Below, in pieces: positions 1-64,000 of a DNA stretch of 64,000 nt (position 1 is the stretch's first letter; each line of letters starts with the position of its first letter). The notes under the pieces were generated by a model. It did not search any database. It was not told the origin of the DNA and was given only the letters and a program-made list of their open reading frames with translations. Made by a program: the position numbers and the translations under genes. Source of the stretch: Klenkia taihuensis (GTDB lineage Bacteria; Actinomycetota; Actinomycetes; Mycobacteriales; Geodermatophilaceae); NCBI RefSeq assembly GCF_900112525.1, contig NZ_FOMD01000003.1, forward strand, positions 124,001-188,000. Direction: 5' to 3'.

Positions 1-236
1 AGTTCACCGAGGCCGAGACCGACCTGCTCATGGAGTCCGGCGCGGGCCGGCAGGTCGACTCGATGCTCACCCACTCCGCCGTCGGCACGCCCGCCCAGGT
101 GCGCGAGCAGCTGGTGGAGTTCCGCCGCTTCGCCGACGCCGACGAGCTGATCGTCGGGCACGCCTCTTCGCAGGTGGAGCAGCGGCTGCGCTCGGTGCAG
201 CTGCTCGCCGAGGCGATGGAGACCGTCAGCGCCTGA
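1..236 (+). CDS. LLM class flavin-dependent oxidoreductase, C-terminal end (partial)
   Basis: Only the last 78 codons are in the window (frame starts at base 3, TGA at 234-236). The peptide contains GTPAQVREQL and ends in a helical stretch, which is the usual tail of luciferase-like (F420/FMN) monooxygenases: a substrate-loop remnant, then the 'VG(S/T)P..V..QL..' helix and a closing helix. The catalytic barrel lies upstream of the window, so cofactor and substrate cannot be judged. The stop is 3 bases from the end of a convergent small gene. Family assignment is by recognition of the tail only. Confidence 0.7.
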   Translation, partial: FTEAETDLLMESGAGRQVDSMLTHSAVGTPAQVREQLVEFRRFADADELIVGHASSQVEQRLRSVQLLAEAMETVSA

Positions 237-239
237 GGG

Positions 240-476
240 TCACCAGTAGGACAGCTCGTCGCAGGTCGGGCACAGCGTCCCGACCTCGGCGGGGTCCGGC
301 GGCCACGGCAGGTCGTCGTCGTGGGTCACCCACGCCCCGCACAGGGCGTTGCGGCGCCCGCCGGCGGCGCTGCCGATGGTGGCGTGCGCCGGCCCGATGA
401 GGGTGGGGCGCGCACCGGCGCCCACCAGCGAGCCGACCATCACCTCGGCCCGCGCGGTGCCGTAGACGAACCCCAT
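240..476 (-). CDS. Small hypothetical protein with CxxC motif
   Basis: A 78-residue protein starting MGFVYGTARAEV. A single Cys (ALCGAW) and a C-terminal LCPTC pair resemble a minimal zinc-binding knuckle; there is no signal peptide or membrane segment. The ATG at 476 was preferred because the frame upstream is low-complexity Arg/Pro/Gly sequence typical of shadow translation. No strong ribosome-binding site is visible. It converges on the flavin oxidoreductase with a 3-base gap. I do not recognise the family; a small metal-binding accessory protein is possible but unproven. Confidence 0.55.
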   Translation of the reverse strand: MGFVYGTARAEVMVGSLVGAGARPTLIGPAHATIGSAAGGRRNALCGAWVTHDDDLPWPPDPAEVGTLCPTCDELSYW

Positions 477-600
477 GCGCCCAGGGTGCCGCCGGGTGGC
501 GCGCCGTCCGGGGAGGCGACCCGTGTCCGCTGGTCCCGTCGTCCCACCGGCCCCGCTGGTCACACGACGGGGTGACGGAGAACACCGCTAGCTGCGTGCT

Positions 601-614
601 TGCTATCGCTAGCA
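601..614. promoter_or_regulatory. Inverted repeat upstream of the ferritin-like gene (candidate operator)
   Basis: TGCTATCGCTAGCA is a 5-4-5 inverted repeat (TGCTA / TAGCA) about 50 bases before the start at 664. A further GCTAGC lies at 587-592. The spacing suits a TetR-type repressor site, but no cognate regulator is adjacent, so the binding protein is unknown. Confidence 0.35.
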
Positions 615-663
615 GGGGGCATGACCGGGGTGGCCCACCGAGTCCACACCCCAGGGAGACGTC

Positions 664-1632
664 ATGGCCGACACCACTGTCCTCACCGCCCAGCTGCGCG
701 CCCTCCTCCTGCTCACGCAGACCGAGGAGCAGGTCGCGCGCACCCGCACCGCGCAGGCCCGCACCGACGCCGTACGCCGCGAGCTGCAGCAGAACGCCGA
801 CAACGCCGCCTCGCGCACCGAGGCCATCACCCGCACCCTCCGCGAGCTCGGCGGCGTCCCGGACGTCGTCACCCCGGCCCTCGGCCGGCTGGGTGCCGTC
901 GTCAAGGCCACCGTCGAGCAGGCCGGCCCGCTGGACGAGGCCCTGCTGTCGGACCTCTCGCTGGAGCACCAGCTGCTCGACCGCGCCACCTACCTGAAGG
1001 TGCTGGCCGAGACCGCCGAGCTGCCCCGCGTCGTCCGGCTGGCCGAGCGGCTGGTCACCGCGCACACCGCCACCGTCGAGTGGCTGACCGTCGTGCTGGC
1101 CGAGACCGCCCTCGGCGGCCCCGCCGCGCTGCGGGCCACCCCGCTGCAGCGCGTCGCCGGCGGCGCCACCCGCCTGGCCTCGATGCCGGCCCGCTACGTG
1201 GCCGACTCGGTGAACAAGGTCATCGACACCACCCAGCAGGCCGCCGACGCCGCGCAGTCCAAGATCGACGCCGCGGCGGCCCGGGCCACCACCATCGCCG
1301 GCGCGGTCCGGGAATCCCTGTCCGTCGGCCGCAACGCCTCGCTCAAGGAGGCCGAGCAGCAGGCCCGCCAGCAGGGCTCCCGCGACACCGCCGAGGCGCT
1401 GCACGAGACCCGTCGGGAGCTCGGCGCCCTCGACGCGGCCGAGCTGCCGATCCCGAAGTACGACGAGCTGACCGTCGGCAAGGCGGTCGAGGCCGTCAAG
1501 AAGCTCGACGACGCCGCTGACCTCGAGGCCGTCATCCGGTACGAGGAGGAGCACAAGGACCGCGCGTCGGTCGTCTCGGCAGCGCAGACCCAGCTCGCCG
1601 CGCTGGCCAAGGAGGCCGTCGGCGTCAGCTGA
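664..1632 (+). CDS. Ferritin-like domain protein with helical linker and C-terminal helical repeat domain
   Basis: A 322-residue, almost wholly helical protein. Residues about 1-165 resemble a ferritin-like four-helix bundle as found in actinobacterial envelope or lipid-granule associated proteins. Residues 170-255 are Ala/Gln/Arg-rich and likely coiled. Residues about 262-310 (PKYDELTVGKAVEAV ... EAVIRYEEEHKDR) resemble a short C-terminal domain recurring in actinobacterial proteins (DUF8129-like, from memory), attached there to granule or stress proteins. GGGAG precedes the ATG. No signal peptide is seen. Canonical di-iron EXXH pairs are not obvious, so enzymatic ferritin activity is not implied. 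It is monocistronic, followed by a strong hairpin terminator. Confidence 0.65.
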   Translation: MADTTVLTAQLRALLLLTQTEEQVARTRTAQARTDAVRRELQQNADNAASRTEAITRTLRELGGVPDVVTPALGRLGAVVKATVEQAGPLDEALLSDLSLEHQLLDRATYLKVLAETAELPRVVRLAERLVTAHTATVEWLTVVLAETALGGPAALRATPLQRVAGGATRLASMPARYVADSVNKVIDTTQQAADAAQSKIDAAAARATTIAGAVRESLSVGRNASLKEAEQQARQQGSRDTAEALHETRRELGALDAAELPIPKYDELTVGKAVEAVKKLDDAADLEAVIRYEEEHKDRASVVSAAQTQLAALAKEAVGVS

Positions 1633-1651
1633 CCCGGACCCCGCACGACGA

Positions 1652-1685
1652 CGAGGCCCGCACCCTTCCGGGGGTGCGGGCCTCG
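1652..1685. terminator. Rho-independent-type hairpin (14-bp perfect stem)
   Basis: CGAGGCCCGCACCC at 1652-1665 pairs perfectly with 1672-1685 around a 6-base loop and is followed by a T-containing stretch (CCTGTTCTGT). It lies between convergent genes, so it probably serves both. Confidence 0.8.
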
Positions 1686-1704
1686 CCTGTTCTGTGCTGC
1701 GCGG

Positions 1705-2868
1705 TCAGTTGCCCTTGACGTTCACGACCTGGCGCAGCGTGTGCCGGACCTCGACGAGGTCGGCGGCGTCGGCCATCACCTGGTCGATCGGCTTGTACGC
1801 GTCGGGGTGCTCGTCGAGGAACGCGTCCGAGTGCCCCCAGGCGACACCGGCCATCCGGGCGTCGAGGTCGGCCCGGTCGAACAGCTTGCGGGCCGCCGTC
1901 CGGCTGTGGCTCCGCCCGGCCCCGTGCGGGGCCGAGTGCAGCGAGCGGGGGTCGCCCTTGCCGACCACGACGTAGGAGGCCGCACCCATCGAGCCCGGGA
2001 TCAACCCCGGCTCACCGGCCCGCGCGGAGATCGCGCCCTTGCGGGACAGCCAGACCTCGCGGCCGAAGTGCCGCTCCCGCGCGGTGTAGTTGTGGTGGCA
2101 CCGCACGGACTCGGCCCGCTCGACGTCGGCCTGCAGGAACCGGCCGAGCTGGTCGAGGACCCGGTCGACCATCTCCTCCCGGTTCAGGTGGGCGAACCGC
2201 TGCGCCCACAGCAGGGCCTCGAGGTAGGCGTCGAACTCCGGCTCGCCCTCCACCAGGTAGGCGAGGTCCCGGTCGGGCAGCTCGACGAACCGCCGGCGGC
2301 ACTGCTCCCGGGCGACCGCGATGTGCTTCTGGGCGAGCTTGTTGCCCACACCGCGGGAGCCCGAGTGCAGGAACGCCCAGACCCGGTCGGACTCGTCGAG
2401 GCTGATCTCGATGAAGTGGTTGCCCGAGCCCAGCGAGCCCAGCTGCTGCGGCCAGTGCTTCGCCACGGCGTCGGCCTGCGCGGCGCCGGGCATGCCGCGG
2501 AGCTCCTCGATCCGCGGCTCGGCGGACGCGCGGACCTTCTGGTTCCGGCCGCCGGCGGACAGCGGGACCGACCGGCTGATCTGCGCGTGCAGCGGCGCCA
2601 GGTCGCGCCCGTCGAGGTCGGCCCGGGTGAACTGCGTGCGGACGGCGGCCATGCCGCAGCCGATGTCGACCCCGACCGCGGCCGGGATGATCGCGCCGTC
2701 GGTGGGGATGACGGAGCCGACCGTCGCGCCGAGCCCGAGGTGGGCGTCGGGCATGAGGGCGACGTGCGGGTGGATGAACGGCATCCGGGCGGTGAGCAGC
2801 GCCTGCTCCCGGGTGCTGTCCTCCAGGATGGACGCCCAGCTGAGCAGGCGTCCGTTGATGGTGTGCAT
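1705..2868 (-). CDS. rtcB: RtcB family RNA ligase
   Basis: A 387-residue protein with the RtcB signature motifs. These are VGVDIGCGM with Asp68/Cys71 as metal ligands, GSGNHF around 148-152, HSGSRG at 168-173, HHNY at 258-261, and SAPHGAGR with His315 as the predicted guanylated histidine. RtcB joins 2',3'-cyclic phosphate (or 3'-phosphate) RNA ends to 5'-OH ends using GTP and Mn2+, in tRNA repair or splicing. ATG 2868 follows a GGGAAGG site; an upstream extension in frame is low complexity. No archease gene is nearby. It is divergent from the gene at 3006 and convergent with the ferritin-like gene across a terminator. Confidence 0.93.
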   Translation of the reverse strand: MHTINGRLLSWASILEDSTREQALLTARMPFIHPHVALMPDAHLGLGATVGSVIPTDGAIIPAAVGVDIGCGMAAVRTQFTRADLDGRDLAPLHAQISRSVPLSAGGRNQKVRASAEPRIEELRGMPGAAQADAVAKHWPQQLGSLGSGNHFIEISLDESDRVWAFLHSGSRGVGNKLAQKHIAVAREQCRRRFVELPDRDLAYLVEGEPEFDAYLEALLWAQRFAHLNREEMVDRVLDQLGRFLQADVERAESVRCHHNYTARERHFGREVWLSRKGAISARAGEPGLIPGSMGAASYVVVGKGDPRSLHSAPHGAGRSHSRTAARKLFDRADLDARMAGVAWGHSDAFLDEHPDAYKPIDQVMADAADLVEVRHTLRQVVNVKGN

Positions 2869-3005
2869 GGTCCTTCCCTGGTCGGTGGGGTGGGGGCCGG
2901 TGGAGTCAACCTGCTCCTCACGCTGCGCGCGCGTGGTTTTCCCGCCGTCCCCCCGATGGCTGGCCTCCGTCACCCGTGGGGGTCGGTTCGGCTTGAGGAA
3001 CCGGC

Positions 3006-3797
3006 GTGTCGGCCGACAACGCAGAGGTGAGCTGGGGAACACGACGCGCGCCGACACGGCTGGTGTCCGCGCTGGCCGACGGCGAGTCCGTGCTGGCCGT
3101 CACCGACTGCGTGCCGCTCACCGAGTCGCTCGACGCCCCCGCCGAGGACGTCGCCCGCACCGCGGTCCTGACCGACCGCGCGCTGTACTGCTGCACGGTC
3201 GGCGGCGACGTCGTCCCGCTGCCGTTCTCCCGGATGCGCGAGCTCAACCGGCGCGGGTTCGCCCTGCTGTTCTTCCGCTTCGACGACAGCCACGCCACCT
3301 GGGAGCTGCGCGACCAGCGGTTCGCCGCCAAGGCCGAGCGCCGCTTCGCCCAGCACGGCCTGGCCGCGCACCGGGCGTGGGTGGGCACCAAGCGGGAGCC
3401 CGGCCGCGAGCCCGCCGGGTTCCGGCACCAGGCCCACCTCGACCTGCTCAACCGCCTGGCCGGCGGTACCGACTTCGCCGACGCCGTCGCCGACCAGCGG
3501 GCACTGGTGGACCAGCTGGTCTGGACCGAGACCGGCGACCGCGCCTCCTGCCGCGCCGCGCTGCGCCGGCTGGGCACGGTGCACAAGCAGCTGCACGGCG
3601 ACCTGCAGGTCATCGCCGACGCGGCCCCGAGCCTGGTCACCGCGCAGCACGCGCTGCTGCTGCTCGAGCAGCCCTCGCCGTGGCAGGGCGAGGTCGCCGA
3701 GCCCGTCGACGACGGCCCGACGGCGGCCGAGCTGGCCGGCCTCACGCCCGACGCCGCCCCGGTGTGGGTCGCCGCCGAGCGCGAGACCGTCAGCTGA
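3006..3797 (+). CDS. Conserved hypothetical protein
   Basis: A 263-residue soluble protein from GTG 3006 (GAGGAA just upstream). The N-terminal about 120 residues alternate short beta-like and aromatic segments (ALYCCTVGGDVVPLPF, ALLFFRFDD) reminiscent of a PH-like barrel. The remainder is helical and ends acidic. No catalytic motif, signal peptide or membrane segment is visible. Its divergent position beside rtcB suggests shared promoter DNA but no functional link can be claimed. Confidence 0.7.
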   Translation: MSADNAEVSWGTRRAPTRLVSALADGESVLAVTDCVPLTESLDAPAEDVARTAVLTDRALYCCTVGGDVVPLPFSRMRELNRRGFALLFFRFDDSHATWELRDQRFAAKAERRFAQHGLAAHRAWVGTKREPGREPAGFRHQAHLDLLNRLAGGTDFADAVADQRALVDQLVWTETGDRASCRAALRRLGTVHKQLHGDLQVIADAAPSLVTAQHALLLLEQPSPWQGEVAEPVDDGPTAAELAGLTPDAAPVWVAAERETVS

Positions 3798-3803
3798 TCG
3801 CCC

Positions 3804-4085
3804 TCAGCTGACCTCGACGCCCTTCCAGAACGCGACGCGGTCGGTGATCTCCTTCGCGGCCTCCTTGGGCTCGCGGTAGGTCCACGCGGCGTCGGTGTTG
3901 GTCTGCCCGCCGGCCTCGACCGAGAAGTAGCTGGCGTCGCCCTTCCAGGGGCAGTGGCTGGTGGTGTCGGTCGGGGTGAGCACGCCCTCGCGCACGGAGC
4001 TGAGCGGGAAGTAGGCGTTGCCCTCGACGGTGACGATGTCGTCGGACTCGGCGATGACGGTGCCGTTCCAGGTAGCGGTGGTCAT
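3804..4085 (-). CDS. DUF427 domain-containing protein
   Basis: A 93-residue single-domain protein matching the DUF427 pattern: start MTTATWNGTVIAES, the YFP motif (NAYFPLSSV), the CPWKGDASYF motif at about residues 45-54, then WTYREP and a C-terminal FW(K/R) segment. Members are small soluble proteins of unknown molecular function. Length is normal for a single-domain member. It converges with the gene at 3006, with 6 bases between stop codons. Confidence 0.9.
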   Translation of the reverse strand: MTTATWNGTVIAESDDIVTVEGNAYFPLSSVREGVLTPTDTTSHCPWKGDASYFSVEAGGQTNTDAAWTYREPKEAAKEITDRVAFWKGVEVS

Positions 4086-4179
4086 GCCTCCATCGTCCGC
4101 CGGTCGGCCCGTCCGCGCAGCCGGTCACCGCGCCCGGCGCCTTGTCCACAGCTGGCTGGCCAGGTGTCGATCGCTGCAG

Positions 4180-4200
4180 TAGAATCGAACATGTGTTCGA
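4180..4200 (+). promoter_or_regulatory. LexA (SOS) box overlapping a -10 element and the start codon of the HNH gene
   Basis: TCGAACATGTGTTCGA at 4185-4200 is an exact match to the actinobacterial SOS-box consensus TCGAAC-N4-GTTCGA. TAGAAT at 4180-4185 is a good -10 hexamer ending 7 bases before GTG 4193, so the transcript may be leaderless. LexA bound here would cover the -10 element and the start codon. Confidence 0.85.
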
Positions 4201-5923
4201 ACGAAGTGATTCGGTGCTCGAGGCGGACCTGCGGTCCCGCCTCGGCATCGCGCCGCCGGGGTTCGTGGTGCGGCGGAGCTGGCCGGTGCCCGTCGTCCTG
4301 GTCCCGCCGCCGGGCGGCTGGCGGCCCGTGCGCGTACGAGTCCTTCCCGGTGCGGATGACGGCCTGGCGGCGTTCCGGGCGGGGTTGGATGCCGATGCCG
4401 CCCTGCTCGACGTCGCGCGGGCTGCCCAGCGCACCGTCGGGGCGGCGCAGGCGGAGCAGGCGCGCGCCCTCGCCGCGTTCGCCGCCCGCCGACCGGCCGC
4501 CCTCGACCTCCCCGACGACGCGGTGGGGTCCCAGGCCCGCGACTCCCGTGCCCGTCGGCCCGACGCGCTGACCACCGTCAGCGAGTTCTGCGTCGACGAG
4601 GTGGCTGCCGGGTTGACCCTCACCACGCGGCGGGCCGAGCAGCTGCTCACCGAGTGCGTGCTCCTCGTCGAGCGGCTGCCACTCGTGCTGGCGGCGCTGG
4701 ACGACGGGCGCATCACCTGGGACCACGTGCGGGTGGCTTGCGACCTGCTCGGCGGGCTGTCGCCCGAGCTCCGCGACCGCGCCCAGGCCGGCCTGGTCGG
4801 GCGGGCCGGTGGGCGCACCGCATCCGACTGGCGCCCGGTCGTGCGGCGGTGGGTGATGAAGGCCGACGCCGAGGCGATCACCCGCCGGGTGGCGCAGGCG
4901 GTGCGCGACCGTTCCGTGGCCGTGCACCCTGGTGCCGACGGCATGGCCACGCTCGCCGCGACGCTGCCGCTCCCGGTGGCCCGGGCCGTGGAGGACTGCC
5001 TGCGGGGCTACGCGAGGGGGGCGCGGACGCCCGACGACGACCGCTCGGCCGGCGAGCGGATGGCCGACTGCCTGGTGGCGCTGGTGCTCGACCCGGGTGC
5101 GCACGGTGTGACCGCGGTCCAGGCCGAGGTCACCGTGGTCGTGGCTCTGCAGACGCTGCTGGGTGGCGACGAGCCGGGTGAGGTGTCCGGCGACGTGGTG
5201 CCGGCGGCGATGGTCCGGGACCTGCTCCGGTCGCTCGGCCTGCTGCGCGACGGCGCGGCCGTCGATGGCGAGGCCATCGACGCCGGCCTCGCCGAGGCGC
5301 GTGGGAAGGGGGCCGACGCTGGTCCGCCCGCGCGGTTGCTCGCGGCACGGAGGACTGGCGGCATCGGCCTGGCCGGTGTCCCGCGGATCGCGGTCGCCGA
5401 CGAGCAGACCGGGGAGCTCGCCGCGCTGACCGACGTCGCGGGCCTGCGGCGGGCGGCCCGGGACGGCAGCGGTCTGGGGCCACCGCCATCGGCCGAGGCA
5501 TACCGGCCGTGTGCACTCCTCGACGTCTTCGTCCGGCTGCGCGACCGACGCTGCCGCTTCCCGGGGTGTCGGGTGCGCGCCAGGGTCTGCGACGTCGACC
5601 ACCAGCAACCCCGGTCGCAGGGCGGGGAGACCGCCGAGTGCAACCTCGCGTGCCTGTGCACCCACCACCACCGCCTGTCGCACCAGGCGCCGGGGTGGAC
5701 GCTGTCCCGGGAGCGCGACGGCACCGGGCTGACCTGGGTCACCCCGACCGGCCAGACCATCAGCACCCGCCCGCCACCGGTGCTCGGGTGGGTCGACGAG
5801 CACGAGCCGGCCCGGCCCGGTGGGGCGGCACCGGCGGCGGCCTCCGCGGCGACGCGGCACCGACGCGATGCCGTGCGTGGGCTGGCCCGGGGCCAGGTCG
5901 CCGACGGCCCGCCACCCTTCTGA
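4193..5923 (+). CDS. DUF222 / HNH endonuclease domain protein (13E12-repeat family type)
   Basis: A 576-residue protein. The N-terminal about 380 residues are the helical DUF222 region; the C-terminus carries an HNH nuclease fold near residues 440-510 (CRFPGC, then CDVDHQQP, NLACLCTHHHRLSH). The family is abundant in actinobacteria and, as the 13E12 repeat family of mycobacteria, is known to include LexA-regulated members. GTG 4193 is chosen because it starts VFERSDS and lies inside a perfect SOS box. ATG 4191 is out of frame, and TTG 4142 would place the operator inside the coding region. The HNH residues look intact. The natural role is unsettled (a mobile or DNA-damage-linked nuclease is plausible). 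Confidence 0.88.
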   Translation: MFERSDSVLEADLRSRLGIAPPGFVVRRSWPVPVVLVPPPGGWRPVRVRVLPGADDGLAAFRAGLDADAALLDVARAAQRTVGAAQAEQARALAAFAARRPAALDLPDDAVGSQARDSRARRPDALTTVSEFCVDEVAAGLTLTTRRAEQLLTECVLLVERLPLVLAALDDGRITWDHVRVACDLLGGLSPELRDRAQAGLVGRAGGRTASDWRPVVRRWVMKADAEAITRRVAQAVRDRSVAVHPGADGMATLAATLPLPVARAVEDCLRGYARGARTPDDDRSAGERMADCLVALVLDPGAHGVTAVQAEVTVVVALQTLLGGDEPGEVSGDVVPAAMVRDLLRSLGLLRDGAAVDGEAIDAGLAEARGKGADAGPPARLLAARRTGGIGLAGVPRIAVADEQTGELAALTDVAGLRRAARDGSGLGPPPSAEAYRPCALLDVFVRLRDRRCRFPGCRVRARVCDVDHQQPRSQGGETAECNLACLCTHHHRLSHQAPGWTLSRERDGTGLTWVTPTGQTISTRPPPVLGWVDEHEPARPGGAAPAAASAATRHRRDAVRGLARGQVADGPPPF

Positions 5924-6026
5924 CGCCGGCGCGCTGCCGGGTCGGCTGCTGCTCGGCGCAGCCGCGTTCGCCCTCGCGTAGATCGGGCGGCGCGGTCGGC
6001 CACCGGACCCACGACGAGGCCAGCGC

Positions 6027-6452
6027 CTAACGGGCGACGGCCTGGCCCGCGCCGAACCAGGAGCTGGGCGCCCGGGTCTCGACCACCTGCTTGCCCAGCG
6101 GGAACAGCCCGACCGCGGCCAGCTTGAACGACGCGACGCCGAACGGGATGCCGATGACCGTGAGGCAGAACGCGATGCCGGCCAGCACGTGCAGCAACGC
6201 CAGCCACCACCCGGCCAGGACGAACCACACCAGGTTGCCCAGGGCCGAGGCGACGCCCGCTCCGGGAGCGGGCACCGTCGTCCGGCCGAAGGGCAGGACG
6301 ACGAAGAACGCCAGCCGGAACGCCGCGATGCCGAAGGGGATGCCGACGACCGTGAGGCACGCCAGCGCACCGGCGACGAGGTAGGCCACTGCCAGCATCC
6401 ACCCGTGCAGCACCAGCCAGACCAGGTTGAGCACGAGCCGCAGACCGTCCAT
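6027..6452 (-). CDS. YccF domain-containing inner-membrane protein
   Basis: A 141-residue membrane protein built of two tandem YccF units. Each reads N-LVWxVLxGWW, a hydrophobic helix, then the cytosolic hallmark 'C-LT-V-IGIPFG-A-F-LA', seen here as CLTVVGIPFGIAAFRLA and CLTVIGIPFGVASFKLA. ATG 6452 was preferred over upstream starts since preceding residues are not membrane-like. The function of YccF proteins is unknown. It is divergent from the gene at 6582. Confidence 0.88.
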   Translation of the reverse strand: MDGLRLVLNLVWLVLHGWMLAVAYLVAGALACLTVVGIPFGIAAFRLAFFVVLPFGRTTVPAPGAGVASALGNLVWFVLAGWWLALLHVLAGIAFCLTVIGIPFGVASFKLAAVGLFPLGKQVVETRAPSSWFGAGQAVAR

Positions 6453-6581
6453 GCCCTGGTCCACGAGCCGGGCCGCGGGTCGGTTCCCACCGGTGGGTGA
6501 CCCTGTGCGCACCCGGTGTGCGGACCAAGCAGTCCGACGGGGATGATCTCCTGGCCCGTCGAACCCCTTGGAGGACATTCC

Positions 6582-7256
6582 GTGACCACTCCCGGCTCAG
6601 GCGACCAGCCGCAGAACCCCGGCCAGCAGGGGTGGGGCCAGCAGCCGCCGTCCGGCCAGCAGGGTCCCGGCGCCCCGCAGCCCGGCGCGCAGGGCAGCCC
6701 GCAGTCCGGCACCCCGGGCGAGCAGGGCCAGCAGTGGGCACCCCCCGGCGGTCAGCAGCAGCCCGGCCAGCAGGGCTGGGGCCAGCCCGGTCAGCCTGGC
6801 CAGCCGCAGCAGTTCGGCCAGCCGGGTCAGCCCGGTCAGGCGCAGCAGTTCGGTCAGCCGGGCCAGCCGGGGCAGCAGCCCTGGGGCGGTCAGCAGTTCT
6901 CCGGCGAGGCGCCGAAGAAGGAGCGCCCGGCGTGGCAGAAGCGGCTGCCCCTGGTGGCCGGCGCCGTGGTGGTCGCGATCGTGATCGCGCTGTTCCGCAA
7001 CGGCATCTTCGGCGGCGGGCTGCCCGAGGCCGGTGACTGCACCGACAACAGCATCACCAACCTGCAGGTCGTGGACTGCGACTCCGACGAGGCCGCCTAC
7101 CGGGTGGCCGGCACCGTCGACGACGTGAGCGGCAACGAGCTGCAGAACAACCCGAACCTGTGCCTGGACCAGTGGCCGGACTCCGCGGCCTACGCCGTGT
7201 CGGAGACCGACCCGGACGAGAAGGGCACCGGCATCTGCCTGGAGCCCGTCTCCTGA
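6582..7256 (+). CDS. Membrane-anchored LppU-like protein with PGQ-rich N-terminus
   Basis: A 224-residue protein from GTG 6582 (GGAGGA, 6-base spacing). Residues 1-115 are a low-complexity Pro/Gly/Gln repeat region containing many GQPGQ units. One transmembrane helix follows ([17 protein letters not shown]). The extracytoplasmic domain of about 75 residues has four cysteines (GDC, VVDC, NLC, GIC) and the motif [12 protein letters not shown]. The same domain occurs in the next gene and at 13397, so these are paralogues. It resembles LppU-type actinobacterial secreted domains; the function is unknown. A strong hairpin follows. Confidence 0.8.
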
Positions 7257-7270
7257 GCTGAGCCACCTCC

Positions 7271-7306
7271 CCACCACCCCGGCGCCGCGCGGCGCCGGGG
7301 TGGTGG
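7271..7306. terminator. Perfect 16-bp stem, 4-base loop hairpin
   Basis: CCACCACCCCGGCGCC at 7271-7286 pairs perfectly with 7291-7306 across GCGC. It lies 15 bases after the first LppU-like gene and before the second one, suggesting the two paralogues are separate transcription units or that read-through is attenuated. Confidence 0.75.
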
Positions 7307-7381
7307 CGTCTCCGGGGCCGGACGGGCACGATGCCCCCGGCGGCCACCCGGCACCGAGCAGCACGGCACGACGGAGGACCC

Positions 7382-7831
7382 ATGAGCACCCCCGGCCCCG
7401 GCTGGCAGCAGCCCGGCCAGCCCCAGCCCGGGTGGCAGCAGCCCGGGTGGCAGCAGCAGTACCCGCAGCAACCTTGGGGGCAACCGCCGGCCAGGCCCGG
7501 CTCCGGCCGGCTGATCGGGCTGGTCGCCGGGGTGGTGGCCCTGGTCGCGGTCGCCGTCCTGGTCCTCGTGTTCACCGGCCGCGGGCCCAGCTCGGGGGAG
7601 TGCGTCTCGGTGGACGCCGACAACGCGATCGAGACGGTGGACTGCGACAGCTCGGCGGCCGCCTACCGGCTGCTGGGCACCGACGACGAGCGGGACGACC
7701 TGTCCTACCCGGAGTTCCTCTCCGACGACAGCACCTGCTCCCAGTACCGCGGGGTGGTCCGCCAGATCTGGTACGGCGACACCGGGAGCACGTCGAGCTC
7801 GGGCACCGTCTACTGCCTGGGCCCGCTCTGA
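7382..7831 (+). CDS. Membrane-anchored LppU-like protein (paralogue of the preceding gene)
   Basis: A 149-residue protein from ATG 7382 (ACGGAGGA site). Layout matches its neighbour: a short Pro/Gln/Trp-rich cytosolic tail (PGWQQPG repeats, residues 1-40), one transmembrane helix (about 44-64), then the four-cysteine domain (GEC, VDC, STC, VYC) with VDCDSSAAAYRL. Tandem arrangement and shared domain imply duplication. The four conserved cysteines probably form two disulfides outside the membrane. Function unknown. Confidence 0.8.
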   Translation: MSTPGPGWQQPGQPQPGWQQPGWQQQYPQQPWGQPPARPGSGRLIGLVAGVVALVAVAVLVLVFTGRGPSSGECVSVDADNAIETVDCDSSAAAYRLLGTDDERDDLSYPEFLSDDSTCSQYRGVVRQIWYGDTGSTSSSGTVYCLGPL

Positions 7832-7835
7832 CCGG

Positions 7836-7864
7836 CGGCGTCCCCGGCCGGGCCGGGGACGCCG
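7836..7864. terminator. Bidirectional hairpin between convergent genes
   Basis: CGGCGTCCCCGGCC at 7836-7849 is the reverse complement of 7851-7864; in practice it is a stem of about 12 bp with a small loop. It occupies most of the 40-base gap between the convergent genes ending at 7831 and 7872. Confidence 0.7.
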
Positions 7865-7871
7865 CGGCAGG

Positions 7872-9092
7872 TCAGTCGGTGGGGATGGCACCGACCAGGT
7901 CGTCGGCGGTGTAGCCGCGCTCGGCGGCGAGCAGCTCGCGGGCGGCGTCGGTGCTGTCCCACACGTTCCACAGCAGCACCCCGCGCAGCCGGTCGCCCTC
8001 GAGGTAGTAGACGACACCTTGCGCGGTCTCCCCGGTGCCCGGCGGCACCTTCCAGTCGGTGACCAGGTCCAGGTCGGCCGACAGCGTGCCGACCGCCTCG
8101 TACCCGGCGTCGAACAGGTCGGAGTAGAAGCTCGGCGTGTGCGTGTAGGGCTCGGCCTGCGCGCCGGTGGCGTCGGCGGCCATCACCTTGCCGACCGCGG
8201 TGCCCATGTCGGTGGCGTTCTCCACGTGCTCCACCCGGGTGCGGCCCAGGATCGGGTCCGGCCAGCTCGCCACGTCGCCGGCGGCGTAGACGTCGGGGTC
8301 CTCGGTGCGGCCGTACGCGTCGACCACGACGCCGTCCTCGACCGGCAGGCCGGCGTCCTCGGCGAGCTGCACGGCGGGCTGGATGCCGAGGCCCACGGCG
8401 ACGCCGTCGACGTCCAGGGTGCTGCCGTCGGACAGCTCCAGGTGGACGCCGTCCGCGTCGGCCGACCCGCCGGTCACCCGGGTCCCCGGGCGCAGCTGGA
8501 CGCCGTGCGCGGCGTACTCCTCGGACAGCTGCTCGGCGAGCTCCTGCGGGTAGGAGGAACCGCCGACGAACTCCTGCGGGAACACGAAGGTGACCCGGGT
8601 GTCGTTCTGCACCAGCGCCGCGGCGAGCTCGGTGCCGATGTAGCCACCGCCCACGACGGCGACGTGCCGGCCCTCGCCGGACAGGCCGCGCAGCCGGCGG
8701 TAGTCCTCCATCGTGCGGAAGTGCACGACCCGGTCGTCGGCGGGCAGGTCCAGCTGCTTCGGGTGACCGCCGGTGGCCAGCAGCAGCCGGCGGTAGCCGA
8801 AGACGTCGCCGTCCTCGGTGGTGGCGGTGCGGGCGGCGCGGTCGACCGACCGGATGCGGGTGGCGGTGTGCAGCGCTGCGCCCGTCTCGTCGGTGCCGAG
8901 CCAGGACTTCTCGAGGGTGAACTCGGGGTCGGTCCAGAGCTTCTTGGACAGCGAGGGCCGGGCGACCGGCGGGTCGACCTCCTCGCCGACGATCCCGATG
9001 CTGCCGTCGGGGTCGAGCTCGCGGATGCCGCGGGCTGCGCTGTCGGCCGCCATGCCGGCGCCGATGATCAGGTAGTCGTAGTCGCGTTGCAC
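7872..9092 (-). CDS. NAD(P)/FAD-dependent oxidoreductase (ferredoxin-reductase / AIF type)
   Basis: A 406-residue flavoprotein with an N-terminal FAD-binding fold (YLIIGAGMAADSA), a central NAD(P)H-binding glycine motif (VAVVGGGYIGTELAAAL, about residues 143-159), and the VYAAGDVAS motif binding the FAD ribityl chain. The FAD motif reads GAGMAA rather than GxGxxG, which is common in AIF / rubredoxin-reductase-type enzymes. The C-terminal about 100 residues form the reductase dimer/interface domain. It probably moves electrons from NAD(P)H to a ferredoxin or other acceptor; no partner gene is adjacent. Start is GTG 9092. Confidence 0.85.
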   Translation of the reverse strand: MQRDYDYLIIGAGMAADSAARGIRELDPDGSIGIVGEEVDPPVARPSLSKKLWTDPEFTLEKSWLGTDETGAALHTATRIRSVDRAARTATTEDGDVFGYRRLLLATGGHPKQLDLPADDRVVHFRTMEDYRRLRGLSGEGRHVAVVGGGYIGTELAAALVQNDTRVTFVFPQEFVGGSSYPQELAEQLSEEYAAHGVQLRPGTRVTGGSADADGVHLELSDGSTLDVDGVAVGLGIQPAVQLAEDAGLPVEDGVVVDAYGRTEDPDVYAAGDVASWPDPILGRTRVEHVENATDMGTAVGKVMAADATGAQAEPYTHTPSFYSDLFDAGYEAVGTLSADLDLVTDWKVPPGTGETAQGVVYYLEGDRLRGVLLWNVWDSTDAARELLAAERGYTADDLVGAIPTD

Positions 9093-9140
9093 GGCCCGGT
9101 TGTGCCCGTCCGAGGCGCCGGTAACCCCGGGTTGCGCAGG

Positions 9141-10520
9141 TCAGAACACCTTGCCGGGGTTGAGGATGCCGTGCGGGTCCAAGGCGGCCTTGACCGCGCG
9201 GTGCATGTCCAGCACGGCGGGCGAGACCTCGGCGGCCAGGCCGTCGCGCTTGAGCAGCCCGACGCCGTGCTCCCCGGTGACCGTGCCGCCCATCTCCAGC
9301 GCCGCGGCGATGATCTCGTGGAAGGCCCGCAGGGCGCGGTCGCGGGCGGCGTCGTCGCCGGGCGGGGTGGACAGCAGCGGGTGCAGGTTGCCGTCCCCGG
9401 CGTGCGCGATGTTGGCGATGCGCACGTCGTGCGCGGCGCCGATGGCCTCGATGCGGGCCAGCATCGCGGGGACGGCGGCCTTGGGCACGCAGACGTCCTC
9501 GGTCAGCAGGGGGCCCAGCCGCTCCAGGGCGGGGTAGGCCAGCCGGCGGGCGGCGAACAGCGCGTCGGCCTCCTCGGCGTCGGTGCTCACCGCCGCCCAG
9601 GACGCGCCGCCGGCCTCGAAGGCGGCCAGCAGCGCCTGCGCCTCGTCGTCCCCGGCGGCTCCGGGGGTGTCCACCCGGCCCAGCAGCACCACCTCGGCGT
9701 CGGCGGACAGGCCCATGTTCTTCCAGGCGTCGACGGCGGCCAGGCAGTGCCGGTCGACCAGCTCCAGCGCGGACGGCGTGAGGCCGGCGGCGGCGACGGC
9801 GGTGACGGCCTCGCCGGCGGCGACCACGGAGTCGAAGTAGCCGGCGACGGTGCGCTCGGGGTCGCGCAGCGGCCGCAGCCTGACGGTGACCTCGGTGACG
9901 ATGCCGAGCGTGCCCTCGCTGCCCACCACCAGCCCGGTGAGGTCGTAGCCGGCCACGCCCTTCGCCGTCCGGCGGCCCAGGCGCACCAGCTCGCCGGTGC
10001 CGGTGACCACCTGCAGACCCAGGACGTAGTCGCGGGTGACGCCGTACTTCACGCAGCACACGCCGCCGGCGTTCGTGGCTACGTTGCCGCCGATGGTCGA
10101 CCAGGGGGAGGACGCCGGGTCCGGCGGGTACCAGAGGCCGTGCTCGGCGACCTTCGCGCGCAGGTCGTCGTTGACCACGCCGGGCTGGACGACGGCGAAG
10201 CGCTCCAGCTCGTCGACCTCGAGCACGGCGTCCATGGCCTCCAGCGAGACCACGACGGCGCCGGCGGTGGCGTTGGCCCCGCCGGACAGCCCGGTGCCGG
10301 CGCCGCGGGCGATGACCGGGACCCGGTGCTCGATGCAGGCCCGGACGACGGCCTGCACCTCCTCCGCGGTGCGCGCCCGGACCACCGCGGCGGGCAGCTC
10401 CCACGGCGCCCACTCGGCCTCGTCGTGGGCGTAGGAGGCCAGCACGTCGGGATCGGTGACCAACCGGTCGGCCGGGACCGCGCCCCGCAGGGTGTCGACG
10501 ACGTCGGTGGTGAGGGTCAT
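9141..10520 (-). CDS. FAD-binding oxidase, GlcD / D-lactate dehydrogenase family
   Basis: A 459-residue protein. The N-terminal PCMH-type FAD-binding domain contains PVIARGAGTGLSGGA and LVVGSEGTLGIVTEV. The C-terminal FAD-oxidase domain ends HGVGLLKRD ... LDPHGILNPGKVF, with the metal/substrate-type motif NIAHAGDGNLHP. These features fit D-2-hydroxyacid oxidoreductases such as glycolate oxidase GlcD or D-lactate dehydrogenase; the substrate is not resolved. No separate GlcE/GlcF genes follow. ATG 10520 overlaps the GH15 stop by one base, so it is the third gene of a coupled operon. Confidence 0.88.
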   Translation of the reverse strand: MTLTTDVVDTLRGAVPADRLVTDPDVLASYAHDEAEWAPWELPAAVVRARTAEEVQAVVRACIEHRVPVIARGAGTGLSGGANATAGAVVVSLEAMDAVLEVDELERFAVVQPGVVNDDLRAKVAEHGLWYPPDPASSPWSTIGGNVATNAGGVCCVKYGVTRDYVLGLQVVTGTGELVRLGRRTAKGVAGYDLTGLVVGSEGTLGIVTEVTVRLRPLRDPERTVAGYFDSVVAAGEAVTAVAAAGLTPSALELVDRHCLAAVDAWKNMGLSADAEVVLLGRVDTPGAAGDDEAQALLAAFEAGGASWAAVSTDAEEADALFAARRLAYPALERLGPLLTEDVCVPKAAVPAMLARIEAIGAAHDVRIANIAHAGDGNLHPLLSTPPGDDAARDRALRAFHEIIAAALEMGGTVTGEHGVGLLKRDGLAAEVSPAVLDMHRAVKAALDPHGILNPGKVF

Positions 10521-12385
10521 CAGGTGTGCTCCTCCAGCGTGATGGCTGCGTTGACCAGCGCGAGGTGGGACAGCGCCTGCGGCAGGTTGCCCAGGAACGC
10601 CCCGTCGGCGGGGTCCAGCATCTCCGCCAGCATGCCGACGTCGTTCGCCGTCCCCTCCAGCTCCTCCATCAGCATGCGCGCCTCGCGGCCCCGCCCGCAC
10701 AGCTGCAGCGCCGAGACCATCCAGTACGAGCACGCGAGGAACACGCCCTCCTCGCGGTCCATCCCGGTGTAGCGGTACAGGTGCGGGCCGGCGCCGAGCT
10801 CGCGGCGCAGCGCGTCGAGGGTGGAGCTCATCCGCTCGCCGCGGTCGAAGCCGCTGATGGCGTGCAGCAGGATCGAGCAGTCCAGGCCGTCGCTGCCGGG
10901 GTACCAGAGGTAGGCGCCGCGGTCGTCGTCCCAGGCGTTCTCCTCGACCCAGGTGCGGATCCGGGCGGCCTCGGCCCGCCAGCGCGACGGGTCGCCGGGG
11001 ATCTGGCCGGCCTCGGCGAGCTCGACGGCCTTGGTCAGCGCCTGCCAGCAGCCCAGCTTGGACGTCGTGTAGTGCTGCGGCTCGTGCAGCTCCCACATGC
11101 CGGCGTCCTTCTGCCGCCAGCGGTCGCAGGCGGTGTCGGCGATCGAGGCCAGCGAGCGGCCGGTCTCGGCGTCCAGGACGTTGCCGTGCTCGACGTAGAG
11201 CGACACGATCGAGAACAGGTCGCCGTACACACCCAGCTGCAGCTGCTGCGCCGCGGCGTTGCCCGACTGCACGGGCCCGATGCCGCGCCAGCCCGGGACG
11301 TCGGGCTCGTGCACGCCGTCGGTCAGCTCGCCGTCCAGGGTGTAGCAGACCCGCGGCTCCGGGCCGTGCCGGCGGATGGTGCCCAGCAGCCAGCTCATGG
11401 CGCCGTGCGTCTCCTCGCGCAGGCCGAACCGGAACAGCGCGGTCAGGGCGTAGGCGGAGTCGCGCACCCAGGCGAAGCGGTAGTCCCAGTTCTTGCCGCC
11501 GGTGAGGTCCTCGGGCAGCGAGGTGGTGCCGGCCGCGACCATGGAGCCGCTCGGGGCGTGGATCATCAGCTTCAGCGCGAGCGCGCTGCGCCGCACCGAC
11601 CGGTCGAAGTCGCCCTCCCACCGGAACTCCTCGCCCCACGCGGCCCAGTTCTCGACCGTCCGGTCGATGCCGACGTCGACCAGGGCCGGGTCGGGCAGGA
11701 ACAGCGGCTCCCGCTCGGTAGCCACCAGGCCCAGCAGCGCACGGGAGCCCGGCGTCGCCGTGTACTCCACGTCGATGCGCTGGTCGCCGGTGACCACCCG
11801 GTCCTCGCCGAGGGTGCGCACGGCCATGGTCAGGCCGTCGACCCGCAGCACCGCGCCGTGCACGGTCTGCTGCACCCACGGGGAGGCGGTGCCCAGGCAC
11901 GTGCCGGGCCGGACGGCGGCCCGCAGGCGCACCGTGCCGGACAGCCCCTCGACGCGGCGCGCCAGCTCCGACCAGGGCAGCCGGCCGGCCACCCCGGTGT
12001 TGAGCGCGTCGGTGACCCGCACGCTGCCCGACGCCGTCCGGAAAGTCGTGGCCAGCACGTTGGTGCCGGGCACGTACTCGCGCTCGGCGGTGAACTCCTC
12101 GACCGGCCGCAGCTCGACGCAGCCGCCGTGCTCGGCGTCCAGCAGGGCACCGAAGACCGGTGGGGCGTCGATGGCGGGCAGCGGCAGCCAGTCGATGCTG
12201 CCGTCGCGGGCGACCAGGGCCAGCGCACGGCCGTCGCCGATGGCCGCGTAGGTGCGGAGGTCGGCGTAGCCGTCGTCGTCGCGCTCGTCCACCGGCCCGG
12301 GACCGGTGGCGCCCCAGCGCAGGTGCGCCGGGGCGGGGCGGGCGCCTCGCGTCTGGACGCCCGCCTCGTCCGGGGAGGTGCTCAC
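10520..12385 (-). CDS. Glycoside hydrolase family 15 protein (glucoamylase / trehalase-like)
   Basis: A 621-residue cytosolic protein of usual family length. The N-terminal beta-sandwich region begins [25 protein letters not shown], diagnostic for bacterial GH15. The (alpha/alpha)6 barrel includes [27 protein letters not shown] and the late [12 protein letters not shown] segment. GH15 enzymes hydrolyse alpha-1,4-glucans or, in mycobacterial homologues, trehalose; which applies here is open. GTG 12385 overlaps the upstream SDR stop by 4 bases (GTGA). Confidence 0.9.
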
Positions 12386-13275
12386 GGGGTGGGCATGCCC
12401 CCGTTCACGTTCAGCGTCTCGCCGACGGTGTAGCCCGACTCGGCCGAGGCGAGGTACACGTAGGCGCCGGCCAGCTCGGCGGGCTGACCCGCGCGGCCCA
12501 GCGGGGTCTCCTTGCCGAACTCGGGCAGGTTCTGCGGCGGCTGGCCGCCGGAGGCCTGCAGCGGGGTCCAGAACGGGCCGGGGGCGACCACGTTGACCCG
12601 GATGCCCTTGGGCGCCAGCTGCTGCGCCAGGGCCTTGGAGATGGTGTTGATCGCGGCCTTGGTGGTGGCGTAGTCGACCAGCCCGGGTGCGGGGGAGTAG
12701 GCCTGGATCGAGGACGTCGTGACGATCGTCGAACCCGGCGGCAGGTGCGGCACGGCCTCCTGCACCACCCAGAACACCGAGTACACGTTGGTCTTGAAGG
12801 TGGCGTCGAACTGCTCGCTGGTCAGGTCGGCGAGGTCGTCGACCCACACCTGCTTGCCGGCGACGAGCACGAGCGCGTCCAGGCCGCCCAGCTCCTCGAC
12901 CGCGGTGCGCACGAGCTGGCGGGCCTCGCTCTCCACCGACAGGTCGGCGGGGGCGAGCACGGCCTTGCGGCCGGCGTCCTCCACCAGCTTCGCCACGGCC
13001 TCGGCGTCGGACTGCTCCTCGGGCAGGTAGTTCAGCACCACGTCGGCGCCCTCGCGGGCGTAGGCGATCGCGGCGGCGCGGCCGATGCCGGAGTCGGCGC
13101 CGGTGACCAGCGCCTTGCGGCCGGTCAGCCGGCCGGTCCCGCGGTAGGTGTCCTCGCCGTGGTCGGCGCGCACCTGCAGCTCGGACTCCAGGCCCGGCTC
13201 GTCGATGCCCTGCTCGGGGTAGCCGTCGGTGCGGTACTGGTCGACGGGGTTGGTGAAGGTGTACTGGTCGGTCAC
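12382..13275 (-). CDS. SDR family oxidoreductase (general-stress Gsp39 / YghA type)
   Basis: A 297-residue short-chain dehydrogenase. It has an N-terminal extension of about 50 residues typical of the Gsp39/YghA subgroup, the cofactor motif [11 protein letters not shown], a catalytic YATTK (YxxxK) preceded by TSSIQ, and a C-terminal GGMPTP. The usual NNAG motif reads LVAG here. GTG 13275 has a clear GGAGG. It is the first gene of a coupled run SDR - GH15 - FAD oxidase, probably a stress or carbohydrate-linked operon. The actual substrate (an aldehyde or ketone) is unknown. Confidence 0.88.
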
Positions 13276-13396
13276 GAGGGGGTTGCCTCCAGGGCGGGAC
13301 GGTCGGGGATCGGGCCGCTGGTGGCTGAACGACCACGCTGGCCTTGCCCGGGCCGACCCGGGCTCAACCGGGTGTCGCACGTCCTACCGTCGGGGT

Positions 13397-13708
13397 GTGA
13401 CGGTGCGGACCAGGACCCTGCTCGCCGCGGCCGTGGTCGTGCTGGCCGTCGTCGGGGTGCTGCTGGTGCGCGGCGGCCCGTCCCCCGGGGTGGGCGACTG
13501 CGTGGCGGCCGGCCCGGACCAGACGGTCGTGGTGGTCGGCTGCGACGACCCGGCGGCGGCGTTCCGGGTCATCGGCGTGCTGGACGACGTCCCGCCCGTG
13601 CAGTCCCAGCCGGCGTGCACGGCGGTCTTCCCGCGCAGCACCGCCAGCTACTCCGCCGGCGGCCTGTCCAGAACCCCCGCCGAGGTGCTCTGCCTCGTCG
13701 CCGCGTGA
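13397..13708 (+). CDS. Short LppU-like membrane-anchored protein
   Basis: A 103-residue protein from GTG 13397. There is one N-terminal signal-anchor helix (LLAAAVVVLAVVGVLLV) with only six residues before it. The rest is the four-cysteine domain (GDC, VGC, PAC, VLC) with the motif GCDDPAAAFRV. It is a third copy of the domain at 6582 and 7382 but lacks the Pro/Gln-rich cytosolic tail. It sits divergent from the SDR operon and 19 bases before the thiolase, so it may be co-transcribed with that gene. Confidence 0.75.
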   Translation: MTVRTRTLLAAAVVVLAVVGVLLVRGGPSPGVGDCVAAGPDQTVVVVGCDDPAAAFRVIGVLDDVPPVQSQPACTAVFPRSTASYSAGGLSRTPAEVLCLVAA

Positions 13709-13727
13709 GGAGTGGCAGGGTGGCGTC

Positions 13728-14960
13728 GTGGACACCGACGTCGTCATCTGCTCGCCCCTGCGCACCCCCGTCGGCCGGTTCGGCGGCGTCTTCGCCGGGC
13801 TGACCGCCGCCTCGCTCGCCGCCACCGTGCTGCGCGAGCTGGCCGCACGCCACGGCCTGGGCGAGGGCGACGTGGACGACGTCGTGCTGGGCCAGTGCTA
13901 CCCCAACGGCGAGGCCCCGGCGATCGGCCGCATCGCGGCGCTGGACGCGGGGCTGGGCACCGGCGTGCCCGGCCTGCAGATCGACCGGCGCTGCGGGTCG
14001 GGCCTGCAGGCGGTGCTCTACGCCAGCATGCAGGTGGCCACCGGCGCGGCGACCACCGTCGTGGCCGGCGGCGTGGAGTCGATGAGCCAGGTCGAGCACT
14101 ACGCGCTGGGCCTGCGCACCGGCGTCCGCGGCGACGGCACCATGCTGCACGACCGGCTGGCCCGGGCCCGGGAGACCGCCGGCGGCATCCACCACCCGGT
14201 GCCCGGCGGCATGCTCGAGACCGCGGAGAACGTCCGCCGCGACCACGACGTGGACCGGCTGTCCCAGGACGCCTGGGCGCTGCGCTCCCAGCAGCGGGCC
14301 GGTGCGGCCATCGCCGAGGGCCGGTTCGCCGACGAGGTGGTCGGCGTCGAGGTGCCCGGCACCCGCGGGGCCCCGGCCCGCACGGTCACCGAGGACGAGC
14401 ACCCGCGGCCGCGGACCACGATGGAGGACCTCGCCGCGCTGCGCCCGGTGATGGCCCGGGTGGACCCCGCGGCCACGGTCACCGCCGGCAACGCGTCGGG
14501 GCAGAACGACGGCGCCGCGATGTGCCTGGTCACCACCCGCGCCGAGGCCGACCGCCGCGGCTGGGACCCCTTCCTGACCCTCCGCGGCTGGGCCGTGGCC
14601 GGGGTGGCGCCGGAGACCATGGGCATCGGCCCGGTGCCCGCCGTCGCCGCCGCGCTGGCCCGCACCGGGCTGACCCTGGCCGACATGGACCTCATCGAGC
14701 TCAACGAGGCCTTCGCCAGCCAGGTGCTGGCCTGCCTGGCCACGTGGGAGTCGTCGGGGCAGCTCTCCGACGGCGACCGGGAGCGGGTCAACGTCAACGG
14801 GTCGGGCATCTCGCTGGGCCACCCGGTCGGCGCCACCGGCGCCCGGATCCTGGCCACCATGGCCCACGAGCTGCGCCGGCGGGAGGGCCGCTACGCGCTG
14901 GAGACGATGTGCATCGGCGGCGGGCAGGGCCTGGCCGCGGTGTTCGAGCGGGTCAGCTGA
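13728..14960 (+). CDS. Acetyl-CoA C-acyltransferase (thiolase)
   Basis: A 410-residue thiolase. The acylated cysteine is in RRCGSGLQAV (about residue 88). The C-terminal active-site His is in NVNGSGISLGHPVGATGAR and the second Cys is in ETMCIGGGQGLA. Such enzymes either condense two acyl-CoAs or cleave 3-ketoacyl-CoA in fatty-acid or aromatic side-chain breakdown. Start is GTG 13728 with a weak ribosome site. The stop overlaps the convergent LacI-type gene by 8 bases, leaving no room for a terminator. Confidence 0.93.
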   Translation: MDTDVVICSPLRTPVGRFGGVFAGLTAASLAATVLRELAARHGLGEGDVDDVVLGQCYPNGEAPAIGRIAALDAGLGTGVPGLQIDRRCGSGLQAVLYASMQVATGAATTVVAGGVESMSQVEHYALGLRTGVRGDGTMLHDRLARARETAGGIHHPVPGGMLETAENVRRDHDVDRLSQDAWALRSQQRAGAAIAEGRFADEVVGVEVPGTRGAPARTVTEDEHPRPRTTMEDLAALRPVMARVDPAATVTAGNASGQNDGAAMCLVTTRAEADRRGWDPFLTLRGWAVAGVAPETMGIGPVPAVAAALARTGLTLADMDLIELNEAFASQVLACLATWESSGQLSDGDRERVNVNGSGISLGHPVGATGARILATMAHELRRREGRYALETMCIGGGQGLAAVFERVS

Positions 14961-15969
14961 CCGGCGGCGGGGCGGTCGAGCCCCGCACCACCAGCTCCGG
15001 GGCCACCTGCTCGGCGGCCGGCTCCGGTGGGCCGGCGTCGTCGTCGAGCTGGGCCAGCAGCAGGTCCGCGGCCCGCTCGGCGAGCACGGCGGCCCGGTTG
15101 TCGACCACGGTCAGCGGCGGGGTCCAGAACCCCCAGAACGGCTCGTCCTCGGTGCACACCACCGACAGCTCCGCCGGGACGGCGACCGCGCGGCGGGACA
15201 GCTCGGCCAGCACCCCGAAGGAGGCCTCGTGGTTGCTCACCAGCAGCGCCGTCGGCCGGTGCGGGGCGTCCAGCAGCTCGCGGGCGGCGTCGCGGCCGAA
15301 CCCGGCGCGGAAGGGGCCGCGGCGGACCAGGGCGGGGTCCAGCGGCACCCCGGCGGTGTCCAGCGCGGCGGCGAACCCGGCGTGGTGCAGCCGCCCCGAC
15401 GTCACCTCCGGCGGGCCCTCGACCGCGCCGATGCGGGTGTGGCCCAGCGCCAGCAGGTGCTCGGCGGCCAGCCGGGCGGCCGTGGCGTAGTCGCTCATCA
15501 CCGACGGCGCCCGCGCCCCGCCGACCTCGCGGTTCATCGTCACCACCGCGCGGCCCTCGGCGACGAGGGTGTTCACCAGCTCGCCGTTGGCGCCCGACCC
15601 GGCCACCACGACGCCGTCCAGGCCCTGGGCGCGCACGGTGTCCAGGAACGCGGCCTCCCGGGCCGGGTCGCCGCCGGTGGTGCAGACCAGCACCTGCAGC
15701 CCGTGCGCGGCCGCGCGGGCCTGCAGTGTCTCGGCGATCACGTGGAAGGTGGCGGTGCGCAGGTTGTTCACCACCAGGCCGACCAGCCCGGAGCGACGGG
15801 TGCGCAGCGCGGTGGCGATCCGGTTGGGGTGGTAGCGCAGCTCGGCGGCCGCCGCCTCGACCCGTTGCCGGGTGTGCGGCAGCACCGAGGGGTGGCCGGT
15901 CAGCGCGCGGCTGGCGGTGCTGGTGCTGACCCCGGCGCGTCGGGCGACGGTGGTGAGGGTGACCGGCAC
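14953..15969 (-). CDS. LacI family transcriptional regulator
   Basis: A 338-residue regulator. The N-terminal helix-turn-helix and hinge read VTLTTVARRAGVSTSTASR ... RYHPNRIATALRTRRS, followed by a periplasmic-binding-protein-like effector domain (GLVGLVVNN onward). GTG 15969 was preferred to ATG 15978 because GGAGG abuts the ATG but lies 9 bases from the GTG. Its sugar effector and targets are unknown; no transporter is adjacent, and the nearest sugar operon lies about 36 kb away. Confidence 0.88.
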   Translation of the reverse strand: MPVTLTTVARRAGVSTSTASRALTGHPSVLPHTRQRVEAAAAELRYHPNRIATALRTRRSGLVGLVVNNLRTATFHVIAETLQARAAAHGLQVLVCTTGGDPAREAAFLDTVRAQGLDGVVVAGSGANGELVNTLVAEGRAVVTMNREVGGARAPSVMSDYATAARLAAEHLLALGHTRIGAVEGPPEVTSGRLHHAGFAAALDTAGVPLDPALVRRGPFRAGFGRDAARELLDAPHRPTALLVSNHEASFGVLAELSRRAVAVPAELSVVCTEDEPFWGFWTPPLTVVDNRAAVLAERAADLLLAQLDDDAGPPEPAAEQVAPELVVRGSTAPPPVS

Positions 15970-16082
15970 GGTGCCCATCCTCCGTGGTCGACGGGGCGGC
16001 GGCCACGCCGGCCGGGGTTGTCGGACCCCCGTCGTAGCGTCCGCGCCGAGCGGTCCGAGGGTGCCGCGCCGAGGAGGCCCAG

Positions 16083-19000
16083 GTGTACGAGACCGACGGC
16101 GGGCTGGTGGTCAGCGCCGGCGACCTGACCGGCTTCCTGGCCTGCGAGCACCTGACCCGGCTCTCCCGCGAGGTGGCCCGCGGCGAGCGCGGCCGGCCCC
16201 CGGCGGCCGACCCGATGACCGAGCTGGTCGCCGCGCACGGCATCGCGCACGAGGAGCGGCACGTGCAGCGGCTGCGCGACCGCGGCCTGTCGGTGGTGGA
16301 GATCCCCGCGCCCGGCCGCGCGGCGGCCGACCTGGTGCGTGCCCAGGAGCAGACCGTCGAGGCGATGCGCGCGGGCGTGGACGTGGTCTACCAGGCCACC
16401 TTCTTCGGCACCCGCGAGGCCGGGGTCACCTGGCGCGGCCACGCCGACTTCCTGCTCAGGCGCAGCGACCGCTCCAGCGACCTCGGCCCGTGGGCCTACG
16501 ACGTCGCCGACACCAAGCTCGCCCGCCGGGTCAAGGTGCCCGCCGTGCTGCAGATGGCCCTGTACGGCCGGCTGCTCGAGGGCCTGCAGGGCGTGCCACC
16601 CGAGCTGCTCACCGTGGTCACCGGCGACCAGCAGGAACTGGTCTTCCCCTACGCCGACGCCGCGGCCTACACCCGCGCGGCGGTGGGCCGCTTCCTGGCC
16701 CGGCTCGCCGACGAGCGGTTCGCCCCGGCCTACCCGGTGGCGCACTGCGGCGTCTGCCCCTGGCGGGCCACCTGCACCGAGGCCTGGCGCGCCGCCGACC
16801 ACCTGTCGCGGGTGGCCTTCCTGCGCCGCGACCACGCCGTCGCGCTCACCGGGGCCGGCATCACCACCACCGCGGCCCTGGCCGCCCGCGCCCCCGGCGA
16901 GCTGCCCGACACGATCGGCCGCACCTCGCGGGAGCGGATCACCCGGCAGGCCGCCCTGCAGCGCGCCGAGGTCGAGACGGGGGTGCCGGGCTACGCGTTC
17001 CTGCCCCGCGTGCCGGGCTCGGGGTTCGAGCTGCTGCCCCCGGCCAGCCGCGGCGACCTGTTCTTCGACATCGAGGGCGACCCGTTCACCGGCGACCACG
17101 GCCTGGAGTACCTGTGGGGCCTGCTCGACCGGGACGAGCGGTACACCGCCTACTGGGGCCGCACCGTCGAGACCGAGCAGGAGGGGTTCGAGCAGCTCGT
17201 CGACCACCTCACCGCGGCGCTCGCCGCCGACCCCGACGCGCACGTCTACCACTACGCGCCCTACGAGCCGGCCCGGCTCAAGGCCCTGTCCGCCCGCTAC
17301 GGCACCCGGCAGGCCGAGGTCGACCGGCTGCTGCGCGGCGGCGCACTGGTCGACCTGTACGCCGTGGTCCGGCAGGGCCTGCAGATCAGCAAGGAGTCCT
17401 ACTCGATCAAGCAGGTCGAGGACTTCTACCGCGGGCACACCCGCCCGCACGGGGCGGCGGTCTCCGACGCCGGCGCCTCGATCCTGGCGTTCGAGGAGTG
17501 GCAGCGCACCGGGGAGCAGCGGCTGCTCGACGAGATCCGCGACTACAACCGCGACGACTGCCTGTCCACGCTGCAGCTGCTGGCCTGGCTCGAGGAGCGC
17601 CGCGCCGAGCTCGTCGCCTCCGGGGTGCCGCTGGGCCGCCCGGTCGACGCCGACCCCGACCCCAGCCCCACCGCGGTCGCGGCCGACGCGGCCCGGGCGG
17701 CGCTGGAGGCGCGGTTGCTGGCCGGGCTGCCCGACCGGGCCGCCGAGCGCACACCCGACGAGCAGGCGGTGTGGCTGCTGGCCCGGCAGCTGGGCTGGCA
17801 CGCCCGCGAGGCCCGGTCGGAGTGGTGGGAGCACTTCCGGCTGCGGGCCCTCACCCCCGCCGAGCTGGAGCGCGAGACCGCCGCGCTGGGCCCGCTGGAC
17901 GCGCCGGTCGTGCTGGGCACGGTCGGTACCCGGGTGCACGTGGCCCACCGCTTCCCGCCGCAGGAGACCAAGCTGGCGCCCGGGGCGACGGTCGACGAGG
18001 TCCCGGCCGGCGACCGCGGCCGCGCCGTGCGCGCCGAGGTGGTGTCGGTGGACGGCGCGACCGGGGAGCTGGTGCTGTCCCGCCCGGTCGACCGGGTCGG
18101 TGACCACGCGGAGGGCCTGCTGCCCCCGGGCCCGCTGGAGGCCCGCCACCACCGGGCCGCGCTGCTGGAGCTCGGCGGAGCGGTGGCCGACGGGGGGCTC
18201 GACGGTCCCGGGGTGCGCACCGCGGCCGCCGACCTGCTCGCCCGCCGGCCCCCGCGGCTGCGGCCCGGCACACCGCTGGCCGTCGCGGGCGAGACCGCGG
18301 CCGACCGCACCCGCCGGCTGGTCGCCGCGCTGGACGGCGGCGTGCTGGCCGTGCAGGGCCCGCCGGGCGCGGGCAAGACCCACGCCGGCGCCCGCGCGGT
18401 GCTCGACCTGGTCCGGGCCGGGCGGCGGGTGGCGGTCACCGCGAACAGCCACAAGGTGGTCGGCAACCTGCTCGACGGCGTGCTGCGGGCCGCCCGCGAG
18501 GCCGGCACGACCGTGCGGGCGGTGCAGAAGGCCCCGGCCGGGCAGCGCTGCTCCGCCCCCGAGGTGATCGGCACCGACGACAACGGCACGGTCGTCGACC
18601 TGCTCGACGGCGGCGACGTCGACGTGGTGGCCGGCAGCACCTGGCTGTTCACCCGGCCCGACCTGGCCGGCCGGCTCGACGTGCTGGTCGTCGACGAGGC
18701 CGGGCAGCTGTCGCTGGCCGACACCCTCGCCGTCTCCCGGTGCGCCCGGGACCTGGTGCTGCTCGGCGACCCGCAGCAGCTGCGCCAGCCCGGCCGCGGC
18801 ATCCACCCCGACGGCGCCGACGTCTCGGCGCTGCAGCACGTCATCGGCGAGGACGACGTGCTGCCCGCCGGCCGGGGCGTCTTCCTGGACCGGTCCTGGC
18901 GGATGGCGCCGGCGCTGTGCCGGGTGGTGTCCGAGCTGTCCTACCGCGGCCGGCTGCAGCCCTCGCCGACCACCGCGGGCAACCGCATCGACCTGCCCGG

Positions 19001-19556
19001 GCGCTGGGCCGCGCCGGCCGGCATCGGCTGGGTGCCGGTGGTGCACGAGGGCAACGGGTCGGCATCGGGGGAGGAGGCCGCCGTCGTCGTGCAGCTGGTC
19101 GGCGACCTGCTGGGGCGGTCCTGGTCGGGGCCGGAGGGCGAGCGGCGGGTGGGGGTCGCCGACGTGCTGGTGGTGACGCCCTACAACGCCCAGGTCAACC
19201 GCATCCGGTCCGCGCTCGCCGAGGCCGGGCTGGCTGGCGTCGAGGTCGGCACGGTGGACAGGTTCCAGGGCCGGGAGGCGGCGGTGTCGGTCTTCTCGCT
19301 GGCTGCCTCCAGCGGTGCCCACGTGCCCCGCCGGCTGGACTTCCTGCTCGACCGGCACCGGCTGAACGTGGCGCTGTCGCGGGCGCGCACGGTGGCCTAC
19401 GTGGTGGGCAGCCCGGCCCTGCTGACCTCGCCGGTGCACACCCCCGAGCAGCTGCGGCTGGTCAACGGGTTGTGCCGGCTGGTCGAGCACGCCACCGCGT
19501 CCGGCGGAGGCGCGCACGAACCCCTGGTGCCCGCACGCTCCGTACCGATACGGTGA
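16083..19556 (+). CDS. TM0106-family RecB-like nuclease / DEDD exonuclease / UPF1-like helicase fusion
   Basis: A 1157-residue multi-enzyme. (1) Cas4/RecB-like PD-(D/E)XK nuclease with Asp122 and Asp143-Thr-Lys145, plus Cys21, Cys222, Cys225 and Cys231 placed as in Fe-S cluster Cas4/AddB nucleases. (2) An RNase-H-fold, DEDD-like domain with Asp329/Glu331 (FFDIEGDP), Asp424 and YNRDD at 488-492. (3) An SF1 UPF1/DNA2-like helicase with GPPGAGKT at 759-766, VVDEAGQ at 869-875, GDPQQL at 895-900, RFQGREAA and LNVALSRAR. GTG 16083 follows GAGGAGG. A role in nucleic-acid end processing, repair or defence is inferred, not shown. It stands alone as a transcription unit. Confidence 0.88.
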   Translation: MYETDGGLVVSAGDLTGFLACEHLTRLSREVARGERGRPPAADPMTELVAAHGIAHEERHVQRLRDRGLSVVEIPAPGRAAADLVRAQEQTVEAMRAGVDVVYQATFFGTREAGVTWRGHADFLLRRSDRSSDLGPWAYDVADTKLARRVKVPAVLQMALYGRLLEGLQGVPPELLTVVTGDQQELVFPYADAAAYTRAAVGRFLARLADERFAPAYPVAHCGVCPWRATCTEAWRAADHLSRVAFLRRDHAVALTGAGITTTAALAARAPGELPDTIGRTSRERITRQAALQRAEVETGVPGYAFLPRVPGSGFELLPPASRGDLFFDIEGDPFTGDHGLEYLWGLLDRDERYTAYWGRTVETEQEGFEQLVDHLTAALAADPDAHVYHYAPYEPARLKALSARYGTRQAEVDRLLRGGALVDLYAVVRQGLQISKESYSIKQVEDFYRGHTRPHGAAVSDAGASILAFEEWQRTGEQRLLDEIRDYNRDDCLSTLQLLAWLEERRAELVASGVPLGRPVDADPDPSPTAVAADAARAALEARLLAGLPDRAAERTPDEQAVWLLARQLGWHAREARSEWWEHFRLRALTPAELERETAALGPLDAPVVLGTVGTRVHVAHRFPPQETKLAPGATVDEVPAGDRGRAVRAEVVSVDGATGELVLSRPVDRVGDHAEGLLPPGPLEARHHRAALLELGGAVADGGLDGPGVRTAAADLLARRPPRLRPGTPLAVAGETAADRTRRLVAALDGGVLAVQGPPGAGKTHAGARAVLDLVRAGRRVAVTANSHKVVGNLLDGVLRAAREAGTTVRAVQKAPAGQRCSAPEVIGTDDNGTVVDLLDGGDVDVVAGSTWLFTRPDLAGRLDVLVVDEAGQLSLADTLAVSRCARDLVLLGDPQQLRQPGRGIHPDGADVSALQHVIGEDDVLPAGRGVFLDRSWRMAPALCRVVSELSYRGRLQPSPTTAGNRIDLPGRWAAPAGIGWVPVVHEGNGSASGEEAAVVVQLVGDLLGRSWSGPEGERRVGVADVLVVTPYNAQVNRIRSALAEAGLAGVEVGTVDRFQGREAAVSVFSLAASSGAHVPRRLDFLLDRHRLNVALSRARTVAYVVGSPALLTSPVHTPEQLRLVNGLCRLVEHATASGGGAHEPLVPARSVPIR

Positions 19557-19609
19557 CGTCGCGGTTCGGCGACACCGGGGGACGCGCCGCACCGGGCAGG
19601 AGGACCAGG

Positions 19610-19777
19610 ATGAACGCGCACGAGCCGGCCTCGGTGGTCGCCGCCCGCCAGCTGGCGGCCGAGGCCCACGAGACGAGGTCGACCGGGGTGCCCCGCGGCC
19701 TGGCCGAGCGGCTGGCCCACCGGCGGGCGCAGCAGCAGCGGCACGAGGCCGTCGCCGGGTCCGCCGCGCAGGCCTGA
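19610..19777 (+). CDS. Small hypothetical protein (55 aa)
   Basis: ATG 19610 with a good CAGGAGGA site. A short, charged, helical Ala/Arg/His-rich protein (MNAHEPASVVAARQL ... RLAHRRAQQQRH) without membrane segment. It follows the nuclease-helicase by 53 bases, and a strong hairpin lies downstream. The clear ribosome site and closed frame support a real gene; I do not recognise the family. Confidence 0.55.
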   Translation: MNAHEPASVVAARQLAAEAHETRSTGVPRGLAERLAHRRAQQQRHEAVAGSAAQA

Positions 19778-19829
19778 CCCCGCACGCGGAGCCGGCGGCC
19801 GGGGCAGGGGCCGCCGCGCTCCCCGGCGG

Positions 19830-19873
19830 GACGGCCGGTGGCCGGGGGAGAGACCTCCCGGCCACCGGCCGTC
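19830..19873. terminator. Perfect 17-bp stem hairpin between convergent genes
   Basis: GACGGCCGGTGGCCGGG at 19830-19846 pairs perfectly with 19857-19873 around a 10-base loop. It separates the small plus-strand gene from the minus-strand siderophore-binding lipoprotein. Confidence 0.75.
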
Positions 19874-19953
19874 GGACCTCCCACAGAGGTCCAGCCGCCG
19901 TGCCCGGCCGGGTGGCGGCTCGTCCGGGGTTCGGGTCGGGCGACCCGACCGGT

Positions 19954-20949
19954 TCAGGCGACCCGCTCGCTGTCGGACAGCCAGCCGGCCAGCCGCTCCA
20001 TGTAGGCGGCCTGGGCCGGGTAGTCCATGCCGATGTACTCCCACGGGTACACCTGGCCGGCCTGGGCGGCGGGCAGCAGGCCGTAGGTGGGCTGGGTGGC
20101 CATCTCCTCGGGGGTCATGGCGCCGCGCAGGGAGTAGAGGATCACGTCGCTGCGGTAGTCGGTCACCGACTCCCAGCCGGCGGTCTGCCAGTAGTAGTCC
20201 TCGCCGCCCGGGTCGAGGAACTGCACGCCGAGGTCTGCGTACAGGCGCAGCGACGGGTCGTCGGGGGCCTTGGCCATGTAGAAGCCCTCGCCGGCGTACG
20301 CGGCGACCGGCAGCACGGTGACCCCGGACGACGCCGCCTCGGTCAGCTGCGCCGCGGCGGTGTCGAAGTCGGCCCGCTCGGCGGCGATGGCGTCCTCGTC
20401 GGCGCCCACCGCGACGGCGAGCTCGGCGGTGCGCTCGATGACGTCGGCGGCCGACCCGGTCCAGCCGATGACGACGACCGGTGCGATCTGCTCGACCTGC
20501 TCCAGCTGCGCCAGGTCCTGGAAGCCGTAGGGGACGCCCTCGGGGTCGATCTCCCCGCCGCTGGTGGTCGGGTAGACGGTGGTCACCACCAGGTCGGGGT
20601 CGGCGGCGGCCAGCGCCTCCAGGTCGATCTCGCCGTAGGTGGTGCCGACGAGGGCGACGTCGGAGAGGTCCTTGCCCTCGAACGCCACGTCGTCGGCGGC
20701 GGAGGTCTGGCCGAACGTGGCCACCGGCGCGACGCCGTAGTTCCACAGCGAGGAGACGACGTCGTTGAGGCCGGCGACCCGGTCGGGCGCCTCGTCGAGG
20801 GTCACGGTGACCCCGCGGTCGTCGGTGAACTCCCAGCCCTCGGTGGGGGCGGCGGCGTCCTCGGTGGTCCCGGTGCCGCAGCCGGCGACGGCGGCGGCCG
20901 TCCCGAGGGCCATCAGGCCGCCGACGAGGCGACGGTGGGTGCGGAGCAC
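19954..20949 (-). CDS. Iron-siderophore ABC transporter substrate-binding lipoprotein
   Basis: A 331-residue protein with a lipoprotein signal peptide (charged MLRTHRR, hydrophobic core, lipobox VAGC with Cys24). It has a class III FepB/FhuD-type fold, recognisable from DRVAGLNDVVSSLWNYGVAP, DLVVTTVYP and APVVVIGWTG. It should capture ferric siderophores outside the membrane. Permease and ATPase genes are not adjacent, so it relies on components elsewhere. The divergent promoter shared with the siderophore-interacting protein carries an iron box, implying IdeR/DtxR repression in iron excess. Confidence 0.88.
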   Translation of the reverse strand: MLRTHRRLVGGLMALGTAAAVAGCGTGTTEDAAAPTEGWEFTDDRGVTVTLDEAPDRVAGLNDVVSSLWNYGVAPVATFGQTSAADDVAFEGKDLSDVALVGTTYGEIDLEALAAADPDLVVTTVYPTTSGGEIDPEGVPYGFQDLAQLEQVEQIAPVVVIGWTGSAADVIERTAELAVAVGADEDAIAAERADFDTAAAQLTEAASSGVTVLPVAAYAGEGFYMAKAPDDPSLRLYADLGVQFLDPGGEDYYWQTAGWESVTDYRSDVILYSLRGAMTPEEMATQPTYGLLPAAQAGQVYPWEYIGMDYPAQAAYMERLAGWLSDSERVA

Positions 20950-20992
20950 GGGTCCTCCTGCTGGTGGGCGGGGGTGGTTCCCCCGGATGGCC

Positions 20993-21010
20993 GGTTAGGC
21001 TAGCCTCACC
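20993..21010. promoter_or_regulatory. IdeR/DtxR-type iron box
   Basis: GGTTAGGCTAGCCTCACC is a near-perfect palindrome (one mismatched pair). It agrees at 14 of 16 aligned positions with the actinobacterial iron box core GGTTAGGCTAACCTAA. It lies between the divergent siderophore-binding lipoprotein and siderophore-interacting protein genes, 36 bases from the ATG at 21046, and so is placed to control both. Confidence 0.85.
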
Positions 21011-21045
21011 TCTGCACCGCACCAACCGCCGACCCGGGAGCGCGC

Positions 21046-21981
21046 ATGAGCACCGCCACCGAGACCCTCCAGCCGACCTGGCGGTGCTTCGCGACCACCG
21101 TGGCGCGCACCGAGCGGCTGTCCCCGGGCTTCCTCCGGCTCACCTTCACCGGCCCCGACCTGCACCTGTTCGGCGCGGGCGGTGACGACCAGCGGTTCAA
21201 GCTGCTCATCCCGGCCGACGGTGCCACCGACGTCGACCTGACCTCGGTCACCGGGGCCGACTGGTACGAGGCCTGGTCCGCACTGCCCGACGAGGTCCGG
21301 CCGGCGATGCGCACCTACACCGTCCGCGCGGCGCGGCCCGAGGTGGCCGAGCTCGACGTCGACGTGGTGCTGCACGGCATCCGGCCCGACGGCACCGCCG
21401 CGCCCGACGCCGGCCCGGCCGCGCTGTGGGCCTCCCGCGCCGTGCCCGGTGATCCGATGGTGCTGCTCGGCCCCGACCGCCCCGGCTCCGGCCGGATGTG
21501 GGGCGTGGAGTGGGCCCCGCCCGCCGACGCCGGCACGCTGTTCCTGGCCGGCGACGAGACCGCCGTCCCCGCGATCGCGGCGATCCTGGAGTCGCTGACC
21601 CCGGGCCCGCGGGTGGTCGCGGTGCTCGAGGTGCCCGAGGCAGCCGACTTCCTCTCCCTGCGGCTGCCGGCCGGCGTCGACGTCCGCTGGCTGGCCCGCG
21701 GGTCCCGCGCCCGCGGCGAGCTGCTCGAGCCGGCGGTGCACACCGCACTGTGCGAGCTCGGCATCGCCCGCGGCGTCCCCGGCACCGACCCGGGCGAGCC
21801 GCTCGGGGACGGCATCCTCTGGGAGGTGCCCGAGGCCGGCGCGCACACCGGTTGCTACGCCTGGCTGGCCGGCGAGGCCGGGATGGTCAAGGGCCTGCGC
21901 CGCCGGCTGGTGCGCGACCTCGGCGTGCCCCGCGACGCGGTGGCGTTCATGGGCTACTGGAAGGTCGGGTCCCGCGGCTGA
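21046..21981 (+). CDS. Siderophore-interacting protein (ferric-siderophore reductase, SIP family)
   Basis: A 311-residue flavoprotein of the ViuB/SIP family. It has an N-terminal FAD-binding barrel with the RTYTVR motif (about residues 88-93) and a C-terminal NAD(P)H-type domain beginning LFLAGDETAVPAIAAIL, ending YAWLAGEAGMVKGLRR ... AFMGYWK. It releases iron in the cytosol by reducing ferric siderophores. It is divergent from the siderophore-binding lipoprotein with a shared iron box. A short frame with no usual start codon follows directly. Confidence 0.93.
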   Translation: MSTATETLQPTWRCFATTVARTERLSPGFLRLTFTGPDLHLFGAGGDDQRFKLLIPADGATDVDLTSVTGADWYEAWSALPDEVRPAMRTYTVRAARPEVAELDVDVVLHGIRPDGTAAPDAGPAALWASRAVPGDPMVLLGPDRPGSGRMWGVEWAPPADAGTLFLAGDETAVPAIAAILESLTPGPRVVAVLEVPEAADFLSLRLPAGVDVRWLARGSRARGELLEPAVHTALCELGIARGVPGTDPGEPLGDGILWEVPEAGAHTGCYAWLAGEAGMVKGLRRRLVRDLGVPRDAVAFMGYWKVGSRG

Positions 21982-21982
21982 G

Positions 21983-22336
21983 CCGACGGTCGGCGGCCCG
22001 GTCCTCGTCGACGTCGCCAACGTCGTCGGGTCCCGGCCCGACGGCTGGTGGCGGGACCGGGCCGGGGCGACCACCCGGCTGCTGACCCGCCTCGCCGGCC
22101 TGGACCGCGACGTGGTCGCGGTGGTCGAGGGCCGGGCGCGCGACGTGCCCGAGGTGCCCGGCGTCCGGCTGCTCCGCGCACCCGGCAGCGGCGACGACAC
22201 CCTGGCCGACGAGGCCGCACGGCTGGGCACCCCGCTGGTGGTGGTGACGGCCGACCGCGGGCTGCGCGCCCGGCTGCCGGCGGGCACGACGGTGCACGGG
22301 CCGGGCTGGCTGCACGACCTGCTGGACCGGGGCTGA
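21983..22336 (+). CDS. NYN/PIN-like small protein, start codon unresolved
   Basis: Open frame running from just behind the SIP stop to TGA 22336. The peptide VLVDVANVVGSRPDGWW ... RDVVAVVEGRA ... DTLADEAARLG ... VVVTADRGLRARLP resembles a family of small actinobacterial proteins with a NYN/PIN-like nuclease fold (acidic residues near the N-terminus and in the VTADRG strand). No in-frame ATG, GTG or TTG exists between at least 21848 and 22112, and GTG 22112 would remove the first conserved strand. It could use a rare start, a +1 frameshift from the SIP frame at its TGA, or contain a sequence error or be broken. The given start is nominal. Confidence 0.5.
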   Translation, partial: PTVGGPVLVDVANVVGSRPDGWWRDRAGATTRLLTRLAGLDRDVVAVVEGRARDVPEVPGVRLLRAPGSGDDTLADEAARLGTPLVVVTADRGLRARLPAGTTVHGPGWLHDLLDRG

Positions 22337-22358
22337 CCCCGGCCCAGCAGGCGCGGGG

Positions 22359-23306
22359 TCAGGCCGGGACGAGCACGGCCCGGCGGCGGCGCCGGCCCGG
22401 GAGCGACGCGGCCAGCGCCAGGGCCAGGGCGACGCCGTCCTCGAGCACGGCGGCCTGCCAGTCGGGCAGGCCGGCCCGCTCGGCCCAGCGGCGCCAGCCC
22501 AGCCCGCCCCAGGAGCCGGCGGCGGCCCCGACGAGCCCGGCCAGGACGGGGACGGCGGCGTTCGCGTCCTCGCGTGCGGCCAGCGCCCCGGCGCCACCCG
22601 CGGCGGAGGCGAAGCGCACCGGCAGGCCCTGCGGGTCGGTCCGCGGCGGGGTGGCCTCGAGCTTGTCGGCGTAGAGCTCCCCGCCGACGGCGGCCACCGA
22701 GGCGACCTTGCGCAGCGCACCGCCGTCGGGGTTGGTCAGCGCGGGCGCGGCCAGGCCGAGCGAGCTGCGGCAGCCGGTGGCCACGCCCAGCAGCAGCGAA
22801 CGGACGGTCAGCCCGCCCGACGCCTTGCGCCTGGGCTTCTCGCCGGAGGCGGGGACGGCCTCGACGACGGCCTGCACGGCGGCGCCGTAGGCCAGGTGCG
22901 GGACGGCGTCGGACACCCAGTCCCGGCGGGACCACGAGCGGGGGTCGCTGACGCCGAGCGCGGCGATGGTGCCGTCGGTGAGCGCCATCGCGGCGGCGCC
23001 GGTGGTGACCGCGCCGACGGGGGAGGGCAGCCGGACGCCGGCGGAGCGGACCAGGCTGGCCAGCACGCCCACGGCCACGCCGTTGCCGATGCCCGACAGC
23101 GCGCCGAGGGCGGTGCGGCGGTTGGCCCGCTCGCTCCGCCCCCCGGGCACCTTGGTGCCGGCGACGCCGGCGAGGGCGTCGACGGTCTGCTCGGGGACGT
23201 TGCTGGCGTCGCGGCCGCGCACCGCCATGTCGAGGTAGGTGACGGCGTTGAGGACGGTGGTGCCGGCCGCGCCCGCGGCCAGCCCCCGTGCGAAGGACCC
23301 GGTCAT
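22359..23306 (-). CDS. DUF4126-like membrane protein
   Basis: A 315-residue protein with many small-residue hydrophobic segments. The N-terminal half (FARGLAAGAAGTTVLNAVTYLDMAVRGR) resembles actinobacterial membrane proteins with a conserved 'N..TYLDM..RGR' segment. The C-terminal half (GCRSSLGLAAPAL ... GGELYADKLEATPPRT) matches DUF4126. ATG 23306 was preferred to an upstream in-frame start. Function unknown; it is probably an integral membrane protein. Confidence 0.75.
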   Translation of the reverse strand: MTGSFARGLAAGAAGTTVLNAVTYLDMAVRGRDASNVPEQTVDALAGVAGTKVPGGRSERANRRTALGALSGIGNGVAVGVLASLVRSAGVRLPSPVGAVTTGAAAMALTDGTIAALGVSDPRSWSRRDWVSDAVPHLAYGAAVQAVVEAVPASGEKPRRKASGGLTVRSLLLGVATGCRSSLGLAAPALTNPDGGALRKVASVAAVGGELYADKLEATPPRTDPQGLPVRFASAAGGAGALAAREDANAAVPVLAGLVGAAAGSWGGLGWRRWAERAGLPDWQAAVLEDGVALALALAASLPGRRRRRAVLVPA

Positions 23307-23497
23307 GGGCCGACCCTGCGGCCTCACCCGGTGGGCGGCAACCCGGTGGGCCCCGTCACGTAAGGGCAATCACGGCTCTGAGCAGGGCGTTTCGCAGGCA
23401 TCGGACAGCTTCGGCTGGCACGGTGGAACCAGCGCCCGAGGTCGTGTGCCCACTCCCGCCACCCGCGCCCCCACTCTTCCCTCTGCGAGGTCCCGTC

Positions 23498-24784
23498 GTG
23501 TCCGCACCCTTCTCCCTGCGCGCCCGCGTACCGGTCGGCCGGTTCGTCCGCGGCGCCGCCGGCCGCGCCCCCGCGCCGTCCCTGCCCCGGCTGCGCGCCG
23601 CGGTCGCCGCCCTGTTCGCGCTGGACGGGTTCGTCTTCGGCACCTGGGCCGCCCGGGTCCCCGACGTCGCCACCCGGGTCGGCGCCGACCACAGCACCCT
23701 CGGCCTGGCGCTGCTGTGCCTGTCGCTGGGCGCGCTGGCCTGCATGCAGCTCACCGGCGCGCTGGCCGCCCGGCTGGGCCCCGGCCTGGTCGCCGCGCTG
23801 GCCGCGGTCGCCGTCTGCGCGACCGCCGTGCTGCCCGGGCTCGCGGCGTCGGTGCCCGCGCTGTGCGCCGCGCTGCTGGCCTTCGGCGCGGCCACCGGCG
23901 CGGTGAACGTGGCCGCCAACAGCGTCGGCGTGCAGGTCGAGGCCCGCGCCGGCCGGCCGGTGCTCAGCGGGCTGCACGCCGCGTTCAGCTTCGGCGGGCT
24001 GGGCGGCGCCCTGCTCGGCGGGGTGGCCGCGACCGTGCTCGCCGTCCCGGCGCACCTGGTGGTGGTCGGCGGCGCCGGGCTGCTGCTCACCGCGCTGCTC
24101 GTGCCGGTGCTGGTCGGTGCCGACGCCGCGCCGGTCGTCGAGCTGCCGGTGCGCGAGGAGGCCCCGCGGCGCCGGCCGACCGCCGTCCTGGTGGTGCTGG
24201 GCTGCATCGCCGGCGCGACCGCCTACGGCGAGGGCGCGCTCACCGACTGGGGCGCCCTGCACCTGCGCGAGGACCTCGGCGCCACCTCCGGGCTGGCCGC
24301 CGCCGGGTACGCCGGGTTCGCCCTGGCGATGGCGTGCGGCCGGCTGGCCGGCGGGTCGCTGGTGGCCCGGCTGGGGGAGCAGCGGCTGCTGGTCGGCGGC
24401 ACCCTGCTGGCCGCGGCCGGGGCTCTGCTCGCGGTGACCACGTCGTCGGTGGCGGTGGCGCTGGCCGGGTTCGGCGTGGTCGGGCTCGGCCTGGCGAACG
24501 TCTTCCCGCTCGCCGTCGCCCGGGCCGGGGCACTGGGCGGGTCGAGGGGGATCGCGCTGTCCACGACGGTCGGCTACACCGGCCTGCTCGGCGGCCCGCC
24601 GGCCATCGGGTTCCTCGCCGCGCACGCCGGGCTGCCGGTCGCGCTCGGTACGGTCGCGCTGCTCGCCGGCGCCGCCGCCGTCCTCGTGGCCGTGGTCGAC
24701 GGCGACCGGGTGCGGGTGCCCGACGTCGTCCTGGCCCCGGTGCACCGTGCCGCCGGTGACCTGCGGCTGCTCGCGGTCGCCTGA
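23498..24784 (+). CDS. MFS transporter (YbjJ-like)
   Basis: A 428-residue polytopic protein with about 12 hydrophobic helices. The first helix carries FVFGTWAARVPDVA, a feature of the YbjJ-like MFS branch. GTG 23498 is preceded by GCGAGG. Substrate is unknown; this branch is usually annotated as putative drug or fucose-like permease. It is divergent from the DUF4126 gene and convergent with the haemoglobin gene. Confidence 0.85.
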   Translation: MSAPFSLRARVPVGRFVRGAAGRAPAPSLPRLRAAVAALFALDGFVFGTWAARVPDVATRVGADHSTLGLALLCLSLGALACMQLTGALAARLGPGLVAALAAVAVCATAVLPGLAASVPALCAALLAFGAATGAVNVAANSVGVQVEARAGRPVLSGLHAAFSFGGLGGALLGGVAATVLAVPAHLVVVGGAGLLLTALLVPVLVGADAAPVVELPVREEAPRRRPTAVLVVLGCIAGATAYGEGALTDWGALHLREDLGATSGLAAAGYAGFALAMACGRLAGGSLVARLGEQRLLVGGTLLAAAGALLAVTTSSVAVALAGFGVVGLGLANVFPLAVARAGALGGSRGIALSTTVGYTGLLGGPPAIGFLAAHAGLPVALGTVALLAGAAAVLVAVVDGDRVRVPDVVLAPVHRAAGDLRLLAVA

Positions 24785-24802
24785 CGCGCCTGGACCCCAT
24801 GT

Positions 24803-24882
24803 CGGGGCCCTTCCCGGCCGGGCCCCGGTGTCGGGGGATCCGGGGCCCGGGGAGGGTGTCGGAGCCCGATGTCCCCGACACC
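24803..24882. terminator. Complex GC-rich inverted repeats between convergent genes
   Basis: CGGGGCCC at 24803-24810 pairs with 24820-24827, and GGTGTCGGGG at 24827-24836 pairs with CCCCGACACC at 24873-24882. Together they fill the gap between the MFS and haemoglobin genes and probably stop transcription from both sides. Confidence 0.5.
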
Positions 24883-24902
24883 GGCGTCGCGGCCCGGGCG
24901 GA

Positions 24903-25373
24903 TCAGGCCTGGACGACCTTGTCCCGGTAGCTCTCGATGATGTCCATGAACTCGCGCAGCTCGGGCTCGGGGACGCCGACGAAGTCCAGCGTCGCCTCGA
25001 TCTCCTTGGCGACGGCGTCGAACCCGGCCGTGTCGATGGACAGGTGCTCGTGGGCGGTGTCCATGTCGTGGCCGATGTAGCACTTCGGACCTCCGGCGGC
25101 CTCGATCGACCAGGACGTCACCAGCCACTTGTAGCCGGGGGCGTTGGCCGGGTTGCCGTGGTGCTCGTGCACCTTCTCGTTGGCGTTGACCTTGACGTTC
25201 TGGAACAGCCGGTCGACCAGGATGTCCACGGCGCCGGCGATCCCGTAGCACCCGCCCAGCCGCTCGTAGAGGGTCGCGGTCCCCGGCTGGACGGCGGGCG
25301 CGGTGGCCGGGTCGGCCTCGGGGGCGAGGCGACGGGTGTCGGGGACGTGGGCGACCTCGGGCGTCGCGGTCAT
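24903..25373 (-). CDS. Group I truncated haemoglobin with N-terminal extension
   Basis: A 156-residue protein. A Pro/Ala-rich tail of about 33 residues precedes a group I truncated globin (TLYERLGG onward). The globin includes FQNVKVNANE, a helix-F region DMDTAHEHLSI carrying the proximal His, and a closing FDAVAKEIEATLDFVGV. Group I globins bind O2 or NO and often act as NO dioxygenases; physiological role here is inferred. Typical members are about 125 residues, so the tail is the unusual part. Start ATG 25373; divergent from the VOC gene. Confidence 0.88.
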   Translation of the reverse strand: MTATPEVAHVPDTRRLAPEADPATAPAVQPGTATLYERLGGCYGIAGAVDILVDRLFQNVKVNANEKVHEHHGNPANAPGYKWLVTSWSIEAAGGPKCYIGHDMDTAHEHLSIDTAGFDAVAKEIEATLDFVGVPEPELREFMDIIESYRDKVVQA

Positions 25374-25442
25374 GGTGGGCTCCCTGCGTGGTCGGCGTTG
25401 ATCACGGGGAATGGACCCTCCCCCTGGGTGTGACGCAGGTTA

Positions 25443-25454
25443 CTTGCGCGCAAG
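25443..25454. promoter_or_regulatory. 12-bp perfect palindrome in a divergent promoter region
   Basis: CTTGCGCGCAAG lies between the truncated haemoglobin (minus) and VOC (plus) genes, 70 and 49 bases from their starts. It is placed where a dimeric regulator could act, but the regulator is unknown and short GC palindromes occur by chance in this genome. Confidence 0.3.
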
Positions 25455-25502
25455 CCGGTTGGGCAATGCCTTCCCCGTGCCGCCCGGGGCCAGGATGCGG
25501 GC

Positions 25503-25856
25503 ATGGAACGGGTCCTGGGCATCGGTGGCTTCTTCGTGCGGTCGGCGGACCCGGGCGCGCTCAACGCCTGGTACCGCGACCACCTCGGGATCGGGGTCGA
25601 CCCGGACCAACCGTGGGAGCAGGAGGCCGGGCCGACGGTGTTCTCCGGCTTCGACGCCGACACCGACTACTTCGGGTCGCCCCGCCAGCAGGCGATGTTG
25701 AACTTCCGGGTGCGCGACCTCGACGCGATGCTGGCCCAGCTCCGGACCGCCGGCGCCGACGTCTCCGACGACGTCGAGGACATGGACGGCGTCGGCCGGT
25801 TCGGCTGGGTGACCGACCCCGAGGGCAACCGTGTGGAGCTGTGGCAGGTCGCTTGA
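25503..25856 (+). CDS. VOC family protein (glyoxalase / bleomycin-resistance fold)
   Basis: A 117-residue single VOC domain with two beta-alpha-beta-beta-beta modules: IGGFFVRSADPGALNAWYRDHLGI and NFRVRDLDAMLAQLRTAGADV ... FGWVTDPEGNRVELWQ. The terminal D-PEGN-ELW motif supplies a metal ligand (Glu) in many members. Function may be glyoxalase-like, isomerase or resistance; it cannot be resolved. It lies directly before the hydrolase-TetR operon, whose promoter begins inside its last codons. Confidence 0.88.
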   Translation: MERVLGIGGFFVRSADPGALNAWYRDHLGIGVDPDQPWEQEAGPTVFSGFDADTDYFGSPRQQAMLNFRVRDLDAMLAQLRTAGADVSDDVEDMDGVGRFGWVTDPEGNRVELWQVA

Positions 25857-25899
25857 CCTGGCGGCTAATGCGTGTAGCTTTGAGCTAACGCTATTAGCC
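25853..25899 (+). promoter_or_regulatory. Promoter with nested inverted repeats (putative TetR operator)
   Basis: TTGACC at 25853-25858 and TAGCTT at 25875-25880 (16-base spacer) form a plausible promoter. It is overlaid by an imperfect palindrome: outer arms GGCTAAT (25863-25869) and ATTAGCC (25893-25899), inner arms TAGCT (25875-25879) and AGCTA (25883-25887). It precedes the hydrolase-TetR operon, so autoregulation by the TetR protein is likely. Confidence 0.6.
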
Positions 25900-25912
25900 C
25901 CAGGAGGACGAC

Positions 25913-26743
25913 ATGACCGAGCACCTCACCGTCGACGGCGGCACGCTGGCCTACGAGGTCACCGGCGCCGGACCGCTCGTCGTCCTGGCGCACGGCATGG
26001 GCGACGACCGGCAGGCCTACCGCCACCTCGTGCCGCTGCTGGTCGAGGCCGGGTACCGCGTCGCCGCGGCCGACCTGCGCGGATGCGGGGGGTCCAGCGC
26101 GCAGTGGCCCTCCTACAGCCGCACCGACATCGCCGGGGACCTGCTGGCGCTCGTCCGGCACCTCGGCGGGCCGGCCGTGCTGGTCGGGCACTCGATCTCC
26201 GGCGGCGCGGTCACCGTGGCCGCGGCGCAGGCCCCGGAGCTGGTCACCGCTCTGGTCGAGCTGACCCCGTTCACCCGCAAGCAGGCCATGTCCCTGCGCG
26301 ACCTGCGCTCGCCCCGCTTCCGCCGCGGCATGCGCCACCTGCTCGGCGCCGGCCTGCTGGGCAGCGTCGCCTCGTGGCGGAGGTACCTCGACGTCGCCTA
26401 CCCCGGCGCGAAGCCGGCCGACTGGCAGCAGCGGCTGGACCACGTGACGGCGATGCTGGGCGAGCCCGGCCGGATGGGGGCGCTGAAGAAGATGGGCACG
26501 ATGCCGGCCACCGACGCCGGCGCCGCACTGCCCGCCGTCCACTGCCCCGTCCTGGTCGTGCAGGGCGAGCTGGACCCCGACTGGGCCGACCCCCGCGCCG
26601 AGGGCGAGGCCGTGCTGGCCGAGCTGCCGGCCGGGCTCGGTCGGCTCGTCGTGCTCGCAGGCACCGGCCACTACCCGCACCACCAGGTGCCCGAAGCGGT
26701 CGCCGCCGCCGTCCTGCCGTTCCTGGCGGGTGTCCGTGCCTAG
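25913..26743 (+). CDS. Alpha/beta hydrolase
   Basis: A 276-residue alpha/beta-fold hydrolase. It has an oxyanion HG motif (VLAHGMGDD), nucleophile elbow GHSISGG with Ser at about residue 94, a candidate acid in GELDPDW, and the catalytic His in GTGHYPHH near residue 254. ATG 25913 follows CAGGAGG. Substrate unknown (ester, epoxide or lactone). The TetR gene begins 14 bases before its stop, and a palindromic operator lies upstream, so it is probably induced by its own substrate or a related ligand. Confidence 0.9.
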   Translation: MTEHLTVDGGTLAYEVTGAGPLVVLAHGMGDDRQAYRHLVPLLVEAGYRVAAADLRGCGGSSAQWPSYSRTDIAGDLLALVRHLGGPAVLVGHSISGGAVTVAAAQAPELVTALVELTPFTRKQAMSLRDLRSPRFRRGMRHLLGAGLLGSVASWRRYLDVAYPGAKPADWQQRLDHVTAMLGEPGRMGALKKMGTMPATDAGAALPAVHCPVLVVQGELDPDWADPRAEGEAVLAELPAGLGRLVVLAGTGHYPHHQVPEAVAAAVLPFLAGVRA

Positions 26744-27299
26744 GGCGGGCCTGGACCCCACGTCCGTCGTGGCCGCCGGTGCCGAGCTGGCCGACGAGGT
26801 CGGACTCGCCGCGCTGACCATGGGCGGGCTGGCCGAGCGGGTCGGGGTGCGCACCCCGTCGCTGTACAAGCACGTCGCCGGTCAGGACGACCTCGTCCGC
26901 CGGATCGCCGCCCTGGCGCTGGAGGAGTCGGCGGTCGCGGTGGGCACGGCGATCCAGGGCCGGTCCGGCCGGGATGCCCTCGCCGCGGCGGCCCAGGCCT
27001 TCCGCGCCTACGTGCTCGCCCACCCCGGCCGGTACGCCACGACCGTCGGGCTGGAGCCCGCCGGCCCGGACGACCCGCTGGTGGCGGCCGGGGTCCGCGC
27101 GTTGGCCGCCTTCCGTGCCGTGCTGCGCGGCTACGACCTGCCCGCCGCCGACGAGGACCACGCGCTGCGGACGCTGCGGAGCGCCCTGCACGGCTTCGCC
27201 ACCCTGCAGGCCGCGCACGGGTTCCAGTGGTCGGCCGACGTCGACGAGAGCTTCACCTGGCTGGTCGACCTGCTCGACCGCGGCCTGCGCGGCAGCTAG
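26730..27299 (+). CDS. TetR/AcrR family regulator (WHG-type C-terminal domain)
   Basis: A 189-residue regulator. The N-terminal HTH reads AALTMGGLAERVGVRTPSLYKHVAGQDDL. The C-terminal ligand domain has LRSALHGFATLQAAHGF, the hallmark of the TetR_C WHG group. GTG 26730 lies inside the hydrolase gene (14-base overlap), showing coupling. It most likely represses the hydrolase promoter through the nested palindrome at 25863-25899. Confidence 0.88.
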   Translation: MSVPRAGLDPTSVVAAGAELADEVGLAALTMGGLAERVGVRTPSLYKHVAGQDDLVRRIAALALEESAVAVGTAIQGRSGRDALAAAAQAFRAYVLAHPGRYATTVGLEPAGPDDPLVAAGVRALAAFRAVLRGYDLPAADEDHALRTLRSALHGFATLQAAHGFQWSADVDESFTWLVDLLDRGLRGS

Positions 27300-27329
27300 C
27301 GGGCCCCGGGACGCGCCTACCCTCGGGGC

Positions 27330-28301
27330 ATGCCGTCCGCCCGCCGACCGCTCGACGAGCTGCGCGAGACCGTCGGCCGCCTGGGTGAGCAGCTGCCGCG
27401 CCCCGGCGGGCGCGGGGTGGACGACCTGGTGGCCGACCTGTTCGGCGGGCGCACCGCGCCGGGCCGGCCGCTGGCCGAGATCCAGGCGAACCTCGCCGGC
27501 CTCATCGGCCTGACCGCGGTCAAGGAGCAGGTGGCGGCCCTGGTCGCGTTCCTGCAGGTGCAGGCCCGCCGCAAGGAGCACGGCCTGCCCGAGGCGGCCA
27601 CCAGCCAGCACCTGGTCTTCCTGGGCAACCCCGGCACCGGCAAGACCACCGTGGCCCGCCTGCTGGCCGAGATGTACCGGGCGGTGGGCCTGCTGCAGAA
27701 GGGCCACCTGGTGGAGGTCGACCGGGCCGCGCTGGTCGGGCAGCACGTCGGGGCGACGGCCATCAAGACCGACCGGGTCGTGCGGCAGGCGCTGGACGGC
27801 GTCCTGTTCATCGACGAGGCGTACTCGCTGGCCCCCGACGGCGACGGCCGGCAGGACTTCGGACCGGAGGCGATCGAGGTCCTGCTCAAACGCATGGAGG
27901 ACCACCGGCACCGGATGGTGGTGATCGTGGCCGGCTACCCGCGGCTGATGGAGTCCTTCCTGGCCTCCAACCCCGGGCTGCGCTCCCGGTTCGGCCGGGA
28001 GATCCGCTTCCCCGACTACTCCACCGCCGAGCTCGAGGCGATCTTCGTCAGCATCGTGGCCCAGCACGAGTACGAGCTCGAGCCCGGTGCGGAGACCACG
28101 CTGCGGGCCACCCTGGCCGGCATCCGGCCCGGCGAGGACACCGGCAACGCCCGCTTCGCCCGCACGCTGTTCGAGCAGTCCCTCAACCGGCAGGCGCTGC
28201 GGCTGACCCGGGACGGCAGCGCGGCGTCGCTGAGCCGCGCCGACGTCTCGACGCTCACCGCCGGGGACGTCGCCGAGGCGGCCCGCACGCTCGAGTCCTA
28301 G
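27330..28301 (+). CDS. CbbX/CfxQ-type AAA ATPase
   Basis: A 323-residue AAA protein. Residues 1-55 form a helical N-terminal region. The AAA module has GLTAVKEQV, Walker [10 protein letters not shown], Walker [13 protein letters not shown], and the Arg-finger region [13 protein letters not shown]. The same AAA family includes the Rubisco activase CbbX and the C-terminal half of EccA of type VII secretion; neither Rubisco nor ESX genes are present here, so the client is unknown. Its stop shares the bases CTAG with the stop of the convergent GH13 gene. Confidence 0.87.
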
Positions 28302-29899
28302 TCGTCCAGCAGCCAGACGGCCGTGTCCGGGGGCAGCACGCCCGGCCTCACCGCCGTCGAGGACGCCAGCAGGAGGGTCCCGCCCGGGACCAGCGCGGTG
28401 CCGGGGCCCATGTTCAGCACGCAGCGCACGGTCTCGCCGTCCCCGGTGCAGGTCACGGTGAGGACGTCGCCGTCGACCCGCACGGTCGCCGTCCCGGAGC
28501 CCAGCGCCGGGTGGGCGGCGCGCAGGGCCAGGGCGCGGCGGTGCAGGGTGAGGGCGGAGCCGCCGTCCCGGGACTGCCGGGAGACCGCGTGCTCGGCCCA
28601 GCCGTCGGGCACGGGCAGCCACGGGTCGGCCGCGCCGTCGGGGGAGAAGCCGACACCGGGGGACTCGTTCCACGGCATCGGCACCCGGCAGCCGTCGCGG
28701 CCGGCGCGGGCGCCGCCGCTGCGGTGGAAGATCGGGTCCCGCTTGGCCTCGTCGGGGACGACGGCCTGCGGCAGCGCGAGCTCGTCGCCGGCGTAGAGGT
28801 AGGGCGAGCCGGGCAGCGCCATGAGCAGCAGGGCCGCGGCCCGGGCGCGCGCGGTGCCGACCGCGCCGCCGCCGAACCGGGTGACCTGCCGGTCCTTGTC
28901 GTGGTTGCCCAGCACCCAGGAGACCGGGGCGCCGACGGCGGCGAAGGCGTCCAGCGCGGTGGACACGGCCTCGCCGAAGGCGCCGGCGTCCCACCCGGAC
29001 TTCAGCAGCCGGAAGGAGAAGGACTGGTGCATCTCGTCGGGGCGGGAGTACAGCGCCACCTGGTCCAGGTCGGCCAGGCAGACCTCGCCGACGAGCATGG
29101 TGCCGGGGTACTCGTCGCAGACCGCGCGCCAGCGGCGCCACACGTCGTGCACCTCGGGCTGGTTCCAGGTCATCGCCTGCTCGGGGCCGTGGCCGAACAG
29201 GGTGGGGGAGTAGGCGCCGGGGTTGTCGCGGAGGCCGGCGTCCTTGAACAGGCCGTAGGCGACGTCCACGCGGAAGCCGGAGACGCCGCGGTCGAGCCAG
29301 AAGCGCAGGGTGGCCTCGAAGTCGTCGCCCACGGCGGGGTCGCGCCAGTCGAGGTCGGGCTGCTCGGGGGCGAACAGGTGCAGGTACCAGCGGCCGTCGG
29401 GGGTGCGCGACCAGGCCGGGCCGCCGAACAGTGACCGCCAATTGTTCGGCGGCTCCTCGGACGGGGGCGCGAAGTGGTAGCGCTTCGCCTCCGGGCCGTC
29501 GGGGTTCTCCAAGGCGGCCCGGAACCACGGGTGCTGGTCCGAAGTGTGGTTGGGGACGACGTCGAGGATGACCTTCAGGCCGAGGTGCCTCGCGTCGGCG
29601 ACCAGTGCCTCGAGGTCGGATACGTCGCCGTAGTCGGGGTCGACCGCGCGGTAGTCCACGACGTCGTAGCCGCCGTCGGCACCGCCGGAGGGGTAGTGCG
29701 GGTTGATCCACAGCGCGTCGACGCCGAGCCACACCAGGTACGGCAGCCGGGAGCGCAGGCCGGCCAGGTCACCGATGCCGTCGCCGTTCGAGTCGGCGAA
29801 GGAGCGGAGGTAGACCTGGTAGACCACCGCGGTCCGCCACCAGTCCTGCTCGGTCGCGGGCGCAGCAGGGGTCGGCAGCGCTGCCAGCCGGGGTGCCAT
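28298..29899 (-). CDS. Glycoside hydrolase family 13 alpha-glucosidase
   Basis: A 533-residue GH13 enzyme. It has conserved region [15 protein letters not shown], region [11 protein letters not shown] (nucleophile Asp), region [12 protein letters not shown] (acid/base Glu) and region [12 protein letters not shown] (transition-state Asp). The N-terminal [26 protein letters not shown] is typical of oligo-1,6-glucosidase / alpha-glucosidase subfamilies. ATG 29899 was chosen over an upstream in-frame codon. No signal peptide, so it acts on imported or internal oligosaccharides. It borders the AT-richer island. Confidence 0.92.
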
Positions 29900-30008
29900 G
29901 ACTCCGTCATCGGCAGTCGCCTGACAGTGACGGTATGAGCTAGGCCACAAGCTCCGGAGGATTCGTTGTCAGGTTTCGTAGCAGCCGGTCGGTCATCTGA
30001 TCGTCTAT

Positions 30009-30998
30009 TCAGCCCAGCATTAACGGCGCACCCCACACGTCGGCAAGTGCAGCGACGGCGGGTTCGAGATCCGTTCCCCGGAACGCGCGAGCGACGGTGA
30101 CCGGTCTATTTTCAATCATCTCAAGCAAGATGAGAGACTCGGGTTGCGTGAAGAGAACGTAGTTGAACTCCTGAGCGTAGGACGACTCCTCTCCGTATTC
30201 GAGTAGTACGTCTCGCAACTTCGCGTTCTGCTCTGTCACGAATGACCTCAGGTCGCCTGCGTAATTCGACCAATCTGAAATGCCCCAGTTTTCGAGCAGT
30301 CGGCTGAGCACTTCAAGGGAGAGCTCGGGCTCGCCAGACTGTGTGACCATGGTAAGGAACAGACGCTCAGCCTCGCGCAGCAAGAGCGCAGGCTCGTACC
30401 GTGCGTCCTGGCTCAGTTGACCCATCGCAGCGTCCACCTCCTCGTCGAACATCTCAACGAGTACTGACAATCTGGCGATCTTCCGCTGGATGGCAAGGCT
30501 TGGGGCGACGACGGGCTTGTAGACGAGTCCATGTTCGAGGTTCGCCCAGATGTCCTGAGCTTGAGTCCGAAGCTGTACCTCAGCCTCGATGGGCTCGCCT
30601 CCGCTCATCAGGTCTTCTAAGCGGACTTGGACGTGAACACCCGCGTACGTGAGAGCCTGGGGATTTGAAAGTACGGGCGACTTCTCGTCAGAATGCAGAT
30701 GCTCTAAGCCGTCCGTACCCGCTTCAAGCGCAGTTCTGATCTGGCGCACGTCCGCTAATGTTCCGACGACCACTTGGGCGCCGACCTTATCTGTCGTCTT
30801 GTCCCAGCAATCGTCGCCGTATTTGCGCAACTTCTTCACGAAGCTACTTACCTCTTTAGCCCTGACTTTAACGCGGGCGCCGGTGATGCGCTCTTGATCA
30901 ACCAGTCGTTCGAGTTGAATTTTGAGCGAGCCCGCCGCCTGTTGAAAGTTTGGATACTCTGCGATATAGCGCTGCCTCGCTTCATTTGCACTCGTCAA
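30009..30998 (-). CDS. RelA/SpoT-type nucleotide (alarmone-like) synthetase in AT-richer island
   Basis: A 329-residue protein. Residues 25-156 carry the RelA/SpoT synthetase motifs: R42-V-K44 with K48, S51 and K55 (ATP site), D70 (DKVGAQVVV, Mg2+), Y118-A-G-V-H122 (counterpart of the YKS(I/L)H loop) and E140-VQLRT ending W151..E155-H156. No HD hydrolase, TGS or ACT domain is present, as in small alarmone synthetases and toxSAS toxins. The helical tail (157-329) is unassigned. TTG 30998 overlaps the upstream NA37-like stop by 4 bases, so they are coupled. Base composition is clearly lower in GC than neighbours. The product ((p)ppGpp, another nucleotide or tRNA pyrophosphorylation) is unknown. 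Confidence 0.8.
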   Translation of the reverse strand: MTSANEARQRYIAEYPNFQQAAGSLKIQLERLVDQERITGARVKVRAKEVSSFVKKLRKYGDDCWDKTTDKVGAQVVVGTLADVRQIRTALEAGTDGLEHLHSDEKSPVLSNPQALTYAGVHVQVRLEDLMSGGEPIEAEVQLRTQAQDIWANLEHGLVYKPVVAPSLAIQRKIARLSVLVEMFDEEVDAAMGQLSQDARYEPALLLREAERLFLTMVTQSGEPELSLEVLSRLLENWGISDWSNYAGDLRSFVTEQNAKLRDVLLEYGEESSYAQEFNYVLFTQPESLILLEMIENRPVTVARAFRGTDLEPAVAALADVWGAPLMLG

Positions 30999-32074
30999 GA
31001 CTGCTGCGCCTTCTCGGAGGAAGAACGCTTGCCGCTCGCTCCGCTCATCTTGGTGACTGCGTCATTGATGACGATCTGAGACTTTGAGTCGTCGACCTTC
31101 TCAACTCTCAGAGATCCGTCTTCGAACATCTCGGGCGGGGCAAGGACATCGGCGCCCCGCTCGGTTTGTATACGCATCCGCCGAATTTTTGACGCAATAA
31201 GACTGGTGTCCTTTGGGAATGATTTGGAAGAGAGGCCCGCGTCGCGAATTCGTTGCACGAACAGCTCCTGATCTTCTTCGTTCAGATTCTGGGCCGCGAA
31301 GACCTCGGGTTGAACGACTGTAGACTGCTTCTGCATTTCGGCAAGCAGGGCAATCTCGTATCGCGCGTTTGCCTCTGGCTTCTTCGCGGTGCGCTGCGAG
31401 ATGAATGTCTGCGCCACCCGAAAAAACTGCTCGGTTTGAACGTCGGACTGTTGACGAAACTGGCAGCCGAGAAATTGGATGAAGTAGTTCGCGATACCTC
31501 CCTGCAGTTGCTGATCGTCAACCACGTGGCCCTCGAGATGATCGTCGGGCGCATCGGTGAAAAGGCCGATCTTGAAAACCCTGGTCCCATCGCCGAGGAT
31601 CAGATCGCGAAGATGCTCGGCGCGGTAGGTACGCTGCCCGCTGCTGTTGGTCGTCTGTTCCACCCGCATACCTTCTTGGTGCTCCATCTTGGCCAGCATG
31701 ACGCACCGCTTACCGTCCACTTCGCCGATGATGGTCATGACAAGGCCACCAGAGCTCATCCACTTCTGCTCGAGATGAAGCTGACGGGCGATGGAGCAGC
31801 TATGGGACACCAGCTTGTCTGACGAGATAAGGAGGTCTTTCAGCATGGTGGGGACCTGTGAACCAAGGTCGGCGTCTTCCCGGACCGGGCGGGCGTAACC
31901 CCCGAGGCTGTGGCGAAGCCGCCTTTGAATGAACGCCTTATCGTCGGCGCCCAGCGTTATCGCGGCCTCGCTGTACTGGATCGGATCGCTGCCGTCGTCG
32001 GGCGCCCGTCCGCGCGGCACTGGATGCATCATCACTTCAACAGGCTTCAGCGTTCCGGCATCAAACGGCGTCAT
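30995..32074 (-). CDS. Nucleoid-associated protein, NdpA / 37-kDa (NA37) family-like
   Basis: A 359-residue protein from ATG 32074. It includes MTIIGEVDGKRCVMLAKMEHQEG, RVFKIGLF and VDDQQLQGGIANYFIQFLGCQF, then an AQTFIS helix. This resembles the 37-kDa nucleoid-associated (YejK/NdpA) family, where a beta-rich N-half reading 'VVMLKLDH.EG' and a 'D......YF..FLGC' segment recur. The family is nucleoid-bound; some members occur near defence genes. It is the first gene of a two-gene unit with the RelA/SpoT-type synthetase, both with unusual composition, suggesting joint transfer. Whether it senses, recruits or neutralises the synthetase is inference. The family call is moderate. Confidence 0.72.
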   Translation of the reverse strand: MTPFDAGTLKPVEVMMHPVPRGRAPDDGSDPIQYSEAAITLGADDKAFIQRRLRHSLGGYARPVREDADLGSQVPTMLKDLLISSDKLVSHSCSIARQLHLEQKWMSSGGLVMTIIGEVDGKRCVMLAKMEHQEGMRVEQTTNSSGQRTYRAEHLRDLILGDGTRVFKIGLFTDAPDDHLEGHVVDDQQLQGGIANYFIQFLGCQFRQQSDVQTEQFFRVAQTFISQRTAKKPEANARYEIALLAEMQKQSTVVQPEVFAAQNLNEEDQELFVQRIRDAGLSSKSFPKDTSLIASKIRRMRIQTERGADVLAPPEMFEDGSLRVEKVDDSKSQIVINDAVTKMSGASGKRSSSEKAQQS

Positions 32075-32244
32075 CAGCGATCCCCCCGAGCTCTGATCAG
32101 TAAAACACTGGGGCCACCATATCGGCGGTCTGAGGACCTGAGCCCCCATCGAATCGCGAAAAGCATGGATAACTTGGATGCACACTAACCTTGGCGGCGC
32201 AGTGACCGAAGTGACGTACACAGTCCAGCGCCAAGGCTGCTGTT

Positions 32245-33507
32245 TCAGCCGTGCTGCAGGCAGGTGGTGAACGCGGCGACCATGTGCGGCACGTCGAGGG
32301 CGCTGCACAGCTCGCGGGCCGAGTGCATGGCCAGCTGCGGTGCGCCGACGTCCACCGTCGACAGGCCCAGCCGGGTGGCGGTCAGCGGGCCGATGGTCGA
32401 GCCGCACGGCAGGTCGGCGCGGGAGACGAAGTGCTGCACCGGCACCCCGGCGTCCTGGCAACGCTCGGTGAACCAGCCCCCGCTCACCGCGTCGGTCGCG
32501 TAGGCCTGGTTGGCGTTGAGCTTGAGCACCGGGCCACCACCGAGCACCGGTTGGTGCGAGGGCTCGTGCCGCTCGGGCCGGGTCGGGTGCACCGCGTGCG
32601 CCATGTCCGCGCTGATCAGCTTCGACGCCGCGATCGTGCGGGCGAACCCCTGCGGACCGTCGGCCAGCCGGGACACGACGTCCTCCAGGAACGACCCCCG
32701 CGCCCCCGACGCCGAGCCCGACCCGACCTCCTCGTGGTCGTTGCAGACCAGCACCTGGGTGTGCCGAGGCGTTTCCGCGGAAACGCGCAGCATTGCGGTG
32801 AGCCCCGAGTGGCAGCAGGCCAGGTCGTCCAGCCGGGGCGCAGCGACCCAGGACCCGTCGGCCCCGGCGCGCGCGGCGGGCTGGGTGTCGGCCAGCACCA
32901 GGTCGTGGCCCACCACGTCGGCCGCCGACACCCCGGCGGCCGAGGCCAGCGCCTCCAGCAGGCCGGGCTCGGTGGACAGCTCCGACCCCCACACCGGCTG
33001 CAGGTGCCGCTGCGGGTCCAGGGTCAGGCCCTCGCGCACCGACCGGTCCAGGTGGATCGCCAGCGACGGCAGCCGGAGCGGCGCCCCCGGGAGCTTGGCC
33101 AGCACCGTCGAACCGCCGCGCAGGGCGAGGCGGCCGGCGACGGTGAGCTCTCGGTCGAGCCAGGTGTGCCACAGCCCGCCGCCGTAGGGCTCGACACCCA
33201 CCAGCTTGTAGCCGGCCTGCCGCAGGTCGTGCCGCGGCCGCACCCGGAAGGTGGGGGAGTCGGTGTGCGCGCCGATGATCCGCAGCCCCGCCTCGGCGAC
33301 CGGGTCCGAACCCACCCGGACGGCGACCACGCTGGCTCCGCGCACGGTGAACACCGCGTCCCCTGGCGTGAGCTCCCAGACGTCGCGCTCGGCCAGCTCC
33401 CGGAACCCGCCCGCGGTCAGCCGGCGCGCGATCTCCGCGGCCGCGTGCCCCGGGGAGGGCGAGGCGTCGACGAAGGAACGGAGGTCGTCACCGAGGGAGA
33501 GGTCCAC
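32245..33507 (-). CDS. M18 family aminopeptidase
   Basis: A 420-residue zinc aminopeptidase of the aspartyl-aminopeptidase (M18) family. Metal-site motifs are GAHTDSP (His/Asp), PRLDDLAC (bridging Asp), DHEEVGSGS (general base Glu-Glu), SADMAHAVHP (Asp) and LAMHSARELC (terminal His). It should trim N-terminal residues, often acidic ones, from peptides in the cytosol. Length is normal. GTG 33507 is preceded by an AGGA. It is divergent from the ligase gene; the AT-richer island lies 170 bases past its stop. Confidence 0.93.
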   Translation of the reverse strand: MDLSLGDDLRSFVDASPSPGHAAAEIARRLTAGGFRELAERDVWELTPGDAVFTVRGASVVAVRVGSDPVAEAGLRIIGAHTDSPTFRVRPRHDLRQAGYKLVGVEPYGGGLWHTWLDRELTVAGRLALRGGSTVLAKLPGAPLRLPSLAIHLDRSVREGLTLDPQRHLQPVWGSELSTEPGLLEALASAAGVSAADVVGHDLVLADTQPAARAGADGSWVAAPRLDDLACCHSGLTAMLRVSAETPRHTQVLVCNDHEEVGSGSASGARGSFLEDVVSRLADGPQGFARTIAASKLISADMAHAVHPTRPERHEPSHQPVLGGGPVLKLNANQAYATDAVSGGWFTERCQDAGVPVQHFVSRADLPCGSTIGPLTATRLGLSTVDVGAPQLAMHSARELCSALDVPHMVAAFTTCLQHG

Positions 33508-33563
33508 GTCCTGGAGTCTCCCGTACCGTTCGGCGCCGCACCCCGAACCCCTGGAGACCCCGC

Positions 33564-34655
33564 ATGACCGGCACGACCATCGGTGTCGAGGAGGAGTTCC
33601 ACCTCGTCGACCCGGCCACCGGGGCCCTCGCCGCCAGCTCGCAGGTGGCCGACGCCGCCGTCCTCGGGCAGGCCGGCACCCACGTGCAGCCCGAGATCTC
33701 CACCACCCAGCTCGAGACCGCCACCGGCATCTGCCGCACCCTCGCCGACGTCCGCGCCGCGCTGGTGGAGACCCGCGCCGAGGCCGTCGCCGCCGCGCAG
33801 ACCGACGGGCTGACCGTCCTGGCCGCCTCCACCCACCCGTTCTCGGCTCCCGAGGACCTCCGGCTCACCGACGCCCCGCGCTACCGGGTGATGGTGCAGC
33901 GCTGGGCCGCGCTCGCGCAGAGCCAGGACATCTGCGGCACCCACGTGCACGTCGGCGTCGACGACCTGGACACCGCCGTCCGCGTCATGGACCGCGCCCG
34001 GCCCTGGCTGCCCGTCCTGCTCGCGATGACCGGCAGCTCCCCGTTCCACGACCGCGCCGACACCGGCTACGAGTCGTGGCGGACCGTGTGGTGGTCGCGC
34101 TGGCCGGTGTCCGGCCCGCCCGAGCCGCTCGGCGACGCCGCCGGGTACACCGACGTCGTCGGGCGGCTCGTCGGCGCCGGCCTGGTCCCCGACGGCTCCC
34201 AGCTCTACTGGGACCTGCGGCCCTCCACCCACGTGCCGACGCTGGAGTTCCGGATGGGTGACGTCTGCACCGACCTGGACGACGTCGTGCTGCACGCCGC
34301 GCTGTGCCGCTCGCTGGTCTCGGTGCTCGCGGCCCAGGACGGGGAGGCCCCCGTCATCAGGCCCGAGCTGCTCCGCGCCGCGCGCTGGAAGGCGGCCCGC
34401 GCGGGGCTCACCGGCGAGCTGCTGGACCCGGCGACCGGCGAGCTGGTCCCCGCGTCGACCGCCGTCCGGGCGCTGCTGCAGCTGCTCGGGCCGGACCTCG
34501 AGTCGCGCGGAGAGCTCGCCGAGGTGACCGGCCTGGCCGAGCAGCTGCTCGCGCGGGGGACGTCGTCGGCCCGGCAGCGGCAGGTGCTGACCCGGACCGG
34601 CGACCCGGGTGCCGTCGTCCGCGACCTGCTGGCCGTGGGCGGCACCGCTCCGTAA
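33564..34655 (+). CDS. YbdK-type carboxylate-amine / glutamate-cysteine ligase (GCS2 family)
   Basis: A 363-residue ATP-dependent ligase. It begins TIGVEEEFHLVDPATG, the GCS2 hallmark, with further motifs QPEISTTQLETATG, ICGTHVHVGV and YWDLRPSTHVPTLEFRMGD. Bacterial YbdK proteins have weak glutamate-cysteine ligase activity; actinobacteria rely on mycothiol, so the true substrate here is uncertain. It precedes the ethanolamine permease by 69 bases on the same strand, suggesting a possible link with ethanolamine use (for example amidation of an amine), but this is inference. Confidence 0.9.
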   Translation: MTGTTIGVEEEFHLVDPATGALAASSQVADAAVLGQAGTHVQPEISTTQLETATGICRTLADVRAALVETRAEAVAAAQTDGLTVLAASTHPFSAPEDLRLTDAPRYRVMVQRWAALAQSQDICGTHVHVGVDDLDTAVRVMDRARPWLPVLLAMTGSSPFHDRADTGYESWRTVWWSRWPVSGPPEPLGDAAGYTDVVGRLVGAGLVPDGSQLYWDLRPSTHVPTLEFRMGDVCTDLDDVVLHAALCRSLVSVLAAQDGEAPVIRPELLRAARWKAARAGLTGELLDPATGELVPASTAVRALLQLLGPDLESRGELAEVTGLAEQLLARGTSSARQRQVLTRTGDPGAVVRDLLAVGGTAP

Positions 34656-34724
34656 CAGCGGGGCATTGCCGCCGACACCCAGCAGGGCCACAGTGAGCGC
34701 CACCCGACGACCGGAGGCCCCGCT

Positions 34725-36137
34725 GTGACCGCTGAACCCATCGCACCGACCGGGACGAGCGAGTACCTCGCCAAGCGGCAGCTGCGCACCGGCACCGCCG
34801 GCTGGCCGCTGCTCGCCGGCCTCGGCGTCGCCGCCGTCATCTCCGGCGACTACGCCGGCTGGAACTTCGGCCTCGCCGAGGGCGGCTTCGGCGGGCTGCT
34901 CATCGCCACGGTCCTCATGGGGATCATGTACACCGCCATGGTGTTCGGCCTCGCCGAGCTCGGCGCCGCGCTGCCGACCGCGGGCGGCGGCTACACCTTC
35001 GCCCGGCGCGCGCTCGGACCCTGGGGCGGCTACGCCACCGGCGTCGCCGTCCTCATCGAGTACGCCATCGCCCCGGCCGCCATCGCCACCTTCATCGGCG
35101 GCTACGTGGAGTCCCTCGGCCTGTTCGGCATCACCGACGGCTGGTGGGTCTACCTGGCCGTCTACGCGCTGTTCATCGGCATCCACCTGATGGGCGTCGG
35201 CGAGGCGCTCAAGGTCATGATGGCCATCGCCGCGGTCGCCGTCGTCGGCCTCGTGCTGTTCCTGCTCGGTGCGATCCCCGCCTTCGACGCCGCCAACCTC
35301 ACGGACATGGCCCCCACCGACGCCGTCGGTGCGTCGGAGTGGCTGCCCTTCGGCGTGCTCGGCATCTGGGCCGCGTTCCCCTTCGGCATCTGGTTTTTCC
35401 TCGCCGTGGAGTGCGTGCCCCTGGCCGCCGAGGAGGCCAAGGACCCGGCCCGGTCCATGCCGCGCGGCATCGTCGCGGCCATGGGCGTGCTGGCCGTGCT
35501 CGCCGTCCTCATGCTGGTGTTCACCACCGGCGCCGGGGGCGCGCAGCTGATCAGCGAGTCGGCCAACCCGCCCGTCGACGGCCTGCAGCCGGGCACCCTG
35601 CAGACGGTCGTGAACTACATGGGGCTGGTCGGGCTGGTCGCCAGCTTCTTCTCCATCGTCTACGCCTACAGCCGGCAGACCTTCGCGCTCTCCCGCGCCG
35701 GCTACCTGCCGCGGTCGCTGTCGGTCACCGACAGCCGCAAGGCCCCGGTGCTGGCCCTCGTCGTCCCCGGCGTCGTCGGGTTCCTGCTCACCCTGACCGG
35801 CCAGGGCGCGGTGCTGCTGAACATGGCGGTGTTCGGGGCGGCGCTGTCCTACGTGCTGATGATGACCAGCCACATCGTGCTGCGCCGCCGCGAGCCCGAC
35901 CTGGAGCGCCCGTACCGGACGCCGGGCGGGACGGCGACGACGACGGTGGCGCTGGTGCTCGCCGTCCTCGCGGTGCTGGCCACCTTCCTGGTCGACCCGC
36001 TCGCCGCCGGCCTCACGCTGGTCGCCTTCGCGCTGTTCATGGCCTACTTCGCGTTCTACTCCCGGCACCACCTGGTGGCCGCGGCGCCGGAGGAGGAGTT
36101 CGCGGCGCTGGCCGCGGCGGAGGACGACGTCCGATGA
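34725..36137 (+). CDS. eat: Ethanolamine permease (APC superfamily)
   Basis: A 470-residue membrane protein with about 12 helices. It belongs to the APC transporters of the ethanolamine permease type, with the N-terminal VISGDYAGWNFGLAEGGFGG and the FFLAVECVPLAAEEAKDPAR loop typical of these permeases. It starts at GTG 34725 with GGAGG. The stop overlaps the eutB ATG by 4 bases, which together with function (ethanolamine uptake feeding ammonia-lyase) makes the assignment strong. Confidence 0.92.
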   Translation: MTAEPIAPTGTSEYLAKRQLRTGTAGWPLLAGLGVAAVISGDYAGWNFGLAEGGFGGLLIATVLMGIMYTAMVFGLAELGAALPTAGGGYTFARRALGPWGGYATGVAVLIEYAIAPAAIATFIGGYVESLGLFGITDGWWVYLAVYALFIGIHLMGVGEALKVMMAIAAVAVVGLVLFLLGAIPAFDAANLTDMAPTDAVGASEWLPFGVLGIWAAFPFGIWFFLAVECVPLAAEEAKDPARSMPRGIVAAMGVLAVLAVLMLVFTTGAGGAQLISESANPPVDGLQPGTLQTVVNYMGLVGLVASFFSIVYAYSRQTFALSRAGYLPRSLSVTDSRKAPVLALVVPGVVGFLLTLTGQGAVLLNMAVFGAALSYVLMMTSHIVLRRREPDLERPYRTPGGTATTTVALVLAVLAVLATFLVDPLAAGLTLVAFALFMAYFAFYSRHHLVAAAPEEEFAALAAAEDDVR

Positions 36138-37546
36138 CAGCTCGCCGGGCAACGGTGGCCGGCCACACCTACGAGTTCCCGACCCTGGTCGAGGTGATGG
36201 CCAAGGCCACCCCGGCCCGGTCGGGCGACGTGCTGGCCGGCTGCGCCGCGACGTCGGAGGCCGAGCGGGTCGCGGCGCAGACGGTGCTCGCGGACCTGCC
36301 GCTGACCACGTTCCTCGACGAGCAGGTCGTCGGCTACGACGAGGACGACGTCACCCGCCTCGTGCTCGACACCCTGGACGCCGCCGCCCTCGAGCCGGTG
36401 CGCGCCCTCACCGTCGGGGGGTTCCGCGAGTGGCTGCTCGCCCGCGCCGCCGCCGGTGACGAGCCGGCCATCTCCGGGCTGGCGCGCGGCCTGACGCCGG
36501 AGATGGCCGCGGCGGTGTCCAAGCTCATGCGCAACGCCGACCTGGTCGCGGTCGGCCGCCGGGCCCGGGTGATCACGGGGCTCCGGTCGACCATCGGGCT
36601 GCCCGGCCGGCTGGCGTCGCGGCTGCAACCCAACCACCCCACCGACGACGCGCTCGGCGTCACCGCCTCGCTGCTGGACGGCCTGCTGCACGGGTCCGGT
36701 GACGCGGTCATCGGGATCAACCCGGCGACGGACTCCCCGGCGCAGACGATCGCGCTGCTGGAGCTCATCGACGCGGTGATCAGCCGGTACGAGATCCCCA
36801 CCCAGTCCTGCGTGCTGGCCCACGTGACGACGACGCTGCGCGCGCTGGAGAAGGGCGCGCCGGTGGACCTGGTGTTCCAGTCGGTGGCCGGGACGCAGGG
36901 CGGCAACGAGGGCTTCGGGGTGACGCTGGACCTGCTCTCCGAGGCGCACGCCGCCGCCCTCGAGCTGGGCCGGGGCACCGTGGGGTCGAACGTGACGTAC
37001 TTCGAGACCGGGCAGGGGTCGGCGCTGTCGGCCGGCGCGCACCTGGGCGTCGGTGGCCGGCCGGTGGACCAGCAGACCCTGGAGTGCCGCGCCTACGGCG
37101 TGGCCCGGCACTTCGACCCGCTGCTGGTGAACACCGTCGTCGGGTTCATCGGGCCGGAGTACCTCTACGACGCCAAGCAGGTCATCCGTGCGGGCCTGGA
37201 GGACCACTTCTGCGGCAAGCTGCTCGGCCTGCCCATGGGCGTCGACGTCTGCTACACCAACCACACCGACGTCGACCCCGACGACACCGACACCCTCACC
37301 CTGCTGCTCGGCGCGGCCGGTTGCTCGTTCGTCATCGCCGTCCCGGGGTCGGACGACGTGATGCTGCACTACCAGTCGCTCTCGTTCCAGGACGTGCTCA
37401 CCGCCCGGCAGGTGCTGGGTCTGCGCCCGGCGCCGGAGTTCGAGGCGTGGCTGCAGCGGATGGACCTGGTCGACGACACCGGCCGGGTGCGGGAGCTGAC
37501 CGCCGACGCGCCCCAGGCCCGCGCGCTGCTGGCGGCGGCCCGGTGA
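36134..37546 (+). CDS. eutB: Ethanolamine ammonia-lyase large subunit
   Basis: A 470-residue EutB. Conserved segments include GLTPEMAAAVSKLMRNADL, GINPATDSPAQT, SVAGTQGGNEGFGV and FETGQGSALSAGAH, lining the substrate barrel. With EutC and adenosylcobalamin it splits ethanolamine into acetaldehyde and ammonia. Length matches the family. ATG 36134 overlaps the permease stop (ATGA) and its own stop overlaps eutC (GTGA), so stoichiometric co-translation is likely. No microcompartment shell or EutA reactivase gene is adjacent. Confidence 0.96.
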   Translation: MTARRATVAGHTYEFPTLVEVMAKATPARSGDVLAGCAATSEAERVAAQTVLADLPLTTFLDEQVVGYDEDDVTRLVLDTLDAAALEPVRALTVGGFREWLLARAAAGDEPAISGLARGLTPEMAAAVSKLMRNADLVAVGRRARVITGLRSTIGLPGRLASRLQPNHPTDDALGVTASLLDGLLHGSGDAVIGINPATDSPAQTIALLELIDAVISRYEIPTQSCVLAHVTTTLRALEKGAPVDLVFQSVAGTQGGNEGFGVTLDLLSEAHAAALELGRGTVGSNVTYFETGQGSALSAGAHLGVGGRPVDQQTLECRAYGVARHFDPLLVNTVVGFIGPEYLYDAKQVIRAGLEDHFCGKLLGLPMGVDVCYTNHTDVDPDDTDTLTLLLGAAGCSFVIAVPGSDDVMLHYQSLSFQDVLTARQVLGLRPAPEFEAWLQRMDLVDDTGRVRELTADAPQARALLAAAR

Positions 37547-38262
37547 GCGACGCCTTCGACGTGCTGCGCTCGGCCACCCGGGCGCGCGTGGCACTGGGCC
37601 GGGCCGGGGACGGCCTGCCCACCGACCGGCTGCTGGAGTTCCGCGCCGCGCACGCCGCCGCCCGGGACGCCGTGCACACCCCGCTGGACGTCGACACCCT
37701 CGTCTCCTCGTTGGGCGAGACCGGTCTCGACGTGCTGACCGTGACCTCCGCGGCGCCGGACCGGGCGACCTACCTGCAGCGACCCGACCTCGGGCGGCAG
37801 CTCGCCGAGGGCACGTCGCTGCCGGGGGGCTCCTACGACCTGGCCGTGGTGGTGGCCGACGGGTTGTCGCCGCGGGCCGTCGCCGACCACGCCCCCGGGA
37901 CGGTGGCCGCCGTGCTGGAGCGGCTGGCCGGCTGGTCGGTGGCCCCGCTGGTGGTGGCCACGCAGGCGCGGGTGGCGCTCGGCGACCCGGTGGGGGAGGC
38001 CCTCGGCGCCCGCATCGTCGTGGTGGTCATCGGGGAGCGGCCGGGCCTGTCGTCGGCGGACTCGCTCGGGCTCTACCTGACCTGGGGTCCGCGACCGGGC
38101 CGGGCCGACAGCGAGCGCAACTGCATCTCCAACGTCCGCCCGCCGCACGGGCTGTCCTACGCGCAGGCCGCCGAGACGCTGGCCGGTCTGCTGCTCGCCT
38201 CGCGGGAGCTGGGCGCGTCGGGCGTGGTGCTCAAGGACGAGGGACCGGCCCTGGAGCGATGA
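37543..38262 (+). CDS. eutC: Ethanolamine ammonia-lyase small subunit
   Basis: A 239-residue EutC. It includes TRARVALGRAGDGLPTDRLLEFRAAHAAARDAV at the N-terminus, and SSADSLGLYLTWGP plus DSERNCISNVRPPHGLSY in the C-terminal cobalamin-contact part. It forms the B12-dependent lyase with EutB. GTG 37543 overlaps eutB by 4 bases. The short N-terminus is typical of non-microcompartment versions, which lack an encapsulation peptide. Confidence 0.95.
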   Translation: MSDAFDVLRSATRARVALGRAGDGLPTDRLLEFRAAHAAARDAVHTPLDVDTLVSSLGETGLDVLTVTSAAPDRATYLQRPDLGRQLAEGTSLPGGSYDLAVVVADGLSPRAVADHAPGTVAAVLERLAGWSVAPLVVATQARVALGDPVGEALGARIVVVVIGERPGLSSADSLGLYLTWGPRPGRADSERNCISNVRPPHGLSYAQAAETLAGLLLASRELGASGVVLKDEGPALER

Positions 38263-38834
38263 CCTCCGCGCCGCCCGGCCGTCTGGAGGGCATGCGCAGA
38301 GTCATCGCCTACGAGCTGCTGTCCCTGGACGGCGTCGCCGAGTCGCCGGACCAGTTCATCGACACCTGGGACGACGTCCTGGACGCGAACCTCGCGGAGG
38401 TGATCAGCACGCAGACCGACGTCCTGCTCGGCCGCCGCAGCCACGACGAGTGGGCGCACTACTGGCCCACCAGCGACGTCGAGCCGTTCGCCACCTTCAT
38501 CAACGCGCTGCCCAAGCACGTGGCGACGTCCAGCCCGCTGCCCGGCGGGTGGCGGGCGACCGCGGTCGAGGGCGACCCGGTCCCGTACGTGCGGGCGCTG
38601 CGCGCGGGGGACGGCGGGGACATCGGGGTGCACGCCAGCATCTCGCTGGTGCAGACGCTGCTGGCGGCGGACCTGGTGGACGAGCTGCGGCTGGTGGTCG
38701 CGCCCGCCGTCGCCGGGTCGGGCCGGCGGCTGCTCGACGGGGTCCCGGCCACCCGGCTGGAGCTGGCCCGGTCGGTGACCACGCCGACCGGCCACCTGCT
38801 GCTGACCTACCGCCCCCGCCGGCCCGTCGACTGA
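38259..38834 (+). CDS. Dihydrofolate-reductase-fold family protein (RibD C-terminal-like)
   Basis: A 191-residue protein (180 if started at ATG 38292). The core begins RRVIAYELLSLDGVAESPD, with VLLGRRSHDEW and a C-terminal DELRLVVAPAVAGSGRRL, features of the RibD-C / DHFR-like reductase family. ATG 38259 overlaps the eutC stop (ATGA) and is given as start; ATG 38292 behind GGAGGG gives the more typical N-terminus. It is probably co-transcribed with eutBC without an obvious biochemical tie. Substrate unknown. Confidence 0.85.
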   Translation: MTSAPPGRLEGMRRVIAYELLSLDGVAESPDQFIDTWDDVLDANLAEVISTQTDVLLGRRSHDEWAHYWPTSDVEPFATFINALPKHVATSSPLPGGWRATAVEGDPVPYVRALRAGDGGDIGVHASISLVQTLLAADLVDELRLVVAPAVAGSGRRLLDGVPATRLELARSVTTPTGHLLLTYRPRRPVD

Positions 38835-38881
38835 CAGCCGAGGGTTCCCGGCGCGGCCCCGGGCCGACCGTGGGCTGTCAG
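38831..38881. terminator. Long-loop inverted repeat between convergent genes
   Basis: CTGACAGCC at 38831-38839 pairs perfectly with GGCTGTCAG at 38873-38881. The arms include the stop codons of both convergent genes. A GC-rich inner region (CCCGG / CCGGG) can extend the structure. Confidence 0.55.
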
Positions 38882-39210
38882 TCGGTGTCGCCGCGGCCCG
38901 GCTGTGCCCAGTGCGGGAGGTGGCGCAGCTGCCGGCGCACGCGCTGGGCCACCCGCCCGCGGCGGGTGGTGGGCCGGGGGAGGAAGGACAGCCCGTCGCG
39001 GGTCTCGACCATGGGGGAGCCGGGCTCGTCCTGCGCCACGGCCCGGTCGTCGGCCGCGGCGGCCTCGGCGCGCGCGTGCAGGCGGGCCCGGACGTCGTCG
39101 GGCGTGTAGGCCCGGCGCTGCCGCTCGTCGCGGGCCAGCACCACGCCGGTGGCCGCGACCCCGGCCAGCCCCGCGAGCCCGAGCACCTTCCCGATCGTCC
39201 CCGCACGCAT
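38878..39210 (-). CDS. Small single-pass membrane protein, hypothetical
   Basis: A 110-residue protein from ATG 39210. One N-terminal hydrophobic helix (VLGLAGLAGVAATGVVLA) is followed by a charged cytosolic region with YTPDDVRARLHARAEAAA and an Arg-rich end. No catalytic motif. Its small size, single helix and basic tail resemble many uncharacterised actinobacterial membrane proteins. It converges with the DHFR-fold gene. Confidence 0.6.
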   Translation of the reverse strand: MRAGTIGKVLGLAGLAGVAATGVVLARDERQRRAYTPDDVRARLHARAEAAAADDRAVAQDEPGSPMVETRDGLSFLPRPTTRRGRVAQRVRRQLRHLPHWAQPGRGDTD

Positions 39211-39326
39211 GCCCGGCACCGTAACCGCTGCGCCCGGCCGGGTGGAGCCGCGCCGGCGCCCCCTGGCCCGTGCCACGACGCGGGTCAGGGGGCCCCGAGG
39301 TGGCTCGACCCGGGCGGGCGCCGGGG

Positions 39327-40112
39327 TCAGCGGCGGCTGGGGAGGGTGAGCACCTCGACGCCGTCCTCGGTGATGGCCACGGTGTGCTCGCTGTGCGCGG
39401 TGCGGCAGCCGGTGGCGCTGCGCAGCGTCCAGCCGTCGTCGTCGGTGACCAGCTCGTCGGTGTCGGCCATGACCCACGGCTCCAGCGCGAGCAGCTGACC
39501 CGGGCGCATCTTCATCCCGCGGCCCGCCCGGCCGTCGTTGGGCACGTGCGGGTCCTGGTGCATGGTCGTGCCGATGCCGTGCCCGCCGAACTCGGTGTTC
39601 ACCGAGTAGCCGGCGCCGCGCAGCACCTCGCCGATCGCGGCCGACACGTCGCCGAGCTTCACGCCCGGGCCGGCGGTCTCGATCGCGGTGGCCAGCGCCC
39701 GCTGGGTGGTCTCGATCAGCCGCAGGCTCTCGGCCGGGCGGGAGTCGCCGACCACGAAGCTGATCGCCGAGTCCGCGGCCACCCCGCCCAGCACCACGGC
39801 CAGGTCGAGGCTGAGCAGGTCGCCGTCGCGCAGGTCGTAGTCGTGGGGGAGGCCGTGCAGCACGCCGTCGTTGACCGAGGTGCAGATGTAGTGGCCGAAC
39901 GGGCCGCGGCCGAAGGAGGGGGAGTAGTCGACGTAGCAGGAGGTCGCCCCGGCGCCGAGGATCATCTCCTTGGCCCAGGTGTCGATCTGGAGCAGGTTGG
40001 TGCCCACGGTCGCCCGGTCGCGCAAGGAATACAGGACGTCGGCGACCAGCGCGCCGGTCTCCCGGGCGCGGGCGACCTGGGACGGGGACAGGATCTCGAT
40101 CACGCCGGCCAT
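39327..40112 (-). CDS. map: Type I methionine aminopeptidase
   Basis: A 261-residue MetAP. Metal ligands lie in LSLDLAVVLGGVAADSA (two Asp), the His in FGGHGIGTTMHQDPHVPN, Glu in LALEPW and Glu in HSEHTVAI; the substrate-site His is in GHYICTSVNDGVLHG. It removes initiator methionine. There is no N-terminal zinc-finger extension. The ATG at 40112 sits almost at the presumed transcription start of a divergent promoter shared with the XRE gene. A second, housekeeping MetAP elsewhere is likely but cannot be seen. Confidence 0.94.
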   Translation of the reverse strand: MAGVIEILSPSQVARARETGALVADVLYSLRDRATVGTNLLQIDTWAKEMILGAGATSCYVDYSPSFGRGPFGHYICTSVNDGVLHGLPHDYDLRDGDLLSLDLAVVLGGVAADSAISFVVGDSRPAESLRLIETTQRALATAIETAGPGVKLGDVSAAIGEVLRGAGYSVNTEFGGHGIGTTMHQDPHVPNDGRAGRGMKMRPGQLLALEPWVMADTDELVTDDDGWTLRSATGCRTAHSEHTVAITEDGVEVLTLPSRR

Positions 40113-40114
40113 GT

Positions 40115-40135
40115 TATCCCGGTACTAGTATCCCG
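40115..40135. promoter_or_regulatory. Compact divergent promoter with TATCCCG direct repeat
   Basis: Only 26 bases separate the start codons of map (minus) and the XRE regulator (plus). They contain TATCCCG twice (40115-40121 and 40129-40135) and the palindrome TACTAGTA (40123-40130). TAGTAT at 40126-40131 is a -10-like element 7 bases before ATG 40139, so at least the XRE transcript is probably leaderless. The XRE protein is the obvious candidate to bind here. Confidence 0.55.
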
Positions 40136-40138
40136 CCC

Positions 40139-40405
40139 ATGGTCCGGTTGCCCCTCACCCCCGACGACGTCGAGCGCGGCCGGCGGCTGGGCGCCCTGCT
40201 GCGCCGGGCCCGCGGCGGGCGCACCCTGCTCGACACCGCGCTGGCCGCCGGGATCTCCCCGGAGACGCTGCGCAAGATCGAGTCCGGCCGGGTGGCCACG
40301 CCGGCCTTCAGCACCGTGGCCGCGGTCGCCGCCGAGCTCGACCTGTCGCTGGACGAGGTCTGGGCCCAGGTCGCGCACCCCGCCGGCGCGTCGCTGGCGT
40401 CCTGA
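40139..40405 (+). CDS. XRE family helix-turn-helix regulator
   Basis: An 88-residue protein that is essentially one HTH_XRE domain: RRLGALLRRAR then LLDTALAAGISPETLRKIESGRVATPAFSTVAAVAAELDLSLDEVW. The helix-turn-helix lies near residues 34-55. No sensor domain is attached. It is divergent from map with an intergenic region too short for independent promoters, implying autoregulation or joint control; the next gene starts 3 bases downstream. Confidence 0.88.
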   Translation: MVRLPLTPDDVERGRRLGALLRRARGGRTLLDTALAAGISPETLRKIESGRVATPAFSTVAAVAAELDLSLDEVWAQVAHPAGASLAS

Positions 40406-40407
40406 CC

Positions 40408-41064
40408 GTGCTGACCCTCGACGCCGCGGTCGACCTGACCCGCACCGGTGACGTCTGGCTGTTCCGCGGCGCCTCGGTGGCCGACCGCGCCATCCAGACG
40501 CTGACCAACTCGCCGGTCAACCACGTCGGCATGGCCGTGGTGCTCGACGACCTGCCGCCGCTGCTCTGGCACGCCGAGCTCGGCAAGTCGCTGCCCGACG
40601 CCTGGACCGGCACCCACCAGCGCGGCGTCCAGCTGCACGACCTGCGCGACGCCGTCCAGGTGTGGCGGCAGAAGTACGGCCAGCGGGCGTGGCTGCGCCA
40701 GCTGGTCGGCCCGGCCGACGACGGCGGGGTCACCCCGGGCATGGAGGACGCCGTGCTGCGCGCGGTCGCCCGGCACGACGGCCGGCCGTTCCCGACGACG
40801 GCGCGGCTGGCCCGTGGCTGGGCCAGCGGGCTGGTGAACCGGCGCACGGACGCCGAGACGATCTTCTGCGCCGAGCTGGTGGCTGCCACCTACACCGCCA
40901 TGGGCCTGCTGCCCGGGGACCGGCCCCTGAACTCCTACGACCCGGGCAGCTTCTGGTCCGGTGACCGGCTCGAGCTCGTCGACGCCCGGCTGGGCCCCGA
41001 GGTCGCCGTCGACGTGCCGGCCACCGGACCGTTCAGCCCCGCAGGCGGCCCAGCAGCTCGGTGA
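40408..41064 (+). CDS. Permuted papain-like (YiiX/C92-type) hydrolase-like protein
   Basis: A 218-residue protein. GDVWLFRGASVADRAIQ, then SPVNHVGMAVV with a candidate catalytic His near residue 40, and later ETIFCAELVAATYTAMGLL with the candidate Cys, is the His-before-Cys order of circularly permuted NlpC/P60 (YiiX/YaeF-like) proteins. These act on amide or ester bonds of lipids or peptides. No signal peptide is seen. GTG 40408 lies 3 bases after the XRE stop, so they form an operon. Its end overlaps the convergent SDR gene by 32 bases. Confidence 0.7.
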   Translation: MLTLDAAVDLTRTGDVWLFRGASVADRAIQTLTNSPVNHVGMAVVLDDLPPLLWHAELGKSLPDAWTGTHQRGVQLHDLRDAVQVWRQKYGQRAWLRQLVGPADDGGVTPGMEDAVLRAVARHDGRPFPTTARLARGWASGLVNRRTDAETIFCAELVAATYTAMGLLPGDRPLNSYDPGSFWSGDRLELVDARLGPEVAVDVPATGPFSPAGGPAAR

Positions 41065-41899
41065 GCGTCGGCTCGGTGGGGGACCAGCCGAGCTCGCGGC
41101 GGGCCTTGTCGCCGGTGGCCTGCTGGTCCAGCAGGAGCGCGTCGCCGAAGGCGCCCATGCGCTCCCGGGTGGCCTCCTCGGAGGTGCCGACCGCCCGGAC
41201 GCCAGCCGCGTCGGCGATCTCGGCGACCGTCGGGTTGTGACCGTTCACGCCCAGGTAGGTGCTGCCGGCCGGGGCGTGGGTGAGGGCGAGGACGTAGAGG
41301 CGGCCGAGGTCGGCGGCGTGCACCGTCGTCCAGTGCTGCCGGCCGCTGCCGGGGAGCTGGACGGCGCCGTCGTCGTCGGTGGGGCCGCCGAGCACGGCGG
41401 CGGTGATGCCGGCGACCTGACCCCCCTGCTCGGCGTAGACGATGCCGGGCTCGACGAGCACCGACCGGACGCCGTCGCGGGCCTCGGTGACCCGGGCGTC
41501 GAGCGGCGCGCGCCAGGCGGTGAGGTCGGGGGCGTCGCGCGGGGTGTCCTCGTCGACGGTGCCCGGGCCGTGCACCCACACGCCGCCGGTGTGCACGTAG
41601 GGCTTGCCGCTGCCGGCGATCGCGCCCAGGACGGCGTCGAGGAAGGCGGCGTCGACGTCGGCGCTGGTGGCGTCGCCGGGGGAGGCGGTGTGGATGACCC
41701 CCTCGGCCGCGGTGGCCTCGCGGGCCAGCAGGTCGGCGTCGGTGAGGTCGCCGCGCACCGCGGTCGCGCCGGCGGCCTCGACCGCCGCGGCGGAGGAGTC
41801 GCTGCGGGCCAGCGCGCGCACGGTGTGCCCCTGGGCCACCAGGGCCGCGAGCACGGAGGAGCCGACGAGTCCGGTGCCACCGGTGAGGAAGACGTCCAT
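41033..41899 (-). CDS. Extended SDR / NAD-dependent epimerase-like protein
   Basis: A 288-residue protein with the N-terminal cofactor motif TGGTGLVGSSVL and an NmrA/epimerase-like pattern: GDLTDADLL, VIHTASPGD, VEPGIVYAEQGG and WTTVHAADLGRLYVLAL. The canonical YxxxK is not obvious, so it may be an atypical epimerase or dehydratase. It acts in the cytosol on an unknown substrate. Ends 32 bases inside the convergent papain-like gene. Confidence 0.85.
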   Translation of the reverse strand: MDVFLTGGTGLVGSSVLAALVAQGHTVRALARSDSSAAAVEAAGATAVRGDLTDADLLAREATAAEGVIHTASPGDATSADVDAAFLDAVLGAIAGSGKPYVHTGGVWVHGPGTVDEDTPRDAPDLTAWRAPLDARVTEARDGVRSVLVEPGIVYAEQGGQVAGITAAVLGGPTDDDGAVQLPGSGRQHWTTVHAADLGRLYVLALTHAPAGSTYLGVNGHNPTVAEIADAAGVRAVGTSEEATRERMGAFGDALLLDQQATGDKARRELGWSPTEPTLTELLGRLRG

Positions 41900-41906
41900 G
41901 CCGCCG

Positions 41907-42458
41907 TCAAGCCGTGGTGCCGCGGGAGGATTCCCGGACCCGGTAGGTGGTCTGCACCATCCCGCCGCCGAGCACCTCGGTGGACACGTGCTCGAGGTCG
42001 ACGTCGGCCGGGAGCGGGCCGAACAGGCTGAACCCCTCGCCGACCAGCACCGGGACGCGGGACAGGCACAGCGTCTGCACCCGGCCGCGGGCCAGCAGCT
42101 GCCGCACCGTCGACCCGCCGTCGAGGTAGACCCGGCGGTACCCGGCGGCGTCGAGCGCGCCGACCGCGTCGTCGAGCGAGCGGTGCACGGTGATGCGCGG
42201 GTCGGCGCCGGGGTCGAGGGTGCTGCTCACCACGTGCACCGGCTTGCCCTGGTAGGGCCACTCCTCGACGCCGGCGATGACCCGGTAGGTCCCGCGGCCC
42301 ATGAGCAGCGCGTCGACCGACGTGACGAAGTCGGTGAACCCCGCGTCACCGGGCTCGCCCGAGCCGTCGGTGCGGTCGAGGAAGTCGAGGGCGTCGTCGG
42401 GGCGGGAGATGAAGCCGTCGACGCTCATGCCGAGGAACACGTGACCGGTGAATGCCAT
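41907..42458 (-). CDS. Dihydrofolate-reductase-fold family protein
   Basis: A 183-residue RibD-C/DHFR-like reductase: VFLGMSVDGFISRPDDALDFLD, DALLMGRGTYRVI, VYLDGGSTVRQLLARGRV and LCLSRVPVLVGEGFSLFGPL. Of the two such proteins in the window this one is closer to the YyaP-type pattern. ATG 42458 was chosen because upstream in-frame sequence is low complexity. It lies 7 bases behind the SDR start on the same strand; the pair may form one transcript. Confidence 0.87.
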   Translation of the reverse strand: MAFTGHVFLGMSVDGFISRPDDALDFLDRTDGSGEPGDAGFTDFVTSVDALLMGRGTYRVIAGVEEWPYQGKPVHVVSSTLDPGADPRITVHRSLDDAVGALDAAGYRRVYLDGGSTVRQLLARGRVQTLCLSRVPVLVGEGFSLFGPLPADVDLEHVSTEVLGGGMVQTTYRVRESSRGTTA

Positions 42459-42561
42459 GGCGCAGGCTTGCACGCACCTCCGACAGAACCGTTCCCCCAC
42501 TTCGGGGGATCCTGTTCCGATTGCGCACAACCCGGCCGCCCGCGAGGCCGACGATGCACGC

Positions 42562-43044
42562 ATGACCACCACGCTCACCGCGCCGGCCCCGGTCGCGTCC
42601 CTCGACGCGGCGCTGCTGCCCGGCCCCACCGCCCTGCACCACCGCATCGAGGACCGCCTGGCCACCGTGGCCGAGGCACCCGCCTCGCTGGTGGTCATCG
42701 GGCTGCTGCGCAAGGACACCGGCTGGCCGCTGTCCACCGGCGCGCTCACCACCGTCACCTCGCTGCTCGCCGGCGCCCTCCGGGGCGAGGACTGGCTGGC
42801 CCGCGAGGACCACACCGAGTTCGGCGTGCTCGTCGAGGGCACCCCGGCCGCCGCCGACGTCGTCGCCGCGCGGATGGCCGGCGTCGTCACCGGCGCGGTC
42901 ACCGGCCTCATCGCCTGCGCCGGCGTCGCCACCCTCGAGCCCGGCCTGACCGCGCACGAGGTCGAGCGCCGCGCGGTCCTGTGCCTGGACGCCGCCCGGC
43001 ACCGCGGCGCCAACGCCGTCGTGCACTACTCCGGGACCCGCTGA
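42562..43044 (+). CDS. Degenerate GGDEF-like domain protein
   Basis: A 160-residue protein from ATG 42562. Its fold pattern (LVVIGLLRKDTGWPLSTGALTTVTSLLAGALRGEDWLAREDHTEFGVLVEG) matches a diguanylate cyclase domain, with HTEFG in place of GGDEF. The loss of the two glycines and first acidic residue argues against c-di-GMP synthesis; a ligand-binding or regulatory role is possible. No sensor domain is attached. Terminated by a strong hairpin. Confidence 0.7.
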   Translation: MTTTLTAPAPVASLDAALLPGPTALHHRIEDRLATVAEAPASLVVIGLLRKDTGWPLSTGALTTVTSLLAGALRGEDWLAREDHTEFGVLVEGTPAAADVVAARMAGVVTGAVTGLIACAGVATLEPGLTAHEVERRAVLCLDAARHRGANAVVHYSGTR

Positions 43045-43088
43045 CCCGCTCCGCGCCCCGGCCCTGACCCCGCCGGGCGCCCGAGACC

Positions 43089-43127
43089 CCACCGGCACCG
43101 GGGTGCCCCCACCCCCGGTGCCGGTGG
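43089..43127. terminator. Hairpin with 15-bp perfect stem between convergent genes
   Basis: CCACCGGCACCGGGG at 43089-43103 pairs perfectly with 43113-43127 around a 9-base loop. It separates the GGDEF-like gene from the end of cydDC and probably works both ways. Confidence 0.8.
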
Positions 43128-43128
43128 T

Positions 43129-46100
43129 TCAGCCCGCCGCGACCCTCACCCTCGTCTCGAGGGTGAGGGTCGCGTCGTCGGGGCCGGCGACCCGGTCGTC
43201 GTGCGTCACGCAGACCACCACCCGCCCGGCCAGGGCGGTGCGCAGGTCGGCGACCAGCCGCTGCGCGGTGGGCCGGTCCAGGTGCGCGGTCGGCTCGTCG
43301 AGAAGGACGACGTCCCGGTCGGCCAGCAGTGCCCGGGCCGCCGCCAGCCGGCGGCGCTCGCCACCGGACAGCGCCGTCCCCCCGGCCCCGACCGGGGTGT
43401 CCAGGCCGTCGGGCAGCCCGGCCACGAGCGGGCCGAGCCCGCAGGCGGCCAGCGCGGCGAGCATCGCGTCCTCGCCGACCTCCCCGCGCGGCCCGGCCAG
43501 CGCCAGGTTCGCCCGGATCGAGGACGCGAAGACGTGCGCCTCCTGCGGCAGCCACGCCATGGTCGACCGGACGTCGTCCCCGGTCAGCTCGTCGGCCGGC
43601 ACCCCGGCCAGGTCGTAGCGGCCGGCGCGGGGCCGCAGCGACGCCATGAGCACGGCCAGCAGGGTGGACTTGCCCGCCCCCGACGGCCCGCGCACCACCA
43701 GCCAGCCGCCCCGGTCGGCGGTCAGGTCGACGTCCTGCAGCACGTCCGGGCCGCCGGGCCAGCCGGCGACCAGGCCGGCGGTGGTCAGCCGGTCCACCGG
43801 GGAGGGGACAGTGGCGGGTGTGGCCGGGTCCTCGGCCACCGGGGCCTCGACCGCGGCGTCCAGGCGCGCCCGGACGGCGTCCCACGCGCCGCGTCGTTGC
43901 AGTGACCCGACCCAGCCGGTCAGCGGCTCGGCGAAGGCCAGCGGGGCGAGGGCCAGCACGGCCAGGACCGGCCCGGACACCCCGGACGCCCAGCCCAGCG
44001 CGGCGGCCGCGACGGCGGCCAGACCGGTCCCCGCGACCACCGCGCCCTCGGCGGCGGCGGAGGCCCGGACCGCCCCGGCGGCCGCGGTGCGCTGCGCTGC
44101 CGCCAGTGCCTGCACCCGCGTGCCGGCACGGGTCGCCAGACCGTGCGCACGCAGGTCCACCGCGCCCTCGAGGACGTCGGTCGCCTCCTGCAGCGCCCGC
44201 ACCCGCAGGTCGGCCTCGGTGCGGGCGGCCTCGGCGTCCACCCGGCGGTGCAGCAGCGCCACGACCGCCGCGGTGAGCAGCAGCACCGCCAGGACACCGG
44301 CCGCGGCGACCGGCGACAGCAGGGCGAGCAGGCCGCAGCCGAGCAGCGCGGTCGCGGCGGCCACCGCCGGTGGCGTGACGACGCGCACCGACAGGTCCTG
44401 CACCAGCCCGACGTCGCCGACCGCGCGGGCGAGTGCGGCGCCGGGTGTGCGGTCGGCGGCCAGGCCCTGGCGGGCCAGCGCCCGCCAGACCCGCACCCGG
44501 GTGCCCGCGGCCAGCCGGAGCGCCGCGTCGTGGGCGGCCAACCGCTCGGCCCAGCGGGCGATCGCGCGCAGCAGGCCGAAGCCGCGCACGCCGACGATGG
44601 CGACGAGCAGCGTCAGCACCGGCGGCATCTCGGCCGCCCGCAGCACCAGCCAGCCCGACAGCCCGGTGAGGGCGACCCCGGCCAGCGCGGTGACCGTGCC
44701 GCCGCCGATGGCCCGGGCGAAGGCCGCCCGGGGCCAGCCGGTGTCCATCTCGGCCGCCGGCCCGGGAGCTGCACCCCCCGCGCCGGGGCGGTCGACGGGG
44801 GTGGAGCTCCCGACCGCGGGGGTGGGCGGGGCGGCGAGGGTCACCGACCGGTCGGCCAGCGCGGCCAGCACCGGGTCGTGCGTGACCAGGACGACGGCGA
44901 CCGTGCCCCGCAGGTCGGCCAGGACGGCGGCGACCCGCGCGGTGGCGGCGTCGTCGAGGTGGGCGGTGGGCTCGTCGAGCAGCAGCAGCGCCGCACCCCG
45001 GCGCACCCGGACCAGCGCGCGGGCCAGCGCCACCCGCTGCAGCTCACCCGGCGACAGCGTGATGCACCGGCGTCCGGCCAGCGCGGTGGCGCCCACCCGG
45101 TCGAGCGCGTCGACGACCAGGCCCTCGGCGACCACGGCGTCCAGCGGGTCGGCGTCGTCGATGCCGGCGTGCAGCCGCAGCTCGTCGGCGACGGTCTCGG
45201 CCGTGGTGCGCGGGTGCTGCGGGGCGACGGCGACGCGGTCGGGCAGCCCGGTGACCGGCCCGGTGACCTGCGCGGTGGTGGGCAGCGTGCCGGCCAGCGC
45301 CGCGAGCAGGGTGGACTTGCCCGACCCCGAGGGGCCGGTCAGCGCGACGACCTCGCCGGGCCGGACGTCGAGCGCGGCGGGCGCGAGCGCGGGCACGGCC
45401 CGGCCCGGGTGCTGCACCGACAGGTCCGACACCACGACGGCGGCGCCGCGGGGGTCGTCGGCCGGGGCGCCCGGCGCGGGGACGTGGTCGGGGGCGGCGA
45501 GCACCGCGCGGGCCTCGGCCGCGGCCTGCCCCGCGTCGGCGTTGGCGTGGTAGGCCGACCCCAGCGCGCGCAGCGGCGCGAACGCCTCGGGCGCCAGCAG
45601 CAGCGCGGTCAGCCCGGTGGCCAGGCCGAGGTGCCCCTCGACCAGCCGCAACCCGACGGTCACCGCGACCAGCGCCACGGACAGCGTCGCGATCAGCTCG
45701 AGGACCAGGGCCGACAGGAACGCCAGCCGGAGCGTCGCCGTCGTCGTCCGGCGGTGGCGGTCGCCGAGCGCGGCCAGCGCCGCGGCCTGCTCGGCCGCCC
45801 GGCCCAGCCCGGTGAGCACCGGCAGCCCGCGGACCAGCTCGGCCACGTGGGCGGCGATGCGGTCCAGCGCCCGCGCGGCGTCGGCGGTGCGGTCGGCGGT
45901 GTACTTGCCGACCAGCACCATGAACACCGGCACCAGCGGCAGGGTCAGCGCGACCAGGACGGCCGACAGCAGGTCGGTGCCGGCCAGCACGAGCAGCAGC
46001 ACGGGCGGGACGACGAGGGTCTGCGCGAACGCGGGCAGGTAACCGGCCAGCGCGGGGGCCAGGTCGTGCAGCCGCGTGGTGACCAGCACCGCGGCCGGCC

Positions 46101-46455
46101 CGGTGCCGCCCGCGGCGTCCACGGCGGCGGGCCCGCGGGTCAGCCGGTCCAGCAGCTGCCCGCGCAGGGCGTCCTCGCTGCGCCGGGCGTCCCGGTTGGC
46201 CCACCGGGCACCGACCGCGCCGCCGCCGGCCCGGACCAGCGCGCCGGCACCGGCCAGCGCGAGGGCGGGCAGCGGCGACCGGCCGTCGACCGCGGCGGCC
46301 AGGCCGTGCGCCAGGCCCAGGGCGAGCCCGACCACGCCGAGGGTCTGCACTAGGGCGACCACCCCGGCCCGGACGACGGCCCCGGTGACGCCGGGGACGC
46401 CGTCCAGCGGGGCGAGCGGGCCCCGGTTCGGGCGTGGGCTCATGCGTGGGCTCAT
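43129..46455 (-). CDS. cydDC: Fused CydD-CydC thiol-reductant ABC exporter
   Basis: An 1108-residue fusion of two half-transporters. The CydD part (about 1-540) has six membrane helices and an ATPase with Walker A GPSGSGKST at 374-382, signature LSPGELQR and LLLLDEPTAHLDD. After a Pro/Gly linker (about 545-570), the CydC part has Walker A GPSGAGKST at 923-931, signature LSGGERRR and VVLLDEPTAHLDR. CydDC exports cysteine/glutathione-type thiols and is needed for cytochrome bd haem assembly. ATG 46455 overlaps the cydB stop by 4 bases (ATGA). Most bacteria encode CydD and CydC separately; fusions occur in actinobacteria. Confidence 0.93.
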   Translation of the reverse strand: MSPRMSPRPNRGPLAPLDGVPGVTGAVVRAGVVALVQTLGVVGLALGLAHGLAAAVDGRSPLPALALAGAGALVRAGGGAVGARWANRDARRSEDALRGQLLDRLTRGPAAVDAAGGTGPAAVLVTTRLHDLAPALAGYLPAFAQTLVVPPVLLLVLAGTDLLSAVLVALTLPLVPVFMVLVGKYTADRTADAARALDRIAAHVAELVRGLPVLTGLGRAAEQAAALAALGDRHRRTTTATLRLAFLSALVLELIATLSVALVAVTVGLRLVEGHLGLATGLTALLLAPEAFAPLRALGSAYHANADAGQAAAEARAVLAAPDHVPAPGAPADDPRGAAVVVSDLSVQHPGRAVPALAPAALDVRPGEVVALTGPSGSGKSTLLAALAGTLPTTAQVTGPVTGLPDRVAVAPQHPRTTAETVADELRLHAGIDDADPLDAVVAEGLVVDALDRVGATALAGRRCITLSPGELQRVALARALVRVRRGAALLLLDEPTAHLDDAATARVAAVLADLRGTVAVVLVTHDPVLAALADRSVTLAAPPTPAVGSSTPVDRPGAGGAAPGPAAEMDTGWPRAAFARAIGGGTVTALAGVALTGLSGWLVLRAAEMPPVLTLLVAIVGVRGFGLLRAIARWAERLAAHDAALRLAAGTRVRVWRALARQGLAADRTPGAALARAVGDVGLVQDLSVRVVTPPAVAAATALLGCGLLALLSPVAAAGVLAVLLLTAAVVALLHRRVDAEAARTEADLRVRALQEATDVLEGAVDLRAHGLATRAGTRVQALAAAQRTAAAGAVRASAAAEGAVVAGTGLAAVAAAALGWASGVSGPVLAVLALAPLAFAEPLTGWVGSLQRRGAWDAVRARLDAAVEAPVAEDPATPATVPSPVDRLTTAGLVAGWPGGPDVLQDVDLTADRGGWLVVRGPSGAGKSTLLAVLMASLRPRAGRYDLAGVPADELTGDDVRSTMAWLPQEAHVFASSIRANLALAGPRGEVGEDAMLAALAACGLGPLVAGLPDGLDTPVGAGGTALSGGERRRLAAARALLADRDVVLLDEPTAHLDRPTAQRLVADLRTALAGRVVVCVTHDDRVAGPDDATLTLETRVRVAAG

Positions 46456-47468
46456 GCGTGCGCGTGCTCGGGCTCGGCGGTCAGCCGCTTCCGGAACACC
46501 CAGTAGGTCCACGCCTGGTAGCCCAGCACGACCGGCAGGCCGACGCCGGCGACCCAGGTCATCACGGTGAGCGTGTAGTCGCTGACCGACGCGGTGCCGA
46601 TGACCACGTCGAACGCCGGGTCGACGGTGGAGGCGACGACGGTGGGGTAGCCGGCGCCGAACACCGCGGCGGCCGAGGCCAGCAGCACCAGCGCCCAGCC
46701 GAGGAAGGCCTGGCCCTCGCGGTCGACCTTCAGCCGGGTCCACGTGCCGACGACGGCGAGCGCGGCGACCAGCCACAGCACGGTGGAGACGACCCCGCCG
46801 GAGCGGAGCACCACCAGCCCGGCCCAGGCCAGCAGGGGCAGCGCGGCCAGCGGCGACCAGCGCAGCGCGAACGCCCGCGCGCGCTCGCGGACCGGGCCCT
46901 CGGTCTTGAGCGCGAGGAACACCGCGCCGTGCACGAGCGAGTAGGCGAGCACCGCGACCGCGCCGAGGGCGACCGGCCAGCCCACCCAGGAGAAGGCGCC
47001 ACCCACCCGGGTGCCGTCCGCGCCGACCGGCAGGCCCAGCGTGGTCGCGCCGAGCGCCCCGCCGACGGCGAGCGCGGCGACCACCGAGCCGCCGGTGATG
47101 ACCCGGGTCCAGGTGGCGTCCCACTCGGCGTCGTGCCGCTGGTGCCGCCACTCGAAGGCGACCGCCCGCACGATGAGCGCGAGCAGCAGCAGCACGAAGG
47201 GCAGGTACATCGCCGGCAGCCAGGTGGCGTACCAGCCGGGGAAGGCGGCGAACACCGCGCCGACCGCGGTTACCAGCCAGACCTCGTTGCCGTCCCAGAC
47301 CGGGCCGATGGTGCGCAGCATCAGGTTCTTGTCCGCCCGCCGCTGCGCGGGGTCGCCCTTCGACAGCACCGGCAGCAGCGCGGCGACGCCGAAGTCGAAG
47401 CCCTCCAGCAGCAGGAAGCCGGTCCACAGCACCGTGACGGCGGCGAACCACAGGGTCTGCAGGTCCAT
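46452..47468 (-). CDS. cydB: Cytochrome bd ubiquinol oxidase subunit II
   Basis: A 338-residue membrane protein with about eight helices. It begins MDLQTLWFAAVTVLWTGFLLLEGFDFG, the CydB hallmark, followed by RRADKNLMLRTIGPVWDGNEVWLV. It pairs with CydA to form the high-affinity terminal oxidase reducing O2 with quinol. It lies 11 bases after cydA and overlaps cydDC, giving a cydA-cydB-cydDC operon used at low oxygen or under stress. Confidence 0.96.
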   Translation of the reverse strand: MDLQTLWFAAVTVLWTGFLLLEGFDFGVAALLPVLSKGDPAQRRADKNLMLRTIGPVWDGNEVWLVTAVGAVFAAFPGWYATWLPAMYLPFVLLLLALIVRAVAFEWRHQRHDAEWDATWTRVITGGSVVAALAVGGALGATTLGLPVGADGTRVGGAFSWVGWPVALGAVAVLAYSLVHGAVFLALKTEGPVRERARAFALRWSPLAALPLLAWAGLVVLRSGGVVSTVLWLVAALAVVGTWTRLKVDREGQAFLGWALVLLASAAAVFGAGYPTVVASTVDPAFDVVIGTASVSDYTLTVMTWVAGVGLPVVLGYQAWTYWVFRKRLTAEPEHAHA

Positions 47469-47479
47469 GGCGGGGCTCC

Positions 47480-49036
47480 TCAGTACGCGAACTGCAGGAC
47501 GTCGTCGCTGGCGTCGTCGTCCGGTCGGGTGGGTGCGTCGTCGTCCGTGCCCGGGCCGCCGCCGATGCCCGGTGTCGGGGTGGTGTCGCCCTCGGTGATC
47601 CCGGCCCGGACGAACCGGACGATCAACCCGAACTCGACCACCGCCAGCACGGCGTAGAGCACGCCCAGGCTGATCAGCGACGTCCAGACCTCGGCGGCGG
47701 TGACGCCGGGGGAGACGGCCTGGGCGGTGAAGAAGTAGACCTGCTCGGCCCGTGGTACGTCCGGGTTGGGGACGACGACGAAGGGCTGGCGGCCCATCTC
47801 GGTGAAGACCCACCCGGCGGCGTTGCCGACGAACGGCGCGCCGACCGCGAGCAGGGAGCCGTAGACACCGATCCGGGACGTCGGCACCCGCCCCTTCCTG
47901 GTCGACCAGAGGGCGTAGGCGGCGACCGCGGCCGACACCATGCCCATGCCGATCATCAGCCGGAAGCCCCAGTAGGTGACCGCCAGGACCGGCGTGTAGT
48001 CGATCGGCTCGCCGGCCTTGTCGCCGAAGCTCGGGTCGTCGGGGTAAGTGGCGCCGTAGGCGTCGGCGTACTGCTCCTGCAGCTGGTTCACCCCGGGGAC
48101 GGGGGAGGAGAAGTCGCTGTGGGCCAGGAAGCTGAGGATGTAGGGGATGGTGATCGAGTGCACGTCGTCGCACTCGTTGCTGCCGAGCTTGGAGAAGGCG
48201 AACAGCGAGAAGGACGCCGGTGCCTCGGTGTCGCACAGCGCCTCGGCCGAGCTCATCTTCAGCGGCTGCTGCTGGTACATGAGCTTGCCCTGCCAGTCGC
48301 CGGTCAGCGCCACCAGCACGAACGCGGCCAGCGAGACGTAGCCGCCGAGCCGGACCGAGCGGCGCCACACCGCGTGGTCGACGTCCTCGGTGCTCCGCCC
48401 GGCCAGCTTCCGCTTGCGCAGGTGCCACAGCCCGATGCCCACGAGCAGGCCGCCGGCGACCATGAGCGAGGCCACGATCGCGTGGCTGAAGGCGGCCAGC
48501 GCGGTGTTGTTCGTCAGGACGGCGAGGAAGTCGACCTGCCGCGGCCGGCCGGTGGCCTCGTCCACGACGACGCCGACCGGGTGCTGCATCCAGGAGTTGG
48601 CCGCGATGATGAAGTACGCGCTGATCGTGGAGCCGACGACCGCCGCCCAGATCGTCGCCAGGTGCAGCTTCTTGGGGATCCGGCCCCAGCCGAAGATCCA
48701 CAGGCCCAGGAACGTGGACTCCAGGAAGAAGGCCAGCAGGGCCTCCAGCGCCAGGATCGAGCCGAACACGTCGCCGACGAAGCGGGAGTACTCGCTCCAG
48801 GCCAGGCCGAACTGGAACTCCTGCACCAGCCCGGTGGCCACGCCGAGGACGAAGTTGATGAGGAAGATGCGGCCCCAGAACCGGGTCATCCGCAGCCACT
48901 CGGCCCGGCCGGTGCGCACCCAGAGGGTGTGCATGACGGCGACCAGCAGCCCCAGGCCGATGGTCAGCGGGACCATCAGGAAGTGGTAGACGGTCGTGAT
49001 GCCGAACTGCCAACGAGCGATGTCGAGCACGTCCAC
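47480..49036 (-). CDS. cydA: Cytochrome bd ubiquinol oxidase subunit I
   Basis: A 518-residue CydA with nine expected helices. Haem ligand candidates are His18 (TTVYHFLMVPL) and His185 (FSHAIVASLMV); Glu98 (ILALEALLAFFLEST) is in the haem d region; the quinol loop begins GDWQGKLMYQQQPLKM. The short Q-loop is typical of actinobacterial forms. GTG 49036 follows GGAGG. The acidic C-tail is unusual but not motif-bearing. Transcription starts in the intergenic DNA that also holds BlaI-type operators. Confidence 0.96.
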   Translation of the reverse strand: MDVLDIARWQFGITTVYHFLMVPLTIGLGLLVAVMHTLWVRTGRAEWLRMTRFWGRIFLINFVLGVATGLVQEFQFGLAWSEYSRFVGDVFGSILALEALLAFFLESTFLGLWIFGWGRIPKKLHLATIWAAVVGSTISAYFIIAANSWMQHPVGVVVDEATGRPRQVDFLAVLTNNTALAAFSHAIVASLMVAGGLLVGIGLWHLRKRKLAGRSTEDVDHAVWRRSVRLGGYVSLAAFVLVALTGDWQGKLMYQQQPLKMSSAEALCDTEAPASFSLFAFSKLGSNECDDVHSITIPYILSFLAHSDFSSPVPGVNQLQEQYADAYGATYPDDPSFGDKAGEPIDYTPVLAVTYWGFRLMIGMGMVSAAVAAYALWSTRKGRVPTSRIGVYGSLLAVGAPFVGNAAGWVFTEMGRQPFVVVPNPDVPRAEQVYFFTAQAVSPGVTAAEVWTSLISLGVLYAVLAVVEFGLIVRFVRAGITEGDTTPTPGIGGGPGTDDDAPTRPDDDASDDVLQFAY

Positions 49037-49055
49037 CGCGGCCGCCTCCAGCCTG

Positions 49056-49116
49056 GTCTACGATCGGTCGACTTCTTTCTACGCCACGTAGAAGTCGATT
49101 TCTACAACCGGTAGAA
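49056..49116. promoter_or_regulatory. Three tandem BlaI/MecI-type operators between cydA and blaI
   Basis: Two perfect inverted repeats of form TTCTAC-N5-GTAGAA lie at 49077-49093 and 49100-49116. A weaker third (GTCTAC-N5-GTCGAC) lies at 49056-49072. Centres are 21 and 23 bases apart, about two helical turns, so dimers could bind on one face. The CTAC/GTAG half-sites resemble known BlaI/MecI operators. Confidence 0.75.
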
Positions 49117-49149
49117 GAAGCGCCGGTGATGTTCGAGACAGGAGGACCC

Positions 49150-49497
49150 GTGGAGTCGCTGGGGGAGCTGGAGCGCTCGGTGATGGACCAGCTGTGGTCC
49201 CGCGCCGTCCCGCTGTCGGCGGCGGAGCTGCGGGACGCGCTGGCCGACCGGGGCCTGGCGCTGACCACCGTGCACACGGTGCTCACCCGCCTGGAGGGCA
49301 AGGGCTTCGTGCGGCACGACGACGCCCGCCCGCGCCGGTTCGCCGCGGTCGCCAGCCGCGAGGACCACGCCGCCGAGCTGATGCACGAGGTGCTCGGCCA
49401 GGCCGCCGACCGGCAGGCCGTGCTAGCCCGCTTCATCGGGTCGGCGACGCCGGGCGAGACCGAGATGCTGCGCGCCCTGCTGGCCGACACGCCCTGA
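49150..49497 (+). CDS. BlaI/MecI/CopY family transcriptional repressor
   Basis: A 115-residue winged-helix repressor: LGELERSVMDQLW, LSAAELRDALADRGLALTTVHTVLTRLEGKGFVRHD, then dimerisation helices. Cleavage of such repressors by an M56 partner relieves repression in staphylococci. GTG 49150 behind GGAGG is preferred over GTG 49126, which lacks a ribosome site. The M56 protease gene begins 4 bases after its stop. Its likely sites are the tandem repeats upstream, which also cover the cydA promoter region. Confidence 0.9.
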   Translation: MESLGELERSVMDQLWSRAVPLSAAELRDALADRGLALTTVHTVLTRLEGKGFVRHDDARPRRFAAVASREDHAAELMHEVLGQAADRQAVLARFIGSATPGETEMLRALLADTP

Positions 49498-49501
49498 CCC
49501 C

Positions 49502-50434
49502 GTGCTGCCGCTGAGCGCGCTGCTGCTCGGCCTGCTGGCGCTCGCGCTGGCCTGGCCGGTGCCCGCCGTGCTCTCGCGGGCGCGGTGGCCCCGGCGCGAC
49601 CCGGTCGCGGCGCTGGTCTGCTGGCAGGCGATCGGGCTGGCCGGTGGCCTGTCGATCATCGGCGCGCTGCTGGTGCACGGGCTCTCGCCGTGGGGCGGGT
49701 CGCTGCCCGAGGCGTGGTGGGCGTGGGCGCAGCACTGGTTCACCGGGGAGCTGCCGGCGCAGCCGGTGCGCGGGGACCACTGGGTGGCCCAGACGCTGGC
49801 CGCCGTCCTGGCGCTGGAGCTGCTCGGCGTGCTGGCGTTGGCGCTGGTGCGCACCGCCCGCACCCGGGCCCGGCACCGCGCGCTGCTCGAGCTGCTGGTG
49901 CACCCGGTGCCCGGCGTCGAGGCCCGGGTGCTGGACTCCCCGGTGCCCGCGGCGTTCTGCATCCCGGGCGCCCGCCCGCTGCTCGTGCTCTCGTCGGGGA
50001 TGGTCGAGGAGTTCGCCCCCGACGAGCTGGCCGCCGTCGTCGCGCACGAGCGGGCGCACCTCGGCGAGCGGCACCACCTGCTGCTGCTGCCCTTCGTCGC
50101 GTGGCGGGAGGCACTGCCCGTGCTGCCGGCCGCCGACCGCGCCCACGACGCCGTCCGGGACCTGGTGGAGATGCGGGCCGACGACGTCGCGCTGCGCTCG
50201 CTGCCCAGGTCCGCGGCGCGCCGCACGCTGGCCCGGGCGATCGTGGCCGCCGCGGAGGGCGGTGCGCCGACGGGTGCGCTGGCGGCGGGCGGGGGAGTGC
50301 TGACCGCGCGGGTGACCAGGCTGCTCGACCCGCCCGAGCCCCTGCCGAGGTGGGGCCGGCCGCTGGCGGTGGGTGCCGCGGTGACCCTCGTCCTGGCCCC
50401 CACCCTCCTCCTGCTCGCCCCCGCCCTCGTCTGA
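49502..50434 (+). CDS. M56 family metallopeptidase (BlaR1/MecR1-like, sensor domain absent)
   Basis: A 310-residue membrane protein with N-terminal helices. A cytosolic gluzincin site is seen as VVAHERAHLGERHH (HExxH, about residue 183) with a downstream EMRADDVAL Glu ligand, then a C-terminal helix. Unlike BlaR1 there is no extracellular penicillin-binding domain. Paired with the BlaI-like repressor, it may cleave it in response to an unknown membrane signal. Confidence 0.88.
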   Translation: MLPLSALLLGLLALALAWPVPAVLSRARWPRRDPVAALVCWQAIGLAGGLSIIGALLVHGLSPWGGSLPEAWWAWAQHWFTGELPAQPVRGDHWVAQTLAAVLALELLGVLALALVRTARTRARHRALLELLVHPVPGVEARVLDSPVPAAFCIPGARPLLVLSSGMVEEFAPDELAAVVAHERAHLGERHHLLLLPFVAWREALPVLPAADRAHDAVRDLVEMRADDVALRSLPRSAARRTLARAIVAAAEGGAPTGALAAGGGVLTARVTRLLDPPEPLPRWGRPLAVGAAVTLVLAPTLLLLAPALV

Positions 50435-50460
50435 GCCCCCTCCCGCGCCCGCCTCCCGCC

Positions 50461-50530
50461 GTGATCATGGGGTTGTGGCCAGGCGACGTGCCGTGGACGG
50501 CGGGTCCGGTAGCGACAACCGCATGATCAA
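50461..50530. repeat. Palindromic repeat, copy 1
   Basis: Arms of about 16 bases (GTGATCATGGGGTTGT at 50461-50476 against ACAACCGCATGATCAA at 50515-50530), largely complementary with a mismatch, around a GC-rich centre containing GTGGACGGCGGGTC. A related copy lies at 51543-51614. The copy covers the stop codon of the AbiEi/DUF559-like gene and separates it from the convergent M56 gene. Confidence 0.7.
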
Positions 50531-51405
50531 CGAGGCGGGCGGTCTGGGCGCCAGCCGAGGCTCCTCAGGGCGGACTCCACCCTCGCCAGGAGCACCCGCG
50601 GTCGGGCCAGGTGGCGGCCGCTGAAGCGCTGCACGAGCCATCCGTCGGCCGCGGCGAGGGAGTGCCGGTCGACGTCGGTGTGCAGCTTCTCCAGCGTGGC
50701 GTGCCCGGCGCCTTCGTACTCGAGGATGAGCCGCCACGCCTCGAACCCCAGGTCCCCGTGGGTGACCGCGACGCCGTACCTGTTGACCACCGGCATCTGC
50801 GGGACGGGGTCCGGCAGGGGGCTGTCGAGGATCCAGCAGCGGACCAGGCTCTCGGGGCGGGACATCGCCAGTGGGGTCAACCTCGGTGCGCAGGCGCGGG
50901 CCCGCACGACACCGCGCAGCCCGTCGGCCCGGTCGAGCCGCGCCTGCACCCGGTCGGCGTCGAGGTGCTCGCCCCGGTACAGGGCGTCGCCGATCGCGAC
51001 CAGCTCGTCGGGGCGCGTGCAGCGGGCAAGGTCGAGGTAGGTCTGCGCGCCCGAGGTGACCGGGAGGCCCCCGACGTCGACGACGTCCTCGGGGCGCAGG
51101 TCGCGGTGCAGCACGACTAGGCCGCGTCGATGGGGGACGAGACGGTCGGGCGGCACCACCGCGTGGACCACCGTGGGCGCGTCCACGTGGGCCCCGAGCA
51201 AGTGGGCGGCGGTGTCCAGTGCGAAGGCCGCGCCGTCGGGCAGCACCCCGGCCCAGGCGCGGCACCGGGTGCGCAGGTCGTCGTCCTCGGCGCGGGAGCG
51301 GTAGACGCCCCGGCCCAGCCGGACGCCGTCCGCCTCGATCTGGCGTCGGGTCAGACCGGCCGCGCGGGCGCCGGACCAGGTGTAGGTGCCGGCGAACTCC
51401 GTCAT
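50527..51405 (-). CDS. AbiEi-like / DUF559-type endonuclease-domain protein
   Basis: A 292-residue protein. The N-terminal winged-helix region (FAGTYTWSGARAAGLTRRQI ... LGRGVYR) resembles the AbiEi antitoxin-like domain of type IV toxin-antitoxin systems. The C-terminal part (SRPES, then FEAWRLILEYEGAGHA, and a GWLVQRFSG end) is a DUF559/Vsr-like PD-(D/E)XK fold, with E-x-EYEG as the core. The pairing is frequent in actinobacteria and not proven to be a toxin-antitoxin system. ATG 51405 chosen. No AbiEii-like nucleotidyltransferase is beside it. It is flanked by two palindromic repeats. Confidence 0.75.
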   Translation of the reverse strand: MTEFAGTYTWSGARAAGLTRRQIEADGVRLGRGVYRSRAEDDDLRTRCRAWAGVLPDGAAFALDTAAHLLGAHVDAPTVVHAVVPPDRLVPHRRGLVVLHRDLRPEDVVDVGGLPVTSGAQTYLDLARCTRPDELVAIGDALYRGEHLDADRVQARLDRADGLRGVVRARACAPRLTPLAMSRPESLVRCWILDSPLPDPVPQMPVVNRYGVAVTHGDLGFEAWRLILEYEGAGHATLEKLHTDVDRHSLAAADGWLVQRFSGRHLARPRVLLARVESALRSLGWRPDRPPR

Positions 51406-51542
51406 GCCGACGAGCGTCGGCCGGCGGACCTCGGCTGGCCGCGGCACGGGGCGATCTGTGGACGACCGGTCCGGATGTGGACACCCGCCCCCATCACCCG
51501 CCCGCTCGTGCTATCCACCCGCCCGCCGGCCAACCAGCCCGG

Positions 51543-51614
51543 GGTGATCATGGGCTTGTTGCCGTCCGCCGCGCAGTGGACGGCGGGTCGCGTGGCAACA
51601 ACCCCATGATCACC
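51543..51614. repeat. Palindromic repeat, copy 2
   Basis: Arms of 21 bases (51543-51563 and 51594-51614) pair at 20 of 21 positions around a 30-base centre containing GTGGACGGCGGGTC, shared in the same orientation with copy 1 at 50461-50530. It lies in the 225-base gap between the AbiEi/DUF559-like gene and the sugar permease. REP/BIME-like or terminator-like. Confidence 0.75.
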
Positions 51615-51630
51615 GGCGATGAGGGGTCGT

Positions 51631-52437
51631 CTAGCGGATGCCGCTCCTGGTCAGGCCGGCGACGAAGTAGCGCTGGAAGACCAGGAAGACGACCACCATC
51701 GGCACCACGTTCACCAGCGCGAAGGCCATCGTGGCGCCGTAGTCGCTGCCGAACTGGCCCTGCAGGTACAGCAACCCGATCGGCAGCGTGTACAGGGCGT
51801 TGTCGCGCAGCGCGATGAGCGGCCAGGCGAAGTCGTTCCAGCTCTGCAGCAGGCTCATGAAGAACAGGACGGCGACCAGCGGCTTGGACAGCGGGAGCAC
51901 CACCGAACGGAACACCCGCAGGTGGCCGGCGCCGTCCAGCCGGGCGGCCTCGACGAGCTCGCGCGGGATGCCGAGCAGGAACTGCCGGGCCAGGAACAGC
52001 CCGAACGCCGACGCCGCGGTGGGCAGGATGACCGCCCAGTAGGTGCCGTAGAGGCCCAGCCCCGTGACGATCCGGAACAGCGACACCATGATCACCTGGA
52101 TGGGCAGCACCAGGGTGCCGAGGGCGACGAAGAACAGGGCGTTCGAGCCGCGGAAGCGCAGGTGCGCGAAGGCGTAGCCGGCCAGCAGGCTGGTGGTCAC
52201 CGACAGCAGGGCGACCACCAGCGAGATGGCCAGCGAGTTGCCGAACCAGGCCACCACCGGGAACGAGGAGAACACCCGCTCGACGTTCTCCAGGGTGAAC
52301 TGCCGCGGCCAGACCCGCAGGTCCCCGCCGAGCAGCTCGCGCCGGCTGGAGAAGGCGACGACGACCATCCAGTACAGCGGCGCCAGGATGACCAGCGCGG
52401 CCAGCAGCGCGGCCCCGAACCGCAGCGCCTTGCTCAC
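51631..52437 (-). CDS. Carbohydrate ABC transporter permease (MalG type)
   Basis: A 268-residue membrane protein with six expected helices. The EAA loop, seen as IPRELVEAARLDGAGHLRVFRSVVLPLSKP, contacts the ATPase. It is the second permease of a sugar importer; GTG 52437 overlaps the first permease stop (GTGA). No ATP-binding gene is adjacent, consistent with a shared MsiK-type ATPase, as known in streptomycetes. Confidence 0.92.
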   Translation of the reverse strand: MSKALRFGAALLAALVILAPLYWMVVVAFSSRRELLGGDLRVWPRQFTLENVERVFSSFPVVAWFGNSLAISLVVALLSVTTSLLAGYAFAHLRFRGSNALFFVALGTLVLPIQVIMVSLFRIVTGLGLYGTYWAVILPTAASAFGLFLARQFLLGIPRELVEAARLDGAGHLRVFRSVVLPLSKPLVAVLFFMSLLQSWNDFAWPLIALRDNALYTLPIGLLYLQGQFGSDYGATMAFALVNVVPMVVVFLVFQRYFVAGLTRSGIR

Positions 52438-53321
52438 TCGACCAGGTCCCTCGTCCGGCTGGCCCGCCACTGCACGACGGCGAACACCACGGCCAGCAGC
52501 AGCAGGACCATCCCGATCGCGGCGGCGTAGCCCTGGTCGCGGGTGACGAACCCGGTGTCGTAGGCGTAGGTGACCAGCACGTTCGTCGCCCCCTGCGGCC
52601 CGCCGCCGGTCAGCACGAACACGATGTCGAAGACCTGGAACGAGTAGATGACGTTGAGCACCACCAGGAAGTAGGACGACGGGCCCAGCAGCGGCAGCGT
52701 CACGTTCCGGAAGCGCTGCCAGCCGTTCGCGCCGTCCAGTCGGGCGGCCTCGTGCAGGTCGGGCCCGATGCCCTGCAGCCCGGCCAGGTAGATGAGCATG
52801 TTGAACCCGGTCCGCCACCAGATGGTGACCAGCACGATCGTGGCGAACGCCGGCACCGGCTCGGACTGCCAGTTGACCTCCGGCAGCCCCACCGCCCCGA
52901 GCAGCTTGTCCAGGATGCCGTTGTTCTGGTCGAACACCAGGACGCCGATCAGCGCGGTGGCCACCCCCGACACCGCCATCGGCAGGATCAACACCGACCG
53001 GAAGAGCCCGCGCGCCGGCAGCACCGAGTTCAGCAGCACCGCCATCGCCAGGCCCAGCGCCATCGACGCCGCGGTGACGACCACGGTGAACCCGGCGGTG
53101 GTGGCCAGCGCCCGCCAGAAGACGGGGTCGGTGACCAGCCGGCCGTAGTTCGCCAGCCCGACGAACTCGCCGTCGCCGAACCCATCGGTGCGCTGCAGGC
53201 TGACCACGAACGCACCGACCAGCGGCACGAGCACGAACAGCCCGAGCAGCGCGACGTTCGGTGCGATGAAGCCGTAGGCGGCCAGTGCCTCCCCCCGGGG
53301 GCGGCGCCGCACCTCACGCAC
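52434..53321 (-). CDS. Sugar ABC transporter permease (MalF type)
   Basis: A 295-residue permease with six expected helices and the EAA loop IGPDLHEAARLDGANGWQRFRNVTLPLLGP. GTG 53321 overlaps the binding-protein stop by 8 bases, and it is coupled to the second permease. Together these form the membrane channel for an unidentified oligosaccharide. Confidence 0.92.
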   Translation of the reverse strand: MREVRRRPRGEALAAYGFIAPNVALLGLFVLVPLVGAFVVSLQRTDGFGDGEFVGLANYGRLVTDPVFWRALATTAGFTVVVTAASMALGLAMAVLLNSVLPARGLFRSVLILPMAVSGVATALIGVLVFDQNNGILDKLLGAVGLPEVNWQSEPVPAFATIVLVTIWWRTGFNMLIYLAGLQGIGPDLHEAARLDGANGWQRFRNVTLPLLGPSSYFLVVLNVIYSFQVFDIVFVLTGGGPQGATNVLVTYAYDTGFVTRDQGYAAAIGMVLLLLAVVFAVVQWRASRTRDLVE

Positions 53322-54621
53322 CGGTGGCGTCCGCGATCCCCTGCGCCATGTTCGTGACCGTCGTGGCGGCGTCCTGGCTGCCCAGGAACGCGGCGTCCAG
53401 CTGCGTCTTGAGCACCGGGATGATCGCCGACATCGACGGCGAGGCGACCTGGGCGGCGTCCTGCGGCTGCACCTGGCCGGCCTGGCCGACGAAGACGTCG
53501 GTGGTCTCGGGCCGGACGTCGAAGGACAGCGACCCGTCGAGCAGGTCGGGCCGGGTGGGCAGCAGCGAGGCGGCCTGGCAGAAGGCCTGCATCTGCTCGC
53601 GGGCGGTGACGAACTCCAGGAAGGACGCCGCCAGCTCGGGCTGGCCGGTCGCCTGGGTGGCCACCAGCGCGTTGCCGCCGAAGTCGCCGCCGCCGCGCAC
53701 GCCGACCGGTGCGTAGGTGACGCCCCACTCGAAGTCGGCGGTGGAGTCGGCGTCCGGGACCTGGAACGCCCCGGACCACACCATCGCGACCGTGCCGGAG
53801 AACCAGGTGTCGGCGGCGTAGGTCGACGAGGTGGTGGTGTCGGTGTCGGGCACCCAGCCGTTGCGGAAGAAGGAGCTGGAGAACTCCACCGCCGAGCGGC
53901 CGGCGTCGGAGTCGATGAGCGGGGTCCGCTGGTCGGAGTCCAGGAACGCGCCGTCGGCCTGGAAGAGCAGGCTCAGCCAGCGGGTGACGCCGTTGCCCTG
54001 CCAGTTGTAGGCGAAGGGGTAGGTGCCCGAGGGCAGGCCGGCCTTGAGCCGGTCGGCGACCTGGCCGAGCTCGTCCCAGGTCCACGCGTCCTCGACGGAG
54101 GTGGGGACGTCGGTGATCCCCGCGGCGTCGAGCAGCGTCCTGTTGTAGAGGATCGCCGAGGTGTCGGTGTGGTGCGGGAGACCGAACGGGGAGCCGTCGT
54201 TCTGCACGGCGGCCCAGGCGGTGTCGGTGAACTGGTCCTGCACGCCGTCGGAGAGGTGCGGGCTGAGGTCCAGCAGCTGGCCTGCCCCGGCGTAGGCGCC
54301 GAAGGTGTAGTAGGGCACCCGGAAGATGTCCGGCGGGTTCCCTGCCTGGAGCTGTGCGTCGATGTTGGTGAACATCTGCTCGTAGGGGACGGCGTTGAGC
54401 TCCACCGTCGCGCCGTCGTTGGCCTGCTGGAACGCCTCGATCGCGCTGCGGAAGCCGGCGAGCTCGGCGTCGGTGCCCCAGGTGGTGAAGGTCAGCGTGC
54501 CCTCGGCGCCGGTGCCCGAGCCGCTCCCGCCCGACCCGCCGACGAACCCGCAGCCGGGGAGCAGGAGAGGGGCGGCGACGGCGCCGGTGGCGGCGAGGAA
54601 GGCGCGACGGGACAGCTGCAC
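53314..54621 (-). CDS. Extracellular sugar-binding lipoprotein (ABC importer)
   Basis: A 435-residue solute-binding protein with a Tat-like lipoprotein leader (LSRRAFLAATGAVAAPLLLPGC). It continues as a CUT1-family sugar binder: TLTFTTWGTDAEL, QAGNPPDIFRV, YPFAYNWQGNGVTRWL and ALVATQATGQPELAASFLEFV. GTG 54621 with GGAGA was preferred to an upstream ATG. Ligand unknown. First gene of the importer operon; a TATAGG -10-like element lies at 54674-54679 on the minus strand. Confidence 0.9.
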   Translation of the reverse strand: MQLSRRAFLAATGAVAAPLLLPGCGFVGGSGGSGSGTGAEGTLTFTTWGTDAELAGFRSAIEAFQQANDGATVELNAVPYEQMFTNIDAQLQAGNPPDIFRVPYYTFGAYAGAGQLLDLSPHLSDGVQDQFTDTAWAAVQNDGSPFGLPHHTDTSAILYNRTLLDAAGITDVPTSVEDAWTWDELGQVADRLKAGLPSGTYPFAYNWQGNGVTRWLSLLFQADGAFLDSDQRTPLIDSDAGRSAVEFSSSFFRNGWVPDTDTTTSSTYAADTWFSGTVAMVWSGAFQVPDADSTADFEWGVTYAPVGVRGGGDFGGNALVATQATGQPELAASFLEFVTAREQMQAFCQAASLLPTRPDLLDGSLSFDVRPETTDVFVGQAGQVQPQDAAQVASPSMSAIIPVLKTQLDAAFLGSQDAATTVTNMAQGIADATGA

Positions 54622-54721
54622 GAGGTCTCCGGACGTCCAGGGCACGGGTTGCTCCCGTGCGCGGCCGGGTCACCCTATACAGCGCAAGCAGGGTTTACCG
54701 CGCGGAACGGATACGTGCAGG

Positions 54722-55054
54722 TCAGGAACGGTCGAGGCGGTCCTGCAGCGCGGCGACGTCGTCCTGCAGGCCGATGATGACCTCGGCCGAGCCCAGCGGG
54801 TGGCCGTCGTCCAGCAGCACCCGGACGCGCGCGGCGACCCGCAGCTGGGCGCGTGACCAGCGCCGGTGCCCGCCGGCCGAGCGGGCCGGCTCGACGACGC
54901 CGGAGCTGTCCAGGCTGCGCAGGAAGGCGACCTGCACGCCGAGCAGCTCCGCGGCCTGGCCGATCGTGTAGGTGGGGCGGTCGGGGTCGTCGAGCCGGTC
55001 CAGCGGGTCGGGGGCCGGAGGGGCGGGGCGACCCCGCCCCTCCGGCTGGGCCAC
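54722..55054 (-). CDS. MerR family regulator (HspR-like)
   Basis: A 110-residue protein: YTIGQAAELLGVQVAFLRSLDSSGVVEPARSAGGHRRWSRAQL is the MerR winged helix, and the C-terminal RVRVLLDDGHPLGSAEVIIGLQDDVAALQDRL is a dimerising helix without metal-binding cysteines. GTG 55054 is 2 bases after the hsp20 stop, so the two are coupled. HspR-type regulators repress heat-shock genes; control of its own operon is inferred. Confidence 0.82.
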   Translation of the reverse strand: MAQPEGRGRPAPPAPDPLDRLDDPDRPTYTIGQAAELLGVQVAFLRSLDSSGVVEPARSAGGHRRWSRAQLRVAARVRVLLDDGHPLGSAEVIIGLQDDVAALQDRLDRS

Positions 55055-55056
55055 GG

Positions 55057-55536
55057 TCAGCTCTCCACGGCCTGGTGCTGGGTGCCCTCGATGGTGGAGG
55101 GGGTGTCCGTGCGGCTGACGGTGATCTTGCGGGCCTTGGCCTTCTCGGCCACCGGGATGCTGACGGTCAGCACCCCGTCGTGGTAGCTGGCCTCCAGCCG
55201 GTCGGTGTCCAGGCTGCGGCCCAGGACGAGCTGGCGGGTGTAGCTGCCGAACGGCCGCTCGGCGACCGCCCACTCGGCGCCCTCGAGCTGGGGGACCGAG
55301 CGCTCGGCGCTGATGGTCAGCGTGGTGCCCTCGATGGACAGGTCGATCGAGCCGGGGTCGACGCCGGGCAGGTCGAAGTGGGCGACGAACTGGTCGCCGA
55401 CCCGGTAGGCGTCCATCGGCATCCCGGCCAGGGCGCGGGCGGTGGTGGTGCCCCCGCGGCCGGCGAGCTGGTCGAGCGCGCGGAAGGCCGAGGAGAGGGG
55501 GCTGGCGGAGCCGAAGGGGTCGTATGCGGTGAGCAT
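55057..55536 (-). CDS. Hsp20 / alpha-crystallin family small heat-shock protein
   Basis: A 159-residue protein with an N-terminal FDP-like arm (MLTAYDPFGSASPLSS), then the alpha-crystallin domain (MPMDAYRVGDQFVAHFDLPGVDPGSIDL ... ERPFGSYTRQLVLGRSLD ... LEASYHDGVLTVSIPVAEKAK), ending the A-x-x-x-I-x-V variant KARKITV. It holds unfolded proteins for refolding. It precedes a MerR-type gene; a classical HAIR element (CTTGAGT-N7-ACTCAAG) was not found upstream. Confidence 0.93.
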   Translation of the reverse strand: MLTAYDPFGSASPLSSAFRALDQLAGRGGTTTARALAGMPMDAYRVGDQFVAHFDLPGVDPGSIDLSIEGTTLTISAERSVPQLEGAEWAVAERPFGSYTRQLVLGRSLDTDRLEASYHDGVLTVSIPVAEKAKARKITVSRTDTPSTIEGTQHQAVES

Positions 55537-55654
55537 GGGGTGAACACCTCCGTGTGAGCTGTGGTCGTGGCCGCTGAACCTCCAGCGACGGCTACAGATT
55601 ACCTCGCTCCGCCGGCTGCGTAAACAGGTCAACGGGGACGGAGGGCCGGGGCGC

Positions 55655-57067
55655 TCAGTGCTTCCAGCGCACCGCCCGGCAGACGGCCTCCGGCGACGTG
55701 CCCTCGAACAGCGCGATCTCGCCGTTGCGGACGTCGACGACGGTGGCGGCCAGCTCCTCGCCGAAGGCCTCGGCCAGCACCTCGTCGGACTCGAAGGCCT
55801 GCACCGCCTCGGCCAGCGTCGCCGGCAGCGCCCGGATGCCGGCCTCCCGCCGTCCCTCGTCGGAGAGCGAGGCCGGGTCGACGCCGACCGGGTCGGGCAG
55901 CCTGGAGCCCGCGCGCACCCCGGCGAGCCCGACGGCCAGGCAGCCGGCCATGAGCAGGTAGGGGTTGGCGGCCAGGTCGAAGCTCTTGACCTCCACGTTG
56001 GCCGACGACTGCCGGTTGCCGTCCGGGCCGGTGACGAAGCGCAGCGCGGCCTCGCGGTTCTCCAGCCCCCACGCGGCGTAGGCACCGGCCCAGTGCGAGG
56101 GCACCAGCCGCAGGTAGGAGGCGACCGAGGGTGCGCCGACGGCGAGCAGCCCGGGCAGGTGCTGCAGGAGGCCCGCGGTGAACGCCTCGCCGTCGGCGGT
56201 GAGGCCGAAGGCGCCGTCGCCCCCGCTCATCAGGTTCTCGTCGTCCCGCCACAGCGAGAGGTGCACGTGCCCGCCGTTGCCGACGCCGTCGGCGGTGACC
56301 TTGGGGGAGAAGGAGACCCGCAGCCCGTGCTGCGCCGACACCGCGGTGATGGTGTTCCGGACCAGCAGCGCGGTGTCGGCCGCACCGACCGGGTCCAGCG
56401 CGCCGACGGAGACCTCCAGCTGGCCCCCGGCGTACTCGGGGTGGAACTGGTCGACGACGACGCCCTGCTCGGCGAGGGCGTCCATGAGGTCGCGGGCGTA
56501 GTCGCTGACCTCGGCCAGCCGGGTCATGCCGTAGGCCGGCCCCGAGAGCGCGGGCACGAAGGCGTCGGGGTCGTCCGGCAGGCCGTCGGGCCGGGCCACC
56601 ACCCACTCGACCTCGAACGCGGCCTTCACCGTGAACCCGGCCTCGGCCAGCGCCGCGACCTGGCGGCGCAGCAGCGAGCGGGAGCACTGCACGTGCGGCT
56701 GGCCGGCCTGGGTGAACCGGTCGACCGGCGCCCACGCCCAGCCGGGCTGCCCGGCCAGCACGACCAGCCGGGACAGGTCAGGGTGCAGCCGCAGGTCGCC
56801 GACCGCGGAGCCGGCGAACCGGCCGGCGACGATGGAGTCGTCGAGCAGGAAGCCGTCGAAGACCGGGCTCATGCCCACGCCCCAGGCCGCGGCCGAGGGC
56901 AGCTTGGCCAGCGGCACGGTCTTCACCCGCGTGATGCCCGAGGTGTCCACCCAGGGCAGGGCGACGGCGGTGACCCCGGCGTCCTCCAGCTCCGGCAGCA
57001 GCGCCTCGGCGGCGGCCCGGCGCTCCTCGCGGTTGGTCTGCTCCAGCTGCTCCGTCTGCGGGGTCAT
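55655..57067 (-). CDS. Glutamine synthetase family protein (gamma-glutamyl ligase-like)
   Basis: A 470-residue GlnA-fold enzyme: WVDTSGITRVKTVPLAKLP at the N-terminus, FEVEWVV, QFHPEYAGGQLEVS, NGGHVHLSLW (ATP loop), SHWAGAYAAWGLENREAALR and VEVKSFDLAANPYLLMAG. It lacks the Tyr-397 adenylylation tail signature of GlnA. It could ligate glutamate to an amine (polyamines, ethanolamine or another amino compound) rather than ammonia. It ends the aromatic operon; ATG 57079 is an alternative start. Substrate is not resolved. Confidence 0.85.
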   Translation of the reverse strand: MTPQTEQLEQTNREERRAAAEALLPELEDAGVTAVALPWVDTSGITRVKTVPLAKLPSAAAWGVGMSPVFDGFLLDDSIVAGRFAGSAVGDLRLHPDLSRLVVLAGQPGWAWAPVDRFTQAGQPHVQCSRSLLRRQVAALAEAGFTVKAAFEVEWVVARPDGLPDDPDAFVPALSGPAYGMTRLAEVSDYARDLMDALAEQGVVVDQFHPEYAGGQLEVSVGALDPVGAADTALLVRNTITAVSAQHGLRVSFSPKVTADGVGNGGHVHLSLWRDDENLMSGGDGAFGLTADGEAFTAGLLQHLPGLLAVGAPSVASYLRLVPSHWAGAYAAWGLENREAALRFVTGPDGNRQSSANVEVKSFDLAANPYLLMAGCLAVGLAGVRAGSRLPDPVGVDPASLSDEGRREAGIRALPATLAEAVQAFESDEVLAEAFGEELAATVVDVRNGEIALFEGTSPEAVCRAVRWKH

Positions 57068-57083
57068 GGCCGGGATCATGCAC

Positions 57084-57770
57084 TCAGGGGGCGTCCGCGG
57101 CGACGGCGGCCGCCGCGGCGACCAGGGCGGCCCCGACGTCGGCGACGTCGTGCGGGATGCCGGTGTGCACCACCGCGACCGCGGCGCGGGCGGCGCCGTC
57201 GGGGCCGAGCACCGGGGCCGACACCGACCGGACGCCGGGGATGACCTCGCCCTCGCTGACCGCCCAGCCGGTGGCCCGGGCGGTGACCAGCTCGGGGCGG
57301 TCGCCGTCCGACGGCGGGTCGGGCATGAGCAGCGCCAGCCCGGGCGCACCCCGGCCGACGGGGTGCCGGGTGCCGGGCCGGCGGGTGACGTGGCTGGGCA
57401 CGTCCCGGGGCTCGACGCTGGTGAGCGTGACCGCGTCGTCCCCGGCCCGGACGACGAGGAACCCGGTGCAGCCGAACCGCTCCACCACCGGGGTGAGCCG
57501 GGCGGTGGCCGCAGCCTGCAGGCTGGTGCGCACGCCGCGGGCCAGCACCGACACGGTCAGCCCCAGCCCGAACCGGCCGGCGTCGTCGCGCTCGACGAAC
57601 CCGCGGTCCTCCAGGGTGCGCAGCAGCCGGTAGGTGATGGACCGGTGCAGGCCGACCGCGGTGGCGATCTCCATGACCGGCCGGGGCGACCCGGTGGCGG
57701 CGAGGTGCTCGAGGATCCGCAGGCCCCGGTCCAGGGTCTGCGACTGCGGCGCCGTCACCGGGTCGGCCAT
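57084..57770 (-). CDS. IclR family transcriptional regulator
   Basis: A 228-residue regulator with N-terminal HTH (LRILEHLAATGSPRPVMEIATAVGLHRSITYRLLRTL) and a C-terminal effector domain ending in the VGAALVAAA helix. IclR proteins often control aromatic catabolism. Its ATG 57770 overlaps the transporter stop by one base. Likely effector: an aromatic acid of the adjacent pathway. Confidence 0.9.
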   Translation of the reverse strand: MADPVTAPQSQTLDRGLRILEHLAATGSPRPVMEIATAVGLHRSITYRLLRTLEDRGFVERDDAGRFGLGLTVSVLARGVRTSLQAAATARLTPVVERFGCTGFLVVRAGDDAVTLTSVEPRDVPSHVTRRPGTRHPVGRGAPGLALLMPDPPSDGDRPELVTARATGWAVSEGEVIPGVRSVSAPVLGPDGAARAAVAVVHTGIPHDVADVGAALVAAAAAVAADAP

Positions 57771-59089
57771 CAGTGCCCGTCCACGCCCAGGTCGGCGCCG
57801 CGGGTCTCCTTGATCACCGAGACGGCGGCGAGGGAGATCGCGGCCAGCACCATCATGTAGACGCCCACGGAGATGCCGGTGCCGGTCTCCTGCACCAGCA
57901 GCTCGCTGATCGCCGGCGCGAACGCGCCGCCCAGGATGGCGCCCAGCGCGTAGCCGATGGACACCCCGGAGTACCGGACGGCGACCGGGAACATCTCGGC
58001 GTACATGGCCGACATCGGCCCGTACGACAGGCCCAGGCCGACGCAGAGCACGACGACGCCGAGGGCGAACGCCCAGATGTTGGCCGAGTCCACGAGCAGG
58101 AACATCGGGATCATCCAGACGAAGACCAGCGCGTAGCCGAGCTGGAAGGTGCGCACCCGGCCGATCCGGTCCGACAGCGCGCCGCCGTAGAGGGTGAACA
58201 CCAGCCAGGAGACCGAGGCGGCGACGATCGCGGTGAGCACCGGGCCGCGGGCCAGGCCGAGGGTCTGGGTGCCGTAGCCGATGAAGTAGGCGATGACCAG
58301 GTAGCCGGCGGCGTTGTTGGCCAGGAAGACCAGCGCGGTGAGCACGACCTGCTTGGTGTTGGTGGCGAACAGGTCGCGCAGGGGAGCGGAGGACTCCCGC
58401 TTGCGCTCCTGCAGCTCGCGGAAGACCGGGCTCTCCTCGACCGAGCGCCGGATCAGGTAGCCGACGCCGATGAGCACGATCGAGAGCAGGAACGGCACCC
58501 GCCAGCCCCAGGCGAGGAACTGCTCGGGGGTGGTCACCGACGTCATGAGCAGCAGCACGCCGGTGGCCAGGATCAGCCCCAGCGGGACGCCGACACCGGG
58601 GTAGGCGCCGAACAGCCCGCGCCGGTTGCGCGGTGCGTGCTCGACGGCCATCAGCGCGGCGCCGCCCCACTCGCCGCCGGCGGAGAAGCCCTGCAGCACC
58701 CGCAGCACGACCAGGATGATCGGCGCGGCGACGCCGATGGAGGCGTAGGTGGGCAGCAGCCCGATCAGCGCGGTGGACCCGCCCATGAGCAGCAGGGTGA
58801 ACACCAGCATCTTCTTGCGGCCCAGCCGGTCGCCGTAGCGGCCGGCGACGATGGCGCCCAGCGGCCGGAACAGGAAGCTGATGCCGATGGTGGCCAGCGA
58901 GACGACCGTGGCCAGGCCGGGGGAGTCCTCGCTGAGCGGGGCCAGGAACAGCGGCGCGAGCACCAGGGTGGCCGCCTGGGCGTAGATGAAGAAGTCGTAC
59001 CACTCGATGGTCGTGCCGGCGAGGGTGCCGGCGAGGACCTTGCGTTCCTCGCGGGTGGTGGACCGGGCAGGGGCGGACGTCGTCGTCAC
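57770..59089 (-). CDS. MFS transporter, metabolite:H+ symporter (MHS) type
   Basis: A 439-residue, 12-helix transporter of the ShiA/MHS branch: TTIEWYDFFIYAQAA (the GT.iEWYDF signature), FLFRPLGAIVAGRYGDRLGRKK and GFSAGGEWGGAALMAVEHAP. GTG 59089 follows GGAGA. It should import an aromatic or dicarboxylic acid for the pathway encoded in the same operon. Confidence 0.92.
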   Translation of the reverse strand: MTTTSAPARSTTREERKVLAGTLAGTTIEWYDFFIYAQAATLVLAPLFLAPLSEDSPGLATVVSLATIGISFLFRPLGAIVAGRYGDRLGRKKMLVFTLLLMGGSTALIGLLPTYASIGVAAPIILVVLRVLQGFSAGGEWGGAALMAVEHAPRNRRGLFGAYPGVGVPLGLILATGVLLLMTSVTTPEQFLAWGWRVPFLLSIVLIGVGYLIRRSVEESPVFRELQERKRESSAPLRDLFATNTKQVVLTALVFLANNAAGYLVIAYFIGYGTQTLGLARGPVLTAIVAASVSWLVFTLYGGALSDRIGRVRTFQLGYALVFVWMIPMFLLVDSANIWAFALGVVVLCVGLGLSYGPMSAMYAEMFPVAVRYSGVSIGYALGAILGGAFAPAISELLVQETGTGISVGVYMMVLAAISLAAVSVIKETRGADLGVDGH

Positions 59090-59109
59090 GGGGTCTCCTG
59101 TCGTGCGGG

Positions 59110-59700
59110 TCAGCGGGGGGTGTCGGGACCGGGCCGGAAGGCCGGGCCGTGGCCGGGCACCACGAGGGTGGCCAGCGCCAGGACCCGCTCGCGCTGCTCG
59201 CGCAGCTGGTCCCGGTCGGGCGTGTACGGGTCGTCGGCCGGGCCCTCGGCGGTCCACCACAGGTGGGTGAGGGCGACGACGTCGTCGGCGGTGCCGACGA
59301 GGGTGGTGATGTCCTGCGGCGTGTGGCCGGGGGTGGCCAGCAGCCGGACCGATGGCGTGAGCTGCACCCCGTCGGCGGCACGGCGCTCGAAGTGGTCGCC
59401 GGTGATGACCGACGCGACGTCGTGCACCGGCACCTGCGGGAACAGCGCGATGTTGACCGTGTGGTCCAGGTGGTGGTGGCTGACCACCACGTCGGTGACG
59501 TCGCCGGGGGCGATCCCGAGGTCCTCCAGCGGCTGCAGGATCAGCTCCCGGTCGGCCACCATCCCGGGGTCGACCACGACCACCCGCCCGGCGTCGCGGA
59601 TCACCGAGACGGTGCCGGCGACGCGGGGCACCCGGGCGTAGCCCTCGACCAGGACGTCGAGGCGGGCGGTGCGGGCGAGGGTGTCGAGGTCGTCGGTCAC
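59110..59700 (-). CDS. MBL-fold metallo-hydrolase
   Basis: A 196-residue metallo-beta-lactamase-fold protein. It has VSHHHLDH (HxHxDH, with His/Asp ligands), ATPGHTPQ (third His), a terminal VVPGHGPAF (last His) and a preceding RVVVVDPGM strand. GTG 59700 overlaps the fahA stop (GTGA). Members hydrolyse thioesters, lactones or glyoxalase substrates. In this operon it may be a detoxifying or pathway hydrolase; no evidence that it replaces the missing isomerase. Confidence 0.88.
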   Translation of the reverse strand: MTDDLDTLARTARLDVLVEGYARVPRVAGTVSVIRDAGRVVVVDPGMVADRELILQPLEDLGIAPGDVTDVVVSHHHLDHTVNIALFPQVPVHDVASVITGDHFERRAADGVQLTPSVRLLATPGHTPQDITTLVGTADDVVALTHLWWTAEGPADDPYTPDRDQLREQRERVLALATLVVPGHGPAFRPGPDTPR

Positions 59701-60830
59701 GGGGTGCTCCAGTCGGTGCGGGCGGGGCGGACGGTGCCGGTGACCTCGCCGAGCCCGATGCGGGTCCCGCCGGGGCCGGGCGCGGTGGCGCTGATGGTCA
59801 CGGTGTCGCCGTCCTCGAGGTACGTGCGGGTCGTGCCGTCGGCGAGGGGGATCGGCTCGGTGCCGCCCCAGGAGAGCTCCAGAAGGGAGCCGCGCTGGTC
59901 GCGGTCGGGGCCGGAGACGGTGCCGGAGGCGAACAGGTCCCCGGTGCGCAGGGTGGCGCCGTTGACGGTGAGGTGGGCCAGCTGCTGGGGCGCCGTCCAG
60001 TGCATCGGCGCGAACGGCGGCCGGGACACGACCTGCCCGTTGAGCCGGACCTCCAGGGTGAGGTCCAGGCCCCAGCGCAGGCCGGCGTCGTCCAGGTAGG
60101 GCAGGACGGCGGTGGCCCGCGGCGGCGGGTCGACCCGGGCGTGCTCCAGCGCGGCGAGCGGCACCACCCACGGCGAGACCGACGTCAGGAAGCTCTTGCC
60201 GAGGAAGGGCCCCAGCGGCACGTACTCCCAGGCCTGCAGGTCGCGGGCGGACCAGTCGTTGACCAGGCAGACACCGAACACGTGGTCGGCGAACGCCCCG
60301 ACAGCCACCGGGCCCGGTGCGGGGACGCCGACGACGAACCCGACCTCGGCCTCGATGTCCAGCCGGCGGCTCGGCCCGAACGTGGGCCCGTCGTCGTCCA
60401 GGCGCTGACCGCAGGGCCGGACGACGTCGGTGCCCGACACCGCCACCGTGCCCGCGCGGCCGTGGTACCCGATCGGCAGGTGCTCCCAGTTCGGGGTCAG
60501 CGGCGGCGAGCCGGGCCGGAAGATGCGCCCGACGTTCTCCGCGTGGTGCCGCGAGCTGTAGAAGTCGACGTAGTCGGCGACGGTGAACGGCAGGTGCAGC
60601 TCGACGTCGGCCAGCGGCACCCGGTGCGGCCCGTCGGCCCAGCGCGGCAGCTGCTCCCGCACCGCCGCCCACGCGGCCGGCCCCTGCGCGAGGAAGGCGT
60701 CCAGGCTGCCGGTGGCGTGCACCGGGTCGCCCGAGGCCGCGGCCAGGTCGAGCACCTCGTCGCCGACCAGCACCCCGGTCCGCGGCTGCGTGCCGGGGGT
60801 GGAGAAGACGCCGTGGGGGAACGCGGTCAC
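59697..60830 (-). CDS. fahA: Fumarylacetoacetase
   Basis: A 377-residue protein of full family length. Landmarks are PFTVADYVDFYSSRHHAENVG, the metal and substrate loop IGYHGRAGTV, DIEAEVGFVVG, NDWSARDLQAWEYVPLGPFLGKSF and DLFASGTVSGPDRDQRGSLLEL. It hydrolyses fumarylacetoacetate to fumarate and acetoacetate. GTG 60830 overlaps the hmgA stop. Confidence 0.95.
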   Translation of the reverse strand: MTAFPHGVFSTPGTQPRTGVLVGDEVLDLAAASGDPVHATGSLDAFLAQGPAAWAAVREQLPRWADGPHRVPLADVELHLPFTVADYVDFYSSRHHAENVGRIFRPGSPPLTPNWEHLPIGYHGRAGTVAVSGTDVVRPCGQRLDDDGPTFGPSRRLDIEAEVGFVVGVPAPGPVAVGAFADHVFGVCLVNDWSARDLQAWEYVPLGPFLGKSFLTSVSPWVVPLAALEHARVDPPPRATAVLPYLDDAGLRWGLDLTLEVRLNGQVVSRPPFAPMHWTAPQQLAHLTVNGATLRTGDLFASGTVSGPDRDQRGSLLELSWGGTEPIPLADGTTRTYLEDGDTVTISATAPGPGGTRIGLGEVTGTVRPARTDWSTP

Positions 60831-62017
60831 GAGGCCGGGCCGCGCCCGGACCAGGTCCAGGCGTACTCCCCGTCGTCCGACACCGTCCCGGCCTCGCCGA
60901 GCGAGAGCGGCCGGAAGGTGTCGACCATGACGGCCAGCTCGTCGAAGGACTCGGCACCCAGCGAGCCCTCGATGGCCGAGGGCTGCGGGCCGTGGCTGTG
61001 CCCGCCCGGGTGCAGGGAGATCGAGCCCTTGCCGATGCCCGAGCCCTTGCGGGCCTCGTAGTCGCCGTCGACGTAGAACATGACCTCGTCGGAGTCGACG
61101 TTGGAGTGGTAGTAGGGCACCGGGATCGCCAGCGGGTGGTAGTCGACCTTCCGCGGCACGAAGTTGCAGACCACGAAGCCCCCGCCCTCGAAGACCTGGT
61201 GCACCGGCGGCGGCTGGTGCACCCGGCCGGTGATCGGCTCGAAGTCGCTGATGTGGAACGCGTAGGGGTAGAGGCAGCCGTCCCAGCCGACCACGTCGAA
61301 GGGGTGCTCCGGGACGACGTGCACGGTGCCGCTCAGTCCGCCGGGGCCGTCGCCGCGGTGCTTGACGTACACCTCGACGTCGGTGCCCTCGACCACCAGC
61401 GGCCCGGTCGGCCCGCGCAGGTCGCGCTCGCAGTAGGGCGCGTGCTCCAGCAGCTGGCCGTACTTCGACAGGTACCGCTTCGGGGGCGCGATGTGCGAGT
61501 TCGCCTCGATCGCGTAGGTCCGCAGCTCACCGTCGGGCACCCAGCGGTGCGTCGTCGCGCGCGGGATGACCACGTAGTCGCCGGTGCCGACGGTCAGCGC
61601 GCCGAACACCGTCTCCACGACGGCGCTGCCCCGCTCGACGAAGACGCACTCGTCGCCGGTGGCGTTGCGGTAGAGCGGGCTCGGCGCGGTGGCCACCGAG
61701 TAGTGGATGCGGACGTCAACGTTGCCCAGCACCAGCCGGCGGCCCAGCACCGGGTCGGCGTCGGCGGCGAAGCCCAGGTCGTGCAGCTTCAGGTGCCGGG
61801 GGAGCAGCGGTGCGTTGGGGGTGAGCGCCTGGTCGGGGAGCTGCCAGGGCCGGGCGTCGACCAGCGAGCTGGGGACGCCGGCGTGGTAGAGCAGCGAGGA
61901 GTCGGAGGAGAAGCCCTCCTCGCCCATCAGCTCCTCGCGGTACAGGCCGCCGGAGGGGGTGCGGTGCTGGGTGTGCCGCTTCGGCGGGACGTTCCCCACC
62001 TGCCGGTAGAAGGCCAT
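60827..62017 (-). CDS. hmgA: Homogentisate 1,2-dioxygenase
   Basis: A 396-residue dioxygenase. The C-terminal iron site includes YYHSNVDSDEVMFYVDG (His/Glu) and SLHPGGHSHGPQPSA (His), following the FVPRKVDYHPLAIPVPYYH segment. The N-terminal YREELMGEEGFSSDSSLLYH is diagnostic. It opens homogentisate to maleylacetoacetate. It forms a coupled block with fahA. Confidence 0.95.
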   Translation of the reverse strand: MAFYRQVGNVPPKRHTQHRTPSGGLYREELMGEEGFSSDSSLLYHAGVPSSLVDARPWQLPDQALTPNAPLLPRHLKLHDLGFAADADPVLGRRLVLGNVDVRIHYSVATAPSPLYRNATGDECVFVERGSAVVETVFGALTVGTGDYVVIPRATTHRWVPDGELRTYAIEANSHIAPPKRYLSKYGQLLEHAPYCERDLRGPTGPLVVEGTDVEVYVKHRGDGPGGLSGTVHVVPEHPFDVVGWDGCLYPYAFHISDFEPITGRVHQPPPVHQVFEGGGFVVCNFVPRKVDYHPLAIPVPYYHSNVDSDEVMFYVDGDYEARKGSGIGKGSISLHPGGHSHGPQPSAIEGSLGAESFDELAVMVDTFRPLSLGEAGTVSDDGEYAWTWSGRGPAS

Positions 62018-62018
62018 G

Positions 62019-63584
62019 TCAGATCCGCTCCAGGGACGGGGTGGTGATGCGGGCGAGGGCGGACGGGAGGTCGGCCGGGTCGGTGAGGACGGCGGCCACG
62101 TGCGCGTCGGGCCGCAGCACCCAGATCTCGTCGGCGCAGGCCCCGAGCGCCCCGGCCAGCAGGCCGGAGGGGTCCAGGTCGTCGATCCGGTGCACCGCCA
62201 CCGGGCCGGCGGCGTCCGGGGCGGGGACGTCGGGGGCCTCGGCGGCCAGCAGCACGGTCAGGCCCTCCCGGGCCAGGGACCGCAGCCGCGTCAGGTCCGG
62301 CCGAGCGGCCACGACCACGGGGACGTCGGGGGCCAGCACCCCGGGCGCGGGCTCGGGGACGTCGCCGCGGGCGGGTCGCCCGGCGGCCGGGCGCCGCGGG
62401 TCGGGGGTGGTCAGCGGCGAGCCGGAGTACCAGAACGGCTCGGCCAGCCGGCCGCTGTCGACCTGGGCGCGGGCGGCCGGGTCGGTGGCCGCGCGCTCGA
62501 GCACGTCGAGCCGGTGCGCGGCCTCCTCGGGGCTGCCCGGCACCAGGAACCGCATGGTGGCCCCGGTGACGTCGAGGTTCTCCACCGCCGCGGCGTGCCG
62601 CTCGGTGGAGTAGGTCTCCAGCAGGTCCTCGCCGGCCCAGCCGCGCCGGACGAAGGCGATCTTCCAGGCCGCGTTCTCGGCGTCCAGCACCCCGGAGTTC
62701 AGCCCGCGGGCACCGAAGGGGGAGACCAGGTGGGCGGCGTCGCCGGCGACGAGCACCCGACCGACCCGCATCCGGTCGACCACCCGGGAGTGGAACCGGT
62801 AGACCGACTTCCAGACCACCTCGTAGGGCCGGTCGCCGACGACCTGCCGGATCCGGGCGTCCAGGCCCCCCGACGCCTCCTCGGCGGCCAGGTCGAAGTC
62901 CGGCGGCACCTGCCAGTCGATGCGGAAGGTGGAGTCCGGGCAGGGGTGGATGAGCACCTGCCGGCCGGGGTTCCACTCGGGGTCGAAGTAGAAACGGCGC
63001 TCGGTCTCCCAGCCGGGCAGCTCGGTGCGGATGTCGCAGATGAGGAACTGGTCGCCGAACGTCCGGCCCTCGAAGGACAGGCCGAGCTCGCGGCGCAGCA
63101 GGTCGGCCCGCGCGCCCCCGCAGACGACGGCGTGGCTGCCGCGGTGCTCGCTGCCGTCGGCGCAGCGCAGGACCACGCCGTCCTCGTCCTGGTCGATGCC
63201 CTCCACCCGGGCGCCCCAGCGGACCTCGACCAGCGGCTGGCCGGCAATCGCCTCGTCCAGCAGCTCCTCGGTGCGGCACTGGCTGACGTTGACGAACGGC
63301 GGGAACGGCGAGCGACCCCGGTCGACGAAACCTGCGGAGAACAGCTCGCGGTCGCGGTGGAAGGTGCGGGCGGTGGTCCAGGTGACCCCGTGCGGGGCGA
63401 CCTGGACGCCGACGGAGTCCCAGACGTCGAGGACGTCGCGCTGCTGGCAGATCGCCTTGGACCCGACCAGGTCGCGCTCGGGCCGGGCGTCGAGCACCAC
63501 CACGGGCAGGCCCCAGCGGGCCAGCAGCAACGCGGTCGTCTGACCGACCGGGCCGCACCCGACGACGAGGACCGGTGCCGTCAT
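62019..63584 (-). CDS. FAD-dependent aromatic monooxygenase (class A)
   Basis: A 521-residue flavoprotein of the PHBH/MhpA type: VLVVGCGPVGQTTALLLARWG (FAD fold), a DG-like segment HAVVCGGARADLL, and VLVAGDAAHLVSPFGARGLNSGVLDAENAAWK (GD motif). The C-terminal thioredoxin-like domain (PDLTRLRSLAREGLTVLL ... VLRPDAHVAAVL) occurs in such hydroxylases. It may hydroxylate a phenolic acid feeding the homogentisate route. ATG 63584 overlaps the MBL stop (ATGA). Confidence 0.9.
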   Translation of the reverse strand: MTAPVLVVGCGPVGQTTALLLARWGLPVVVLDARPERDLVGSKAICQQRDVLDVWDSVGVQVAPHGVTWTTARTFHRDRELFSAGFVDRGRSPFPPFVNVSQCRTEELLDEAIAGQPLVEVRWGARVEGIDQDEDGVVLRCADGSEHRGSHAVVCGGARADLLRRELGLSFEGRTFGDQFLICDIRTELPGWETERRFYFDPEWNPGRQVLIHPCPDSTFRIDWQVPPDFDLAAEEASGGLDARIRQVVGDRPYEVVWKSVYRFHSRVVDRMRVGRVLVAGDAAHLVSPFGARGLNSGVLDAENAAWKIAFVRRGWAGEDLLETYSTERHAAAVENLDVTGATMRFLVPGSPEEAAHRLDVLERAATDPAARAQVDSGRLAEPFWYSGSPLTTPDPRRPAAGRPARGDVPEPAPGVLAPDVPVVVAARPDLTRLRSLAREGLTVLLAAEAPDVPAPDAAGPVAVHRIDDLDPSGLLAGALGACADEIWVLRPDAHVAAVLTDPADLPSALARITTPSLERI

Positions 63585-64000
63585 GACTGCAGCTGGTCCC
63601 ACACCTGGCGGTCGCGCTCGGCGGTCCAGATGACGGGGCGCTCGATGCCCGAGAACTCGTCCCACAGCCGGGAGACGTCGAAGGGCAGGCAGTGCTCGAA
63701 GATCGGCCAGTGCCCGAACTTCGGGGCCAGCGCGGCGTGCGTGGCGTCGAAGGCGTCCTTCAGCGTGCCGCCGGAGCGGTGCGCGGTGCCGACCGTGTCG
63801 TGCATCGTGGTGAGGAAGGCGCGGGTCTGCTCGACGGCGGCGTCGACCTCGTCGCGGCCGCGGGCGATGGCGCCGCGGCCGCCGATCAGCTGCTGGGCGC
63901 CGAAGGCCTTGACCCGGTCCAGGGTGCCGGCGGCCCAGTCGAAGTGGAACGCGTCGCCGGTGTACAGCGCTGCCTGGCTCTCGACCAGGTCGCCGGCGAA
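63581..64000 (-). CDS. MBL-fold metallo-hydrolase, C-terminal part (partial)
   Basis: The last 139 codons are in the window and the frame is open to base 64000. The peptide (DLVESQAALYTGDAFHFDWA ... GGRGAIARGRDEVDAAVEQTRAFLTTMHD ... FDATHAALAPKFGHWPIFEHCLPFDVSRLWDE) matches the C-terminal part of MBL-fold proteins paired with flavin hydroxylases, where the metal-binding HxHxDH would lie upstream. It overlaps the monooxygenase start by 4 bases. The family assignment lacks the catalytic motif. Confidence 0.65.
   Translation of the reverse strand, partial: FAGDLVESQAALYTGDAFHFDWAAGTLDRVKAFGAQQLIGGRGAIARGRDEVDAAVEQTRAFLTTMHDTVGTAHRSGGTLKDAFDATHAALAPKFGHWPIFEHCLPFDVSRLWDEFSGIERPVIWTAERDRQVWDQLQS

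Follow-up and report, generated by a model that had tools for sequence, protein, structure and literature searches.

The window analyzed here is a 64-kb stretch of DNA from Klenkia taihuensis, in which a minus-strand cytochrome bd operon diverges from a blaI gene and a protease gene, both on the plus strand. The start of cydA (49036) and the GTG start codon of blaI (49150) are separated by a gap of 113 bases. The features of the locus, in window coordinates, are:

43129-46458, minus strand: cydDC, fused CydD-CydC ABC exporter (start codon provisional)
46452-47468, minus strand: cydB, cytochrome bd oxidase subunit II
47480-49036, minus strand: cydA, cytochrome bd oxidase subunit I
49056-49072, no strand: weak third repeat, mismatched at 3 of 12 positions
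49059-49064, plus strand: TACGAT, conserved and similar to a -10 element (44 of 60 family loci have TACNAT)
49077-49093, no strand: operator 1 (predicted), perfect palindrome TTCTAC-GCCAC-GTAGAA, kept in relatives
49100-49116, no strand: operator 2 (predicted), perfect palindrome TTCTAC-AACCG-GTAGAA, at a spacing of 23 bases from operator 1 (22-24 being usual in the family)
49140-49145, plus strand: AGGAGG, likely blaI ribosome-binding site (GGAGG-like in most of the aligned relatives listed)
49150-49497, plus strand: blaI, 115-aa BlaI/MecI-type repressor (Penicillinase_R)
49502-50434, plus strand: 310-aa BlaR1-like zinc metalloprotease (HExxH) of the integral-membrane type, lacking a penicillin-sensor domain

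CydD and CydC, which make up the ABC exporter required to assemble cytochrome bd, are encoded by a single fused reading frame (43129-46458). The TACNAT element can be read for the rightward strand and is at most a candidate part of one of the two promoters; a consensus promoter scan identified no sigma-70 promoter.

Predicted operator sites in the gap and in the genome

A search of the window for TTCTAC-N5-GTAGAA without mismatches returned only the palindromes at 49077-49093 and 49100-49116. These predicted operators lie at the promoter of blaI itself. With the third repeat included, the repeat centers are at 49064, 49085 and 49108, and neighbors are 21 and 23 bases apart. The two perfect repeats and this spacing reproduce what a preliminary description of this DNA had reported; it also had the repeats filling the gap, of which they cover 61 of 113 bases. 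When up to three mismatches were allowed, the window contained 12 copies, versus a mean of 1.44 in shuffled sequences, and none of 100 shuffles reached 12.

The genome (10 contigs with 4,316,910 bases in total) contains no perfect copy besides these two, and its single copy with one mismatch (L003) lies within a long reading frame. At up to two mismatches, there were 63 copies, a number not exceeding the 77 obtained with the reversed control; weaker sites are therefore not in excess genome-wide. A wider regulon in this genome was accordingly rejected for perfect sites, both of which are at cyd-blaI, and no predicted BlaI operator was found at a beta-lactamase or PBP gene among the perfect sites in the genome.

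The preliminary description counted three operator-like repeats. The two perfect ones proved to be conserved; the third, with its three mismatches, was present in only three of 60 family loci (the window's genome and its near relatives L017 and L018) and is thus probably not an operator, for which reason it was rejected as a candidate. A fourth match in the scan for this repeat (L032) was a one-mismatch copy of operator 1. Judging from the aligned gaps listed and from counts over the 60 loci, the element on the cydA side is usually TACNAT, and not a third operator.

Conservation within Geodermatophilaceae

A BlaI orthologue (66-100% identity) was found in 60 of 76 genomes of the family, and a CydA (80-100% identity) in 60 of 76; the two sets consist of the same 60 genomes. 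Non-conservation of the repeats in relatives had been named beforehand as grounds for abandoning the proposed regulation. The opposite was observed: cydA and blaI were divergent neighbors with at least one perfect TTCTAC-N5-GTAGAA between them at all 60 loci. At least two CTAC-N5-GTAG cores were present at 58 of these loci. Neighboring sites were 23 (33 cases), 24 (17 cases), 22 (six cases) or 18 bases (two cases) apart, and nine longer distances (32, 67, 68 and 101) came from genomes with a third site closer to blaI.

The family contains 17 weaker BlaI paralogues, seven of which were fetched (37-44% identity), and none of the seven was beside cydA or a TTCTAC site. The 22 perfect sites found in 12 other genomes of the family were all located between cydA and blaI (places compared by eye). 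The motif search for a wider regulon that had been suggested for this locus gave perfect sites only at cyd-blaI in the 13 family genomes searched, and extra perfect sites in some genomes outside the family. We conclude that the locus is real, strongly conserved and, with its predicted biochemistry and signal, a dedicated variant of cytochrome bd regulation by BlaI. A family-like cyd-blaI locus (82% CydA) was also encountered in a record titled Bacillus sp. AZ43 (L115, UNVERIFIED_ORG), which looks misnamed.

Distribution of the tandem motif beyond the family

The tandem pattern was found in 20 of 394 genomes of the class, and the reversed control in none of the 394. cydA was present at 19 of the 20 tandem loci. 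Group f20, apparently Frankia-like (L088-L099), has a distant CydA subfamily, only 26-31% identical to the window's, and bears the same operator; the operator therefore seems to track the type of oxidase rather than one gene lineage. At the tandem locus lacking cydA (L102, genome G091), a BlaI-protease pair lies beside DUF3105 and DUF305 genes, which are likely to constitute a BlaI target other than cyd.

A pattern scan of named genomes yielded at least 120 loci, in genera including Arthrobacter, Pseudarthrobacter, Cryobacterium, Leifsonia, Brevibacterium, Nesterenkonia, Pseudonocardia, Parafrankia and Geodermatophilus. Among the 120 loci listed, 105 had cydA within 400 bases of the sites; in these 105, blaI was opposite in 93, farther off in one and absent from the stretch examined in 11, some of these stretches ending early. 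The other 15 listed loci comprised eight with blaI only (including L144, the sequence of which stops about 80 bases past the sites) and seven with neither gene. In Pseudonocardia endophytica (7.6 Mb), two of the three perfect sites are at cydA and the third is at a distant blaI on another contig.

Several loci depart from this arrangement. In Virgisporangium ochraceum (L192:1753-3306, L389), a second tandem TTCTAC site precedes a cytochrome b gene. The two remaining perfect sites of that genome belong to a cydA/blaI-protease locus with divergent genes, and together the sites suggest a small respiratory regulon. Leifsonia sp. 71-9 (L124:4088-5069) has one tandem just upstream of PPK2 and one at cydA, with three further perfect sites in its genome. 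The other five loci with neither cydA nor blaI belong to Clostridia-type and Verrucomicrobia records. Outside the family, five of the eight perfect sites were away from cyd in both G077 (reversed control, 2) and G131 (reversed control, 0). The tandem motif also adjoins distant BlaI-type genes outside Actinomycetota, in Tyzzerella sp. An114 (L116) and a Planctomycetota MAG (L129); CTAC-N5-GTAG may, therefore, be a general form of BlaI operator.

Distribution in a cydA-led sample of the class

Taking cydA as the starting point removed the bias inherent in searching by motif. cydA was present in 137 of 197 class genomes, and a sample of 108 genes from 92 genomes, 56 genera and 28 families was taken from the matches listed, with no more than three genomes per genus; some matches in full genera were skipped, and genera g28, g42, g62 and g63 were absent. 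The exact CTAC-N5-GTAG core was found in 40 of the 108 upstream regions. It was the commonest of 1792 combinations of half-site and gap, and permuted half-sites with the same gap occurred at most twice. A BlaI-type site, defined by up to two mismatches to the TACTAC or TTCTAC forms, was identified in 53 of 107 upstreams (one upstream of less than 100 bases being excluded), versus one of 107 for reversed patterns, although one of the 53 (L224) is, by eye, a different palindrome. The remaining 54 of the 107 had no BlaI-type site.

A blaI gene was located within 2.2 kb in 16 of the 40 core-bearing upstreams and in none of the other 24, indicating that the site stays with cydA. Six sampled upstreams had a blaI nearby and no exact core, and all six had a site with one mismatch. 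TACTAC-N5-GTCGTA was present in all five upstreams sampled from g13 and g14 of f2, two apparently Mycobacterium-like genera that belong to the same order as the window. A BlaI-family match was obtained in each of 16 genomes searched, most of which have the operator at cydA and no adjoining blaI; this is weak evidence alone, because BlaI genes are common, and the P. endophytica genome described above provides a stronger case. In G197, one BlaI match lies beside a second cydA, and in G123 a match is about 5 kb from cydA. These distributions suggest, from sequence comparison, that an antibiotic-type BlaI switch serves respiration in many relatives.

The perfect TACTAC form was found in eight of 11 genomes searched, the reversed-pattern control being nonzero in four of the 11. 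In five of the eight it was at cydA; in the other three it was at a LuxE-like gene (one genome) or, in two close relatives sharing one site, near a Rieske gene, as verified in one of the two. In G185, about 26 bases separate the sole perfect TACTAC-N5-GTAGTA from the Rieske-domain reading frame downstream of it (L366:1059-1501), and in the apparently Mycobacterium-like G157, it lies at a gene for a LuxE-like acyl-protein synthetase (L362:1488-2717).

The repressor and its recognition helix

The window's BlaI matched Penicillinase_R (PF03965) with 69 bits (cut-off 22.6) and contains a conserved recognition helix, TTVxTVLxRL, of the winged-helix type. The closest solved structure was 2g9w, which we take to be M. 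tuberculosis BlaI (its record reads conserved hypothetical protein), followed by MecI and staphylococcal BlaI (1okr, 1sd4). Residue F95, which aligns with the cleavage-site F of the staphylococcal repressors, was present in all 184 rows of cyd-linked BlaI (165 distinct proteins).

We compared the operator flank with residue X of the TTVXT motif, in counts that leave out loci and genomes chosen by motif. TT-flanked operators accompanied H in 60 of 60 cases. The 12 proteins with L had TT (seven), TT on some half-sites (four) or no site (one). Of the 31 proteins with M, 11 had an exact core and none a TT half-site. The helix residue varies with the operator flank, partly through shared ancestry, the 60 H cases being from one family. 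The tree of 97 short BlaI sequences was poorly resolved: the cyd-linked proteins clustered, without forming one clade, and linkage to cyd required 10 changes, versus 31.6 in shuffles, with the starred branches forcing at least three. Given this poor resolution, a single origin of the cyd-linked BlaIs, which we considered, is unsupported.

The protease

An HExxH motif was present in all 155 cyd-linked proteases. In Pfam searches, the window's protease passed the threshold for Peptidase_M48 (35.7 bits, cut-off 20.3) and failed that for Peptidase_M56 (18.9 bits, cut-off 31). The structural model (mean pLDDT 87.4) is rich in helices, which flank the catalytic part on both sides, and contains no additional domain. 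Neither Pfam nor the model revealed a C-terminal penicillin-binding sensor domain in the 310-aa protein, in agreement with the preliminary description. VIA-align placed BlaR1 entries at ranks 1, 3 and 4 (Z 7.4, 7.0 and 6.6; 204-222 residues; rmsd 6.1-7.3), with Z values below the trust level for helical proteins; these matches are suggestive of a BlaR1-like fold and fall short of proof. A Foldseek search with the model gave no match at E <0.001, and a sequence-only search against solved structures gave one match, HtpX-like, with an E value of 0.79.

Proposed mechanism and alternatives

We base the following model on the sites themselves, the lack of other perfect copies in this genome, the conservation of such sites at cydA in many relatives, and the variation of their flanks with the BlaI helix residue. 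The 113-base gap would be a control region shared by the two operons, with a BlaI dimer on each of the two palindromes, 23 bases apart, repressing cydA-cydB-cydDC to the left as well as, to the right, the operon that encodes BlaI itself and the protease. Failure of the main respiratory branch, through low oxygen, a shortage of copper or heme, or excessive reduction of the quinone pool, would be the trigger: the BlaR1-like membrane protease would cleave BlaI at the invariant F95, lifting repression, and the high-affinity cytochrome bd oxidase would be made. We consider it quite probable that the local BlaI represses cydAB-cydDC and itself, and that the sensor-less protease relieves this repression in response to a respiratory trigger. 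BlaI binding, repression, autoregulation and cleavage would be expected by analogy with the BlaI/MecI family, and the context of the locus points to a respiratory signal.

The alternative that survives best, although we judge it unlikely, is that the BlaI/protease pair senses cell-wall damage or beta-lactams and that cytochrome bd forms part of a tolerance response. According to PMC5473688, a beta-lactam with clavulanate raises blaI-blaR and cydAB together in M. tuberculosis. The protease at this locus, however, has no penicillin-binding sensor domain, and no beta-lactamase gene lies under a perfect site, since the genome has no further perfect site. Moreover, the few other genes adjoining such sites include three respiratory or energy genes (cytochrome b, Rieske and PPK2), the rest being the LuxE-like and DUF3105/DUF305 genes.

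It seems very unlikely that the sites serve only for the autoregulation of blaI and the protease, with the adjacent cydA under other control. BlaI/MecI repressors are autoregulated, and divergently transcribed genes with a common intergenic region are often not co-regulated, but this account leaves unexplained the 24 of 40 core-bearing upstreams in the class sample that have no adjacent blaI, the 12 of 105 listed named cydA loci without a near blaI (one far, and 11 with none in stretches that in some cases end early) and the two perfect sites at the P. endophytica cydA, the blaI of which is on another contig.

We find it very improbable that Rex, or some other respiratory regulator, binds the palindromes instead of BlaI. 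In other actinobacteria, cyd genes are under Rex control, and the binding of BlaI at this locus is predicted. However, no Rex-type site (consensus TTGTGAA-N4-TTCACAA, up to three mismatches) was detected anywhere in the 64-kb window, the operator flank varies with the BlaI recognition-helix residue, and the motif is also found at the promoters of some BlaI genes away from cydA. Activation rather than repression of cydA by BlaI is hardly credible: in at least 70 named loci, 17 to 151 bases separate the operator from the start of cydA, a possible position for an activator, but in this family the sites are also found directly ahead of blaI, a position at which repression would be expected, and the characterized BlaI/MecI proteins are, to our knowledge, repressors.

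Repression of the cyd operon by BlaI, with relief by the protease, may belong to a broader pattern, which we put forward tentatively, as possible but short of probable. The Actinomycetia BlaI/BlaR1-like pair might be a respiratory rather than an antibiotic switch by origin, with beta-lactamase control as a side branch; the sensor-less protease would monitor the respiratory chain or the membrane, cleave BlaI and turn on cytochrome bd, some lineages keeping a single divergent module and others an operator at cydA with the pair elsewhere.

Comparison with known systems

Cytochrome bd is a backup oxidase that helps actinobacteria to survive low oxygen and respiratory drugs. Rex, SenX3-RegX3 and ArcA/FNR have the same type of target operon (cyd) and are members of protein families different from BlaI. 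The system described here resembles staphylococcal BlaI-BlaR1 and MecI-MecR1 in its repressor family (1okr, 1sd4), its invariant F and, putatively, its BlaR1-like membrane protease. It differs from them in lacking the penicillin-sensor domain, in having a respiratory oxidase as its target, and in having half-sites 5 bases apart, the half-sites of the staphylococcal mec operator being 4 bases apart.

We found no description of a dedicated divergent cyd-blaI-protease module, or of the class-wide spread of its operator, in the literature searched. Elements of this regulation have been reported for M. tuberculosis. An eLife paper (PMC5473688) states that the promoters of cytochrome bd and ATP synthase are bound by BlaI and describes the mycobacterial BlaR as lacking a sensor domain. 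Binding was also shown at the promoter of Rv1303, with which the ATP-synthase operon begins (PMC12565901). In a sigC mutant under copper limitation, the cyd and ATP-synthase operons rise, and loss of the copper oxidase is discussed (PMC7924339). Control of cyd by SenX3-RegX3 is cited in PMC5874750 and PMC7924339. As M. tuberculosis BlaI binding at the cytochrome bd promoter is in print, the connection is less surprising than the preliminary description supposed. That description was right on the main point and its interpretation is supported, with BlaI binding, repression and a respiratory signal as its predicted parts.

The signal of the sensor-less BlaR is said to be unknown for M. tuberculosis in PMC5473688. 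A harmless organism with a compact module of repressor, protease, operators and oxidase, and with no other perfect sites in its genome, would make this question directly testable, and the operator and its flank variants would aid the prediction of regulators in other genomes.

The M. tuberculosis pair, BlaI-BlaR (Rv1846c-Rv1845c), is like the pair in the window in that 2g9w is the nearest repressor structure and the BlaR partner also has no sensor domain, according to PMC5473688. By its locus numbers, that pair is not beside the cyd operon rv1620-rv1624 (as numbered in PMC7924339), whereas here it is divergent to cydA. M. tuberculosis BlaI serves several genes, including blaC (PMC5473688), whereas perfect sites here are only at cyd-blaI, and the operator here is TT-flanked, unlike that of the M. 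tuberculosis system. Because the link between BlaI and cytochrome bd has already been stated for this one species, the divergent module described here is best regarded as a dedicated local variant of it.
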